From: Lamellibrachia columna
Lineage: Eukaryota > Annelida > Polychaeta > Sabellida > Siboglinidae
Direction: 5' to 3'
DNA: 64,000 nucleotides
Assembly (NCBI GenBank): GCA_963662155.1
Contig: OY759273.1
Span: forward strand, 1 to 64,000
Position 1 is the stretch's first letter. Each line of letters starts with the position of its first letter. Below the pieces are notes generated by a model. That model had not been told where the DNA came from. It searched no databases and worked only from the letters and a program-made list of their open reading frames with translations. The translations under genes were made by a program, and so were the position numbers. Positions 1 through 64,000 of the stretch are shown here, piece by piece.

Positions 1-3000
1 TAACCCTAATGATCAGGCATACTTGTATCACTTAAAGACACCTCCTCTAATGTACACTTTACGGTACACAAAATAATTTTAAACGCAATCCATAGAGGGC
101 CGTCAATATATTAGATTTAACTATAACCTAACACTGCCATAGTGCTAACCCCAGACTCGGTAACCCTAATGATCAGGCATACTTGTATCACTTAAAGACA
201 CACTCCTCTATTGTACACTTTACGGTACACAAAATAATTTTAAACGCAATCACATAGAGGGCCGTCAATATATTAGATTTAACTATAACCTAACACTGCC
301 CATAGTGCTAAACCCCAACTCTAACCCTAATGATCAGGCATACTTGTATCACTTAAAGACACCTCCTCTATTGTACACTTTACGGTACACAAAATAATTT
401 AAACGCAATCCATAGAGGGCCGTCAATATATTAGATTTAACTATAACCTAACACTGCCCATAGTGCTAACCCAACTCTAACCCTAATGATCAGGCATACT
501 TGTATCACTTAAAGACACCTCCTCTATTGTACACTTTACGGTACACAAAATAATTTTAAACGCAATCCATAGAGGGGCCGTCAATATATTAGATTTAACT
601 ATAACCTAACACTGCCCATAGTGCTAACCCCAACTCTAACCCCTAATGATCAGGCATACTTGTATCACTTAAAGACACCTCCTCTATTGTACACTTTACG
701 GTACACAAAATAATTTTAAACGCAATCCATAGAGGGCCGTCAATATATTAGATTTAACTATAACCTAACACTGCCCATAGTGCTAACCCCAACTCTAACC
801 CTAATGATCAGGCATACTTGTATCACTTAAAGACACCTCCTCTATTGTACACTTTACGGTACACAAAATAATTTTAAACGCAATCCATAGAGGGCCGTCA
901 ATATATTAGATTTAACTATAACCTAACACTGCCCATAGTGCTAACCCCAACTCTAACCCTAATGATCAGGCATACTTGTATCACTTAAAGACACCTCCTC
1001 TATTGTACACTTTACGGTACACAAAATAATTTTAAACGCAATCCATAGAGGGCCGTCAATATATTAGATTTAACTATAACCTAACACTGCCCATAGTGCT
1101 AACCCCAACTCTAACCCTAATGATCAGGCATACTTGTATCACTTAAAGACACCTCCTCTATTGTACACTTTACGGTACACAAAATAATTTTAAACGCAAT
1201 CCATAGAGGGCCGTCAATATATTAGATTTAACTATAACCTAACACTGCCCATAGTGCTAACCCCAACTCTAACCCTAATGATCAGGCATACTTGTATCAC
1301 TTAAAGACACCTCCTCTATTGTACACTTTACGGTACACAAAATAATTTTAAACGCAATCCATAGAGGGCCGTCAATATATTAGATTTAACTATAACCTAA
1401 CACTGCCCATAGTGCTAACCCCAACTCTAACCCTAATGATCAGGCATACTTGTATCACTTAAAGACACCTCCTCTATTGTACACTTTACGGTACACAAAA
1501 TAATTTTAAACGCAATCCATAGAGGGCCGTCAATATATTAGATTTAACTATAACCTAACACTGCCCATAGTGCTAACCCCAACTCTAACCCTAATGATCA
1601 GGCATACTTGTATCACTTAAAGACACCTCCTCTATTGTACACTTTACGGTACACAAAATAATTTTAAACGCAATCCATAGAGGGCCGTCAATATATTAGA
1701 TTTAACTATAACCTAACACTGCCCATAGTGCTAACCCCAACTCTAACCCTAATGATCAGGCATACTTGTATCACTTAAAGACACCTCCTCTATTGTACAC
1801 TTTACGGTACACAAAATAATTTTAAACGCAATCCATAGAGGGCCGTCAATATATTAGATTTAACTATAACCTAACACTGCCCATAGTGCTAACCCCAACT
1901 CTAACCCTAATGATCAGGCATACTTGTATCACTTAAAGACACCTCCTCTATTGTACACTTTACGGTACACAAAATAATTTTAAACGCAATCCATAGAGGG
2001 CCGTCAATATATTAGATTTAACTATAACCTAACACTGCCCATAGTGCTAACCCCAACTCTAACCCTAATGATCAGGCATACTTGTATCACTTAAAGACAC
2101 CTCCTCTATTGTACACTTTACGGTACACAAAATAATTTTAAACGCAATCCATAGAGGGCCGTCAATATATTAGATTTAACTATAACCTAACACTGCCCAT
2201 AGTGCTAACCCCAACTCTAACCCTAATGATCAGGCATACTTGTATCACTTAAAGACACCTCCTCTATTGTACACTTTACGGTACACAAAATAATTTTAAA
2301 CGCAATCCATAGAGGGCCGTCAATATATTAGATTTAACTATAACCTAACACTGCCCATAGTGCTAACCCCAACTCTAACCCTAATGATCAGGCATACTTG
2401 TATCACTTAAAGACACCTCCTCTATTGTACACTTTACGGTACACAAAATAATTTTAAACGCAATCCATAGAGGGCCGTCAATATATTAGATTTAACTATA
2501 ACCTAACACTGCCCATAGTGCTAACCCCAACTCTAACCCTAATGATCAGGCATACTTGTATCACTTAAAGACACCTCCTCTATTGTACACTTTACGGTAC
2601 ACAAAATAATTTTAAACGCAATCCATAGAGGGCCGTCAATATATTAGATTTAACTATAACCTAACACTGCCCATAGTGCTAACCCCAACTCTAACCCTAA
2701 TGATCAGGCATACTTGTATCACTTAAAGACACCTCCTCTATTGTACACTTTACGGTACACAAAATAATTTTAAACGCAATCCATAGAGGGCCGTCAATAT
2801 ATTAGATTTAACTATAACCTAACACTGCCCATAGTGCTAACCCCAACTCTAACCCTAATGATCAGGCATACTTGTATCACTTAAAGACACCTCCTCTATT
2901 GTACACTTTACGGTACACAAAATAATTTTAAACGCAATCCATAGAGGGCCGTCAATATATTAGATTTAACTATAACCTAACACTGCCCATAGTGCTAACC

Positions 3001-6000
3001 CCAACTCTAACCCTAATGATCAGGCATACTTGTATCACTTAAAGACACCTCCTCTATTGTACACTTTACGGTACACAAAATAATTTTAAACGCAATCCAT
3101 AGAGGGCCGTCAATATATTAGATTTAACTATAACCTAACACTGCCCATAGTGCTAACCCCAACTCTAACCCTAATGATCAGGCATACTTGTATCACTTAA
3201 AGACACCTCCTCTATTGTACACTTTACGGTACACAAAATAATTTTAAACGCAATCCATAGAGGGCCGTCAATATATTAGATTTAACTATAACCTAACACT
3301 GCCCATAGTGCTAACCCCAACTCTAACCCTAATGATCAGGCATACTTGTATCACTTAAAGACACCTCCTCTATTGTACACTTTACGGTACACAAAATAAT
3401 TTTAAACGCAATCCATAGAGGGCCGTCAATATATTAGATTTAACTATAACCTAACACTGCCCATAGTGCTAACCCCAACTCTAACCCTAATGATCAGGCA
3501 TACTTGTATCACTTAAAGACACCTCCTCTATTGTACACTTTACGGTACACAAAATAATTTTAAACGCAATCCATAGAGGGCCGTCAATATATTAGATTTA
3601 ACTATAACCTAACACTGCCCATAGTGCTAACCCCAACTCTAACCCTAATGATCAGGCATACTTGTATCACTTAAAGACACCTCCTCTATTGTACACTTTA
3701 CGGTACACAAAATAATTTTAAACGCAATCCATAGAGGGCCGTCAATATATTAGATTTAACTATAACCTAACACTGCCCATAGTGCTAACCCCAACTCTAA
3801 CCCTAATGATCAGGCATACTTGTATCACTTAAAGACACCTCCTCTATTGTACACTTTACGGTACACAAAATAATTTTAAACGCAATCCATAGAGGGCCGT
3901 CAATATATTAGATTTAACTATAACCTAACACTGCCCATAGTGCTAACCCCAACTCTAACCCTAATGATCAGGCATACTTGTATCACTTAAAGACACCTCC
4001 TCTATTGTACACTTTACGGTACACAAAATAATTTTAAACGCAATCCATAGAGGGCCGTCAATATATTAGATTTAACTATAACCTAACACTGCCCATAGTG
4101 CTAACCCCAACTCTAACCCTAATGATCAGGCATACTTGTATCACTTAAAGACACCTCCTCTATTGTACACTTTACGGTACACAAAATAATTTTAAACGCA
4201 ATCCATAGAGGGCCGTCAATATATTAGATTTAACTATAACCTAACACTGCCCATAGTGCTAACCCCAACTCTAACCCTAATGATCAGGCATACTTGTATC
4301 ACTTAAAGACACCTCCTCTATTGTACACTTTACGGTACACAAAATAATTTTAAACGCAATCCATAGAGGGCCGTCAATATATTAGATTTAACTATAACCT
4401 AACACTGCCCATAGTGCTAACCCCAACTCTAACCCTAATGATCAGGCATACTTGTATCACTTAAAGACACCTCCTCTATTGTACACTTTACGGTACACAA
4501 AATAATTTTAAACGCAATCCATAGAGGGCCGTCAATATATTAGATTTAACTATAACCTAACACTGCCCATAGTGCTAACCCCAACTCTAACCCTAATGAT
4601 CAGGCATACTTGTATCACTTAAAGACACCTCCTCTATTGTACACTTTACGGTACACAAAATAATTTTAAACGCAATCCATAGAGGGCCGTCAATATATTA
4701 GATTTAACTATAACCTAACACTGCCCATAGTGCTAACCCCAACTCTAACCCTAATGATCAGGCATACTTGTATCACTTAAAGACACCTCCTCTATTGTAC
4801 ACTTTACGGTACACAAAATAATTTTAAACGCAATCCATAGAGGGCCGTCAATATATTAGATTTAACTATAACCTAACACTGCCCATAGTGCTAACCCCAA
4901 CTCTAACCCTAATGATCAGGCATACTTGTATCACTTAAAGACACCTCCTCTATTGTACACTTTACGGTACACAAAATAATTTTAAACGCAATCCATAGAG
5001 GGCCGTCAATATATTAGATTTAACTATAACCTAACACTGCCCATAGTGCTAACCCCAACTCTAACCCTAATGATCAGGCATACTTGTATCACTTAAAGAC
5101 ACCTCCTCTATTGTACACTTTACGGTACACAAAATAATTTTAAACGCAATCCATAGAGGGCCGTCAATATATTAGATTTAACTATAACCTAACACTGCCC
5201 ATAGTGCTAACCCCAACTCTAACCCTAATGATCAGGCATACTTGTATCACTTAAAGACACCTCCTCTATTGTACACTTTACGGTACACAAAATAATTTTA
5301 AACGCAATCCATAGAGGGCCGTCAATATATTAGATTTAACTATAACCTAACACTGCCCATAGTGCTAACCCCAACTCTAACCCTAATGATCAGGCATACT
5401 TGTATCACTTAAAGACACCTCCTCTATTGTACACTTTACGGTACACAAAATAATTTTAAACGCAATCCATAGAGGGCCGTCAATATATTAGATTTAACTA
5501 TAACCTAACACTGCCCATAGTGCTAACCCCAACTCTAACCCTAATGATCAGGCATACTTGTATCACTTAAAGACACCTCCTCTATTGTACACTTTACGGT
5601 ACACAAAATAATTTTAAACGCAATCCATAGAGGGCCGTCAATATATTAGATTTAACTATAACCTAACACTGCCCATAGTGCTAACCCCAACTCTAACCCT
5701 AATGATCAGGCATACTTGTATCACTTAAAGACACCTCCTCTATTGTACACTTTACGGTACACAAAATAATTTTAAACGCAATCCATAGAGGGCCGTCAAT
5801 ATATTAGATTTAACTATAACCTAACACTGCCCATAGTGCTAACCCCAACTCTAACCCTAATGATCAGGCATACTTGTATCACTTAAAGACACCTCCTCTA
5901 TTGTACACTTTACGGTACACAAAATAATTTTAAACGCAATCCATAGAGGGCCGTCAATATATTAGATTTAACTATAACCTAACACTGCCCATAGTGCTAA

Positions 6001-9000
6001 CCCCAACTCTAACCCTAATGATCAGGCATACTTGTATCACTTAAAGACACCTCCTCTATTGTACACTTTACGGTACACAAAATAATTTTAAACGCAATCC
6101 ATAGAGGGCCGTCAATATATTAGATTTAACTATAACCTAACACTGCCCATAGTGCTAACCCCAACTCTAACCCTAATGATCAGGCATACTTGTATCACTT
6201 AAAGACACCTCCTCTATTGTACACTTTACGGTACACAAAATAATTTTAAACGCAATCCATAGAGGGCCGTCAATATATTAGATTTAACTATAACCTAACA
6301 CTGCCCATAGTGCTAACCCCAACTCTAACCCTAATGATCAGGCATACTTGTATCACTTAAAGACACCTCCTCTATTGTACACTTTACGGTACACAAAATA
6401 ATTTTAAACGCAATCCATAGAGGGCCGTCAATATATTAGATTTAACTATAACCTAACACTGCCCATAGTGCTAACCCCAACTCTAACCCTAATGATCAGG
6501 CATACTTGTATCACTTAAAGACACCTCCTCTATTGTACACTTTACGGTACACAAAATAATTTTAAACGCAATCCATAGAGGGCCGTCAATATATTAGATT
6601 TAACTATAACCTAACACTGCCCATAGTGCTAACCCCAACTCTAACCCTAATGATCAGGCATACTTGTATCACTTAAAGACACCTCCTCTATTGTACACTT
6701 TACGGTACACAAAATAATTTTAAACGCAATCCATAGAGGGCCGTCAATATATTAGATTTAACTATAACCTAACACTGCCCATAGTGCTAACCCCAACTCT
6801 AACCCTAATGATCAGGCATACTTGTATCACTTAAAGACACCTCCTCTATTGTACACTTTACGGTACACAAAATAATTTTAAACGCAATCCATAGAGGGCC
6901 GTCAATATATTAGATTTAACTATAACCTAACACTGCCCATAGTGCTAACCCCAACTCTAACCCTAATGATCAGGCATACTTGTATCACTTAAAGACACCT
7001 CCTCTATTGTACACTTTACGGTACACAAAATAATTTTAAACGCAATCCATAGAGGGCCGTCAATATATTAGATTTAACTATAACCTAACACTGCCCATAG
7101 TGCTAACCCCAACTCTAACCCTAATGATCAGGCATACTTGTATCACTTAAAGACACCTCCTCTATTGTACACTTTACGGTACACAAAATAATTTTAAACG
7201 CAATCCATAGAGGGCCGTCAATATATTAGATTTAACTATAACCTAACACTGCCCATAGTGCTAACCCCAACTCTAACCCTAATGATCAGGCATACTTGTA
7301 TCACTTAAAGACACCTCCTCTATTGTACACTTTACGGTACACAAAATAATTTTAAACGCAATCCATAGAGGGCCGTCAATATATTAGATTTAACTATAAC
7401 CTAACACTGCCCATAGTGCTAACCCCAACTCTAACCCTAATGATCAGGCATACTTGTATCACTTAAAGACACCTCCTCTATTGTACACTTTACGGTACAC
7501 AAAATAATTTTAAACGCAATCCATAGAGGGCCGTCAATATATTAGATTTAACTATAACCTAACACTGCCCATAGTGCTAACCCCAACTCTAACCCTAATG
7601 ATCAGGCATACTTGTATCACTTAAAGACACCTCCTCTATTGTACACTTTACGGTACACAAAATAATTTTAAACGCAATCCATAGAGGGCCGTCAATATAT
7701 TAGATTTAACTATAACCTAACACTGCCCATAGTGCTAACCCCAACTCTAACCCTAATGATCAGGCATACTTGTATCACTTAAAGACACCTCCTCTATTGT
7801 ACACTTTACGGTACACAAAATAATTTTAAACGCAATCCATAGAGGGCCGTCAATATATTAGATTTAACTATAACCTAACACTGCCCATAGTGCTAACCCC
7901 AACTCTAACCCTAATGATCAGGCATACTTGTATCACTTAAAGACACCTCCTCTATTGTACACTTTACGGTACACAAAATAATTTTAAACGCAATCCATAG
8001 AGGGCCGTCAATATATTAGATTTAACTATAACCTAACACTGCCCATAGTGCTAACCCCAACTCTAACCCTAATGATCAGGCATACTTGTATCACTTAAAG
8101 ACACCTCCTCTATTGTACACTTTACGGTACACAAAATAATTTTAAACGCAATCCATAGAGGGCCGTCAATATATTAGATTTAACTATAACCTAACACTGC
8201 CCATAGTGCTAACCCCAACTCTAACCCTAATGATCAGGCATACTTGTATCACTTAAAGACACCTCCTCTATTGTACACTTTACGGTACACAAAATAATTT
8301 TAAACGCAATCCATAGAGGGCCGTCAATATATTAGATTTAACTATAACCTAACACTGCCCATAGTGCTAACCCCAACTCTAACCCTAATGATCAGGCATA
8401 CTTGTATCACTTAAAGACACCTCCTCTATTGTACACTTTACGGTACACAAAATAATTTTAAACGCAATCCATAGAGGGCCGTCAATATATTAGATTTAAC
8501 TATAACCTAACACTGCCCATAGTGCTAACCCCAACTCTAACCCTAATGATCAGGCATACTTGTATCACTTAAAGACACCTCCTCTATTGTACACTTTACG
8601 GTACACAAAATAATTTTAAACGCAATCCATAGAGGGCCGTCAATATATTAGATTTAACTATAACCTAACACTGCCCATAGTGCTAACCCCAACTCTAACC
8701 CTAATGATCAGGCATACTTGTATCACTTAAAGACACCTCCTCTATTGTACACTTTACGGTACACAAAATAATTTTAAACGCAATCCATAGAGGGCCGTCA
8801 ATATATTAGATTTAACTATAACCTAACACTGCCCATAGTGCTAACCCCAACTCTAACCCTAATGATCAGGCATACTTGTATCACTTAAAGACACCTCCTC
8901 TATTGTACACTTTACGGTACACAAAATAATTTTAAACGCAATCCATAGAGGGCCGTCAATATATTAGATTTAACTATAACCTAACACTGCCCATAGTGCT

Positions 9001-11978
9001 AACCCCAACTCTAACCCTAATGATCAGGCATACTTGTATCACTTAAAGACACCTCCTCTATTGTACACTTTACGGTACACAAAATAATTTTAAACGCAAT
9101 CCATAGAGGGCCGTCAATATATTAGATTTAACTATAACCTAACACTGCCCATAGTGCTAACCCCAACTCTAACCCTAATGATCAGGCATACTTGTATCAC
9201 TTAAAGACACCTCCTCTATTGTACACTTTACGGTACACAAAATAATTTTAAACGCAATCCATAGAGGGCCGTCAATATATTAGATTTAACTATAACCTAA
9301 CACTGCCCATAGTGCTAACCCCAACTCTAACCCTAATGATCAGGCATACTTGTATCACTTAAAGACACCTCCTCTATTGTACACTTTACGGTACACAAAA
9401 TAATTTTAAACGCAATCCATAGAGGGCCGTCAATATATTAGATTTAACTATAACCTAACACTGCCCATAGTGCTAACCCCAACTCTAACCCTAATGATCA
9501 GGCATACTTGTATCACTTAAAGACACCTCCTCTATTGTACACTTTACGGTACACAAAATAATTTTAAACGCAATCCATAGAGGGCCGTCAATATATTAGA
9601 TTTAACTATAACCTAACACTGCCCATAGTGCTAACCCCAACTCTAACCCTAATGATCAGGCATACTTGTATCACTTAAAGACACCTCCTCTATTGTACAC
9701 TTTACGGTACACAAAATAATTTTAAACGCAATCCATAGAGGGCCGTCAATATATTAGATTTAACTATAACCTAACACTGCCCATAGTGCTAACCCCAACT
9801 CTAACCCTAATGATCAGGCATACTTGTATCACTTAAAGACACCTCCTCTATTGTACACTTTACGGTACACAAAATAATTTTAAACGCAATCCATAGAGGG
9901 CCGTCAATATATTAGATTTAACTATAACCTAACACTGCCCATAGTGCTAACCCCAACTCTAACCCTAATGATCAGGCATACTTGTATCACTTAAAGACAC
10001 CTCCTCTATTGTACACTTTACGGTACACAAAATAATTTTAAACGCAATCCATAGAGGGCCGTCAATATATTAGATTTAACTATAACCTAACACTGCCCAT
10101 AGTGCTAACCCCAACTCTAACCCTAATGATCAGGCATACTTGTATCACTTAAAGACACCTCCTCTATTGTACACTTTACGGTACACAAAATAATTTTAAA
10201 CGCAATCCATAGAGGGCCGTCAATATATTAGATTTAACTATAACCTAACACTGCCCATAGTGCTAACCCCAACTCTAACCCTAATGATCAGGCATACTTG
10301 TATCACTTAAAGACACCTCCTCTATTGTACACTTTACGGTACACAAAATAATTTTAAACGCAATCCATAGAGGGCCGTCAATATATTAGATTTAACTATA
10401 ACCTAACACTGCCCATAGTGCTAACCCCAACTCTAACCCTAATGATCAGGCATACTTGTATCACTTAAAGACACCTCCTCTATTGTACACTTTACGGTAC
10501 ACAAAATAATTTTAAACGCAATCCATAGAGGGCCGTCAATATATTAGATTTAACTATAACCTAACACTGCCCATAGTGCTAACCCCAACTCTAACCCTAA
10601 TGATCAGGCATACTTGTATCACTTAAAGACACCTCCTCTATTGTACACTTTACGGTACACAAAATAATTTTAAACGCAATCCATAGAGGGCCGTCAATAT
10701 ATTAGATTTAACTATAACCTAACACTGCCCATAGTGCTAACCCCAACTCTAACCCTAATGATCAGGCATACTTGTATCACTTAAAGACACCTCCTCTATT
10801 GTACACTTTACGGTACACAAAATAATTTTAAACGCAATCCATAGAGGGCCGTCAATATATTAGATTTAACTATAACCTAACACTGCCCATAGTGCTAACC
10901 CCAACTCTAACCCTAATGATCAGGCATACTTGTATCACTTAAAGACACCTCCTCTATTGTACACTTTACGGTACACAAAATAATTTTAAACGCAATCCAT
11001 AGAGGGCCGTCAATATATTAGATTTAACTATAACCTAACACTGCCCATAGTGCTAACCCCAACTCTAACCCTAATGATCAGGCATACTTGTATCACTTAA
11101 AGACACCTCCTCTATTGTACACTTTACGGTACACAAAATAATTTTAAACGCAATCCATAGAGGGCCGTCAATATATTAGATTTAACTATAACCTAACACT
11201 GCCCATAGTGCTAACCCCAACTCTAACCCTAATGATCAGGCATACTTGTATCACTTAAAGACACCTCCTCTATTGTACACTTTACGGTACACAAAATAAT
11301 TTTAAACGCAATCCATAGAGGGCCGTCAATATATTAGATTTAACTATAACCTAACACTGCCCATAGTGCTAACCCCAACTCTAACCCTAATGATCAGGCA
11401 TACTTGTATCACTTAAAGACACCTCCTCTATTGTACACTTTACGGTACACAAAATAATTTTAAACGCAATCCATAGAGGGCCGTCAATATATTAGATTTA
11501 ACTATAACCTAACACTGCCCATAGTGCTAACCCCAACTCTAACCCTAATGATCAGGCATACTTGTATCACTTAAAGACACCTCCTCTATTGTACACTTTA
11601 CGGTACACAAAATAATTTTAAACGCAATCCATAGAGGGCCGTCAATATATTAGATTTAACTATAACCTAACACTGCCCATAGTGCTAACCCCAACTCTAA
11701 CCCTAATGATCAGGCATACTTGTATCACTTAAAGACACCTCCTCTATTGTACACTTTACGGTACACAAAATAATTTTAAACGCAATCCATAGAGGGCCGT
11801 CAATATATTAGATTTAACTATAACCTAACACTGCCCATAGTGCTAACCCCAACTCTAACCCTAATGATCAGGCATACTTGTATCACTTAAAGACACCTCC
11901 TCTATTGTACACTTTACGGTACACAAAATAATTTTAAACGCAATCCATAGAGGGCCGTCAATATATTAGATTTAACTA
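1..11978. repeat. 158-bp satellite array, about 76 copies
   Basis: Head-to-tail array with a period of exactly 158 bp; identical phase recurs at offsets of 4,740 bp, which is 30 units. From unit 6 (about base 803) the copies look essentially identical. Units 1-5 carry small indels, with spacings of 160, 161, 156, 160 and 158 bp. Each monomer contains CTAACCCCAACTCTAACCC followed by TAA, a degenerate telomere-like stretch (CCCTAA strand), but only once per monomer, so this is not a telomere. The last monomer is cut after ATTTAACTA. I see no coding potential. A subtelomeric or pericentromeric satellite is likely; the array continues to the window edge. Confidence 0.98.
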
Positions 11979-14900
11979 AGTGTCGGTGGGGGTCGACTCA
12001 CGCATAAAACGTGGGTATGTGTGGTTGCGGAAAGGCTTGCAACTCACGCTTTCAACAGGTATCAACCCCCAACGCACACTTAGTAGCTGATTTTGCGACG
12101 CAACTACACAACCGACCGACGGTCGTAGATAACTACTGACAGCTTGTTTTATGAAAATTCGAAACAAACGTCGGTCGGCCACCCGTCGATTCTTTGACAG
12201 GTGAATGGTAGACAATCGCGCTAGCGATTGGACTTCACAGGACTTTGCAGGATGTCCTCAGTCTGCACTGAATCAGCTTAGAAACATCAACTCAACTCGC
12301 AGCCGAACAACGGCCAAGGCAAGGGAGCGATATTTCAAATAAACATTAATCCTTGCGACACCTATCGGCTCCCGGTTAAACTAACTTGTATTGTTTTTGC
12401 AATTGAAACCAATACTAACGGCCAGTTGGATAATTCCGAACTATTTAGTAAATACCAGTTCGGCTTTATTATACATTTTGATTGGTGTATAGTTGCCAAC
12501 TTGAAGTAACGTTTTCTTCAAATGCTGCCATGTCGTCTTCAAGAAAATCTACTGGATCGACCCTTCTAATTATGTGAATACATGTTTAATGTAAATATGT
12601 CAATAAATATATATCGTTATGTTTATGCATAAACACACAGCATAATGTCATTGTTTATTTGATGAATGTTCATAATTGTATTTATAAGATACAGACTGGT
12701 TGTGATTTCTGAATCCAACTTCACTAATTATAAGTATTAGTCTTTTCTGCACTGTTTGAATATTTGAGTAAGTAATGTATAGATAGATAAAGGTATTCTA
12801 TAAATTCACCAGTGTTGCCATGTCCTGCTTGTTCTTACCTTTATAACAATACCAATTCTCTTTTGTTTAGCGGATATATTTTGTATGATCACTCCAATTT
12901 GATTAATTATAATTATATTATATTAATATTCCTAGAAATGTTGCATGATTTACAGTGTATATTTATATCCAATATATGTAAATATTACTATATATCGTTC
13001 TTTTACTCGAGGTAGTATTAAAGGTCAAACTTTTTTTAATAATCAATTAAAGTTTATTAGCTTTCAGCCATACTGATAGTTTTAAATTCAATATTTACAT
13101 CTTTTAAAATTTTATTTATGAAGCATGGGTTTATTTCAATTATTGGTTTGTTGATTTCATTATTTAATTAACTTTACCAAAATAGATTAATATATTTTTT
13201 TGGACAAATTCCTAATTAACTCTCAATTACGTGCTCATTTGGTATTAATTGGTGTGTTTCACTTCCATGGTACCTAGGAAGGTGCTGCAGTCACCAGGTA
13301 TCATGCCGTTGTAGCCTGAGCCAGGTTCGAATATGGGTGAATGGGGGATATAGGCACTACCAACTAGTTTGACTGGTCAGGTTGGTCAAGGGTCTAGCGA
13401 ATAGAATGTCCACTGATATAGTGTTAAGTTGATGGTCAATTGTAGTTTTTTCTGTACATTACTGTCTAAAGTATACATTTGACTCTAGTAAAACAGCAGT
13501 GGTGTATCTATTGTCTCGCAAGGGAGAGGCCAAAGGGGAGTCCAAATGGGAGGCCAAAGGGTAGGCCAAAAGGGGCCCAAGTCTAATACTCCATTAAGCT
13601 TACCATGCTACCATGTGGTGGCACAACAGGTTATATACGAAAACAATAAAACAGTTAAGCCAAGCGGGACCATGCCCCAATGACCTCCCCTCAAGGTGAC
13701 GCTACATTGTATATATAGTCTAAACACTAATATATTCATATTGAAATAAAAACAGGTAAGTTATGACTTACATATTATTATAAGTAATAATGCATATTGC
13801 ATACTAACATTATATGCTTCTATTTATATAAATTGGGCAAGTGTTATAAGTGATACACTTCTTCTTGCCCTCTTCAAAATAAAGACTGTGGTTTATATTT
13901 TATGTTTAGCTATTTTTAGGGTAGTGTTGTTGTTGTTGTTGTTGAAATAAAGACCTGAGTAAATAAATCGAAATACGTTGCTATGTTGGGCTGGGCTTGG
14001 CTGCATTGAAGCGTCAGTCTGCAGCCGGGTTTGGACAACTTCATGACTAAAATAAACTAGGCTGCGCATAAATTTTCGAAAAGACGTATCAATGTATCAA
14101 TGTAAACCATTTGTGATGAAAGATCCCGGGTAACAAAATACTAAATTTATGTCTTATAGAACGTATTCAATAATAAACATGAAATATTTCATGCAATTGT
14201 CATCACAAACATTGAATTGAGCTACATATGTCAGATATTACTTTCCCGGATGTAGTCAAGTAAAACCAATGCAATTCATTCGTTTAGTTAATGCAGCAAC
14301 CGAGACAAAGTGAAATAAAAAAAATTACTCCCAATGTATCTCAATGCAACTTATATACAATATAAGTTAAACTTATCTTATACGTAGCCGTAATGGAGTT
14401 TTAGCTATAGCAATTAACTTGCTAATTTAGGAATTAGTGTTTCGGGGTGTGGCAGGAGGTGGGACTTGGGTCATCAAAAATGGTGGTAGGTTGGCCTCAA
14501 CATTGGTGGGAGGTTTTCCGTCCCCCAAACAGGTGGGACTTAGTTTGAGACCCCTCCCATAACCGATCTTAAAAGTATAAACGGTAGTAAAAATCCCTGT
14601 CCTGCTAAGTTATAACTATAACTATAACTTAGATATCTAGCTTACATCGCATGTAAAACTTAAGCATGTCTTCTTTGAAATACAAACTGATAAGCATTCA
14701 CGTATTCACTAATGGATACCATTGTATTTGTGTTTACGTATAAGTATCTCGGCGCGAAGCTTATGGAGCACAGGTGACCGGTAAATGCAGCTGACGTGAG
14801 TGCCTATTAATTACGGAGCTAGCAATATGTAGAGTGAAAAAACCCTGCTGAAACTATTGCGTTACGCAATGCTATCCACCATTGTCTGGAGTGACCGAAG

Positions 14901-15141
14901 AAGGAGCGGCCAGATGAATGCACGTGTCTTTCAGACCCACCCGGACACTGTACTTGAACGAGCGCCACATTACTAACTTGTTGAACAGAAATAGCCGCAC
15001 CTCGTGCTAGCATTAGTTAGTTCTAGACATACTTAACAAACTAACCAAGGTTACAACTTTCAATTTAATTTCACATATATGATAAAACATAACAATACAA
15101 CTTAACAAACAATTAGTTACATGCATATTATTTACTAAGTA
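11979..15141. other. Non-coding AT-rich region between satellite and gene 3' end
   Basis: About 3.2 kb with no open frame that looks like a protein. The first 300 bases are comparatively GC/CpG-rich, then the DNA becomes AT-rich. A (GTT)n microsatellite lies at about 13,926-13,944. A stretch at about 13,265-13,420 has a weak tRNA B-box-like motif. The end of the SFI1-like gene's 3' flank lies at the right edge. I recognise no gene here. Confidence 0.6.
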
Positions 15142-15147
15142 TTTATT
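15142..15147 (-). promoter_or_regulatory. Candidate polyadenylation signal AATAAA
   Basis: Read on the minus strand, AATAAA lies about 80 bases downstream of the TAA stop of the last exon of the SFI1-like gene (stop at 15,226-15,228). Its position is right for a 3' cleavage signal. The hexamer is common by chance in AT-rich DNA, so confidence is moderate. Confidence 0.45.
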
Positions 15148-15225
15148 GAAGTATTTAAATTTCACGTTAGTGTCTGTGCAGACTGCTGCTGCCACCTGCC
15201 TACACAAGTGCTGCCATCTATTGAA

Positions 15226-15339
15226 TTAAGTGTCTTCAGTGATCTGCCGCAGGAGTGTTTGCGCTCTCAGGGCAAGTTGCCACCTCCAGGGGCGTTCGGC
15301 TGCTGTCCTCTCTGTCAGTGCGTCAACATCTGTCTCCAA
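15226..15339 (-). CDS. SFI1: SFI1-like protein, last coding exon
   Basis: Acceptor ATGATCCTAG precedes TTG. The 38 codons include the stop TAA. The reading begins LETDVDALTERTAAERPWRW and ends in RQITEDT. The acidic/basic helical end, with E..V..L.E...R pattern, resembles the extreme C-terminus of animal SFI1 as I remember it. Phase 0 at entry agrees with the phase-0 exit of the exon at 15,883. SFI1 proteins bind centrins along the long helix and work at centrosomes and centriole distal ends; that role is taken from the family. Confidence 0.75.
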   Translation of the reverse strand: METDVDALTERTAAERPWRWQLALRAQTLLRQITEDT

Positions 15340-15734
15340 CTAGGATCATATAAAGAACAAACACGTTAACTTATCATTAATAATATCAACAATAATTATT
15401 ATGGAAAGTTTTAAATAGATTTCTAATGCACAACCAATATATTTTACTCATTATGTAATACTGTATTTAAACTTTGTAGACTCCATATGTCCTGAAGAGT
15501 CTGTAGACTCCATATGTTTGTAGACTCATGCCAAAACACAGTCAGATCCCCATAGTCATATTAAGAAAATATAGGAAATATTGGAAAATATAGGAACATT
15601 GGGAATCCTGCCAGCATATGCTGCTGCTGGGCTTCAGTAGAAACACTGATTATATGCTAATGACTGTGTCACAGTATTCCAGTCCAGTGATTGTGTTCAA
15701 ACACTTTCACCTAAAGACAGCTTTTAACTTGTGA

Positions 15735-15865
15735 TGTTCTAACCACTGCAACACCACTTCAACACCACTCACCACTGCAACACCACTGCAACACCACACA
15801 CCATTGCAACACCACTTCAACACCACTGCAACACCACACCCCACTGCAACACCACACACCACTGG
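15735..15865. repeat. Minisatellite, about 15-16 bp, ACCACTGCAACACC-like
   Basis: About nine imperfect copies of an ACCACTGCAACACC(AC) unit inside the last intron of the SFI1-like gene (15,340-15,882). It starts about 17 bp beyond the splice donor of the exon at 15,883 and does not include the donor itself. The rest of this intron is AT-rich, with a short duplicated GTAGACTCCATATGT motif near 15,480-15,530. Confidence 0.85.
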
Positions 15866-15882
15866 TTTCAACTGCTGATTAC

Positions 15883-15985
15883 CTGGGCAAGTTCTGTGCA
15901 TACTTCTGCCACATACGAGTCGTCTGAGTCAGCTCTCGTGTCTGTTAGCCAGTCCTGCAACTGTTGTTTCTGGGCTTCTTGTTGC
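15883..15985 (-). CDS. SFI1: SFI1-like protein, penultimate exon
   Basis: The acceptor is TTTATTTTTCAAG, the donor CCCAG|GTAATC. The exon is 103 bp: one base completing a split codon, then 34 codons. Translation contains QQEAQKQQLQDWLTDTRADS, then DDSYVAEVCTELAQ, a Gln-rich helix followed by an acidic linker. It enters in phase 2, as left by the exon ending at 18,120 (..CTACG), and exits in phase 0 into the last exon. I read it as part of the C-terminal coiled-coil region. Confidence 0.75.
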
Positions 15986-16660
15986 CTTGAAAAATAAACA
16001 TAAGCCATTTAAAAATAAATATAATGCAATGTAAATGACACATTACAATTGTAATTAAGCTATATCAACCAATCATGTTTATTTCAGAAATCCCACCTAA
16101 CTTTTAATATTCTTAAAATTGTATAACAGATGTAATGCACTGTTTCCCTTCCACAACTCAAAGCACTAGCAGTCCAAAACCAAAACATTCCTAAAACCAC
16201 ATTAGTATGTAGGTAACTAACTACAATAAACACTTTTGATGAGTTACTGAGTTTTCCAAAAGTAGTCTGGATTTTAGATACATCCGTTACCAAATTGAGG
16301 CAATGTCAAAGCTGCGTGATATGAGTAACATCTAAGGTCAACAACCTGGCAATAGCAGATAGTCAACTTCAGCAAGTTGAAGGTGGCAGACAAACAGACA
16401 TAATTGTTTATTCATCCAATTGTACAGAATATAATAATAACATTATAATAATAATAGTCTGTAAATTGGGTGTCAATGTAAGTATGAAACTTATAAGCAT
16501 ACAAGTGTAAGTATAAAACACATACACACACACGCACGCACGCGCACACACACACAAATATTTTTCTTGAGAATGTACAAATTGGTTATAGGAGACTCCT
16601 AGTAAGACTAGTGAAGTTGCTCTCATAGGAGCCACCCTGGTAGATTTTCAATGAGTTTAT
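15986..16660. other. Intronic DNA with a CA/CG microsatellite
   Basis: Part of the intron 15,986-18,119 of the SFI1-like gene. A purine-pyrimidine alternating tract (CACA and CGCA repeats) lies at about 16,518-16,557, and an AT-rich ATAATAATA patch at about 16,430-16,460 could be the 3' tail of the neighbouring LINE. No gene is seen. Confidence 0.6.
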
Positions 16661-17640
16661 TTATTGTCTATTTTCGCGTGTAACAGAACTTTTAAATAAT
16701 GGCTCCGTATGTGAGTTGTATTTGCTTACAGATATTATTCTAACAGCTTTCTTTTGTACTTTTGTTATCCTATTACACTGGTAGCCCCAGATCATTAGGC
16801 AGTAATTTATGTGGGGTAATATTAATGAATTATATAGTGTAATTTTTATGCTTAATGGTAAGACATGCTTCAACTTGTTTATAATTCCAATTGTCCTTGA
16901 ATACTTATTTGCTACTTTCTCAATATGTTTATGCCAATTTAGATGTGTGTCTAATGTTAGGCCTAAAAAGTTGAAATGTTGCACTCTTTCAATGTTTACA
17001 CCATCAATTGTTAATGTGGGTACTATTACCCTTTTGTTTGGCATTTGAAAAATCATATATAGCTTTGTTAATGTTTAATGATAATTCATTTTATATTAGC
17101 CATTCTGCTATATTGTGGAGCTCTTTATTTATCAAATATTCAGTATCTGCATTTGTAAAGGCCCCAAGTGTACTTACTAGAGAAGTATCATCGGCATATG
17201 TAAATGATACTGGCTTGTGAGAAGTCATTAACATATATAATGAATAACAGAGGACCTAAAATTGAGCCTTGTGGGATCTCGTGTTTATAGATAAGACATT
17301 TGAATGTATGTTATAAATTTTTTACAAATTGTTCAAGGTTTGTTAAATAATTCTGTAATAATTTTAATGCTGAACATTCCAACCCATAATGTTATAATTT
17401 TGTAAATAGGTCAAGTGTATCGAATGTTTTTGATAAACCAAGAAATATACGGATGGGTATTTGGTTGTTACGCAATTGAGTAGTGATCCTATCAACTATT
17501 TCTAGAGATGTAAATTCAGTTGAATGGTGGGGTCTGAAGCCGTATTGATTTTCTGACAGTAGTTTTGTATTTCTAAATTACATGAGTAATTGGTTATTCA
17601 TTATTCTTTCTAAGACTTTTGGCAGAACTTCAAAACTGTA
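16661..17640 (-). mobile_element. Degenerate LINE reverse transcriptase (CR1/jockey-type) fragment
   Basis: The minus strand carries most of a non-LTR reverse transcriptase in broken frames. In order I read LPKVLERIMNNQLL, ENQYGFRPHHSTEFTSLEIV, FLGLSKTFDTLD, IPQGSILGPLLFIIYVNDF, FTYADDTSLVSTLG and then the thumb-region FNFLGLTLDTHLNWHKHIEK. The final 131-residue open piece (17,056 to 16,661) ends prematurely. The catalytic YADD box is intact, but the first catalytic Asp (normally FLDLSKAFD) is Gly, and there are several stops, so it is dead. It sits inside the intron downstream of the SFI1-like exon at 18,120, on the same strand. Confidence 0.88.
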
Positions 17641-18120
17641 GAGTTAGGTGGTAGGTTAAACACCAACCATAGAGTTAGGTGGTAGGGTTAAACACCAATC
17701 ATAGGGTTAGGTGGTAGGGTTAAGCACCAACCATAGGGTTAGGTGGTAGGTTAAACACCAACCATAGGGTTAGGTGGTGGGGTTAAACACCAACCATACG
17801 GTTAGGTGGTAGATTAAACACCAACCATAGGGTTTGGTGGTTGGGTTAAACATCAACCATAGGGTGAGATGGAGGGGTTAAACACCAATGATAGAGTTAG
17901 GTGGTAGGGTTAAACACTAATTGTAGGGTTAGTTATAAATGGTAGGGAACTAGGGTTAAACACCAGCTGTAGAGTTAGGTGGTAAGGTTAAACATCAATC
18001 ATAGGGTAAGCTGGGAAACTTAGGAGTAAACACCAACCATGAGGTTAGGTTGATCTAGGAGGGTTAAACACCAACGGTAGTGTTAGGGTTAGGTGGGAGG
18101 ATTAGGGTTCAACACCAACC
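17641..18120. repeat. Minisatellite of about 33 bp founded on a splice donor
   Basis: About 14 imperfect copies. Read on the minus strand the unit is GGTTGGTGTTTAACCCTACC plus ACCTAACCCTATG. The copy nearest the exon is the actual splice donor CTACG|GTTGGTGTTGAACCC at 18,120, so about five exonic bases and the 5' splice site are duplicated along the array. The unit also holds CCTAACCCTA, a telomere-like string. Confidence 0.88.
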
Positions 18121-18819
18121 GTAGTTGTTCTAGTCTCTGTGCACACTGCTTCAGCCGTGTCCTGATGTAGACCAACTCTTCCGCAGCAGATGTAAACTGA
18201 TGTCGACTTCGCAGCTCCTCCAATGATACAGTGCCACCTAGCGAGTCACCACCAGCGCCCTCTATGTTAATTTCAGCAACCGGACGTACTGACACTGGCT
18301 GAGGCAAATGTTTCCAGTTTTGGTGGCGACACCAAGTGGCTACTGCTAGAACTATTCATTTCCAACCGGGCATCATCACACCCATTTGTTGACACAAGGG
18401 GCATGCCGTTGCTCTTGAACAAAAAAGCTGTTGGCGGGAGCAATGTGATTTGACCAGTCCAGCCACCACCAGATGGCAGTACATTATTCTCCATCACAGA
18501 CTTCGTTGTGCTTTGCACATCTGCTCCCGATACCATATTGTCAACATTCTGTACATAACTCTTTTCTATGCAGTCTTGGGGCAGGTCCAAAAGTTCACTC
18601 ATTGAAATCTCTGCATGTGCAATTCCATTAGTGACCAACCCTTGTCTGTCTCTGTCCAATGCATGCGTTTGTTCAATAAATGTAGGCGGACATGACGGCT
18701 TGTCAAAAGCGTGGGTCATGTGACTGTCATCTGACTGCTGTGTACCAGTAGAAGCAAGTGCAGCCAAAGGTGGGTGGACAACAATTGGTGCGTCTGATGC
18801 CAGTTCATCCTCACGACAC
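18120..18819 (-). CDS. SFI1: SFI1-like protein, long C-terminal exon with a frame break
   Basis: The 5' part runs in one frame: CREDELASDAPIVVHPPLAA, a Ser/Thr/Asn-rich linker through MSELLDLPQDCIEKSYVQNV and NSSSSSHLVSPPKLETFASA. The 3' part runs in the next frame: PVSVRPVAEINIEGAGGDSL, then the coiled coil EELVYIRTRLKQCAQRLEQL. The switch must fall between about 18,345 and 18,273; the only local splice option would be a 34-bp intron, so a 1-nt indel or sequence error is as likely. The start is uncertain: an acceptor at 18,819 (TTAG|GTGTCG) or at 18,809 (TGAG|GATGAA), and only the second keeps phase with the exon at 22,924. It ends in phase 2, matching 15,985. Confidence 0.7.
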
Positions 18820-19184
18820 CTAACGCACCAACATAGAACAATATATACAGTTTGGTTAACCTTAACCAATACCACATGATTATCCAGTGTTGTTGAACTC
18901 TCGACTTAACACCACTTATGTCCAGAAGGTGTCTGTGCATAATTCAATTGCAAATATATGTGTGTAACTCGAATCACGAATATTACCAAATGCTGCAGTA
19001 TTTTGGATGCTTTTGGAAAAAACTGTACTAGAATATGCCACAGTCCCACATTGGCTGTAATAATTATAACTATCATTTATGTAGTTACACATTCCAACAA
19101 CATTACAATACTTTTCTGTTACAACCTTCGATGTATAACTGTTGTTGAAACAAAATACAAAGCAGTGAAGACAAACATAATAAG

Positions 19185-19310
19185 ATGGATGCCAACAAGG
19201 GGGCAATGCCCACCAGGGGGCTTAGCAAGGGGGTAATGCCCACCAGGGGGGGCTTAGCAAGGGGGTAGTGCCCACCTGTCAGTTTTAGCAAGGGAGTAGT
19301 TCCCACCTGT
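19185..19310. repeat. Short minisatellite, about 35 bp, GC-rich
   Basis: Three to four copies of AGCAAGGGGGTAATGCCCAC with CAGGGGGGCTT, decaying to the right. It is intronic, between the SFI1-like exons at 18,819 and 22,924. No protein is seen. Confidence 0.8.
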
Positions 19311-19446
19311 GGGGTTTCTCTGGGTTCCTGGCGTACAGTCCCTCTCTCTGAGGGACTCCATGAGGAAGGAGGGATGTCTGGGAGGAGGGCGGGCTGGCAG
19401 GGATACATCAGACGTCCTGGCAAACAAAAACAAACTAAAGCCACAA

Positions 19447-20015
19447 TACAGTGTTCATGTATCCAAGGTGGCCGACTCTAGTCAATGTCGCGGCTGTGAT
19501 AACTTAAGTATCACATTGTGTTCATGTATCCAAGGTGGCCGACTCTAGTCAATGTCATGGCTGTGACAACTTAAGTATCACATTGTGTTCATGTATCCAA
19601 GGTGGCCGACTCTAGTCAATGTCATGGCTGTGACAACTTAAGTATCACATTGTGTTCATGTATCCAAGGTGGCCGACTCTAGTCAGTGTCATGGCTGTGA
19701 CAACTTAAGTATCACATTGTGTTCATGTATCCAAGGTGGCCGACTCTAAATGTCATTGTGTTCATGTATCGAAGGTGGCCGGCTCTAGTCAATGTCACAG
19801 CTGTGACAACTTAAGTATCACATTGTGTTCATGTATCCAAGGTGGCTGACTCTAGTCAGTGTCATGGCTGTGATTACTTAAGTATCACATTGTGTTCATA
19901 TATCCAAGGTGGCCGACTCTAGTCAATGTCATGGCTGTGACAACTTAAGTATCACATTGTGTTCATGCATCCAAGGTGGCCAACTCTAGTTAATGTCATG
20001 GGTGTAATAACTTAA
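19447..20015. repeat. 67-bp minisatellite, about 8 copies
   Basis: The unit begins TGTTCATGTATCCAAGGTGG and continues through CCGACTCTAGTCAATGTCAT and GTGACAACTTAAGTATCACA. Spacing of 67 bp is exact between the first copies; one copy near 19,740 is deleted internally. Intronic. Confidence 0.92.
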
Positions 20016-20195
20016 GCTCCGTGAAACTATACAACTGGTGGTCAGAGGGAAGGAATCTAATGTATGCTTTACCTAATGGACACGTAACTGCAATGGGCAG
20101 GCTTAGCAGTATGTACAGTTAATGTTGGGAATAGTGAATATCCACTTGCAAAGCAAATATGGCATTTACAATGTCTGTTGAATGGTCATGTACAC

Positions 20196-21916
20196 CAATG
20201 TTGCACTGCATATGTAGCTGTTGTACTATAGATGTAGGTGTTGTACATCCATGATGTATAACATATGTAGATGTTGTACATCAATGTTGTACTACATATG
20301 TAGCTGTTGTACTATAGATGTAGGTGTTGTACATCCATGATGTATAACATATGTAGATGTTGTACATCAATGTTGTACTACATATGTAGCTGTTGTACTA
20401 TAGATGTAGGTGTTGTACATCCATGATGTATAACATATGTAGATGTTGTACACCAATGTTGCACTACATATGTAGCTGTTGTACTATAGATGTAGGTGTT
20501 GTACATCCATGATGTATAACATATGTAGATGTTGTACATCAATGTTGTACTACATATGTAGCTGTTGTACTATAGATGTAGGTGTTGTACATCCATGATG
20601 TATAACATATGTAGATGTTGTACATCAATGTTGTACTACATATGTAGCTGTTGTACTATAGATGTAGGTGTTGTACATCCATGATGTATAACATATGTAG
20701 ATGTTGTACATCAATGTTGTACTACATATGTAGCTGTTGTACTATAGATGTAGGTGTTGTACATCCATGTTGTACAACAGATGTAGATGTTGTACACCAA
20801 TGTTGCACTGCATATGTAGCTGTTGTACTATAGATGTAGGTGTTGTACATCCATGTTGTACAACAGATGTAGATGTTGTACATCAATGTTGCACTGCATA
20901 TGTAGCTGTTGTACTATAGATGTAGGTGTTGTACATCCATGATGTATAACATATGTAGATGTTGTACATCAATGTTGTACTACATATGTAGCTGTTGTAC
21001 TATAGATGTAGGTGTTGTACATCCATGATGTATAACATATGTAGATGTTGTACATCAATGTTGTACTACATATGTAGCTGTTGTACTATAGATGTAGGTG
21101 TTGTACATCCATGATGTATAACATATGTAGATGTTGTACATCAATGTTGTACTACATATGTAGCTGTTGTACTATAGATGTAGGTGTTGTACATCCATGT
21201 TGTACAACAGATGTAGATGTTGTACACCAATGTTGCACTACATATGTAGCTGTTGTACTATAGATGTAGGTGTTGTACATCCATGATGTATAACATATGT
21301 AGATGTTGTACATCAATGTTGTACTACATATGTAGCTGTTGTACTATAGATGTAGATGTTGTACATCCATGTTGTACAACAGATGTAGATGTTGTACACC
21401 AATGTTGCATTACATATGTAGCTGTTGTACTATAGATGTATATGTCGTACATCCATGTTGTACAACAGATGTAGATGTTGTACACCAATGTTGCACTACA
21501 TATGTAGCTGATGTACTATATATGTAGATGTCATACATCCATGTTGTACAACAGATGTAGATGTTGTACACCAATGTTGCACTACATATGTAGCTGTTGT
21601 ACTATAGATGTAGATGTCGTACATCCATGTTGTACAAAATGTAGATGTTGTACATCAATGTTGTACTACATATGTAGCTGTTGTACTATAGATGTAGATG
21701 TTGTACATCCATGTTGTACAACATATGTAGATGTTGTACTATAGATGTAGATGTTGTACATCCATGGTGTACAACATATGTAGATGTTGTACATCAATGT
21801 TGTACTACAGCTGTAGATGTTGTACATCAATGTTTACTACAGCTGTAGATGTTGTACATCAATGTTGTACTACAGATGTAGATGTTGTACATCAATGTTG
21901 TACTACAGATGTAGCT
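20196..21916. repeat. 86-bp minisatellite, about 20 copies, TGTACA-rich
   Basis: The 86-bp unit is built from four diverged sub-repeats of the ATGTAGATGTTGTACATCAA type, so the palindrome TGTACA recurs about every 20-25 bp. Variants alternate between GATGTATAACATATG and GTTGTACAACAGATG, and between TACATCAATG and TACACCAATG. The many Cys-rich 60-residue frames read here are repeat artefacts. Intronic. Confidence 0.95.
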
Positions 21917-21925
21917 GAATAAACA

Positions 21926-22648
21926 TTAAAGGGAAACAAAAATAAAAAATGTTTGTCCTATGCACCAAGAAATAATCAAACCATATCATATCCATTTGCA
22001 ACTACAATCAAGAATATCACACCTGTGGTTTTCTAGGAAACCTTATTGAACAGGCAGCATCTATATTTTATGTCTAGCACCATATTGTTAGAAAATCCTA
22101 CCTCACGAGTGCGGTAGTCTAACAATTTTTTTTCACCAAATGAAGATCTATTTGTAAACACCTAGTCCTAAGTTCGCTTGATTGAGAGTTTGCATTGCTT
22201 TGGTAAATACCCATCAATTTCATTGCTTTGGTAAATACCCATCAATTTCATTGCTTTGGTAAATACCCATCAATTTCATTGCTTTGGTAAATACCCATCA
22301 ATTTCATTGCTTTGGTAAATACCCATCAATTTCATTGCTTTGGTAAATACCCATCAATTTCATTGCTTTGGTAAATACCCATCAATTTCGGTTGAAAACA
22401 GAACATGTCAAAGTGTAGCTAAATCAATTTCCTAAAAATGCCAGGCGCTTATTGGTCATGCCAGTCAACATGTCAACCACCATGAAAATGTTTAGTTGAC
22501 CATAATCTCCCTCTTTTAGAACAAAACAATTTGATTATCTCTTGAGTAAACACTGGAATTATATTCTTGATAGTAGTTGCAAATGGTTAGTGTTTGTTAA
22601 CTCTCTTAGTTGCACAGCCTCACACCCATGACTTTTGTTTCACTTTAA
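21926..22648. mobile_element. TTAA-flanked MITE, T2/Kolobok-like, 723 bp
   Basis: The left end is TTAA-AGGGAAACAAAA; the right end is TTTTGTTTCACT-TTAA. TTAA target duplications with AGGGAAAC termini fit the TTAAAGGRR signature I recall for Xenopus T2 (Kolobok) MITEs. Subterminal sequence (TTGCAACTACAATCAAGAAT, GTGGTTTTCTAGGAAACC) recurs at about 37,060-37,140, 43,590-43,700 (inverted) and 48,640-48,720, so this is a family. It carries an internal 28-bp array at 22,190-22,390. No transposase. Confidence 0.75.
22190..22390. repeat. 28-bp minisatellite, about 7 copies
   Basis: Near-perfect direct copies of ATTGCTTTGGTAAATACCCA plus TCAATTTC, lying wholly inside the TTAA-flanked MITE. There are no spacers between units, which rules out a CRISPR-type array. 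Confidence 0.95.
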
Positions 22649-22759
22649 TTAAATGGAAATTCACAATCTCATAGAAATAAGGTTGTATAAATTTGTTCTA
22701 CACTGCATGCTGCCAACCTCTAACCCCAATCTAGACATGTCTAACTCTGTCTCCCCCCA

Positions 22760-22915
22760 AAAAAAACACACAACCCACACAAATCTCCACAATCCACACA
22801 AATCCCCACAATCCACACAACCCCCACCTGGACATGTCGGCTCCATTGTCTTGGATGACCTTTGACACTGTCGGAGGTGACCGACATGCCTGAGGTTAGG
22901 GTTAGGGTTAGGGTT
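22760..22915. repeat. CACA-type short repeats and an interstitial telomeric tract
   Basis: About four copies of AATCCACACAAATCCCC lie at 22,775-22,825. At 22,894-22,915 there is GTTAGGG repeated three times, a perfect short (TTAGGG)n tract. It lies about 10 bp beyond the proposed splice donor of the SFI1-like exon at 22,924. Confidence 0.85.
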
Positions 22916-22923
22916 ATTTCCAC

Positions 22924-23040
22924 CCTGGTTCTCACACCAGGTGGTGCTGGTGTATGAGGTTTCGCAACAGTTTTCTCCGCTCTCCGTCTAATGGTAATGT
23001 TTCTCCACCGTGTGGCAAACTTGTGTACCAGAGTCTGAGT
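22924..23040 (-). CDS. SFI1: SFI1-like protein, internal exon
   Basis: The acceptor is TAGAATTTCTTCAAG, then ACTCAG. Translation: TQTLVHKFATRWRNITIRRR, then AEKTVAKPHTPAPPGVRTR. It has one Trp-containing basic helix of the Sfi1-repeat type, running into a Pro-rich linker. Entry phase 0 fits the exon ending at 24,633. The donor is ambiguous: CCAGG|GTGGAA at 22,924 (phase 0, chosen), or GTGTGAG-type sites at 22,936/22,938. The acceptor is the founding copy of the 68-bp array next to it. Confidence 0.7.
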
Positions 23041-23425
23041 CTTGAAGAAATTCTATGAATACAGACAATATCAAACACACTGCATTACGTCTACAATCAA
23101 GTCTTTGTCTTGAAGAAGGTCTATGAATGCAGACAATATCAAACACACTGCATTACGTCTACAATCAAGTCTTTGTCTTGAAGAAGGTCTATGAATGCAG
23201 ACAATATCAAACACACTGCATTACGTCTACAATCAAGTCTTTGTCTTGAAGAAGGTCTATGAATGCAGACAATATCAAACACACTGCATTACGTCTACAA
23301 TCAAGTCTTTGTCTTGAAGAAGGTCTATGAATGCAGACAATATCAAACACACTGCTTTACATCTACAATCAAGTCTTTGTCTTGAAGAAGGTCTATGAAT
23401 GCAGACAATATCAAACACACATCAT
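23041..23425. repeat. 68-bp minisatellite founded on a splice acceptor
   Basis: About 5.6 copies. On the minus strand the unit contains TTCATAGACCTTCTTCAAGA followed by CAAAGACTTG. The real acceptor of the exon at 23,040 reads TTCATAGAATTTCTTCAAG|ACTCAGACT, so polypyrimidine tract, AG and about 10 exonic bases are reiterated upstream of the exon. Confidence 0.88.
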
Positions 23426-23914
23426 ACGTTGGACATAACAGAGATATTAGGTAAAATCTCATAGGCCACAGCAGAGATGGGAGGACTTCGTGAGGAGGGA
23501 TATGAGAAGATCAGGGAAGGATGAAAGATGGAGAGAGGGGGCCGCCGATTGAAAACTATGGAAAGAAAGAATACTTTACCTGACCCTCACACCTGTACAG
23601 CAGGGAACAAGGAGGAAGAGCACATCATTAAATTATCATCAGAAGTTTACAAAGCAATTATTCACCCTTCCTTTTAGTAGCACAATGAACACCGACTCTG
23701 TGTCTTACAACTATTCAGCAGGTACAAAATAATATATCAAATGAAAGACATCGAATAAAACTCCCTGCATGTAAATCAGTGCAAAGAGTGCTTGTACGTT
23801 GTACATAATTTTACGTTTTACAAGGCACACATGGCCTAAATATTTTTCTTGATACCACTTCTTGCATATCACATAACCATTATAGACGAAGATACAAACA
23901 CACTCATACACATT
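23426..23914. other. Intronic DNA, no gene seen
   Basis: Unique-looking DNA between two minisatellites of the same intron. It includes a purine-rich patch (AGATGGAGAGAGGGGG at about 23,526) and has no convincing coding frame. Confidence 0.5.
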
Positions 23915-24615
23915 CAACCCTCACCCCACAGATGTACAACCCTTGCCCCCCTAAATGTTTAACCCTCACCCCCACATGTCTAACCCACACCTCACAGATG
24001 TGTAACCCTTTTCCCCAGATGTCTAACACTCTCCCCCCAGATAGTCTAACCCACACCCCAAAAATGTCTAACTGTCTCCACCCTGATGTCTAACCCTCAA
24101 ATCCAGATGCCCACCTCTGACCCCCCAGATGTCTAACCCACACCCCACAGATGTCCAACCCTCATCCCCCAGATGTCCAACCCTCATCCCATAGATGTCC
24201 AACCCTCACCCCCACAGATGACCAACCCTCACCCTACTGATGTCTAACCCTCACCCCACAGATGTTCAACCCTCACCCCCACAGATGTCCAACCCTCACC
24301 CCCCACATGTCCAACCCTCATCCCCCAGATGTCCAACCCTCATCCCATAGATGTCCAACCCTCACCCCCACAGATGACCAACCCTCACCCCACTGATGTC
24401 CAACCCTCACCCCCACAGATGACCAACCCTCACCCCACTGATGTCCAACCCTCACCCCCACAGATGACCAACCCTCTCCCTCCAGATGTCCAACCCTCAC
24501 CCCCCAGATGTCCAACCCTCACCCCACAGATGACCAACCCTCTCCCTCCAGATGTCCAACCCTCACCCTGCCAGATGTCTAACCCTTGCCCTCATAGATG
24601 TCCAACCCTCCCCTT
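23915..24615. repeat. Irregular 22-24-bp minisatellite, about 30 copies
   Basis: Units of the form CAGATGTCCAACCCTCACCC with variable length, better ordered at its right half, where a 44-bp two-unit period (CCACTGATGTCC / CCACAGATGACC) is visible at about 24,380-24,480. It begins about 18 bp beyond the donor of the exon at 24,633 but does not include it. Confidence 0.92.
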
Positions 24616-24632
24616 GCAGCTACAGTAGTTAC

Positions 24633-24809
24633 CTGCGCCCCCTGGTGGGCCGCCAACTTTTGTCGGAGCAGTGTCATATCTGTTGCCACCAGTAGGAGCT
24701 TGTGGACTCCGCCCTGCAACAGACGCCCCCTGCGACGCTCGAGGGCAAGGGTGACTCGTTGTGCCTTCCTCACTCTCTCCTCCTTGTAGGCGTACCACGC
24801 TATCAACAC
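24633..24809 (-). CDS. SFI1: SFI1-like protein, internal exon
   Basis: Acceptor GCTGTTGTGTCAG, donor CGCAG|GTAACT; 177 bp, 59 codons, phase 0 at both ends. Translation starts VLIAWYAYKEERVRKAQRVT and ends LLRQKLAAHQGAQ. Trp followed by basic and helical residues is the Sfi1-repeat layout. It joins in frame to the exon ending at 25,466 (..LTLQRK). Confidence 0.8.
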
Positions 24810-25465
24810 CTGACACAACAGCACCAGTAATTTATTTTCACATTCTATTTATTCAATACAATGTTAGTACTAGAAACAACCATAATAATTAACTATCACT
24901 TTTACTCTTGCTGTTTGCATAACACAACATAAGACAAGATGAAAAGCCTCAGACAATAAGTCAGCTTTCACTTTCTTGTTGTTTACATGCCACAACACAT
25001 GTAATCAACAGACAAGACAGTGCAAACCACTCATTGAGTTGGGTTACAAGACAGTGCAAACTTCTCACTGAATTGGGTTACAAAACAGTGCAAACTTCTC
25101 ACTGAGTTGGGTTACAAGACAGTGCAAACTACATGTATCTATATCTATTCGTTTTTTATTTGCATTCAAAATAGTTAAGATAAATATTAGGAACACCCTG
25201 TATATTTTACCCAACCTACTACTTTGACAAACAATTCCTACAACATTTGGTTCACATTTTTTTTAAATGCAATGACGTAAATAAATCCAGCAGATATTGC
25301 AATGATGTAAGAATATAAGAACATACTTTTACATTTTCATTGTTACTAATTTTAAATTACTGCATCTTTATCAAACTGTTGAGGTCAAGATAAAAATGCA
25401 AGGTCTACTGTTAAAATAAACGATTTATACAATAATATGGCTGTACAAATAACTATGTGGCGAAC
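24810..25465. other. Intron with a short 36-bp repeat
   Basis: AT-rich intron between the SFI1-like exons at 24,809 and 25,466. About three copies of a unit containing ACAAGACAGTGCAAACTTCT and CACTGAGTTGGGTT lie at about 25,010-25,130. Nothing else is recognised. Confidence 0.7.
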
Positions 25466-25633
25466 CTTCCTCTGCAGAGTGAGACTCCAGTGCCACAGTG
25501 CCAGGCCTGTGTTGGTGCGGTCTGTGAGCACATAAGTGTGGACTGTCTGCCACTGTCTCAAGGACCGCGTTGTCAGACGTGCTGAGAGGAACAATGCAGC
25601 CTGCCTCTTCATCAGCTGCAACACAATCATCTC
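25466..25633 (-). CDS. SFI1: SFI1-like protein, internal exon
   Basis: 168 bp, 56 codons, donor GGAAG|GTTCGC. I place the acceptor at TTTGCAGCCAG|GAGATG because that alone gives phase 0, matching the exon at 26,634; TTTGCAG| four bases upstream is a better-looking site but would shift the frame. Translation: EMIVLQLMKRQAALFLSARL, TTRSLRQWQTVHTYVLTDRT and LALWHWSLTLQRK. It contains two Trp-centred helices of the Sfi1 type. Confidence 0.78.
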
Positions 25634-25796
25634 CTGGCTGCAAATTAAGGATTGAGACCTGGGGTAAGACAGGGATGTGTCAACTCGCCAGTACTCTTTC
25701 TGACTGGGTGATGAGAAAAGCCACCAGTGACCGACCAACCGACCAAGAGGACTCGTATGGGGACTAACTGAATGGGTAGAAGATACAGACTATAAG

Positions 25797-25942
25797 ATGG
25801 CAGCACAAGCCTTCAACAGACTCACCAACATATGGAAATCCACTACTCTCCACATCAAGACAACAACGAAACTATATAGATCCAATGCCTGGTCAGAACT
25901 ACGGTATGCTTCAGAAACATGGAGGACAAACAAGTAGATACC
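25797..25942 (+). mobile_element. LINE reverse-transcriptase C-terminal remnant
   Basis: A plus-strand frame reads MAAQAFNRLTNIWKSTTLHI, KTTTKLYRSNAWSELRYASE, TWRTNK and then a stop. This matches the connection region that follows the polymerase core in RTE/BovB-like and related LINEs (..L.YGSETWR..). It is a short fragment, opposite in strand to the host gene, and cut by the 22-bp minisatellite that starts at 25,965. Confidence 0.6.
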
Positions 25943-25964
25943 ATTTAAAATACCATCCTGCAAG

Positions 25965-26362
25965 GCACCCTGGACAGCAAGAGAAAGCACAGTGGATGGC
26001 AAGAGAAGGCACCCTGGAGGGCAAGAGAAGGCATCGTGGATGGCAAGAGAAGGCACCGTGGATGGCAAGAGAAGGCACCATGGATGGCAAGAGAAGGCAC
26101 CCTGGAGAGCAAGAGAAGGCACCGTGGATGACAAGAGAAGGCACCCTGGAGGGCAAGAGAAGGCACCCTGGAGGGCAAGAGAAGGCCCCGTGGATGGCAA
26201 GAGAAGACACCCTGGAGAGCAAGAGAAGGCACTGTGGATGGCAAGAGAAGGCACCCTGGAGAGCAAGAGAAGTCACCCTGGAGGGCAAGAGAAGGCACTG
26301 TGGATGGCAAGAGAAGGCACCTTGGAGGGCAAGAGAAGGCACCCTGGAGAGCAAGAGAAGAT
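25965..26362. repeat. 22-bp minisatellite, about 18 copies
   Basis: Unit GGCAAGAGAAGGCACCCTGG with GA/AG ends; two main variants (CCCTGGAGGG and CCGTGGATGG). It lies in the intron between 25,633 and 26,634, directly beside a LINE remnant. Because 22 is not a multiple of three, three copies read as a 22-residue period in every frame, which creates long spurious open frames on both strands. Confidence 0.95.
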
Positions 26363-26633
26363 GGGGCTACCAGAGGAAAAAGTGACTGGATAATGTAAGG
26401 AATGGAAGAGAAGACAGACAAAGCTAGCAAAGAAATGGCATCCCTACGACCGTCCCGGTCATGGAATGAAGGGGAGTAGGAAACAAACTAGAACACATAT
26501 TACACAGCAGGCAATTCTGCAGAATAAAACAAAAATACTGAGTATCCTCCCAATTTAATATAAAGTATACAATATCTTAGGCTTGCAAATTGCAAGTGCC
26601 ACTTTAACTGTTGTAAAACAACAGCAGACATAC

Positions 26634-26794
26634 CTGTTTTCGGAGCATGAGTTGCATGAAACACCCCCATCCCTGGAGGGCGTGCCCCAGGGTCACATGA
26701 CGGTCATGTGACATGGCCTGGGTGTACTTGAGTCTCATGATGAGAGCCTCATCCCTCCGCTGCTTCCAACTCCCAAATGTCCACCGCAGCACAC
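26634..26794 (-). CDS. SFI1: SFI1-like protein, internal exon
   Basis: Acceptor CCCCATCCCAG, donor AACAG|GTATGT; 161 bp. Two bases complete the Gly codon begun at 28,630, then VLRWTFGSWKQRRDEALIMR, LKYTQAMSHDRHVTLGHALQ and GWGCFMQLMLRKQ. LRW.F..WK is the canonical Sfi1/centrin-binding spacing, and a second helix carries W at GWGCF. It exits in phase 0. Confidence 0.85.
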
Positions 26795-27140
26795 CTGGGA
26801 TGGGGAAACAGGAATGTCAGCATCACCAACGCTCAGACCTTCCAAGTCTCCCGGTGGCAGATTTCCCGCTTTGTTGGTCATTTTTCAAACATCCTCATAA
26901 TCTTTCAAAAAGGCTCCCACTTTCGTTATATTTACTTTTACAATATATTTAATTGATTTTCTGGTTTTTTTTGTTTGATTAGGTTTATTTACACATGACT
27001 GTACAATATAATTTCATGAATTGTTGATGTAAATAAACTTAGTATCACTAAATCACTAAATTTGCAAAGGTTGACGTTATTGGGGCCAGGCCGGATGTAG
27101 AAACAGATCAGAACTCTTGTGTAATTTTGGTAAAAACATA
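26795..27140. other. Intronic DNA, no gene seen
   Basis: AT-rich sequence upstream (in transcript sense) of the exon at 26,794. It provides the pyrimidine-rich acceptor TTTCCCCATCCCAG. No repeats or coding frames are recognised. Confidence 0.5.
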
Positions 27141-27144
27141 ACAC

Positions 27145-27720
27145 ATTGACAGCAGAACACAATCACCCCTGGTAGACATGCTGACAACAGAACACAATCA
27201 CTCCTGGTAGACATGCTGAGAGCAGAATGCAATCACCCCTGGTAAACGCTGACAGCAGAACACAATCACCCCTGGTAGACATGCTGACAGCAGAACACAA
27301 TCATCCCTGGTAGACATGCTGACAGCAGAACACAATCACTCCTGGTAGACATGCTGAGAGCAGAACACAATCACCCCTGGTAAACGCTGACAGCAGAACA
27401 CAATCACTCCTGGTAGACACCCTGACAGCAGAAGACAATCACCCTTGGTAGACACCCTGACAGCAGAAGACAATCATCCCTGGTAGACACCCTGACAGCA
27501 GAAGACAATCACCCTTGGTAGATACCCTGACAGCAGAAGACAATCACATCTGGTACACACCCTGACAGCAGAACACTGGTAGATACTCCGGGTAGACATG
27601 CTGACAGAATACAATCACTCCTGGTAGACATGCTGACAGAACACAATCACTCCTGGTAGACATGCTGACAGAACACAATCACTCCTGGTAGACATGCTGA
27701 CAGCAAAACACAATCACCCC
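27145..27720. repeat. 35-bp minisatellite, about 16 copies
   Basis: Unit GACAGCAGAACACAATCACC plus CCTGGTAGACATGCT, with variants lacking AT of CATGCT (32 bp) or reading GACACC. Intronic, between the exons at 26,794 and 28,630. Confidence 0.95.
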
Positions 27721-27821
27721 TGACACACTGCCATGGTAGGCATTAAGCAACAGTCTTTGAGGTTTGCTACACCATAATTATACATTTTCCTAATTTTCTG
27801 ATGAATGAGGCAGAGACAGGG

Positions 27822-28640
27822 TAATGAAAGCAAGCTATGGCACCTTGTTGGAGCAATCACAAGACAATGAAAGCAAGCTAAGACACCTTGTTGGAGCCAA
27901 GACAAGACAATGAAAGCAAGCTAAGACACCTTGTTGGAGCCAAGAAAAGACAATGAAAGCAAGCTAAGACACCTTGTTGGAGCCAAGACAAGACAATGAA
28001 AGCCAGCTAAGACACCTTGTTGGAGCCAAGACAAGACAATGAAAGCAAGCTAAGACACCTTGTTGGAGCCAAGACAAGACAATGAAAGCAAGCTAAGACA
28101 CCTTGTTGGAGCCAAGACAAGACAATGAAAGCAAGCTAAGACACCTTGTTGGAGCCAAGACAAGACAATGAAAGCAAGCTAAGACACCTTGTTGGAGCCA
28201 AGACAAGACAATGAAAGCAAGCTAAGACACCTTGTTGGAGCCAAGACAAGACAATGAAAGCAAGGTAAGACACCTTGTTGGAGCCAAAACAAGAGAAGAT
28301 AAGACAAGACAATGCAAGCAAGCTAAAACTCCTTGATAGAGTCAAGACAAAACAAGACAATGAAAGTAAGCTAAGACATCTTGTTGGAGCCAAGACAAGA
28401 TAAGACAAGACAAAGAAAGCAAGCTAAGACACCTTGTTGGAGCCAAGACAAGATAAGACAATGAAAGCAAGCCAAGACACCTTGCTAGAGTCAAGACAAG
28501 ACAAGACAATGAAAGTAAGCTAAGACATCTTGTTGGAGCCAAGACAAGACAAGACAATACAATGAAAGTAAACTAAGACACCTTGTTGGAGCCAAGACAA
28601 GATAAGACAATGCAAGCAAGCTAAGACACCTTGCTGGAGC
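27822..28640. repeat. 43-bp minisatellite founded on a splice donor
   Basis: About 19 copies. On the minus strand the unit includes GGCTCCAACAAG|GTGTCTTA followed by GCTTGCTTTCATTGTCTTGTC. The first copy is the genuine exon end GGCTCCAGCAAG|GTGTCTTA at 28,630, so 12 exonic bases and the 5' splice site are copied along almost the whole array. Copies towards 28,300-28,600 are more diverged and have inserted TAAGACAAGA tracts. Confidence 0.92.
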
Positions 28641-28726
28641 CATCTCTCTGCTTCCTTTACTTGGCGAGCTGTGTTGAGCTTCTTCTGGTGGTGAATCGCA
28701 GTAAAGCAATGCCAAAATATAAGTAC
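28630..28726 (-). CDS. SFI1: SFI1-like protein, internal exon
   Basis: Acceptor TTTGTTTATAG, donor AGCAAG|GTGTCT; 97 bp, phase 0 in and phase 1 out. Translation: VLIFWHCFTAIHHQKKLNTA, RQVKEAERWLQQ(G). W.CF and the basic helix are Sfi1-like. The exit phase fits the two-base start of the next exon at 26,794 exactly, making ..RWLQQG-VLRWTFGSW... Confidence 0.82.
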
Positions 28727-28825
28727 CTATAAACAAACAATGTAAATCAGGCTAGCAAAATGAGTAAATGTAATTGTTTAATTTAGGTAAAAAATGTGGC
28801 AGAAGGAGGAGAGGAAGCCCAACAT

Positions 28826-30452
28826 TAAGATGGCGGGACAGTGTTAAGATGGAGGGACAGTGTTAAGATGGAGGGATAGTGTTAAGATGGAGGGATAGTG
28901 TTAAGATGGAGGAGTAGTGTGAAGATGGAGGGACAGTGTTAAGATGGAGGGATAGTGTTAAGATGGAGGAGTAGTGTTAAGATGGAGGGACAGTGTTAAG
29001 ATGGAGGGACAGTGTTAAGATGGAGGGACAGTGTTAAGATGGAGGGATAGTGTTAAGATGGAGGAGTAGTGTTAAGATGGAGGGACAGTGTTAAGATGGA
29101 GGGATAGTGTTAAGATGGAGGAGTAGTGTTAAGATGGAGGGACAGTGTTAAGATGGAGGGACAGTGTTAAGATGGAGGGACAGTGTTAAGATGGAGGAGT
29201 AGTGTTAAGATGGAGGGACAGTGTTAAGATGGAGGGATAGTGTTAAGATGGAGGAGTAGTGTTAAGATGGAGGGACAGTGTTAAGATGGAGGGACAGTGT
29301 TAAGATGGAGGGATAGTGTTAAGATGGAGTAGTGTTAAGATGGAGGGACAGTGTTAAGATGGAGGGACAGTGTTAAGATGGAGGGATAGTGTTAAGATGG
29401 AGTAGTGTTAAGATGGAGGGACAGTGTTAAGATGGAGGGATAGTGTTAAGATGGAGGAGTAGTGTTAAGATGGAGGGACAGTGTTATGATGGAGGAGTAG
29501 TGTTAAGATAGAGGGATAGTGTTAAGATGGAGGAGTAGTGTGAAGATGGAGGGACAGTGTTAAGATGGAGGGATAGTGTTAAGATGGAGGAGTAGTGTTA
29601 AGATGGAGGGACAGTGTTAAGATGGAGGGACAGTGTTAAGATGGAGGGACAGTGTTAAGATGGAGGGATAGTGTTAAGATGGAGGAGTAGTGTTAAGATG
29701 GAGGGACAGTGTTAAGATGGAGGGATAGTGTTAAGATGGAGGAGTAGTGTTAAGATGGAGGGACAGTGTTAAGATGGAGGGACAGTGTTAAGATGGAGGG
29801 ACAGTGTTAAGATGGAGGAGTAGTGTTAAGATGGAGGGACAGTGTTAAGATGGAGGGATAGTGTTAAGATGGAGGAGTAGTGTTAAGATGGAGGGACAGT
29901 GTTAAGATGGAGGGACAGTGTTAAGATGGAGGGATAGTGTTAAGATGGAGTAGTGTTAAGATGGAGGGACAGTGTTAAGATGGAGGGACAGTGTTAAGAT
30001 GGAGGGATAGTGTTAAGATGGAGTAGTGTTAAGATGGAGGGACAGTGTTAAGATGGAGGGATAGTGTTAAGATGGAGGAGTAGTGTTAAGATGGAGGGAC
30101 AGTGTTATGATGGAGGAGTAGTGTTAAGATAGAGGGACAGTGTTAAGATGGAGGGACAGTGTTAAGATGGAGGGACTGTGTTATGATGGAGGAGTAGTGC
30201 TAAGATAGAGGGACAGTGTTAAGATGGAGGGACAGTGCTAAGATGGAGGGACAGTGTTAAGAAGGAGGGACAGTGTTAAGATGGAGGGACAGTGTTAAGA
30301 CAGAGGTACAGTGTTAAGATGGAGGGACAGTACTAAGATGGAGGGACAGTGTTACGATGGAAGGACAGTACTAAGATGGAGGCACAGTGTTAAGATGGAG
30401 GTACAGTGTTAAGATGGTGGGACAGTGTTAAGATGGTGGGACAGTGTTAAGA
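28826..30452. repeat. 19-bp minisatellite, about 85 copies, with higher-order repeat
   Basis: Unit GTTAAGATGGAGGGACAGT with variants GGGATAGT and GGAGTAGT. The order of variants repeats with a period near 620 bp: a rare GTGTGAAGATGG variant recurs at 28,916 and 29,537, and a rare GTTATGATGG at 29,483 and 30,103. Copies after 30,110 are more diverged. Intronic. Confidence 0.96.
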
Positions 30453-30610
30453 GAGATCATGAAAGGGTGGGGGTGAACAGACAAGTATGGGAGAAGATCA
30501 CGATGGATGGAGACAACTTGTTGAGAGGGCGGAACAGACTAAGTGATGTGGGCCCCACCCCACAAGGGTCCAAGGGGAAAGAATAAGAACTGCTTAAATG
30601 ACATATTCTT

Positions 30611-31511
30611 TATTAACTTTATTATGTATGGCTTACTGCTGATGGGGTTTAATAACTTTATTATGTATGGCTTACTGCTGATGGGGTTTATTAACTTTAT
30701 TATGTATGGCTTACTGCTGATGGGGTTTATTAACTTTATTATGTATGGCTTACTGCTGATGGGGTTTATTAACTTTATTATGTATGGCTTACTGCTGATG
30801 GGGTTTATTAACTTTATTATGTATGGCTTACTGCTGATAGGGTTTATTAACTTTATTATGTATGGCTTACTGCTGATGGGGTTTATTAACTTTATTATGT
30901 ATGGCTTACTGCTGATGGGGTTTATTAACTTTATTATGTATGGCTTACTGCTGATGGGGTTTATTAACTTTATTATGTATGGCTTACTGCTGATGGGGTT
31001 TATTAACTTTATTATGTATGGCTTACTGCTGATGGGGTTTATTAACTTTATTATGTATGGCTTACTGCTGATGGGGTTTATTAACTTTATTATGTATGGC
31101 TTACTGCTGATGGGGTTTATTAACTTTATTATGTATGGCTTACTGCTGATGGGGTTTATTAACTTTATTATGTATGGCTTACTGCTGATGGGGTTTATTA
31201 TCTTTATTATGTATGGTTTACTGCTGATGAGGTTTATTAACTTTATTATGTATGGCTTACTGCTGATGGGGTTTATTAACTTTATTATGTATGGCTTACT
31301 GCTGATGGGGTTTATTAACTTTATTATGTATGGCTTACTGCTGATGGGGTTTATTAACTTTATTATGTATGGCTTACTGCTGATGGGGTTTATTAACTTT
31401 ATTATGTATGGCTTACTGCTGATGGGGTTTATTAACTTTATTATGTATGGCTTACTGCTGATGGGGTTTATTAACTTTATTATGTATGGTTTACTGCTGA
31501 TGGGGTTTATT
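30611..31511. repeat. 39-bp minisatellite, about 23 copies
   Basis: Unit TTTATTAACTTTATTATGTA plus TGGCTTACTGCTGATGGGG, nearly perfect. As 39 is a multiple of three, one frame stays open for 359 codons and reads INFIMYGLLLMGF 23 times. That frame opposes the gene and ends in unrelated sequence, so I do not call a protein. It starts about 100 bp beyond the splice donor of the exon at 31,614. Confidence 0.96.
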
Positions 31512-31613
31512 AGAGAGAAACATCGTCATCAAGTTCATCGTCATGAAAGAATCAAAAGAAATTTACATGCAGAAAGATTAGATTACACAGGGAATCTGTG
31601 GCCTAGATCTGAC

Positions 31614-31716
31614 CTTCATTAGGAGATGTTTGTCACAGTGTTGCTTAGCAACTGCCTCTTTATCCTGCCAGATGATCTGTAGTTGGATGTTGTGGCGCCA
31701 AGTGTCAATGACATTT
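31614..31716 (-). CDS. SFI1: SFI1-like protein, internal exon
   Basis: 103 bp. The acceptor GGTCATCAG|AAATGTC is weak in pyrimidines, but it is the one that fits the phase-2 exit of the previous exon. The donor is ATGAAG|GTCAGA. Translation: (R)NVIDTWRHNIQLQIIWQDKE, then AVAKQHCDKHLLMK. Two Trp residues in a helix fit the family. Exit phase 0 matches 28,726. Only 338 bp of intron separate it from the exon at 32,055. Confidence 0.75.
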
Positions 31717-32054
31717 CTGATGACCTAAATTTTATATTAAGGGTCATACAAAATGAAAACTTCACGTTTAATTGAATATCTGTACAACAAAACCAACTGT
31801 ATAGCAAAACCAACTGTATAGCTGCACAACTTTGCTGTACTTCATAAAACAGCATGCTGCACGTGTAACATCAAGACAATTTTGGAACACATGCATACAT
31901 GCACAGCTTTCAACAGCAAAATTAATTAAAATATCCATACTCTTTTCAAACAATCAATTAAATAACAATATTATTAACATTATTATTTGTCCTGATTATT
32001 AATAGTATTACTGACATTTACTCAGACTACAACCTGGCACCATCAGAGACCTAC

Positions 32055-32227
32055 CGAAGCAGTGTCGCATTTTTGCAGTTGACTTTCCTCTGCACACCAG
32101 CACGTATCTCCTTGCTTCTCGTCTGATACCTTGTCCAGCCATTGAATGTCCAGCGAAGGAGTGTCATCTGGCAATGACCAGTGGCCAGAGACTTCTTTGT
32201 GGCCTTGTGTCTTCTGACCGCTATATA
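32055..32227 (-). CDS. SFI1: SFI1-like protein, internal exon
   Basis: Acceptor CTTTTCTTGTGCAG, donor CTTCG|GTAGGT; 173 bp, phase 0 in, 2 out. Translation: YIAVRRHKATKKSLATGHCQ, MTLLRWTFNGWTRYQTRSKE, IRAGVQRKVNCKNATLL. LLRWTFNGW is a textbook Sfi1-type motif and closely resembles LRWTFGSW in the exon at 26,794, as expected for internal repeats. Confidence 0.85.
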
Positions 32228-32531
32228 CTGCACAAGAAAAGAGAAAGACAGAATGTCTACTTAATGTCTTCCTTATCAGCACCTGGGGTTAATTCTTAAT
32301 TGAATTGAACTGATCAATTCATTTGTGAATTTTAATTAAAAAAATCAAAATAGATTGAATTGGAATCGAAGTCTGCAAAGAAAGTTGAATGGAATGAATT
32401 GGTCTGCCTGCAGAGATCTGAAACTAGCCCTTTGTGGGGCAACACAACAAATGGGAACTTTTGGCAGGTTAATCCTTGAGCAAGTATTCTCTGAAGCCAA
32501 AAACAAGAGATCTTCCCATGTTTTTTGTCAA

Positions 32532-32960
32532 TGGCTTAGCCATTGTCTGTGCATTGTGAACTGCTCTCTGGTTTCTACCATATATAGCTGTGATGTCTTC
32601 CTATCCTAACTTCCTATCCTAACTTAGCCATTGTCTGTGCATTGTGAACTGCTCTCTGGCTTCTACCATATATAGCTGTGATGTCTTCCTATCCTAACTT
32701 CCTATCCTAACTTAGCCATTGTCTGTGCATTGTGAACTGCTCTCTGGCTTCTACCATATATAGCTGTGATGTCTTCCTATCCTAACTTAGCCATTGTCTG
32801 TGCATTGTGAACTGCTCTCTGGCTTCTACCATATATAGCTGTGATGTCTTCCTATCCTAACTTAGCCATTGTCTGTGCATTGTGAACTGCTCTCTGGCTT
32901 CTACCATATATAGCTGTGATGTCTTCCTATCCTAACTTCCTATCCTAACTTCCTGTCCCT
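32532..32960. repeat. Tandem amplification (75/87 bp) of a dispersed repeat
   Basis: Five copies of a unit containing TTAGCCATTGTCTGTGCATT and GTGAACTGCTCTCTGGCTTC, with one or two TTCCTATCCTAAC copies per unit, giving 75- and 87-bp spacings. Single diverged copies of the same sequence occur at about 34,425-34,500 and 58,390-58,460, so a dispersed repeat was amplified in place here. Confidence 0.88.
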
Positions 32961-33121
32961 CTCTCTACTCACGGCAAGAATAATGTGCTGTACCCACACA
33001 TCCGGGAAATCAGGTCCTGGCAGACGTGCATAAATAAAGCATGGTTTGATGTAAACTTGTAGTGTCATTTAGTGTTTGCACTATGCTGTGGACTATATAT
33101 AAGGTGTTAGTTGCAAATGCT

Positions 33122-35113
33122 CAGGCCCGTAGCCAGCTTTTCATAAGGGGGGGGTCATTTTTTCCCAATACAGACTACAGGGGGTGCCAGAAATTCATGG
33201 GGGGACATCTTTTCTTAATCGACTCCGGGAGGACGGTACAAGTTTACACGGGTGTCATATTTTCCGAAACAAACTCCAGGGGGCATTACATGTTCACATG
33301 GGGAGTCATATTTTTCCAACACAGAGGGTGCCACAAGTATTGTGCACAAAACATTGTCTACATATTCAATTCTTTCACCAAATAAGACAAAAGTAAAACA
33401 GTTATTAATTCCTTTAATTGTGCATTGAGATTGAAAGATAAAAATATATACACATCTATAAACATATAAATACACACACACACTTCGTGGGTGAATTATA
33501 TATAACAAAAATTATTCAATTTAGAAAATATTTCATGAATATTGTGAATTATGAAGAGCACAGTCACATGTCGAAGTCTAAATTGATGTCAGATAAGCGC
33601 AGTCAAATGTCAAGATCAAGTGTGATAATTCTCAGAAATTATGCAAGCCTTTCTCTTTCTGCAGAGTAATAGGGAGATTGGGGGACACAAAATGCTTCCT
33701 GAGCTGTGAATGAGCAACAGATCATTGTGCAAGTTTAGACCAGTATCAATTAAAGAAAGCTAGCAGTACAAAATGCTGGTTTCATGTCTTGCTGTATACA
33801 CACACCTTTGTCTGCCCTATGCCTTGCAGCTAACTTGAAAAGTTAATTAATTATATTACAATTAACTCATAAATTTTGCAATTAAATCTTTATTGGAAAG
33901 AGATTTGCTCAAACAATATTTATATGCCAAAGACGGCCCAATGTAGGGATATTGCCAAATCCCACTGCTGGGATAATGCTTCTAATTGGTCAGATGTCCC
34001 CTGCAATGAAGGAATATTAGGGGTGTTGCCAGCTCCCATAGCAGGGTTTATGCTTGTAATTGGCCAGAGGCCCCCTGCAGTGAGGGGATGAACCTTTAAA
34101 TTGGTCAGCTTTCATTCCCCCCCAGGCCCTTGGTAGGGATGATCCCTGGCCTCCAGTAGGCTCCCAATGTTTATGACAGTTGTTCTGTCATAAACCATGC
34201 ACAAGGATAACACTATGCTTCAAATTAAATTAACTTGAGTTAATTCAATTAACAAATTAACAATTGAAATTAACCCATGCCTGATGCTTTGCGTGGAGGC
34301 CATATAGTAAGCCAGCACAACAAAGAGAGTAATTGGCTTGCTAACTCTGCATTGTTTCAGTGAGCATATATTTTCTGAAACCATAGCATTTTTTGCTTAC
34401 AAGTCTTCATGTTGTTTGAATAATGGCTTAGCGACTGTCTGTACATTGTCTACTGCTCTCTGGCTGTTACCAACTGACCACACATAAGGTGACTTGGTAA
34501 CACATTTATAATTAGAATAAGATTCTGTTTCAAACAAACCAGAGAGTTGCATAATATTTAATATATTATTAGATTTGAACCCTCCTCTGAAAAGTGTTAA
34601 CCCCCCCCCAATATGAAGATAATATTATTATAACATTTTAATAAATGTGAACCCCTTTTCAAAAATGTTAAACTGCTTCTCAAAAGAGTGGACCCCCTCC
34701 CCCAATATTATTTAGTATTCTTCATAAACGTGAACCCCCTTTCCAAAATAGTTAACCCCCTTCTCAAAAGCGTGAATCTCCCAATAACATGAAGATAATA
34801 TTATTTTTATAAAATTGCCAAAAATGTGAACCCCCTTCTCAAAAGCGTGAACCAACTTCTCAAAAGCATGAACCCCCTTCTAAAAAGAACACCCTAATGA
34901 TAAGAAGATAATATTATTTTTTTAAATGTGAACCCCCTTCTCAAAAGCATGAAACCTCCTCTCTAAAGCATTAACCCCCATCCTAAAATGCATGAACCCA
35001 CCAATACTATGAAAATAATATTATTTTTAAAAACGGGGGTTCACATTTTTTTAAACGGGGGGTTCAAAAGGGGGGTTCATGTGAACCCCTGAATCCCCTC
35101 AACTACAGGCCTG
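33122..35113. mobile_element. Non-autonomous DNA transposon, 1,992 bp, 6-bp target duplication
   Basis: The left end CAGGCCCGTAGCCAGC and right end GTTGAGGGG-type sequence (CCCCTCAACTACAGGCCTG) form imperfect inverted repeats, CAGGCCYGTAGYY. Both sides are flanked by AATGCT (33,116-33,121 and 35,114-35,119), a clean 6-bp duplication. Inside is a degenerate G-run/C-run structure: GGGGGGGTCATTTTTTCCC-like strings at the left and about 15 decayed copies of GTGAACCCCCTTCTCAAAAG at 34,560-35,080. There is no transposase. I do not assign a superfamily; 6-bp duplications are known for few groups. Confidence 0.75.
34225..34510. repeat. Dispersed repeat copy
   Basis: Shares the order of motifs with about 58,185-58,470: CATTGTTTCA, then a GTGTTTCTGAAGCCATGA-like string, then ATAATGGCTTAGC-ACTGTCTGTACATTGT and CTGGCTGTTACCA. 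The two copies are clearly diverged. It lies inside the 33,122-35,113 element. Confidence 0.6.
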
Positions 35114-35145
35114 AATGCTGCTTGTGCATTAATTTTGCTATAGGT

Positions 35146-35970
35146 GGTATACTTTGATATGTAATGTTTGTATTTACTGATGATATATTTCTGCTGCTAG
35201 ACAGTGCTACTATTACAATCTATAGAGTTTGATATGTAATGTTTGTATTTACTGATGATATATTTCTGCTGCTAGACAGTGCTACTATTACAATCTATAG
35301 AGTTTGATATGTAATGTTTGTATTTACTGATGATATATTTCTGCTGCTAGACAGTGCTACTATTACAATCTATAGAGTTTGATATGTAATGTTTGTATTT
35401 ACTAATGATATATTTCTGCTGCTAGACAGTGCTACTATTACAATCTATAGAGTTTGATATGTAATGTTTGTATTTACTGATGATATATTTCTGCTGCTAG
35501 ACAGTGCTACTATTACAATCTATAGAGTTTGATATGTAATGTTTGTATTTACTAATGATATATTTCTGCTGCTAGACAGTGCTACTATTACAATCTATAG
35601 AGTTTGATATGCAATGTTTGCATTTACTAATGATATATTTCTGCTGCTAGACAGTGCTACTATTACAATCTATAGAGTTTTATATGTAATGTTTGTATTT
35701 ACTGATGATATATTTCTGCTGCTAGACAGTGCTACTATTACAATCTATAGAGTTTGATATGTAATGTTTGCATTTACTAATGATATATTTCTGCTGCTAG
35801 ACAGTGCTACTATTACAATCTATAGAGTTTTATATGTAATGTTTGTATTTACTGATGATATATTTCTGCTGCTAGACAGTGCTACTATTACAATCTATAG
35901 AGTTTGATATGTAATGTTTGCATTTACTGATGATATATTTCTGCTGCTAGACAGTGCTATTATTACAATA
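35146..35970. repeat. 75-bp minisatellite, about 11 copies
   Basis: Unit contains GATATGTAATGTTTGTATTT, ACTGATGATATATTTCTGCT and AGACAGTGCTACTATTACAA. Spacing is exactly 75 bp. A few alternating variants occur (ACTAATG / ACTGATG; TTTGCATTT / TTTGTATTT; GAGTTTTATATG / GAGTTTGATATG). Confidence 0.96.
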
Positions 35971-36029
35971 TAATTATGTGCAGTATAGTGTTAACTAATT
36001 AATGTTGCTAATTGATATGGAATGGATTA

Positions 36030-36170
36030 AAAATGAACTGAACTGGAATTGATCCTTTTTGTTAGTGCACTGAACTGAACTGGAATTGATCCTTTTTGTT
36101 AGTACACTGAATTGAATTGGGATTGATCCTTTTTGTTAGTACACTGAATTGAATTGGAATTGATCCTTTA
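36030..36170. repeat. 37-bp minisatellite, about 3.5 copies
   Basis: Unit CACTGAATTGAATTGGAATT plus GATCCTTTTTGTTAGTA. Similar GAATTGAATTGG strings also occur near 32,290-32,380. Confidence 0.85.
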
Positions 36171-36224
36171 TAAATAAACACTCTCACTGATGCTCCCAAA
36201 GATGATTCAAATTACAACTGATAT

Positions 36225-36602
36225 CGCCAGAGGGATATTTCTGCAGGAGGGATATCACCACACGATGCATATCACTAGAGGAGGGACATCACCACAGGAG
36301 GGGTATCACCACAGGAGGGGTATCACCACAGAGTGGGTATCCCAACAGGAAGGATATTGCTAGAGGAGGGATTTCGCCACCAGAGATATTGCTGTAGGTG
36401 GGATATCACCACAGTATGGATATTGCTGCAGAAGGGATATCGCTACAAGCGTGATATTACTGCAGGAAGGAAATCATTGCATGAATGATATATCTGCATG
36501 AGGAATATCGCTGCATGAAGGATACCACCATAGGAGTGATATTGTTGCAGGAGTGGTGTCATTGCGGGAGGGATATCATTACAGGAGGGATATCGCTGTA
36601 TG
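36225..36602. repeat. Degenerate 18-21-bp minisatellite
   Basis: About 18 imperfect copies of GGAGGGATATCACCACAGGA. GATATC (EcoRV-type palindrome) is conserved in most copies while the rest varies. Intronic. Confidence 0.88.
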
Positions 36603-37029
36603 CACCAAAACAGATTTATCATTACCTTATTTGCTTTTCACTAAATATTGGTTTCGTGGTAGTTTGTCTCTGTTTATTGAGATCATAATTTGCCTTGAAC
36701 ATATCAACATCAATTCCAATCTGAACATACTAATGCTAGGGCATAGCTACATTTACAGTTGCTTTTATCATGTCCCATGCCTTGAAATTTGGAAAATGAT
36801 GTAGAGCGATAAACAGTTCTTGTAAATATTGCAAAGGAGTGCGATGTTCTCTCCTTGACCTAGAATTATAACATTAAAATGTGTTTCGCGTCCAGTGCCA
36901 CTGGAAGAAAATTTATGCAGTCCTCGATGCATTCAAAATTAAATCCTTCAAAGTTCACTTTCATAGTGAAATATCACATTAATCAGAATGTCTTAATACA
37001 TTTTATTGTCAACTAGATTGTCCGCCTCC
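36603..37029. other. Intronic DNA, no gene seen
   Basis: Unique-looking AT-rich sequence between a minisatellite and the TTAA element. No convincing exon or repeat is recognised. Confidence 0.5.
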
Positions 37030-37968
37030 ATAAAGGGAAACAAAAGGCATGTCTTGGGGCAATGCACCTAATAGTTAAAGAAAACTAATAATTTCCAACT
37101 ACAATAAAAATTTTCATGCCAGTGGTTTACTAGGAGAACGTTGAACTTGTCAACTCTTAATATCACGGTTGATAAACCTACATAATGCGTGTCACTTTCT
37201 ACAAGCCCTAGTTTTATCACAACTCCACCTGGCAGTGCTAGTAGTCCATGCATGCATATTGTGTCTAGACAAGATGTGTTGTTTTGATTTTATTGATGAC
37301 AAAACATAAATATTCAGCTCAGAACTATCCGGATATCAGTTTCAACCATTAATACAAGGACTGTTGAATTTGCAAGCGCATGTTAAAGGAGATTGTGCCG
37401 ATGAAAATCCATGGGAACTTGAGCTGCCGAGGCGATAGGCAAGTGAAGACGTTGAAGCAACAAGTTTTGGTTCAGCGGCAAGTGTACACCTGCTGTTAAA
37501 AGACGAGGAATCACGCATGACCTGTTGATGGAGGTACTGATTCACTTGTCTAGACAAATTAACTTCTTCCCTTATGTCCTGGCCTCGTAGTAAATAATGC
37601 ACGAAAAGTGAAAGTCATCACAGACACAGTGAAGACCGCACGGTCACACCATGCGCCCGAGTATAGTCTGAGCCAAGGTAACTGATATCTGCGGCATTCA
37701 TAAATTTGGCCTGATAAATCATAAATTTGGCTTGATCATAATGCAGACTCCTGGTACAAAGGGTTTAACAGAATAGTACTCCCTGTTTATCAATATAATC
37801 CATGTAGACATTTTAGTACTAAAAGGCAAAACTATTTAAAATGATTGGTTCTACATTACAGAGGGACCAAGGTGCGTTACCAACAGCCAGGGATTTTATC
37901 TATTGTGTTTGGAGCAGTTGGTGCTATGGAACGTTCTGATTGCTATGAACTAAACACACAGTTTAACA

Positions 37969-40938
37969 GACAGCAACTAGATCCTCCAACAAACAAGTCA
38001 GTGTCAGTTATGACAGCAACTAGATCCTCCAACAAACAAGTCAGTGTCAGTTATGACAGCAACTAGATCCTCCAACAAAAAAGTCAGTGTCAGTTATGAC
38101 AGCAACTAGATCCTCCAACAAAAAAGTCAGTGTCAGTTATGACAGCAACTAGATCCTCCAACAAACAAGTCAGTGTCAGTTATGACAGCAACTAGATCCT
38201 CCAACAAACAAGTCAGTGTCAGTTGTGACAGCAACTAGATCCTCCAACAAACAAGTCAGTGTCAGTTGTGACAGCAACTAGATCCTCCAACAAACAAGTC
38301 AGTGTCAGTTGTGACAGCAACTAGATCCTCCAACAAACAAGTCAGTGTCAGTTGTGACAGCAACTAGATCCTCCAACAAACAAGTCAGTGTCAGTTGTGA
38401 CAGCAACTAGATCCTCCAACAAACAAGTCAGTGTCAGTTGTGACAGCAACTAGATCCTCCAACAAACAAGTCAGTGTCAGTTGTGACAGCAACTAGATCC
38501 TCCAACAAACAAGTCAGTGTCAGTTGTGACAGCAACTGGATCCTCCAACAAACAAGTCAGTGTCAGTTGTGACAGCAACTAGATCCTCCAACAAACAAGT
38601 CAGTGTCAGTTGTGACAGCAACTAGATCCTCCAACAAACAAGTCAGTGTCAGTTGTGACAGCAACTAGATCCTCCAACAAACAAGTCAGTGTCAGTTATG
38701 ACAGCAACTAGATCCTCCAACAAACAAGTCAGTGTCAGTTATGACAGCAACTAGATCCTCCAACAAACAAGTCAGTGTCAGTTATGACAGCAACTAGATC
38801 CTCCAACAAACAAGTCAGTGTCAGTTATGACAGCAACTAGATCCTCCAACAAACAAGTCAGTATCAGTTATGACAGCAACTAGATCCTCCAACAAACAAG
38901 TCAGTGTCGGTTATGACAGCAACTAGATCCTCCAACAAACAAGTCAGTGTCGGTTATGACAGCAACTAGATCCTCCAACAAACAAGTCAGTGTCGGTTAT
39001 GACAGCAACTAGATCCTCCAACAAACAAGTCAGTGTCGGTTATGACAGCAACTAGATCCTCCAACAAACAAGTCAGTATCGGTTATGACAGCAACTAGAT
39101 CCTCCAACAAACAAGTCAGTATCGGTTATGACAGCAACTAGATCCTCCAACAAACAAGTCAGTGTCAGTTATGACAGCAACTAGATCCTCCAACAAACAA
39201 GTCAGTATCAGTTATGACAGCAACTAGATCCTCCAACAAACAAGTCAGTATCGGTTATGACAGCAACTAGATCCTCCAACAAACAAGTCAGTGTCGGTTA
39301 TGACAGCAACTAGATCCTCCAACAAACAAGTCAGTGTCGGTTATGACAGCAACTAGATCCTCCAACAAACAAGTCAGTGTCGGTTATGACAGCAACTAGA
39401 TCCTCCAACAAACAAGTCAGTGTCGGTTATGACAGCAACTAGATCCTCCAACAAACAAGTCAGTGTCGGTTATGACAGCAACTAGATCCTCCAACAAAAA
39501 AGTCAGTGTCGGTTATGACAGCAACTAGATCCTCCAACAAACAAGTCAGTGTCGGTTATGACAGCAACTAGATCCTCCAACAAACAAGTCAGTGTCAGTT
39601 ATGACAGCAACTAGATCCTCCAACAAACAAGTCAGTGTCAGTTATGACAGGAACTAGATCCTCCAACAAACAAGTCAGTGTCAGTTATGACAGCAACTAG
39701 ATCCTCCAACAAACAAGTCAGTGTCAGTTATGACAGCAACTAGATCCTCCAACAAACAAGTCAGTGTCAGTTATGACAGCAACTAGATCCTCCAACAAAC
39801 AAGTCAGTGTCAGTTATGACAGCAACTAGATCCTCCAACAAACAAGTCAGTGTCAGTTATGACAGCAACTAAATCCTCCAACAAACAAGTCAGTGTCAGT
39901 TGTGACAGCAACTAGATCCTCCAACAAACAAGTCAGTGTCAGTTATGACAGCAACTAGATCCTCCAACAAACAAGTCAGTATCAGTTATGACAGCAACTA
40001 GATCCTCCTACAAACAAGTCAGTGTCGGTTATGACAGCAACTAGATCCTCCAACAAACAAGTCAGTGTCGGTTATGACAGCAACTAGATCCTCCAACAAA
40101 CAAGTCAGTGTCAGTTATGACAGCAACTAGATCCTCCAACAAACAAGTCAGTGTCAGTTATGACAGCAACTAGATCCTCCAACAAACAAGTCAGTGTCAG
40201 TTATGACAGCAACTAGATCCTCCAACAAAAAAGTCAGTGTCAGTTATGACAGCAACTAGATCCTCCAACAAAAAAGTCAGTGTCAGTTATGACAGCAACT
40301 AGATCCTCCAACAAACAAGTCAGTGTCAGTTATGACAGCAACTAGATCCTCCAACAAACAAGTCAGTGTCAGTTATGACAGCAACTAGATCCTCCAACAA
40401 ACAAGTCAGTGTCAGTTATGACAGCAACTAGATCCTCCAACAAACAAGTCAGTGTCAGTTATGACAGCAACTAGATCCTCCAACACACAAGTCAGTGTCA
40501 GTTATGACAGCAACTAGATCCTCCAACAAACAAGTCAGTGTCAGTTATGACAGCAACTAGATCCTCCAATAAACAAGTCAGTATCAGTTATGACAGCAAC
40601 TAGATCCTCTAACAAACAAGTCAGTGTCAGTTATGACAGCAACTAGATCCTCCAACAAACAAGTCAGTGTCAGTTATGACAGCAACTAGATCCTCCAATA
40701 AACAAGTCAGTGTCAGTTATGACAGCAACTAGATCCTCCAACAAACAAGTCAGTATCAGTTATGACAGCAACTAGATCCTCCAACAAACAAGTCAGTGTC
40801 AGTTATGACAGCAACTAGATCCTCCAACAAACAAGTCAGTATCAGTTATGACAGCAACTAGATCCTCCAACAAACAAGTCAGTGTCAGTTATGACAGCAA
40901 CTAGATCCTCCAACAAACAAGTCAGTATCAGTTATGAC
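37969..40938. repeat. 43-bp minisatellite, about 69 copies
   Basis: Unit GACAGCAACTAGATCCTCCA plus ACAAACAAGTCAGTGTCAGTTAT (43 bp). Variants cluster in blocks: CAGTTGTG at about 38,220-38,690, CGGTTATG at about 38,900-39,590, and AAAAAAG for AACAAG in a few units. This block structure indicates spread by local duplication. Confidence 0.97.
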
Positions 40939-41239
40939 AAAAATGAGATGTGTTTCTAATATTTTTATTGACAAATATCGACAACGGAGATACTGCACAA
41001 TGTCAGACACAGTAATGATTATTTGATATCAGTGTAACTTTTTTATAAACGAATAGTTTCATAACTCGCAGATGGCATGATGAAAATATGATATAAGATT
41101 TGGCTCAATACAGGTATGCTTATATATTAAACGATATCTAAAGAATATAGGATTCTACAATAACAATTTCTGAGAATTTAAGAGAATGTGTAAATTTTAG
41201 TAGAAATTATTTGATATAAACCATTTTGCCCTTGTTGAT

Positions 41240-41480
41240 ATATCTGCTAAATTTGTAGACAGTGAGTCGGACTGGAGAACAAGAGGCATCAAAGAAGTGA
41301 TATGGATAAGAAAAACCAAAGACAGCATGAATCGAGATGAGGGCCGATACTGACTCTCACTTATCGACGATGATCTCCTGAGGGGCACACACCAGGGTGC
41401 GGCAGCATGGGGCACACACCAAGGAGATATGTCTGCATAGAATGACTACCGTGTTGCGGTAGTCATCTGAAGAAGATTGC
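41240..41480 (+). mobile_element. Possible Penelope-like element 3' fragment
   Basis: A plus-strand frame reads DSESDWRTRGIKEVIWIRKT, KDSMNRDEGRY, a stop, then LSLIDDDLL, followed in other frames by VAVVI-type sequence and SKRHWKKK-like residues. The RGI.E.I.IR...S.NRD.GR...L pattern is what I associate with the C-terminal end of Penelope/GIY-YIG-type retroelement proteins. It is short and broken. Confidence 0.4.
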
Positions 41481-41864
41481 TGATAGCAGTCAAAACGTCA
41501 TTGGAAGAAAAAAGGTAAACTGACTATGAAATAAGTAAAAATATCACTCATGTATTTATTTACAATATGTTGAGGCTGGAAATCACGAAAGTCAGAGAAT
41601 GGGCCGAATTCACTTGTATCCATTTCTTGGGGTCAAGTTCAGTTTTTGGATGGAATTCACTCGTGGAACTGATAATAATAATACTGTATGCTCCACGTTG
41701 ATCTATTATCGCTTACCTGGAATTTCACTTGCCGGCCTTTGCTTCCAATCAGGGAAGATGCAAAATGAAAACCTATTTCAGCATTTATAAAAACTCTAGT
41801 CACATACTTGCCAATATAACTGGCTGTGCTGTTTCCATCTCTCAAATTAAAAGGGAGACAATGT

Positions 41865-43488
41865 ATGGCAAATTGCAAGTCCAGCTTTTAGAATTCAATG
41901 GAACATCCACTGTGTGCATTGTTTCTTTCACAACATTTCAACCTATGGCGCAGTATGGCACATTGCAAGTCCAGCTTTTAGAATTCAATGGAACATCCAC
42001 TGTGTGCATTGTTTCTTTCACAACATTTGAACCTCTGGCGCAGTATGGCAAATTGCAAGTCCAGCTTTTAGAATTCAATGGAATATCCACTGTGTGCATT
42101 GTTTCTTTCACAACATTTGAACCTATGGCGCAGTATGGCAAATTGCAAGTCCAGCTTTTAGAATTCAATGGAACATTCACTGTGTGCATTGTTTCTTTCA
42201 CAACATTTCAACCTATGGCGCAGTATGGCAAATTGCAAGTCCAGCTTTTAGAATTCAATGGAACATCCACCGTGTGCATTGTTTCTTTCACAACATTTGA
42301 ATCTATGGCGCAGTATGGCACATTGCAAGTCCAGCTTTTAGAATTCAATGGAACATCCACTGTGTGCATTGTTTCTTTCACAACATTTCAACCTATGGCG
42401 CAGTATGGCACATTGCAAGTCCAGCTTTTAGAATTCAATGGAACATCCACTGTGTGCATTGTTTCTTTCACAACATTTCAACCTATGGCGCAGTATGGCA
42501 AATTGCAAGTCCAGCTTTTAGAATTCAATGGAACATCCACTGTGTGCATTGTTTCTTTCACAACATTTCAACCTATGGCGCAGTATGGCACATTGCAAGT
42601 CCAGCTTTTAGAATTCAATGGAACATCCACTGTGTGCATTGTTTCTTTCACAACATTTCAACCTCTGGCGCAGTATGGCACATTGCAAGTCCAGCTTTTA
42701 GAATTCAATGGAACATCCACTGTGTGCATTGTTTCTTTCACAACATTTCAACCTATGGCGCAGTATGGCAAATTGCAAGTCCAGCTTTTAGAATTCAATG
42801 GAACATCCACTGTGTGCATTGTTTCTTTCACAACATTTCAACCTATGGCGCAGTATGGCACATTGCAAGTCCAGCTTTTAGAATTCAATGGAACATCCAC
42901 TGTGTGCATTGTTTCTTTCACAACATTTCAACCTCTGGCGCAGTATGGCACATTGCAAGTCCAGCTTTTAGAATTCAATGGAACATCCACTGTGTGCATT
43001 GTTTCTTTCACAACATTTGAACCTCTGGCGCAGTATGGCAAATTGCAAGTCCAGCTTTTAGAATTCAATGGAATATCCACTGTGTGCATTGTTTCTTTCA
43101 CAACATTTGAACCTATGGCGCAGTATGGCAAATTGCAAGTCCAGCTTTTAGAATTCAATGGAACATCCACTGTGTGCATTGTTTCTTTCACAACATTTCA
43201 ACCTATGGCGCAGTATGGCAAATTGCAAGTCCAGCTTTTAGAATTCAATGGAACATCCACCGTGTGCATTGTTTCTTTCACAACATTTGAATCTATGGCG
43301 CAGTATGGCACATTGCAAGTCCAGCTTTTAGAATTCAATGGAACATCCACTGTGTGCATTGTTTCTTTCACAACATTTCAACCTATGGCGCAGTATGGCA
43401 CATTGCAAGTCCAGCTTTTAGAATTCAATGGAACATCCACTGTGTGCATTGTTTCTTTCACAACATTTCAACCTATGACGCAGTATGA
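41865..43488. repeat. 90-bp minisatellite, 18 copies, with an 11-unit duplication
   Basis: Unit contains CAGTATGGCAAATTGCAAGT, CCAGCTTTTAGAATTCAATG and TGTGTGCATTGTTTCTTTCA. The period of exactly 90 bp leaves up to three frames open (including a 611-codon frame), all repeat artefacts. Variant order shows that units 2-6 match units 13-17 (rare ATATCC, GAATCTATGG and ACCTCTGG variants recur 990 bp apart), so an 11-unit block was duplicated. Confidence 0.97.
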
Positions 43489-43718
43489 CGCGATGGAAGT
43501 TTGTCAAGCAGAGAACACCTCTGTCATTGATTGGTCATTTATGGGCCACGCCCCCGCGTCATGATAAAATGTCTGCCACTGGGAAATCTGACTCACCTTC
43601 AGAACAAATTCTGAGTAAACCACTGGCATAAAAATTGTGATTGTAATTGGAAATGGTTAGTTTTTAGTAACTCTTTTAGGTGCATAGCTCCCAAAACATG
43701 CCTTTTGTTTCCCTTTAA

Positions 43719-43955
43719 TGTCACCAGTAGGAGCACGAAAACAAATGCCCCCACCAAATAAAATGGTGCGCGAGAGCACTCTTCTCAATTCAAGGGTGTT
43801 GGCTTGTTCACAGATTTTGCAACACAAGATTACAACTGTAAAGTTAGCATCCTCAACTTCCAAGGGATAATCGTGACCTTAATTAACAAATTTTTTGAGA
43901 AAAAGATTCCTTTTTGTTCACCGAAATCAACACCATCACAAGAGATTCCGGTGTA
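43719..43955. other. Short intronic spacer
   Basis: Sequence between the TTAA element and the Tigger-like element. No gene is recognised. Confidence 0.5.
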
Positions 43956-44892
43956 CAGTCGCGCCTCGTTATAACGCGGTAGTCGGGGTCCACGACTTCG
44001 GACCGCGTTGTAAGCGAGGCGCGTTAGGTGTTCTCATATCTGCCACCAGGGAGCTACTAAATAACAGCGACCGCCGCCCGCTGCACCAAGTCCATGAACC
44101 CTGTCGAAGCCCCGTGTGCTTGCAGCATTGTCTTATACGGCAATATGCAGTTTATGGAACTTATTAAACGTGTATATTAGCATCATTATTTTTAAATGTC
44201 ACACCCTCTTGACTCTTGAACTGAATAAAACACATGTACGTATGGAATAGATCTACTACGATGATGATGTACTGGACCAACAGGCCTACGAATCGAAAAT
44301 AATAACCTGGACCTGAGCAGCCGAAAACGTATATGATTTGACAAACGTAGTATGCAAGCTGATAAAACATATAAAAAGACAATAGGTAGAATTAATAATT
44401 GTTTCACTTCGTCTTTCAACCGATCTCGACCGAAGCATAAATTTATTACGCACCACTTAACATCGATTCATCATTTCATATGCGGATGACGAATTCGTAT
44501 TTTCGCCACCGGTAGCGCCTTGGGTTAGGAATTTGGCATGTTGGTTTCGCGTCGCGAAAACGATTAAATTTACGATGTAACGGAAGCATGTAATTTCACC
44601 CAAGTGTTATATTGGTACTGCATGTAAAATGCATTTAAAACGGTTGATCTGATTCTTACGCGAGGCATATTTGTGAATCTCGATTGCAATTTACAAACCG
44701 TCGAAGTGAAGCCAGCGACAGCGATTGATGTCGGCGGCAGCGCAAAACAAACAACACGTTGATACTCGTTCATTGACATTGTTCACCTAATGTTTCTTGA
44801 GAATTGTCAAAGCAATTCTAAGTAGGTTTAAGCGGGCCCATTTGACATTTTCCCCTGGTGGCAGAAATTCGCATTATAACGAGGCGCGACTG
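43956..44892. mobile_element. Tigger/pogo-like MITE, 937 bp, TA-flanked
   Basis: The left terminus is TA-CAGTCGCGCCTCGTTATAA, the right terminus TTATAACGAGGCGCGACTG-TA: about 20 bp of near-perfect inverted repeat with TA target duplication. The CAGT..CCTCGTTATAACG layout resembles Tigger ends. Subterminal CTGCCACCAGGGAG (left) pairs with CCCCTGGTGGCAG (right). No transposase frame. It lies 18 bp beyond the splice donor of the SFI1-like exon at 44,912. Confidence 0.85.
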
Positions 44893-44911
44893 TAAATGAA
44901 AATTGCCTTAC

Positions 44912-44987
44912 CTGTGTCCAGCCTCTCCAAGCCAGGCGCACCTGATGCAGGTAGCAATACCTGAGTGCCTTACACTCATTACTGTAG
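44912..44987 (-). CDS. SFI1: SFI1-like protein, short internal exon
   Basis: Acceptor GTGTGCTTGCAG, donor ACACAG|GTAAGG (strong consensus); 76 bp, phase 2 in and 0 out. Translation: (S)YSNECKALRYCYLHQVRLAW, then RGWTQ. ALRYC..H.....W..W fits an Sfi1 repeat. Both phases agree with the exons at 46,154 and 32,227, which are its neighbours in the transcript despite a 12.7-kb intron on the 3' side. Confidence 0.82.
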
Positions 44988-45126
44988 CTGCAAGCACACC
45001 AGGGACTGATCACACTCTCACAGAATCAATTCACACCAGACATTTTAAGTCTCCTGGCCTCCCGCATGGGAGAACAAATCTCCCTGATTTCTAATGAAAC
45101 AGAAAATAGTTTTTTGTGTGGCTAAC

Positions 45127-45322
45127 AAAAGATCACCAATCTCTTCCTTTACTCATGCCCACAACAAAAGATCACCAATCTCTTCCTTTACTCATGCCCA
45201 CAACAAAAGATCAATCTCTTCCTTTACTCATGCCCACAACAAAAGATCACCAATCTCTTCCTTTACTCATGCCCACAACAAAAGATCACCAATCTCTTCC
45301 TTTACTCATGCCCACAACAAAA
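45127..45322. repeat. 39-bp minisatellite, 5 copies
   Basis: Unit AACAAAAGATCACCAATCTC plus TTCCTTTACTCATGCCCAC, one copy shortened by 3 bp. It is in the intron between exons 44,987 and 46,154 and is not linked to a splice site. Confidence 0.93.
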
Positions 45323-46153
45323 GCAGGGTTATTCCAAATAAGTTTTGTGCAGACTAAACAACGGAGACTTGCCTAAACAGTATCTTTGTGCCTTGCTTAT
45401 AACATGCACTAAATGAACGGTTCCCCCTTTATCGCTCATAAGCATTTTGGAAGAATAGAATATTGCCTCCGTCACCCAGTGTCACAAATGCTTTCATGAA
45501 TTACTGCCTCCATCACACAGGATCACAAACTTTTAAGAAAAGAAAAGGCTATCTAGCCCTGGCAGTAAATATTATGTTAGTTGCATGTGTAATAAAATAT
45601 GTACGCTACTGCGAGTCAGGTAGGGGATTTTTTTGTGTACATTAATATATTTCAGGAGTAGAACAAATTGTTTTATTCCTAGACCATTAGAGTAGTAAAC
45701 ATGTTTTATTTTATAATTACTAGTCAACAAAAAATTTATCTAATGCCAAAATGTTTATATTAACATGTCAGTGAACCATTTAATAATACATGTCTAATGT
45801 ATTCAGAACTAATGCTAATCTAGTGGTAATTTTATGCGTGGCAAGGATGTGAAATATTCCTGAAACCCTCTGATTTACACACAATTCCCTGAGACCCAGA
45901 AACCCTCCAATTTATGCACAAATCTGCTGCATTTGTATTTCTGAAACTTAACATGACTATTGTGTGGTTCACGTCCTCACAGAAATCTAACTACTTTTCA
46001 CTGTACCTAAAATGCATTCAATAATCTTTATCCAAACTGACACCAATTTTACTCACTGTCTTTAGGCGAGCATTAATAATTATTTCAAAAATATGCATCT
46101 ACCATCTACCAAACATGTCATAAGCAAAGTAAAAGTACAAGCTACAATGCTAC
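45323..46153. other. Intronic DNA, no gene seen
   Basis: AT-rich intron of the SFI1-like gene. No repeats or coding segments are recognised. Confidence 0.5.
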
Positions 46154-46239
46154 CTTTGTCGAGCAGACAACGTATTCTTTCGCCACATGCAGAACAATGT
46201 TTTAAGCAGGCAGAACGCATAGTGTTCCACAGCGGAATC
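46154..46239 (-). CDS. SFI1: SFI1-like protein, short internal exon
   Basis: Acceptor TTGTTTCAATTGTAG, donor CAAAG|GTAGCA; 86 bp, phase 0 in and 2 out. Translation: DSAVEHYAFCLLKTLFCMWR, KNTLSARQ(S). A..H....LL...F..WR is the classic Sfi1 repeat spacing. The split Ser codon (AG|C) is completed by the exon at 44,987. Confidence 0.82.
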
Positions 46240-47138
46240 CTACAATTGAAACAACACTGATCACTAGATGGCACCACTATTAGAAGCATAGAAAACAACA
46301 TGCAATGACTTTGGCTCTTTCATTGCTAGGACGATAAGAGATTTATTATGGCTAGCTAAATCTTTATCACCAAACTGAACCATGCAGATATGATTAATAA
46401 CAAATGGTCTATGAGCAAAACAGATGTTTCACTACATACAACATAGATAATATTAAATTTATTAATAATTTCAAAGAACTACTGGGTTGTGCCCAATGCT
46501 TATAGAATAGGTACCAACCATTGACGCAATACTCAGTTGGGGTTTGCCAATTAACAGAATGCAATGACTTGAAGCACACACAGTTGTTGCTATGGAAACA
46601 CCGTCAGCATTTCCAAGAAGTCGGGGGGATTTTAAAAAGGACTGTTTTTTTCAAAGGATTGACTGGTGAAATACGACACTAGTGTCACACGATTATTTGT
46701 TGTATTGACATTCAGTTCAATATTTCCTAGCATGTTATGAGGGAAAAAAATCAATTGACACATTAGCTACCTCTGCTACCCTAAGATAATTACACCATTA
46801 TCACCAAATTTAAAAAAAAAACACATTTCTTATGACTCTTGATTGAAAGAATGAGAAGTCTAACTTAATCTTACTTACACATTATGTTGAATGCATTCAT
46901 TAAAAACTGGGCTAAATAGTTCTCCTTTATAAAATACCAGCAAAAAGCTAAACTACTAATACATTTTTAGAATAAAAAAAAATCCAAGTTATTTTAGACA
47001 ACTCAAACAAAAATGAACTATTATAAATAGTTCAATGATTGTCAATGCACCATAAGACCACACAATATAATCTAATTTAATGGTGTCATTCAGTGCAACA
47101 TTGTTTCACTTAGATAACTACACTCAATCACCACAGAC
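46240..47138. other. Intron without tandem repeats
   Basis: About 900 bp of AT-rich intronic DNA. It is one of the few introns here without a minisatellite. Nothing else is recognised. Confidence 0.5.
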
Positions 47139-47313
47139 CCATTTCAAAGCATCATCCAGGGCTATGTGATAGTGAGCGCGCCACATGAGGAAGTATTCCC
47201 GCTGCAGTGTCTTCTCATGGTTCAGCACTGCCATTCTGTGCACGAGTCGCAGGTCCTGGCGGTGTTCGTACGCTGCATGCCAGCGATACAGGAAACAGGC
47301 CTGCAGGTTCAGT
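47139..47313 (-). CDS. SFI1: SFI1-like protein, internal exon
   Basis: Acceptor CTCTTTCACAG|ACTGAAC, donor AAATGG|GTCTGT; 175 bp, phase 2 in and 0 out. Translation: LNLQACFLYRWHAAYEHRQD, LRLVHRMAVLNHEKTLQREY, FLMWRAHYHIALDDALKW. F..RW...Y and YFLMWR...... are two successive Sfi1-like helices. The acceptor is the founding copy of the 36/42-bp array upstream. Confidence 0.85.
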
Positions 47314-47876
47314 CTGTGAAAGAGAAAGTGAAAGAAACATGTCTGAAGGTTCAGTCTGTGAAAGAGAAAGAAACATGCCTGCAGGTTCAGTCTGTGAACG
47401 AGAAAGTGAAAGAAACATGTCTGAAGGTTCAGTCTGTGAAAGAGAAAGAAACATGCCTGCAGCTTCAGTCTGTGAAAGAGAAAGAAACATGCCTGCAGGT
47501 TCAGTCTGTGAAAGAGAAAGTAAAAGAAACATGTCTGTCTGAAAGTTCAGTCTGTGAAAGAGATTGAAACATGTCTGCAGCTTCAGTCTGTGAAAGAAAC
47601 ATGTCTGAAGGTCTGGTCTGTGAAAGAGAAAGTGGAAGAAACATTTCTGAACGTTCAGTCTGTGAAAGAGATAGTGAAAAAACATGTCCAAAGGTTCAGT
47701 ATGCGAAAGAGAAAGTAAAAAAACATGACTGAAAGTTCAGTCTGTGAAAGAGAAAGAAACATATCTGAAGGTTCAGTCTGTGAAATAGAAAGTGAAAGAA
47801 ACATGTCTGAAGGTTCAGTCAGTGAAAGAGAAAGTGTCAGAAGCATGTCTGAACGTTCAGTCTGTGAAAGACAACC
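47314..47876. repeat. 36/42-bp minisatellite founded on a splice acceptor
   Basis: About 14 copies. On the minus strand each unit reads TTTCTTTCTCTTTCACAG|AC then TGAACCTGCAGGCATG, i.e. pyrimidine tract, CAG and about 17 bases of exon start. The real exon begins ACTGAACCTGCAGGCCTG at 47,313. Units are 36 bp, or 42 bp with an extra TTTCAC; both are multiples of three. Copies decay with distance from the exon. Confidence 0.93.
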
Positions 47877-48253
47877 CTAGATAGAAGTGAACGTACTACC
47901 TGAATCTGACTGCTTCCTTAGACAACTCTAGATAGAAGTGAACGTACTGCCTGAATCTGATTGCTTCCTTAGACAACTCTAGATAGAAGTGAACGTACCG
48001 CCTGAACCTGACTGCTTCCTTAGACAACTCTAGATAGAAGTGAACGTACCGCCTGAATCTGATGGCTTCCTTAGACAACTCTAGATAGAAGTGAACGTAC
48101 CGCCTGAACCTGACTGCTTCCTTAGACAACTCTAGATAGAAGTGAACGTACCGCCTGAATCTGACTGCTTCCTTAGACAACTCTAGATAGAAGTGAACAT
48201 ACCGCCTGAACCTGACTGCTTCCTTAGACAACTCTAGATAGAAGTGAACGTAC
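47877..48253. repeat. 51-bp minisatellite founded on a splice donor, 8 donor copies
   Basis: On the minus strand each unit is GTACGTTCACTTCTATCTAG then AGTTGTCTAAGGAAGCAGTC and AGGTTCAGGCG. Thus the exon end AAGCAGTCAAGTTCAGGCG| and donor GTACGTTC at 48,254 recur at 51-bp steps. Seven further GTACGT/GTATGT donors follow. The frame stays open through the array, each unit adding 17 residues (YVHFYLELSKEAVRFRR). It meets the acceptor array at about 47,876. Confidence 0.94.
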
Positions 48254-48384
48254 CGCCTGAACTTGACTGCTTCTTCAGACATCTCTCGTTTCTTCTGCAT
48301 CAGTTCAATGAATTGCCTGATGGCATCAAGACAACGTGGCAGCACCAGCTTCCTGTAGTGACAGTCGGCCACGAGGTACTGTGT
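48254..48384 (-). CDS. SFI1: SFI1-like protein, most upstream exon recognised
   Basis: Acceptor TATGTTTTATACAG, donor TCAGGCG|GTACGT; 131 bp, phase 0 in and 2 out. Translation: TQYLVADCHYRKLVLPRCLD, AIRQFIELMQKKREMSEEAV, KFR(R). The helical, basic composition matches the following Sfi1-type repeats. I found no exon of this gene at higher coordinates, so the N-terminal half, usually rich in further repeats, is outside the window or hidden by transposon insertions. Confidence 0.8.
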
Positions 48385-48615
48385 CTGTATAAAACATATG
48401 AATGACGAGCTCAGTAAATAAAGTTGAAAGGAAAAACTTTGTTGAGTGCATGCAGCACAAATGACAGAATTGTACACACATAAAACATCTAATATTATTC
48501 TGCTGATGTAGGTTGCATAATATTTGACTTTTAACATAAAAAGGGGAAAATTAGAAAAAATTATATTTTTTTATGAATATCTACTTTATTGAGGATTGCA
48601 TAACAATTATTATTA
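48385..48615. other. Intronic spacer
   Basis: AT-rich sequence upstream of the exon at 48,384. No gene is recognised. Confidence 0.5.
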
Positions 48616-48830
48616 TTAAAGCAAAACATAAGTCATGGTCTATGCACCAATAACAGTTACTAAAACAACAATTTGTAACTACAATTAAGAATATCACGCC
48701 AGTGGTTTACTAGGAAACCCTTGTTTGAACACACAACTGGTTAAATACATTGATTAGACAACGTAGGTGTATTTCTATTGCAAGTTTAGCAGATAAAACT
48801 GCACATGGCACACAAAATTGTTTTTCATAA
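48616..48830. mobile_element. Left end of a third TTAA T2/Kolobok-like copy
   Basis: TTAA-AGCAAAACATAAGTCATG, then TATGCACCAATAACAGTTAC, CAACTACAATTAAGAATATC and GCCAGTGGTTTACTAGGAAA, colinear with the left ends at 21,926 and 37,030. I could not find a matching right end, so it is truncated or its partner is diverged. It abuts the PIF-like pseudogene. Confidence 0.6.
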
Positions 48831-49125
48831 ACAGAAACATGCGTTTCGCGTTTTGATCAACGTTAACCGCAGACGTCCGAAAGGAGTGACGCACACAGCG
48901 AACGAAAACATGCGAAACAAGACAAGTAGCACCCGCCAAACTGTAAAGTCACATTATTACAAAATGGTGGCATCCACGAAAAAGAGAAAAGCCATTTTGG
49001 CATTGCTTCTTATAATGACAATTTGTCGCCAGCAATGAAATATTTGGGTTCATTCCTGGATACAGCGATGTAAGGGACAAGGCGTTTTTGGAAATATTGT
49101 TAGGGAATTAGAGGGGGAAGACTCC

Positions 49126-49390
49126 GAGATGTACAAAAGATACTTCCACGTAACTCTCGAGGGCATTAAGACCCTGAGATGTACAAAAGATACTTCCACT
49201 TAACTCTCGAGGGCATTAAGACCCTGAGATGTACAAAAGATACTTACACGTAACTCTCGAGGGCATTAAGACTCTGGCTCGAGAGCATTAAGACTCTGGC
49301 TCGAGGGCATTAAGACTCTGGCTCGAGAGCATTAAGACTCTGGCTCGAGGGCATTTAAGACTCTGGCTCGAGGACATTAAGACTCTGCTA
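49126..49390 (+). repeat. Nested 50-bp and 21-bp tandem repeats inside the pseudogene exon
   Basis: Three copies at 50-bp spacing (49,126, 49,176, 49,226) of GAGATGTACAAAAGATACTT plus CCACGTAACTCTCGAGGGCA, then about six copies of GGCTCGAGGGCATTAAGACT. Both derive from one coding segment of the transposase. Confidence 0.92.
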
Positions 49391-49533
49391 CAGAAGGTTG
49401 GTTCATCTATAAAGGTTGGTTCATCTATAAAGAAAACCGATGGTGATGAGAAAGTCAATTTCGCCTGAAGAAAAAGAAAGTCATCCTGAGATACCAGCAA
49501 TAGGTTTGTTCACTTGATTTTATTTAAAATCTA

Positions 49534-50186
49534 GGGGAGACTGGGGGGTGTGGGCCACATTTTTTATCTTTTTGCTCTATGAGTTGAACATTTGCAACTA
49601 CATGATTTTGTTTCTGCTTATATAAAACCCAACTACATTAGGTTTGTACTTACCACATTAAATAAAAAAACTTTCAATATGTTGGGAGGACTGGGCCACA
49701 TAGTTGGGTAGGCCTACCTGATCAAACCTTGTTCCCAAATTACATTATTTGGTATAATTTCATACAAAATGGGAGGTATACCAGGGGAAATCAGGCCACT
49801 ATATTTATTTAGCTGCAATCTTGTACCACAGATTTAGTTGCACCAATAAGTTTGTAGGGATTTATATACCAAATCAAAATTAGTCTTTTCAATTATTTTG
49901 GACAAGTTTCAGACTTGACCTTTGTTTGCTGGAGTGATTTATATATGGGGTTCCCCAAAGAGGTCATGTGACCACAATATTGTGGAACATCTTTAATAGC
50001 TTGACTACAAATAGAGATGGCCCACTTCACCCTCTGGCCCACACCTCCCTCTGGCCCACACCTCCCTCTGGCCCACTCCTCCCTCTGGCTCACACCTCCC
50101 TCTGGCCCACACCTCCCTCTGGCCCACTCCTCCCTCTGGCCCACTCCTCCCTCTGGCCCACACCTCCCTCTGGCCCACACCTCCCC
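49534..50186. mobile_element. Pogo-type MITE, 653 bp, inside the pseudogene's intron
   Basis: TA-GGGGAGACTGGGGGGTGTGG at the left and CCACACCTCCCC-TA at the right give TA target duplications and GGGGAG-type inverted ends, like the autonomous-sized element at 59,956-62,489. Subterminal GGGCCACA motifs recur inside (49,690). The right end is expanded into about nine tandem copies of CTCTGGCCCACACCTCC (50,030-50,186). The MITE starts 30 bp past the splice donor and forms most of the 766-bp intron. Confidence 0.75.
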
Positions 50187-50385
50187 TAACCCTTGCCTAC
50201 TCTGTTAAAAATAACACTGACAAAGATTCATATTGCAATCTTAACATTTGTTGCATATTTTTTATTCAGGTGAAACATTCCACAGCTTGACATTTGCACA
50301 GAGGATTGGTGAACGAACGATCTCCAACATTGTGACAGAAACTTGTCAAGTTCTACTTGATTGTCTGAAGGACAATTACCTGAAG

Positions 50386-50921
50386 GTAAAGCTACATATC
50401 TAGGCCTTCAAGTACATGTGTTGCACGTACCAGATTACAGCTACAGGTAGAAATAAAAACACAACTAAAATGAGTACATTTGTCCATATTCCAGCCTGTC
50501 CTGCATACCAGTGCCACAATAATTTTTATTACCGTCAGCTGTGCCAGTGCCAGAATAATTATGACTTTGACTTTCATTTGACATTTGAGTTTGGGGTTGA
50601 CATTGGAATGGCGGTGCCATTTGAGCCTTGAAAATGGCATTCTGTATTTCATTCATAGCAATCATGTGATTTTTTGCATCTAATGTTGCCAAGGACTGAC
50701 TAACATAGATACCGTTGCTAGGCAGGAGATAGGCGATTTTTTGAAGAATATATTAAAAAAAAGTATGCGTATAAATCGAGTGTGTCATGTTATGTGCAGG
50801 ATGGCTGCTCTGTCGACGTACGATGATGTGGTGAAGTTAGTGAGCGGTAGTTTTTGCGTACTCCTCTATTATGCTAATTACCCATGTAAAACAAAAGACA
50901 AACCCCAAATATTTAGATATC
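50386..50921. other. Unassigned DNA
   Basis: Short open frames on both strands (for example 50,465-50,692 minus and 50,741-50,965 plus) show no recognisable family. A plus-strand phrase MAALSTYDDVVKLVSGS at about 50,802 could be exon-like but has no support. Confidence 0.4.
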
Positions 50922-51213
50922 TTAAAGGTGCTTCCTCAATTGAAAGTTTTAACTTTGTCATGTGATTGGCGAGAGGATGGAAGTCACGCCCATGATCAGC
51001 GTTGACCCACACAGTGTTTAACATTTTGGATATCCACTGTTTTGATCCTTACCAGATCTAACTGAAATAATTTTTTGTAGATGATTCGAACAAAAATAGG
51101 CAGTTTTTATTAAATCGACTGCAGATGTTACATAAACTATTCATACACTATATATTTGGACACCAAACAATCGGATCTGAGATAGGCTAAATCAGTTGAG
51201 TAAGCAGTTCTAA
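50922..51213. mobile_element. TTAA MITE, short form (about 290 bp)
   Basis: The left end is TTAA-AGGTGCTTCCTCAATTG; the right end is CAGTTGAGTAAGCAGTT-CTAA. It is related to the two 500-bp copies at 62,767-63,766 through GGATATCCACTGTTTTGATC, CTTACCAGATCTAACTGAA and the CACGCCCATGATCAGCGTTG block, in inverted orientation. It is an internally deleted copy. Confidence 0.8.
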
Positions 51214-51484
51214 GCTTAGCTGTTCAACATTTTCTTTGCACATGTTGACTCAAGACTTTCAGGTGTCTGTGCTGAAATCATCTGATCTAAGGGTGTAAAT
51301 TGTTCAAAAAGTCACAGGTATATATTGTATCTGATAATCAAGTAAATTTATACAAATGAAAGGAATCTGTCTATTTTGCCTGACATTTTTGTGTGGAGAA
51401 GCATGAACAGAATATTAGATCCTTCAACTAGCTAAATGAGAACATCTGATTTTGCTACCCTCACCATGTTTATAAAATAATTAT
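51214..51484. other. Spacer before the duplication
   Basis: AT-rich sequence; no gene or repeat is recognised. Confidence 0.5.
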
Positions 51485-51898
51485 ATGCATCTGTCTTTTT
51501 GTATTATAAGTTCTAAATGAACTCATTTTGTACTGCTTTTGAAGTGTCATGATACCATCCCCTATTATTTATTTGGCTCAGAGGAGAAGTACCATCAGTT
51601 CCATTTAGATAATGTAACTTTGTTATCGAACAATACAATGTTTTTGTTTTAAAATCAAAAACCTGATGAGTTGTTAAATTTTTTGGCTTGCAAAATGGCT
51701 AGTGATAAAAAGTTTTCAAATAAAAAATTAGAATATCATATTATGATTGAGCTGATGATATTAGGAAGTGAATATCATTGTTGTAAAATTATCATTATGA
51801 TGCAAAGTAGCAAAGATATTTGAATACCCAACACACAAAAATGTGTTACACTGTCCATGTTGGACATTGTTCTGAAATTACTTTATTTTTACAACAAA

Positions 51899-53147
51899 AT
51901 GGATCATCCTGATCCAGTAGAAGTGAAAAAGCTGAAGGCAAGAGAGTGCCAAAGGAAACGGAGAGAAATTAATAGAGAATTCAGAAACATTTGAAAGAAG
52001 GATGCCACACAACAACAAAAGAACTGGGATGCTAAGCGGCTAACTACGACAGAGGGAAAAGAGGAAACATCAAGGAGTTGAGAGACTGAGACAGCAAAAG
52101 CATAGAAAGATTAAAACTGAATGGGTGGAAAGGACAGTCAGATCGAGAGGAGTAAAGAAACAAGTGAAACTGATGACACCTGCTGAAAGAAGAGAATATG
52201 AGAAGCAGAAGAAGGCTTATACAGTGTAGTAGAAAACAATTGATGGGTAAAAAAAATGGTAGATTAAAGGAAAAAGATAGTGATAGAAAAAAGGGACGGT
52301 AAAGCAAAGCATGCTTGAAGACACTGTTGGTGATGAAGATGATGGGATAATGTCAGAAGACGCAGCTGAAGAAAAGGAAGGTCCCCAAGCACTGAATACC
52401 ACAAGCAGGCAGCTCAGATATTACTACTGTAGAAAAATACTTGAAAGGATGCCACAACACAGAACACACAGAGCAGAAGCACTTCAGTCTATTATCCTCT
52501 CTGCTACACCTACCTCCAGAAAAGCATATAAGAAATGAGGGATTATGGTTAAAACAAGTGCACCAACCAAACAGTTTAATGCCAGAATTTAAAGGGATGA
52601 TCATGGAAAGGGATGTTTGCAGAAAAATATCATCAAATCATGCCCTCAGGATCAAAAGAAAATACAAGAAAATCTAAACAAAATGGCTAAAACACTGGCT
52701 GTTTCTAAAGGTAAAGTGTTCAGGGATATTAGCATGCTCGCTGGGACTGCCAAATTTAGAAAAGACAGGGTATCCCCACAATGGATGAATCGAATCCAGG
52801 ATTTCTTCTTCAGAGAAGACATTAGCAGAGCTGTACCAGGGAAAACAGTGTGAGCTGCTTTCAAACAACACAAGGCAAAGTGTCTTCTGAGCATGACAGT
52901 TGAAGATGCATACAAAATCTTGTGAGATGAAAATCCAGCCTTCCCTTACAAGCTCACAATATTCAAGAAATTCCGTCCGCCAAATGTGAGGATCCCAAGG
53001 TTCAGTGATCGTATTCAGTGCACCTGTCCCAAGCACACAAATGTTGAAAGGAAGATAGCTGCTTTGAATGCCATCATGAAAAGATTGGTACTGGGTAATA
53101 CCAATTTACATGTAGTCAGATTTCCAGGTATTACTATGTTAATCAAG
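51899..53147 (+). pseudogene. Broken gene of an expanded uncharacterised invertebrate family, copy 1
   Basis: It begins MDHPDPVEVKKLKARECQRK then RREINREF, a basic N-terminus, and breaks at several stops and frameshifts. Later pieces read QLRYYYCRKILERMPQHRTH, ISMLAGTAKFRKDRVSPQWM, NRIQDFFFREDISRAVPGKT, stop, AAFKQHKAKCLLSMTVEDAY, stop, KKFRPPNVRIPRFSDRIQCT, CPKHTNVERKIAALNAI. The F..R.DISR..PGK..., L.MT..DAY, F...RP..V and C.C..H.N phrases match a family I know as many uncharacterised proteins in cnidarian and lophotrochozoan genomes, possibly carried by transposons. The function is unknown. It ends at a donor-like ATCAAG|GTAATC. Confidence 0.65.
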
Positions 53148-53743
53148 GTAATCTTCTTCGTATTTTATGAAAAAGTAATTTGAATCAGGTAAACCAACAG
53201 CCCAACCAAGTATAGACAGTTTGAAAATAAAGATTAATTTGATTAACCTTGTCGTTTATGTCACGTCTGTCATAATTAATGTCGCATCTGTCACACAGGG
53301 GTTTTTGTCCTGTAGAATGCATCTGTCTTTTTGTATTATAAGTTCTAAATGAACTCATTTTGTACTGCTTTTGAAGTGTCATGATACCATCCCCTATTAT
53401 TTATTTGGCTCAGAGGAGAAGTACCATCAGTTCCATTTAGATAATGTAACTTTGTTATCGAACAATACAATGTTTTTGTTTTAAAATCAAAAACCTGATG
53501 AGTTGTTAAATTTTTTGGCTTGCCTAAAACTTAAGCAAAATGGCTAGTGATAAGAAGTTTTTCAAATAAAAATTTAGAATATCATATTATGATTGAGCTG
53601 ATGATATTAGGAAGTGAATATCATTGTTGTAAAATGATCATTATGATGCAAAGTAGCAAAGATATTTGAATACCCAACACAAAAAATGTGTTACACTGTC
53701 CATGTTGGACATTGTTCTGAAATTACTTTATTTTTACAACAAA

Positions 53744-54995
53744 ATGGATCATCCTGATCCAGTAGAAGTGAAAAAGCTGAAGGCAAGAGAGTGCCAAAGG
53801 AAACGGAGAGAAATTAATAGAGAATTCAGAAACATTTGAAAGAAGGATGCCACACAACAACAAAATAACTGGGATGCTAAGCGGCTAACTACGACAGAGG
53901 GAAAAGAGGAAACATCAAGGAGTTGAGAGACTGAGACAACAAAAGCATAGAAAGATTAAAACTGAATGGGTGGAAAGGACAGTCAGATCGAGAGGAGTAA
54001 AGAAACAAGTGAAACTGATGACACCTGCTGAACGAAGAGAATATGAGAAGCAGAACAAGGCTTATACAGTGTAGTAGAAAACAATTGACGGGTACAAAAC
54101 ATCGTAGATTAAAGTAAAAAGATAGTGATAGAAAAAAGGGACGGTAAAGCAAAGCATGCTTGAAGACACTGTTGCTGGTGATGAAGATGATGGAATAATG
54201 TCAGAAGACGCAGCTGAAGAAAAGGAAGGTCCCCAAGCACTGAATACCACGAGCAGGCAGCTCAGATATTACTACTGTAGAAAAATACTTGAAAGGATGC
54301 CACAACACAGAACACACAGAGCAGAAGCACTTCAGTCTATTATCCTCTCTGCTACACCTACCTCCAGAAAAGCATATAAGAAATGAGGGATTATGGTTAA
54401 AACAAGTGCACCAACCAAACAGTTTAATGCCAGAATTTAAAGGGATGATCATGGAAAGGGATGTTTGCAGAAAAATATCATCAAATCATGCCCTCAGGAT
54501 CAAAAGAAAATACAAGAAAATCTAACAAAAATGGCTAAAACACTGGCTGTTTCTAAAGGTAAAGTGTACAGGGATATTAGCATGCTCACTGGGACTGCCA
54601 AATTTAGAAAAGACAGGGTATCCCCACAATGGATGAATCGAATCCAGGATTTCTTCTTCAGAGAAGACATTAGCAGAGCTGTACCAGGGAAAACAATGTG
54701 AGCTGCTTTCAAACAACACAAGGCAAAGTGTCTTCTGAGCATGACAGTTGAAGATGCATACAAAATCTTGTGAGATGAAAATCCAGCCTTCCCTTACAAG
54801 TTCACAATATTCAAGAAATTCCGTCCGCCAAATGTGAGGATCCCAAGGTTCAGTGATCGTATTCAGTGCACCTGTCCCAAGCACACAAATGTTGAAAGGA
54901 AGATAGCTGCTTTGAATGCCATCATGAAAAGATTGGTACTGGGTAATACCAATTTACATGTAGTCAGATTTCCAGGTATTACTATGTTAATCAAG
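53744..54995 (+). pseudogene. Same broken gene, copy 2
   Basis: Second copy within the tandem duplication. It shares the disabling TGA after VPGKT/M (54,701 region) and the TGA in DAYKIL-stop-DENPAF with copy 1, so the gene was already dead when duplicated. Differences include the N-terminal region (an AAGGCTTAT context) and an added Ala codon near 54,172. Confidence 0.65.
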
Positions 54996-55166
54996 GTAAT
55001 CTTCTTCGTATTTTATGAAAAAGTAATTTGAATCAGGTAAACCAACAGCCCAACCAAGTATAGAGACAGTTTGAAAATAAAGATTAATTTGATTAACCTT
55101 GTCGTTTATGTCACGTCTGTCATAATTAATGTCGCATCTGTCACACAGGGGTTTTTGTCCTGTAGA

Positions 55167-56077
55167 ATGGAATCTATGAAAATAAGTGCCCCACGAGAGG
55201 TATGCTGAGTGAGGTGTGAGGTGTAGGACATAACCAGACAATTAATTTATTTCTCTGTCCAGAAAAATTATGTTGGGTGGAACTTTTCCAACTGGATTTT
55301 CAAAAAGGGACACAATTTTGCACTGTCAGCACTATCATTCGATAGTTTCAATGGAAAACCTAACATTTCTATTTTTGTCTTATCACAACCATCATAATAC
55401 ACCTCTAAAAAAAAAAGAATTATCATTGTGGAAACTTTTGCAGGAGATTTATAGATGTGACAGACGCGACACAAAAATGTGAATGGTCTATTTCATCATC
55501 CTATATAATAAAAGCCAGGCAGTAAGTTATCTTCTACTTATTACCTTGGTACACTTTCAACCCCATACTATAACATTATATGTGTAAGAAATTATTTTAG
55601 GAAAGAAAATTATTCACTCCTAATTTTTGCACAACTGTTCCATTTTTCATGACTTCGCTCATATGGAATCAGTAATTTATGGTTTATATTGTTGGTAAAG
55701 CTCCAGATACCTGGTTCGTTATATTTATCAGGAGTGAGTATTTCAGTGAAAAATTTGCAAGATTATTTTGTTGGATTATCAGATAACGGATAAGTTGAAA
55801 CATGGTTCCATACGGTTTCTTTCACTGATCGACAAATTTCTTTAAAGGCCGAGTGCAAAACTCACTCAAGACTCCCACCTCCAATGGCATCTTGGGATTT
55901 AAATGTAACGTAGAAACGCTTGTACCGTCTCGAAATATGATTTGATTGGTTAACACTCAAATCATCCAGATTTGGTTTTAGTGCAGGGAACGAATTTAAA
56001 TATTATTCAGAGTTTGGGTTTAAGCGTGTGATGACGTGTATTTTGTTACAGCTGTATTTGTAAGCTGAACTTTTGGT
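55167..56077. other. Unassigned DNA
   Basis: AT-rich stretch. GTGACAGACGCGACAC at about 55,457 echoes, inverted, the GTCGCATCTGTCACAC string at the end of each duplicated block, so it may be the far end of the same element. No gene is recognised. Confidence 0.4.
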
Positions 56078-56251
56078 AACTATATAAATTTGCAGAAAAC
56101 TTTCGATAAAGTGCCATATCAAAGATTGTTACTTAAACTAAAAGCCCATGATGTAATCAACTGGATAGAAGAGTGGCTTACACACAGAAGATACAGCGTA
56201 ATAGTAGATGGTGAGATTTCAAACTAGAAATCTGTTTTGAGTGGGGTACCA

Positions 56252-59200
56252 CCCAGCCGGCATACAACGTCGGTATGACGTTGATTATTAGTTGCATATA
56301 CGTTGCGACGTCGAACAACACAAATGCAACGTTTTCTCAGCGTCTGGTCATCGACGTCACAAGGACGTGGAAATTTGATGTCGCCACAACGTTGAAATCA
56401 AGTCGACAACCAAACCCAACGTCTTCACAACGTCTGGTTATCAACGTTATAAGGACGTGGACATTTGACATCCATGCAACGTTGTAATCATATCGACAGT
56501 TCAACCAACTAGTTTCATCTATAAATACAACGTTTTTACCACGTCTGGTCATCGACGTGATAACAACGTAGATATATATGACGTTGGCACAACGTTGAAA
56601 TCACGTCGACAACCCAACCCAACGTCTTCACAACGTCTGGTTATCAACGTTATAAGGACGTGGAAATTTGACATCCATGCAACGTTGTAATCATATCGAC
56701 AGTTCAACCAACTAGTTTCATCTATAAATACAACGTTTTTACCACGTCTGGTCATCGACGTGATAACGACGTAGATATATATGACGTTGGCACAACGTTG
56801 TAATCACGTCGACAACCCAACCCAACGTCTTTGCAACGTCTGGTCATCAACTTTAGAATGACGTGAAAAATGTACGTCCATACAACGTTGCAATCACGTC
56901 GACAGCCCAACCAACTAGGTACATACATATAAATATGGCGTTTTACAATGTCTGATCATCAACGTTATAACGACGTGGATATATGTGACGTTGGCACAAC
57001 GTTGAAATAATGTCGGCAACGCAATTATAAGGTCATCGCCATTATAAGGACTTGGACATTTGACGTTCATACAATGCTGCAATTTTTTATTTTTTCAAGT
57101 TGCGAATGTTAACTATAACATCTCTATTCTCTAAGACAACACAACACGTGCGGTGTTAGATGCCTTAACTAAAATTACACATAATAAGACCCTTTATATT
57201 TGTAATGTTAGGTAATTTAAGGCAGCTTTCACCACACATTTTGGTATTGAGTAAGTCAGCGGCATATCTACCGTATTCCAGCATGCATTGCGCGGGCCGC
57301 CATGTTGCCTTGAGTTCGAACGAACGAAATCGATGGAAGCGTAACAATCCACTAATATATGCGAGTAAGTGTCACCATCCGCTTTTATTTGTTGAACTGT
57401 TTAGTTCTATCGTTTGTACGGAACACACACGACCATAATGTTGTCTTTGTCGTGATGTATTTTGCATGCTTTCACCGATTTGAATCTGAGCACATTTTCC
57501 GATGTATAGTCTATCGCAAAACTCGGTGTCGTCGCATTCCTCTCGTTTTCGATCATACCCTGCACTTGTTCCAGTGAAATGTGGTCATGTAGTGTTATGT
57601 ATAAATTGCACTCTCTTATTATATAACTATCAAAGTCATTGCCATTGGAATAAAACTGCAGTATTTATAAATTGCATCGGGAATTTACCGGACAATAGAG
57701 CAGCCATGTTGACTGGCTGGGGCTTGTGCAGTGTGCTTTGTATTCGTTTCATCTGCCCTGCGTTGTAAATAGATGTGTCGGTTAATACCTTTATGTAATT
57801 CCTTTTAAGCGGGTGACCTGAAGAAGCAGACATGAACTGAAGCAGAGGTGGATGCAGCGCTCTCTGTGTAGCCGAAGTACGCACTCGACCAAACTGGTAG
57901 TGAAGACTGAGGAACAACTAGACAGAATGGAGTAACAGTGTTCTTGATAAATCTGAAGTCATACGTTTGCTTTCATTGGTAATGTTTAGCGTTAGTTAGG
58001 AAACTATAATTATTGTGTGATTTAATAAAAATGAGATCGTAAGGTTAATTTGAAAATGTTTTGTCAGCCATGGGGTCCATTGAAATTCAAGTCAGCTTGC
58101 CATTAATGCCCATTACTACATTTCGGATTTTAAGGTCGGCGCAGTTTAATGTATGATATGGTGTTGTGAGCTTTCTTTGTTATCAAAATAAGTTGTAGTT
58201 CCTGCTCTAAATACACATTTATAATTGTGCCTCTTGTGTGTGATAAGAATGTGTGGAAGCCATATACATAGTAGATCCCCAAACACAACATAAAGGAGTA
58301 TTTAACTTGCTTGTTGTGCATTGTTTCATTGAGCTGGTGTTTCTGAAGCCATGAATTGGTCAGATTACTGGTCTTGTCATATTGTTTCAATAATGGCTTA
58401 GCCATTGTCTGTACATTCTTTACAACTACCTGGCTGTTACCAGACAGATGTAGGGTAACATTCTATCAACTGAAATAGAACCAAACAAATCTGATTTGTT
58501 TGCACATTTGTAGTGATTGTACAGGAAATTAATAGACTAGCCTGCATTCAATGAAGCAATTCCAAAAAAGATTCCGATCGGCTCTTGAAAATACATTCCG
58601 AAATAGAGTTGACCCCCATATTTATGACAGCTGTTGTTTGCTGTTACAATTAACAATACGAAAGCACATAATAATTATGTCTGCTGCTGAATACTGGTTA
58701 CTAGAGGAATTAATCTACATTGAATGTATTCCACTGGTTCAGGAGTGTACACATTGCCAAATGAAACCATATTTGTTGTATCAGAACATAGTGAATATCT
58801 TTATTTTGTTAATGTTTGATTTATTATCAAAACATAATATTTAATGACTGTTTTGAAAAAAAAATGTCAACTTGGTGATTAGTGATCTCCTTGTGCTCTT
58901 TTCAATGTCTGCATGATACTGAATACAACAAATTGGGCAAACAAGAGTGATGTAATGGTCTACATTGTATTCCATGGGTTCATTGATATACACATTGTTA
59001 AATAAAATGTCTCATGTATCGGAATAAGGTGAATATCTGTCTTTATTTTGTTCAAAACGTATTTAATGATCATGTTAATTGACTGTTTCGACGATAAAAG
59101 TGTAACACCGGTGAGTCAGGCTCTTCTAGTACACGATCTACGCTACAGACCCACGTGTAGACACCGACATACATAGCATTGACGAAGGGGAACTACATTT

Positions 59201-59818
59201 TCATAGTAACACCTGTAAACAATTTTAGTTGGTTATCAGAAAACAGTAACGATCTAATGTTGACACAACGTTGAAATCCAATAAATTTTCTACATTGTTG
59301 CAACGTTGAAACCTGACGTCGATCCAACTACTTTTCAACATTGCAACAACGTTGAAACCCAACGTCGATGCTACGTTGGAACTCGACGTCGATCCAACTT
59401 TCAAATCCCAACTAGTTTTCAACATTGGTACAACGTGGAAACCCGACGTCGATACATCGTTGAAGCCTGACGTAGATACAACTTTCAAATCCAACTAGTT
59501 TTCAACATTGTTGCGACGTCGATATCCGACGTCGATACATCGTTGAAACCTGACGTAGATACAACTTTCAAATCCAACTAGCTTTCAACATTGTTACGAC
59601 GTCGATACCCGACGTTGATACAACGTGGAAACCCGACGTCAATGCAACTTTCAAATCCAACTAGTTTTCAATATTGGTACAACGTGGAAACCCGACGTCG
59701 ATACATCGTTGAAACCCGACGTAGATACAACTTTCAAATCCAACTAGTTTCCGACATTGCTACAACGTGGTACCTGACGTTGAAACAACGTATTTTCAAC
59801 GTCATTTTGCCTGCTGGG
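56252..59818. mobile_element. ACGT-rich DNA element, about 3.57 kb, inserted in the LINE
   Basis: Ends CCCAGCCGGCATACAACGTC (left) and, inverted, CCCAGCAGGCAAAATGACGT (right) form imperfect terminal inverted repeats; the duplicated target is CA. The left arm (56,252-57,070) is built of a roughly 212-bp repeat and the right arm (59,240-59,818) of a roughly 85-bp repeat, both studded with ACGT-containing words (AACGTT, GACGTC, AACGTGG). The middle has no transposase and includes a dispersed repeat copy (58,185-58,470). I recall similar ACGT-rich termini with CCCAG..GGC ends in fish and invertebrate repeats but cannot name the superfamily. Confidence 0.75.
57071..59239. other. Core of the ACGT element, no gene seen
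   Basis: About 2.2 kb without a convincing protein frame. The longest open stretches (around 57,502-57,768 and 58,551-58,844) do not resemble known families. The dispersed GGCTTAGCCATTGTCTGTAC repeat lies at about 58,390. Confidence 0.5.
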
Positions 59819-59955
59819 CACAGGGATCAGTATTAGGCCCTATACTATGTTTTAATATATATATATATATATAAATGATTTGGAAGATGACATATCTAGC
59901 AAAGTACTGAAATTTGCAGATGATACAAAAGTATTCAGATAGGTTACTGATGTTA

Positions 59956-62489
59956 GGGGAGGCTTGGGAGAGTTGGGCCACAGGGAGAGTTGGGCCACTC
60001 CCAATTTCATGGAAGTTGCAAGTTGTTGTGGACAGGTGCTGCCATCTATTTGAAGTACAAGACATTATCTTTTTATTGATATAAGGGGCTTGACACATTT
60101 AGGCTTGCTGTCCATGTTTTTAACAGAAATACATTTTATGCACAAAATAGTAAAAATTGGACTCTAAGTTAAGCAATTTTATATCTCTTCAATACTATTT
60201 AGTACACTGTTCTTGGGTGTTCTGCAAGATAGCTGTGACAGTCCTCTCCCATCAAGGCGTTTGCGAAATCCATGTGGTCAATGCCTGTGCTAAGATTTAG
60301 AATGAAATAAAAAATGGCGGGTATGGGGAGAGTTGGGACACTCAGGGATGGGAGGGTTGGGCCATGGCCCAACTCTCCCTGCATGGTGTCCCAACTCTCC
60401 CATCACTTACATTTAGTGAATAATCTTTTCTCTTCAGTTTCAGCACACGAAAACATTGTAGTTGGAAAAGGAGTGAAGCAAGTGGGGTCAATCACCTCTG
60501 CTGTACGGCATCAATGCGGCTGGTAGTGTCGTTCCACCTATGCTAATATTCCCACGGAAAAACGTCCGTGAGCATTTCACCAAAGGTGGCCCCCCCCAGG
60601 GTGTATTGGGGGTGCAAATTCAAGTGGTTGGGTCAACGAGGACCTATTCCTGGCCTACCTGAACCATTTCATTTGCCACACGCGATGCAGCAAGGAAAAT
60701 AAAGTTTTTCTTATCTTAGATAACCATGAGGCCCACATTTCTCTGGCTGCCATTGACTTGGCTAAAGAAAATGGTGTAGTGTTACTGACAATGCCACCAC
60801 ATACCAGTCATCGGCTTCAACCTCTCGATGTGTGTTGTTTCAAACCTTTCAAGACGACATATGCTCAAGCTATGGAAAATTGGATGCGATCAAATACTGG
60901 CAAAACAATTACGATATATGAAATACATGAATTTGTTGCCCATGCTCAGTTGCATGGCCTCACTGCAAAAAACATTTTGTCAGCATTTCAAAGTACCGGC
61001 ATTTTCCCTTACAACCGGGATTTGTTCGATGAAACGGACTTTTCGCCAGCCACAGTTACTGATCGAGATCTTCCAGAGGAGTTGGAGAGAAATGATCCAA
61101 TTCCTGCTGAACAACTACCAGCTCCCCAACCAGAACCCAGTTCTACTGCAACACCGGTTCCCCAGCCAGAAACAGATTCTACTGCAACACCAGCCCAACA
61201 GCCAGAACCAAGTTCTACTGTAACACCAGCCCAACAGCCAGAACCGAGTTCTACTGCAGCACCAGCCCGACAGCCAGAACCGAGTTCTACTGCAACACCA
61301 GCTCCGGCTCAGCCAGGGCCAAGAAACCATTATGTATCGCCTGCTGATATTGTTCCGCTTCCAAAAGCTGGTCCACGAAAGGTTACCAACAGAGGTCGCA
61401 AGAGAGGGGATACAAAGATTCTAACCGATACTCCAGTACATAATAGCATAACAGACGCACTCGCTGCTAGGCACACTAAAAAACGAAAGTCAAATCAACC
61501 AGTCAAACATAGAGCTAAAAAGTCCTTCATCAGAAAGTGATACCGAAGATGTGCCATTCATGGAAAGTGGTGAAAGTGATGCTGATGAGCCAGATTACCA
61601 AGTCATTGAAGGTGATTTTGCAGTTGTAAAATTTGTGTTGGCCAAATCACGCATTGTCCATTATATAGCGCGGGTTGACGTTATTGATGGAGACGAGTGT
61701 GAAGGTGTTTTTCTTCGACGAGAATTCAGTCGTCATCAGACAATATCTACATTCATGATTAATGATAAAGATGAAGCATCATTCCCTAAGAAGGACATCA
61801 TCAGGAAGCTACCTGAGCCTCAATAGCTTGGTGGCACAGCTCGTCGAGCAGGAAAATTTACATTTCCTTGTGACTTCACACGATGGGATTTCCACTCATC
61901 TCTTTATTAGGCATCATCGAACCTATCATGTATTGTGCATCACATAGCACAGGTTGACACTGTTGATTGGGACGAGTGTGAAAGTGTGCCTCAATATCAC
62001 AGTCATTTTAAAATGTGCTAAAACACAGCATAATTCCATTTTAGGATTTGATATAGGGGTCTATGACAAAATAATCAGTGACATCATTAAAAAAGTTAGA
62101 ACTGGAATATTTTGTTGATCAAGGTTGACTTTTTCTAGTGGAGTGCTACTGGACCATGTTCTTAATATCTATTAATGGTTATTTTAAGTTTGGAATTAAA
62201 TTGTTCACATTTTCCTTCACTGTCCCAAGTCTCCGATTTTGTGGCCCAGCTGTCCTCAGCTATGGCCCAACTCTCCCTGGGAGTGGTGAGAGTTGGGCCA
62301 TATCGGGATGACACCTTTCAACAATCACCTCCTCTTTCTACATGTGTGCCTGCATTTTGAATCAGCTGACACAGATTGTATATTATGGTCTGTACATATC
62401 ACAATCACAGGAAATGGTAATCTGCCATGAATAGAGAGAGCACAATGTGTCAAAATGTAAAAAGTGGCCCAACTCTCCCAAGCCTCCCC
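59956..62489 (+). mobile_element. Pogo-like transposon, 2.5 kb, TA-flanked, degenerate
   Basis: Terminal inverted repeats GGGGAGGCTTGGGAGAGTTG plus GGCCAC at both ends, flanked by TA (59,954-59,955 and 62,490-62,491). The GAGAGTTGGGCCA motif recurs subterminally at the left (59,982), internally near 60,330-60,410, and at the right (62,260-62,300). The coding part is described separately. Flanking sequence on the left is the LINE reverse transcriptase. Confidence 0.92.
60430..61826 (+). pseudogene. Pogo-family DDE transposase pseudogene
   Basis: After a splice-acceptor-like TTTTCTCTTCAG come IVVGKGVKQVGSITSAVR, a deletion, then SVVPPMLIFPRKNVREHFTK. A frameshift at a C/G run near 60,590 follows, then WVNEDLFLAYLNHFICHTRC and VFLILDNHEAHISLAAIDLA (second catalytic Asp). 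LTMPPHTSHRLQPLDVCCFK (third) and TGIFPYNRDLFDETDF come next, then a Pro/Gln/Ser-rich tail with about five PEPSSTATPAQQ-type repeats (61,110-61,310). A 1-nt shift near 61,520 separates the acidic C-terminal part (SESDTEDVPFMESGESDADE .. FLRREF .. IIRKLPEP). The DNA-binding domain and first Asp are missing. The protein cuts and pastes its own element at TA in functional relatives. Confidence 0.88.
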
Positions 62490-62766
62490 TACACACTGCC
62501 AAAAATAATTTTCTTATACAAGAAAATATTTCGTGAAACAAGAAGTTTCTTGAATTAAGAAAAAGTGTAAAAAAAATTTCTTCGCAAGTTCCAGATATGT
62601 GATTGAATAAGGACATTTTCTAGAATGAAGAAGATATTTCTTTCTTAAGAAAGATTTTAGATAAATATTCTTAATGCTATAATTTTTTTCTTGAATTAAG
62701 AAAAAATTGTCTTACTTAAGAAAAACATTTGAAATAAATATTCTAGATGAAGAAGTTTATCTTGAG

Positions 62767-63266
62767 TTAAAGCTGCTTCCTCAAATGGTTCAACCCATCG
62801 TGAATCCATTTCATTTATGTCCAGATGTGTAGTGCGTGACTAGTTTAAGTAACGTGAGCAGTTTAATAAAAAATGCAAATTTTTAAAAAAATCATCGAAA
62901 GAATTTACTTCAGTCGTTAGATCTGGTAAGGATCAAAACAGTGGATATCCAAAATTGTAAATGATGTGCGAGTCAGTGCCGATCATGGGCGTGACTTCAA
63001 TCCTCTCGTCGATCACACAACAAAGTTACAAAGTTTCACCAAGGGTGAAAATCATGATTTTTCAGCATTTCGATATTCACTTCACTTAATGTTTCAACAA
63101 TCAATCAAGTAATTTAATAGTTTGTCTGATTATTTCGCAAAAACTACATACAAAAGTTGCACAAATGAGCTAGAATGTTGCAGTGGATACTAGGTAGGTT
63201 TGGTTTTTCGTAAAATTTATTTGAAATGAGACTAGCAAAAAAATCGAATTGAGGATGCACCTTTAA
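62767..63266. mobile_element. TTAA MITE copy A, 500 bp
   Basis: TTAA-AGCTGCTTCCTCAAATGG at the left and AATTGAGGATGCACCT-TTAA at the right: inverted ends with TTAA duplication. The body contains TAGATCTGGTAAGGATCAAA and GTGGATATCCAAAATTG, shared with copy B and the 50,922 copy. No coding. Confidence 0.88.
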
Positions 63267-63766
63267 AACTGCTTCCTCAACTGATTTAGCCTGTCACAAA
63301 TCCGGTTCATTTGTGTCCAAATATGTAGTGTGTGAATAGTTTATGTAACATCCATAGTCGATTTAATAAAAAAATCCATATTTTTGTTCAAATCATCAAA
63401 ACAATTGACTTTAGTCGCTAGATCTGGTAAGGATCAAACAAGTGGATATCCAAAATGGTAAACACTGTGTGGGTCAATGCTGATCATGGGCATAACCTCC
63501 ATCTTCTTGCCGATCACATGACACAGTTACACAATTTCACCAAGGAAGAAAATCGTGATATTTCAGCATTTTGATTTTCACTTCAGTTAATGCTTGAACA
63601 AGCATTAACTAATTTAGCAGTTTGTCTGATGATTTCACAAAAACTACATAAAAAAGTTTCACAAACGAGCTAGCATGTTGCAGTGGATACTAGGTAGGTT
63701 TGGTTTAAAAAAAAAATTATTTTAAATGAGACTAGCAAAACAATCGAATTGATTAAGCACCTTTAA
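63263..63766. mobile_element. TTAA MITE copy B, 504 bp, head-to-tail with copy A
   Basis: TTAA-AACTGCTTCCTCAACTG at the left, AAGCACCT-TTAA at the right. It shares a single TTAA with copy A and has the same orientation. Overall similarity to A is moderate, so B is not a recent duplicate of A. Confidence 0.88.
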
Positions 63767-64000
63767 AAAAACAATTCTTACTGAAGAAATAAATGTTAAA
63801 TAAATATTCTTTAAACAATTTTTTTTGCAATTTGTGCACATCAATATTTTCTTTCCACCCACAAATTTGTAATTTTATGCATATTGGTAAAGGAAACAAT
63901 CTTGGCAAAGTAATAAGATGAAATGTGGCACATAATGCTATGTCAACAGCAGAGGTGTATTAGTTTGACGTATACAGATTGGGTGAAAGTAATTCACCAT

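What the first reader, a model, noticed from the sequence alone, without database searches (positions are those of the whole stretch)
47314..48253. An intron made only of a donor minisatellite meeting an acceptor minisatellite, all frame-neutral
The 940-bp intron between the SFI1-like exons ending at 48,254 and starting at 47,313 is filled by two arrays: 51-bp units repeating the exon end plus GTACGTTC donor, then 36/42-bp units repeating TTTCTCTTTCACAG plus exon start. There are eight donor copies and roughly a dozen acceptor copies. All unit lengths are multiples of three and the donor array has no stop in frame, so every donor/acceptor pairing should give an in-frame protein with 0-7 added 17-residue helical segments. 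This could be a splice-length generator for a repeat protein, or simply neutral because selection tolerates only in-frame expansions.
Basis: partly seen in the sequence, partly recalled or inferred. Interest (0 to 1): 0.9.

Follow-up and report, generated by a model that had tools for sequence, protein, structure and literature searches.

The report
Minisatellites copying both exon edges
In what is likely a deep-sea tubeworm genome, one intron is made only of tandem copies of its own two exon edges, and other genes of the same genome carry such arrays too; the extra splice sites are likely decoys that splicing would have to ignore, not a generator of longer proteins.

Summary
The anatomy is real: the 940-bp intron (47314-48253, minus strand) is a 51-bp array of the exon-end/donor edge (8 copies) meeting an array of the acceptor/exon-start edge (15 units, 13 with AG). 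The frame claim fails: 3 of 14 acceptor steps are not multiples of three, the eighth donor copy carries TAG, and 42 of 104 pairs are open. The locus is one of at least 16 chromosome-end copies in the assembly. Unit numbers vary (6-11 donor, 13-21 acceptor); the outermost pair is open in 16 of 16, while 3 of 16 lose inner donors. CSN5 in this genome has the same two-ended architecture with 65- and about 71-bp units, and only its outermost pair is open (1 of 55). Near 5 of 40 myosin match ends, arrays cross an exon edge, no more often than flanking sequence is in arrays. These are 'mirages', known from amphioxus, here in a probable vestimentiferan tubeworm (CSN5 100% identical to Lamellibrachia satsuma over 87 residues). 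Best reading: boundary-blind minisatellite growth, tolerated because splicing likely uses the exon-proximal sites. No RNA was available for this gene.

The parts
48254..48378 (-). exon E1 (shown from its second possible acceptor; 125 nt, ends in phase 2)
   Evidence: identical in 13 of 16 copies, one A>G change in the other 3
47869..48253 (-). donor array: 8 GTA(C/T)GTTC donors 51 bp apart; each full unit is intron start plus copied exon end
   Evidence: a search of the assembly with this DNA matched only the 16 chromosome-end loci
48252..48253 (-). outermost donor GT (predicted to be the one used)
   Evidence: joins to the last acceptor to give an open frame; so in 16 of 16 copies
47896..47898 (-). 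in-frame TAG at the eighth donor copy
47314..47868 (-). acceptor array: 15 units, steps 30-46 bp, with TTTCTCTTTCACAG plus copied exon start; 13 with AG
47314..47315 (-). outermost acceptor AG (predicted to be the one used)
   Evidence: relatives P0121 and P0122 start the homologous stretch with the same RLNLQACFL
47139..47313 (-). exon E2 (175 nt)
46154..46239 (-). exon E3 (86 nt)
44912..44987 (-). exon E4 (76 nt)
   Evidence: found in 15 of 16 copies

Best explanation
The 940-bp intron consists of two minisatellites, eight copies of the exon-end/donor edge followed by fifteen copies of the acceptor/exon-start edge, and it likely grew by tandem duplication across the two exon-intron boundaries, with splicing predicted to join only the outermost donor to the outermost acceptor so that the inner copies are likely neutral decoys ('mirages'). 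Steps. (1) Shown: units span exon and intron, at both ends, here and in CSN5; at one end near five of 40 myosin match ends, where the exon edge itself is read from the sequence. (2) Shown: unit number varies between near-identical copies in one assembly. (3) Inferred: a duplication across a donor puts its extra copy on the intron side as long as the exon-proximal donor is still chosen (mirror image at the acceptor), so it is free of frame constraint. (4) Inferred, not shown by RNA here: the exon-proximal site is chosen by exon definition, that is by its distance to the splice site at the other end of the same exon, since the U1 match of donors 1-6 is alike. (5) Supported by CSN5: the only open product is the outermost-outermost one, and it is the conserved protein.
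For: Outermost pair open in 16 of 16 copies; inner donors lose the frame wholly in C10R and C13R and from donor 5 on in C4L. U1 duplex energies of donors 1-6 are -5.1 to -5.5 (donors 7 and 8: -1.7 and -2.1), so strength does not single out the first. Exon changes among copies are 14 nonsynonymous to 7 synonymous, and exon and intron-2 segregating-site rates do not differ (Fisher p=0.66). Donor-array changes are 8 synonymous, 9 nonsynonymous and 2 stop of 19 distinct changes in 108 units, two of the nonsynonymous ones together making TAG in 13 units; no significant excess of synonymous (p=0.18). CSN5 (E=2e-41 to human CSN5): 11 donors 65 bp apart and 9 acceptor units, 5 with AG, most steps 71 bp; 1 of 55 GT/AG pairs open, the outermost pair, giving the same 87 residues as P0001 and P0002. 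P0002 comes from a contig of at most 1575 nt although the gene spans about 8 kb and eight exons here, so it is likely a transcript. 5 of 40 myosin match ends lie within 20 nt of a boundary-crossing array against 20% of flanking bases in arrays (p=0.32), so exon edges are not a special place. Relatives P0121 and P0122 show no acceptor array in the 40 and about 99 codons before the same exon start.
Against: No RNA for the SFI1-like copies. In human segmental duplications, tandem repeats at exon-intron boundaries do give alternative transcripts (PMC2812944, passages), so inner use here is possible. 42 of 104 pairs here and 110 of 143 in C15R are open, so some inner use would not be harmful at once. 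It is not shown that the SFI1-like copies are expressed at all. P0002 is not shown to be from this species, and its genome may lack the arrays. The exon edges of the other 15 myosin matches were not located, so 5 of 40 may be too low.
Confidence: 0.78

Rival explanations
1. Splice-length generator: inner donors and acceptors are used in part and yield a family of proteins with extra 17-residue (donor) and 12- or 14-residue (acceptor) segments.
For: 42 of 104 pairs are open in the window copy and 110 of 143 in copy C15R. Boundary repeats give alternative transcripts in human duplicated genes (passages).
Against: Frame not kept: steps of 41, 46, 43, 35, 34 and 29 bp, a 5-bp duplication, TAG and TAA at inner donors. 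No coding signature in the array. In CSN5 the same architecture allows only one open product. Extra segments would break the 33-residue spacing of the Trp residues.
Confidence: 0.1
2. The donor array is exon: it is translated through to an inner donor, and the true intron lies only between inner copies.
For: The frame is open through seven copies in the window, and P0123 and P0124, which look like mechanical ORFs, run through six and three copies.
Against: Stop or frameshift at the first repeat in C10R and C13R. P0121 and P0122 start the homologous stretch at the outermost acceptor position. Only the outermost-outermost join keeps E1 and E2 without an insert.
Confidence: 0.06
3. The four exons are a dead gene fragment spread with a subtelomeric duplicon, so no splicing question arises at this locus. 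(Not exclusive of the best explanation, which concerns how the arrays grew.)
For: At least 16 copies within about 303 kb of contig ends, all reading towards the end. 10-kb surroundings mostly 96-98% alike. No sign of selection on the exons taken together. No further SFI1-like exons in the window or the sixteen 10-kb pieces by a profile trained on the window's own repeats.
Against: No stop or frameshift in E1-E3 of 16 copies and E4 of 14. E1 has one variable site in 125. E2 is alike at 73-82% in two unnamed relatives. Does not explain the CSN5 and myosin arrays.
Confidence: 0.35
4. Assembly artefact.
For: Tandem arrays are easily misassembled.
Against: Arrays with different unit numbers and private variants at 16 loci; the donor array also appears in database proteins P0123 and P0124, from contigs of 498600 and 2279 bases whose assemblies are not named.
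Confidence: 0.02

Closest known systems
Amphioxus 'mirages' (Adh3, globins BflGb6 and BflGb9, TnC, PGBD5)
   Same: Minisatellite-like tandem copies that span an exon-intron boundary and often carry AG/GT signals; length varies between haplotypes; the cluster-boundary unit escapes homogenisation; reported not to disturb splicing (PMC3087553 and PMC3902484, passages).
   Different: Here in a probable annelid, at both ends of one intron with nothing between the arrays, in at least 16 chromosome-end copies, and near 5 of 40 sampled myosin match ends. I could not check whether Adh3 has both ends: the 2002 paper is not held.
Internal tandem repeats at exon-intron boundaries of human segmental duplications
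   Same: Boundary minisatellites, on average 30-bp units, in recently duplicated gene copies, variable between paralogs (PMC2812944, passages).
   Different: There RNAs show new introns and alternative transcripts; here no RNA was available, and CSN5 points to one product.
Intron gain by tandem duplication of AG/GT proto-splice sites (Rogers model, as cited in PMC3087553)
   Same: Tandem duplication copies splice sites.
   Different: Here the intron is likely older than the arrays: two relatives have what looks like intron at the same acceptor without them, and the arrays fill it.

Membership tests
Mirage minisatellite | tandem array of minisatellite units | tested here: met
Mirage minisatellite | each unit spans an exon-intron boundary with exon sequence and splice signal | tested here: met
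   (two of 15 acceptor units have lost AG); confirmed by homology for CSN5
Mirage minisatellite | length instability | tested here: met
   6-11 donor and 13-21 acceptor units among 16 near-identical copies, which are paralogs, not alleles
Mirage minisatellite | boundary unit excluded from homogenisation | tested here: met
   the last 30 nt of exon E1 are the same in all 16 copies and differ at four sites from the window's array units
Mirage minisatellite | normal mRNA splicing despite the array | tested here: inconclusive
   no RNA for this gene; CSN5 product agrees
SFI1 (centrin-binding repeat protein) | about 33-residue repeats with conserved Trp | tested here: inconclusive
   Trp at 53, 86, 119 and 152, spaced 33 (two more at 100 and 149); consensus recalled
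SFI1 (centrin-binding repeat protein) | match to Pfam Sfi1 PF08457 | tested here: inconclusive
   no Pfam match and none in the genome, but the model rang in none of the 14 control genomes either
Alternative-splicing length generator | frame kept for all pairings | tested here: not met
   42 of 104 pairs; 4 to 110 open pairs per copy among 16 copies
Alternative-splicing length generator | inner junctions in RNA | not testable with these tools
   no reads available

The most novel reading that the evidence does not exclude
In this worm roughly one exon edge in eight carries a run of near-identical decoy splice sites, and the spliceosome ignores them all by position alone: a genome-wide natural experiment showing that exon definition can choose a splice site even when its sequence is no better than those of ten neighbours.
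Probability: 0.45. Interest if true: 0.75.

Novelty: new member of a known kind. Interest (0 to 1): 0.55.

Why it matters
Mirages were known from a few amphioxus genes. If they are common in a second phylum, they are a general outcome of minisatellite growth, a possible raw material for intron gain, and a ready test of how exon-proximal sites win over equal competitors. They also warn gene predictors: repeated exon edges give false exons and long open frames, such as P0123 and P0124.

Tried and rejected
Frame-keeping selection: rejected. Coding selection on the donor array: no signal. Pairing between donor and acceptor arrays: a 9-nt complement (CAGGTTCAG/CTGAACCTG), seen by eye, exists with one unit variant, but with the consensus unit the longest complement is 5 nt, reached by 1551 of 2000 shuffles. 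Amphioxus as source: rejected by CSN5 identity to Lamellibrachia satsuma. A parental SFI1 gene at C5:55889014 (E=6.2): rejected, it is CSN5. A myosin piece matched twice 492 bp apart, suspected as an array: two separate exon copies, no tandem array. Padded protein search for full-length relatives of the 154 residues: none of 142 candidates scored E <= 1; the unpadded search gave 4 of 38. COX1 for species naming did not complete. The profile was trained on the window's own four repeats, so it is not independent support for SFI1.

Full report
What was checked. The intron lies on the minus strand between exons ending at 48254 and starting at 47313 and is 940 bp long. It holds eight donors exactly 51 bp apart and then fifteen acceptor units, 13 of which end in AG. 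Nothing else lies between the exons. The four exons found in the window join to 154 codons. Trp residues at 53, 86, 119 and 152 are 33 apart, which fits an SFI1-like repeat protein.

The frame claim. Acceptor steps are 42,42,36,41,41,42,30,36,46,36,36,42,36,42, so 3 of 14 break the frame. The eighth donor copy reads TAG. Of 104 GT/AG pairs, 42 are open. A shuffled 51-bp unit is open in a given frame 36% of the time, so an open donor array is weak evidence of anything.

Sixteen copies. The assembly (880 Mb, 30 contigs) holds the window as the start of contig C13, and the exon pair E1-E2 at least sixteen times (the tool calls its counts lower bounds), all within about 303 kb of a contig end and all reading towards it. 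E3 is found in 16 and E4 in 15 of these. A search with the donor array matched only these loci. The long matches of the other fifteen 10-kb pieces to the window's are mostly 96-98% identical, lower in C15R (91-97%) and C2R (93-94%). Donor units number 6 to 11 and acceptor units 13 to 21; the outermost pair is open in 16 of 16; the last donor is closed in 13 of 16; beyond that, no inner donor is open in C10R and C13R, and donors 5-8 are closed in C4L. Exon differences among copies are 14 nonsynonymous, 7 synonymous and one 3-bp deletion; E4 was counted in 14 copies, since that of C2R lies outside the fetched piece and none was found in C15L. Nucleotide diversity is 0.0026, 0.0100 and 0.0107 in E1, E2 and E3 against 0.0071 in intron 2; E1 is thus low, the others not. 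Taken together the exons show no sign of recent selection (p=0.66), which weakens any claim about protein isoforms of these copies.

Generality. A weak match (E=6.2) led to CSN5, a conserved COP9 signalosome subunit. One of its seven introns starts with 11 donors 65 bp apart and ends with 9 acceptor units, 5 with AG, at steps of 71,71,70,71,71,68,72,71. Only the outermost-outermost pair is open, 1 of 55 GT/AG pairs, and it gives the protein found in Lamellibrachia satsuma (P0001, 100% over 87 residues) and in P0002 from a contig of at most 1575 nt. This identity also names the likely source: a vestimentiferan tubeworm. I then took the top 20 of 77 myosin-head matches with about 350 bp on each side. 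Of 40 match ends, taken as stand-ins for exon ends, 5 lie within 20 nt of an array of period 10 or more. On reading, these five arrays cross an exon edge: donor arrays of 34, 34 and 28 bp (L059, L064, L067) and acceptor arrays of 69 and 45 bp with in-frame stops (L063, L065). Flanking bases more than 60 nt from the match, taken as intron, are in such arrays at 20% (2333 of 11630), and eight other loci at 20% (4887 of 24160). Exon edges are thus no richer in arrays than their surroundings (p=0.32).

Mechanism. The simplest account is that minisatellites start anywhere, exon edges included, and that a duplication across an edge is tolerated because its extra copy falls on the intron side while the exon-proximal site stays in use. 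Donors 1 to 6 have alike U1 pairing energies, so position rather than strength would have to decide; exon definition would do this. That step is inferred.

What is known. Amphioxus mirages are the same kind of thing (passages of PMC3087553 and PMC3902484). Searches on minisatellite, exon-intron boundary and amphioxus, on mirage, on tubeworms and tandem repeats (10 of 1156 and 10 of 143 listed), on intron gain and on annelids with exon-intron boundaries showed me no title or abstract start reporting such arrays in annelids. I saw listings only; the two papers were not opened, and the library holds open-licence papers only, so absence from print is not shown. In the Ridgeia piscesae genome paper (PMC9921365) I saw 12 of 19 passages found; the word minisatellite does not occur in its main text.

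Noticed in passing
window 1-11978: A 158-bp satellite in about 76 copies whose unit begins TAACCCTAA; the window is the start of contig C13, so this is likely a telomere-side satellite.
   Followed up: no
L045:7351-9426: CSN5 intron with an 11-copy 65-bp donor array, a separate 26-bp minisatellite and a 9-unit, mostly 71-bp acceptor array.
   Followed up: yes
L047:558-653 and L047:1050-1145: Two copies of the same myosin-head exon piece (Pfam positions 121-152) 492 bp apart, probably mutually exclusive alternative exons.
   Followed up: partly
window 51513-55031: Two copies of one stretch about 1.85 kb apart, seen as pairs of near-identical ORFs (for example 51824-51994 and 53657-53839, plus strand).
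   Followed up: no
window 60572-61540: 322-codon plus-strand ORF (stop to stop) with an internal 36-bp repeat (about 5 copies); looks like a DDE transposase from recall, not tested.
   Followed up: no
L034 (copy C4L), fourth donor: GTACGT changed to GTAAGT, a better donor by consensus (recalled), which also puts TAA into the read-through frame.
   Followed up: partly
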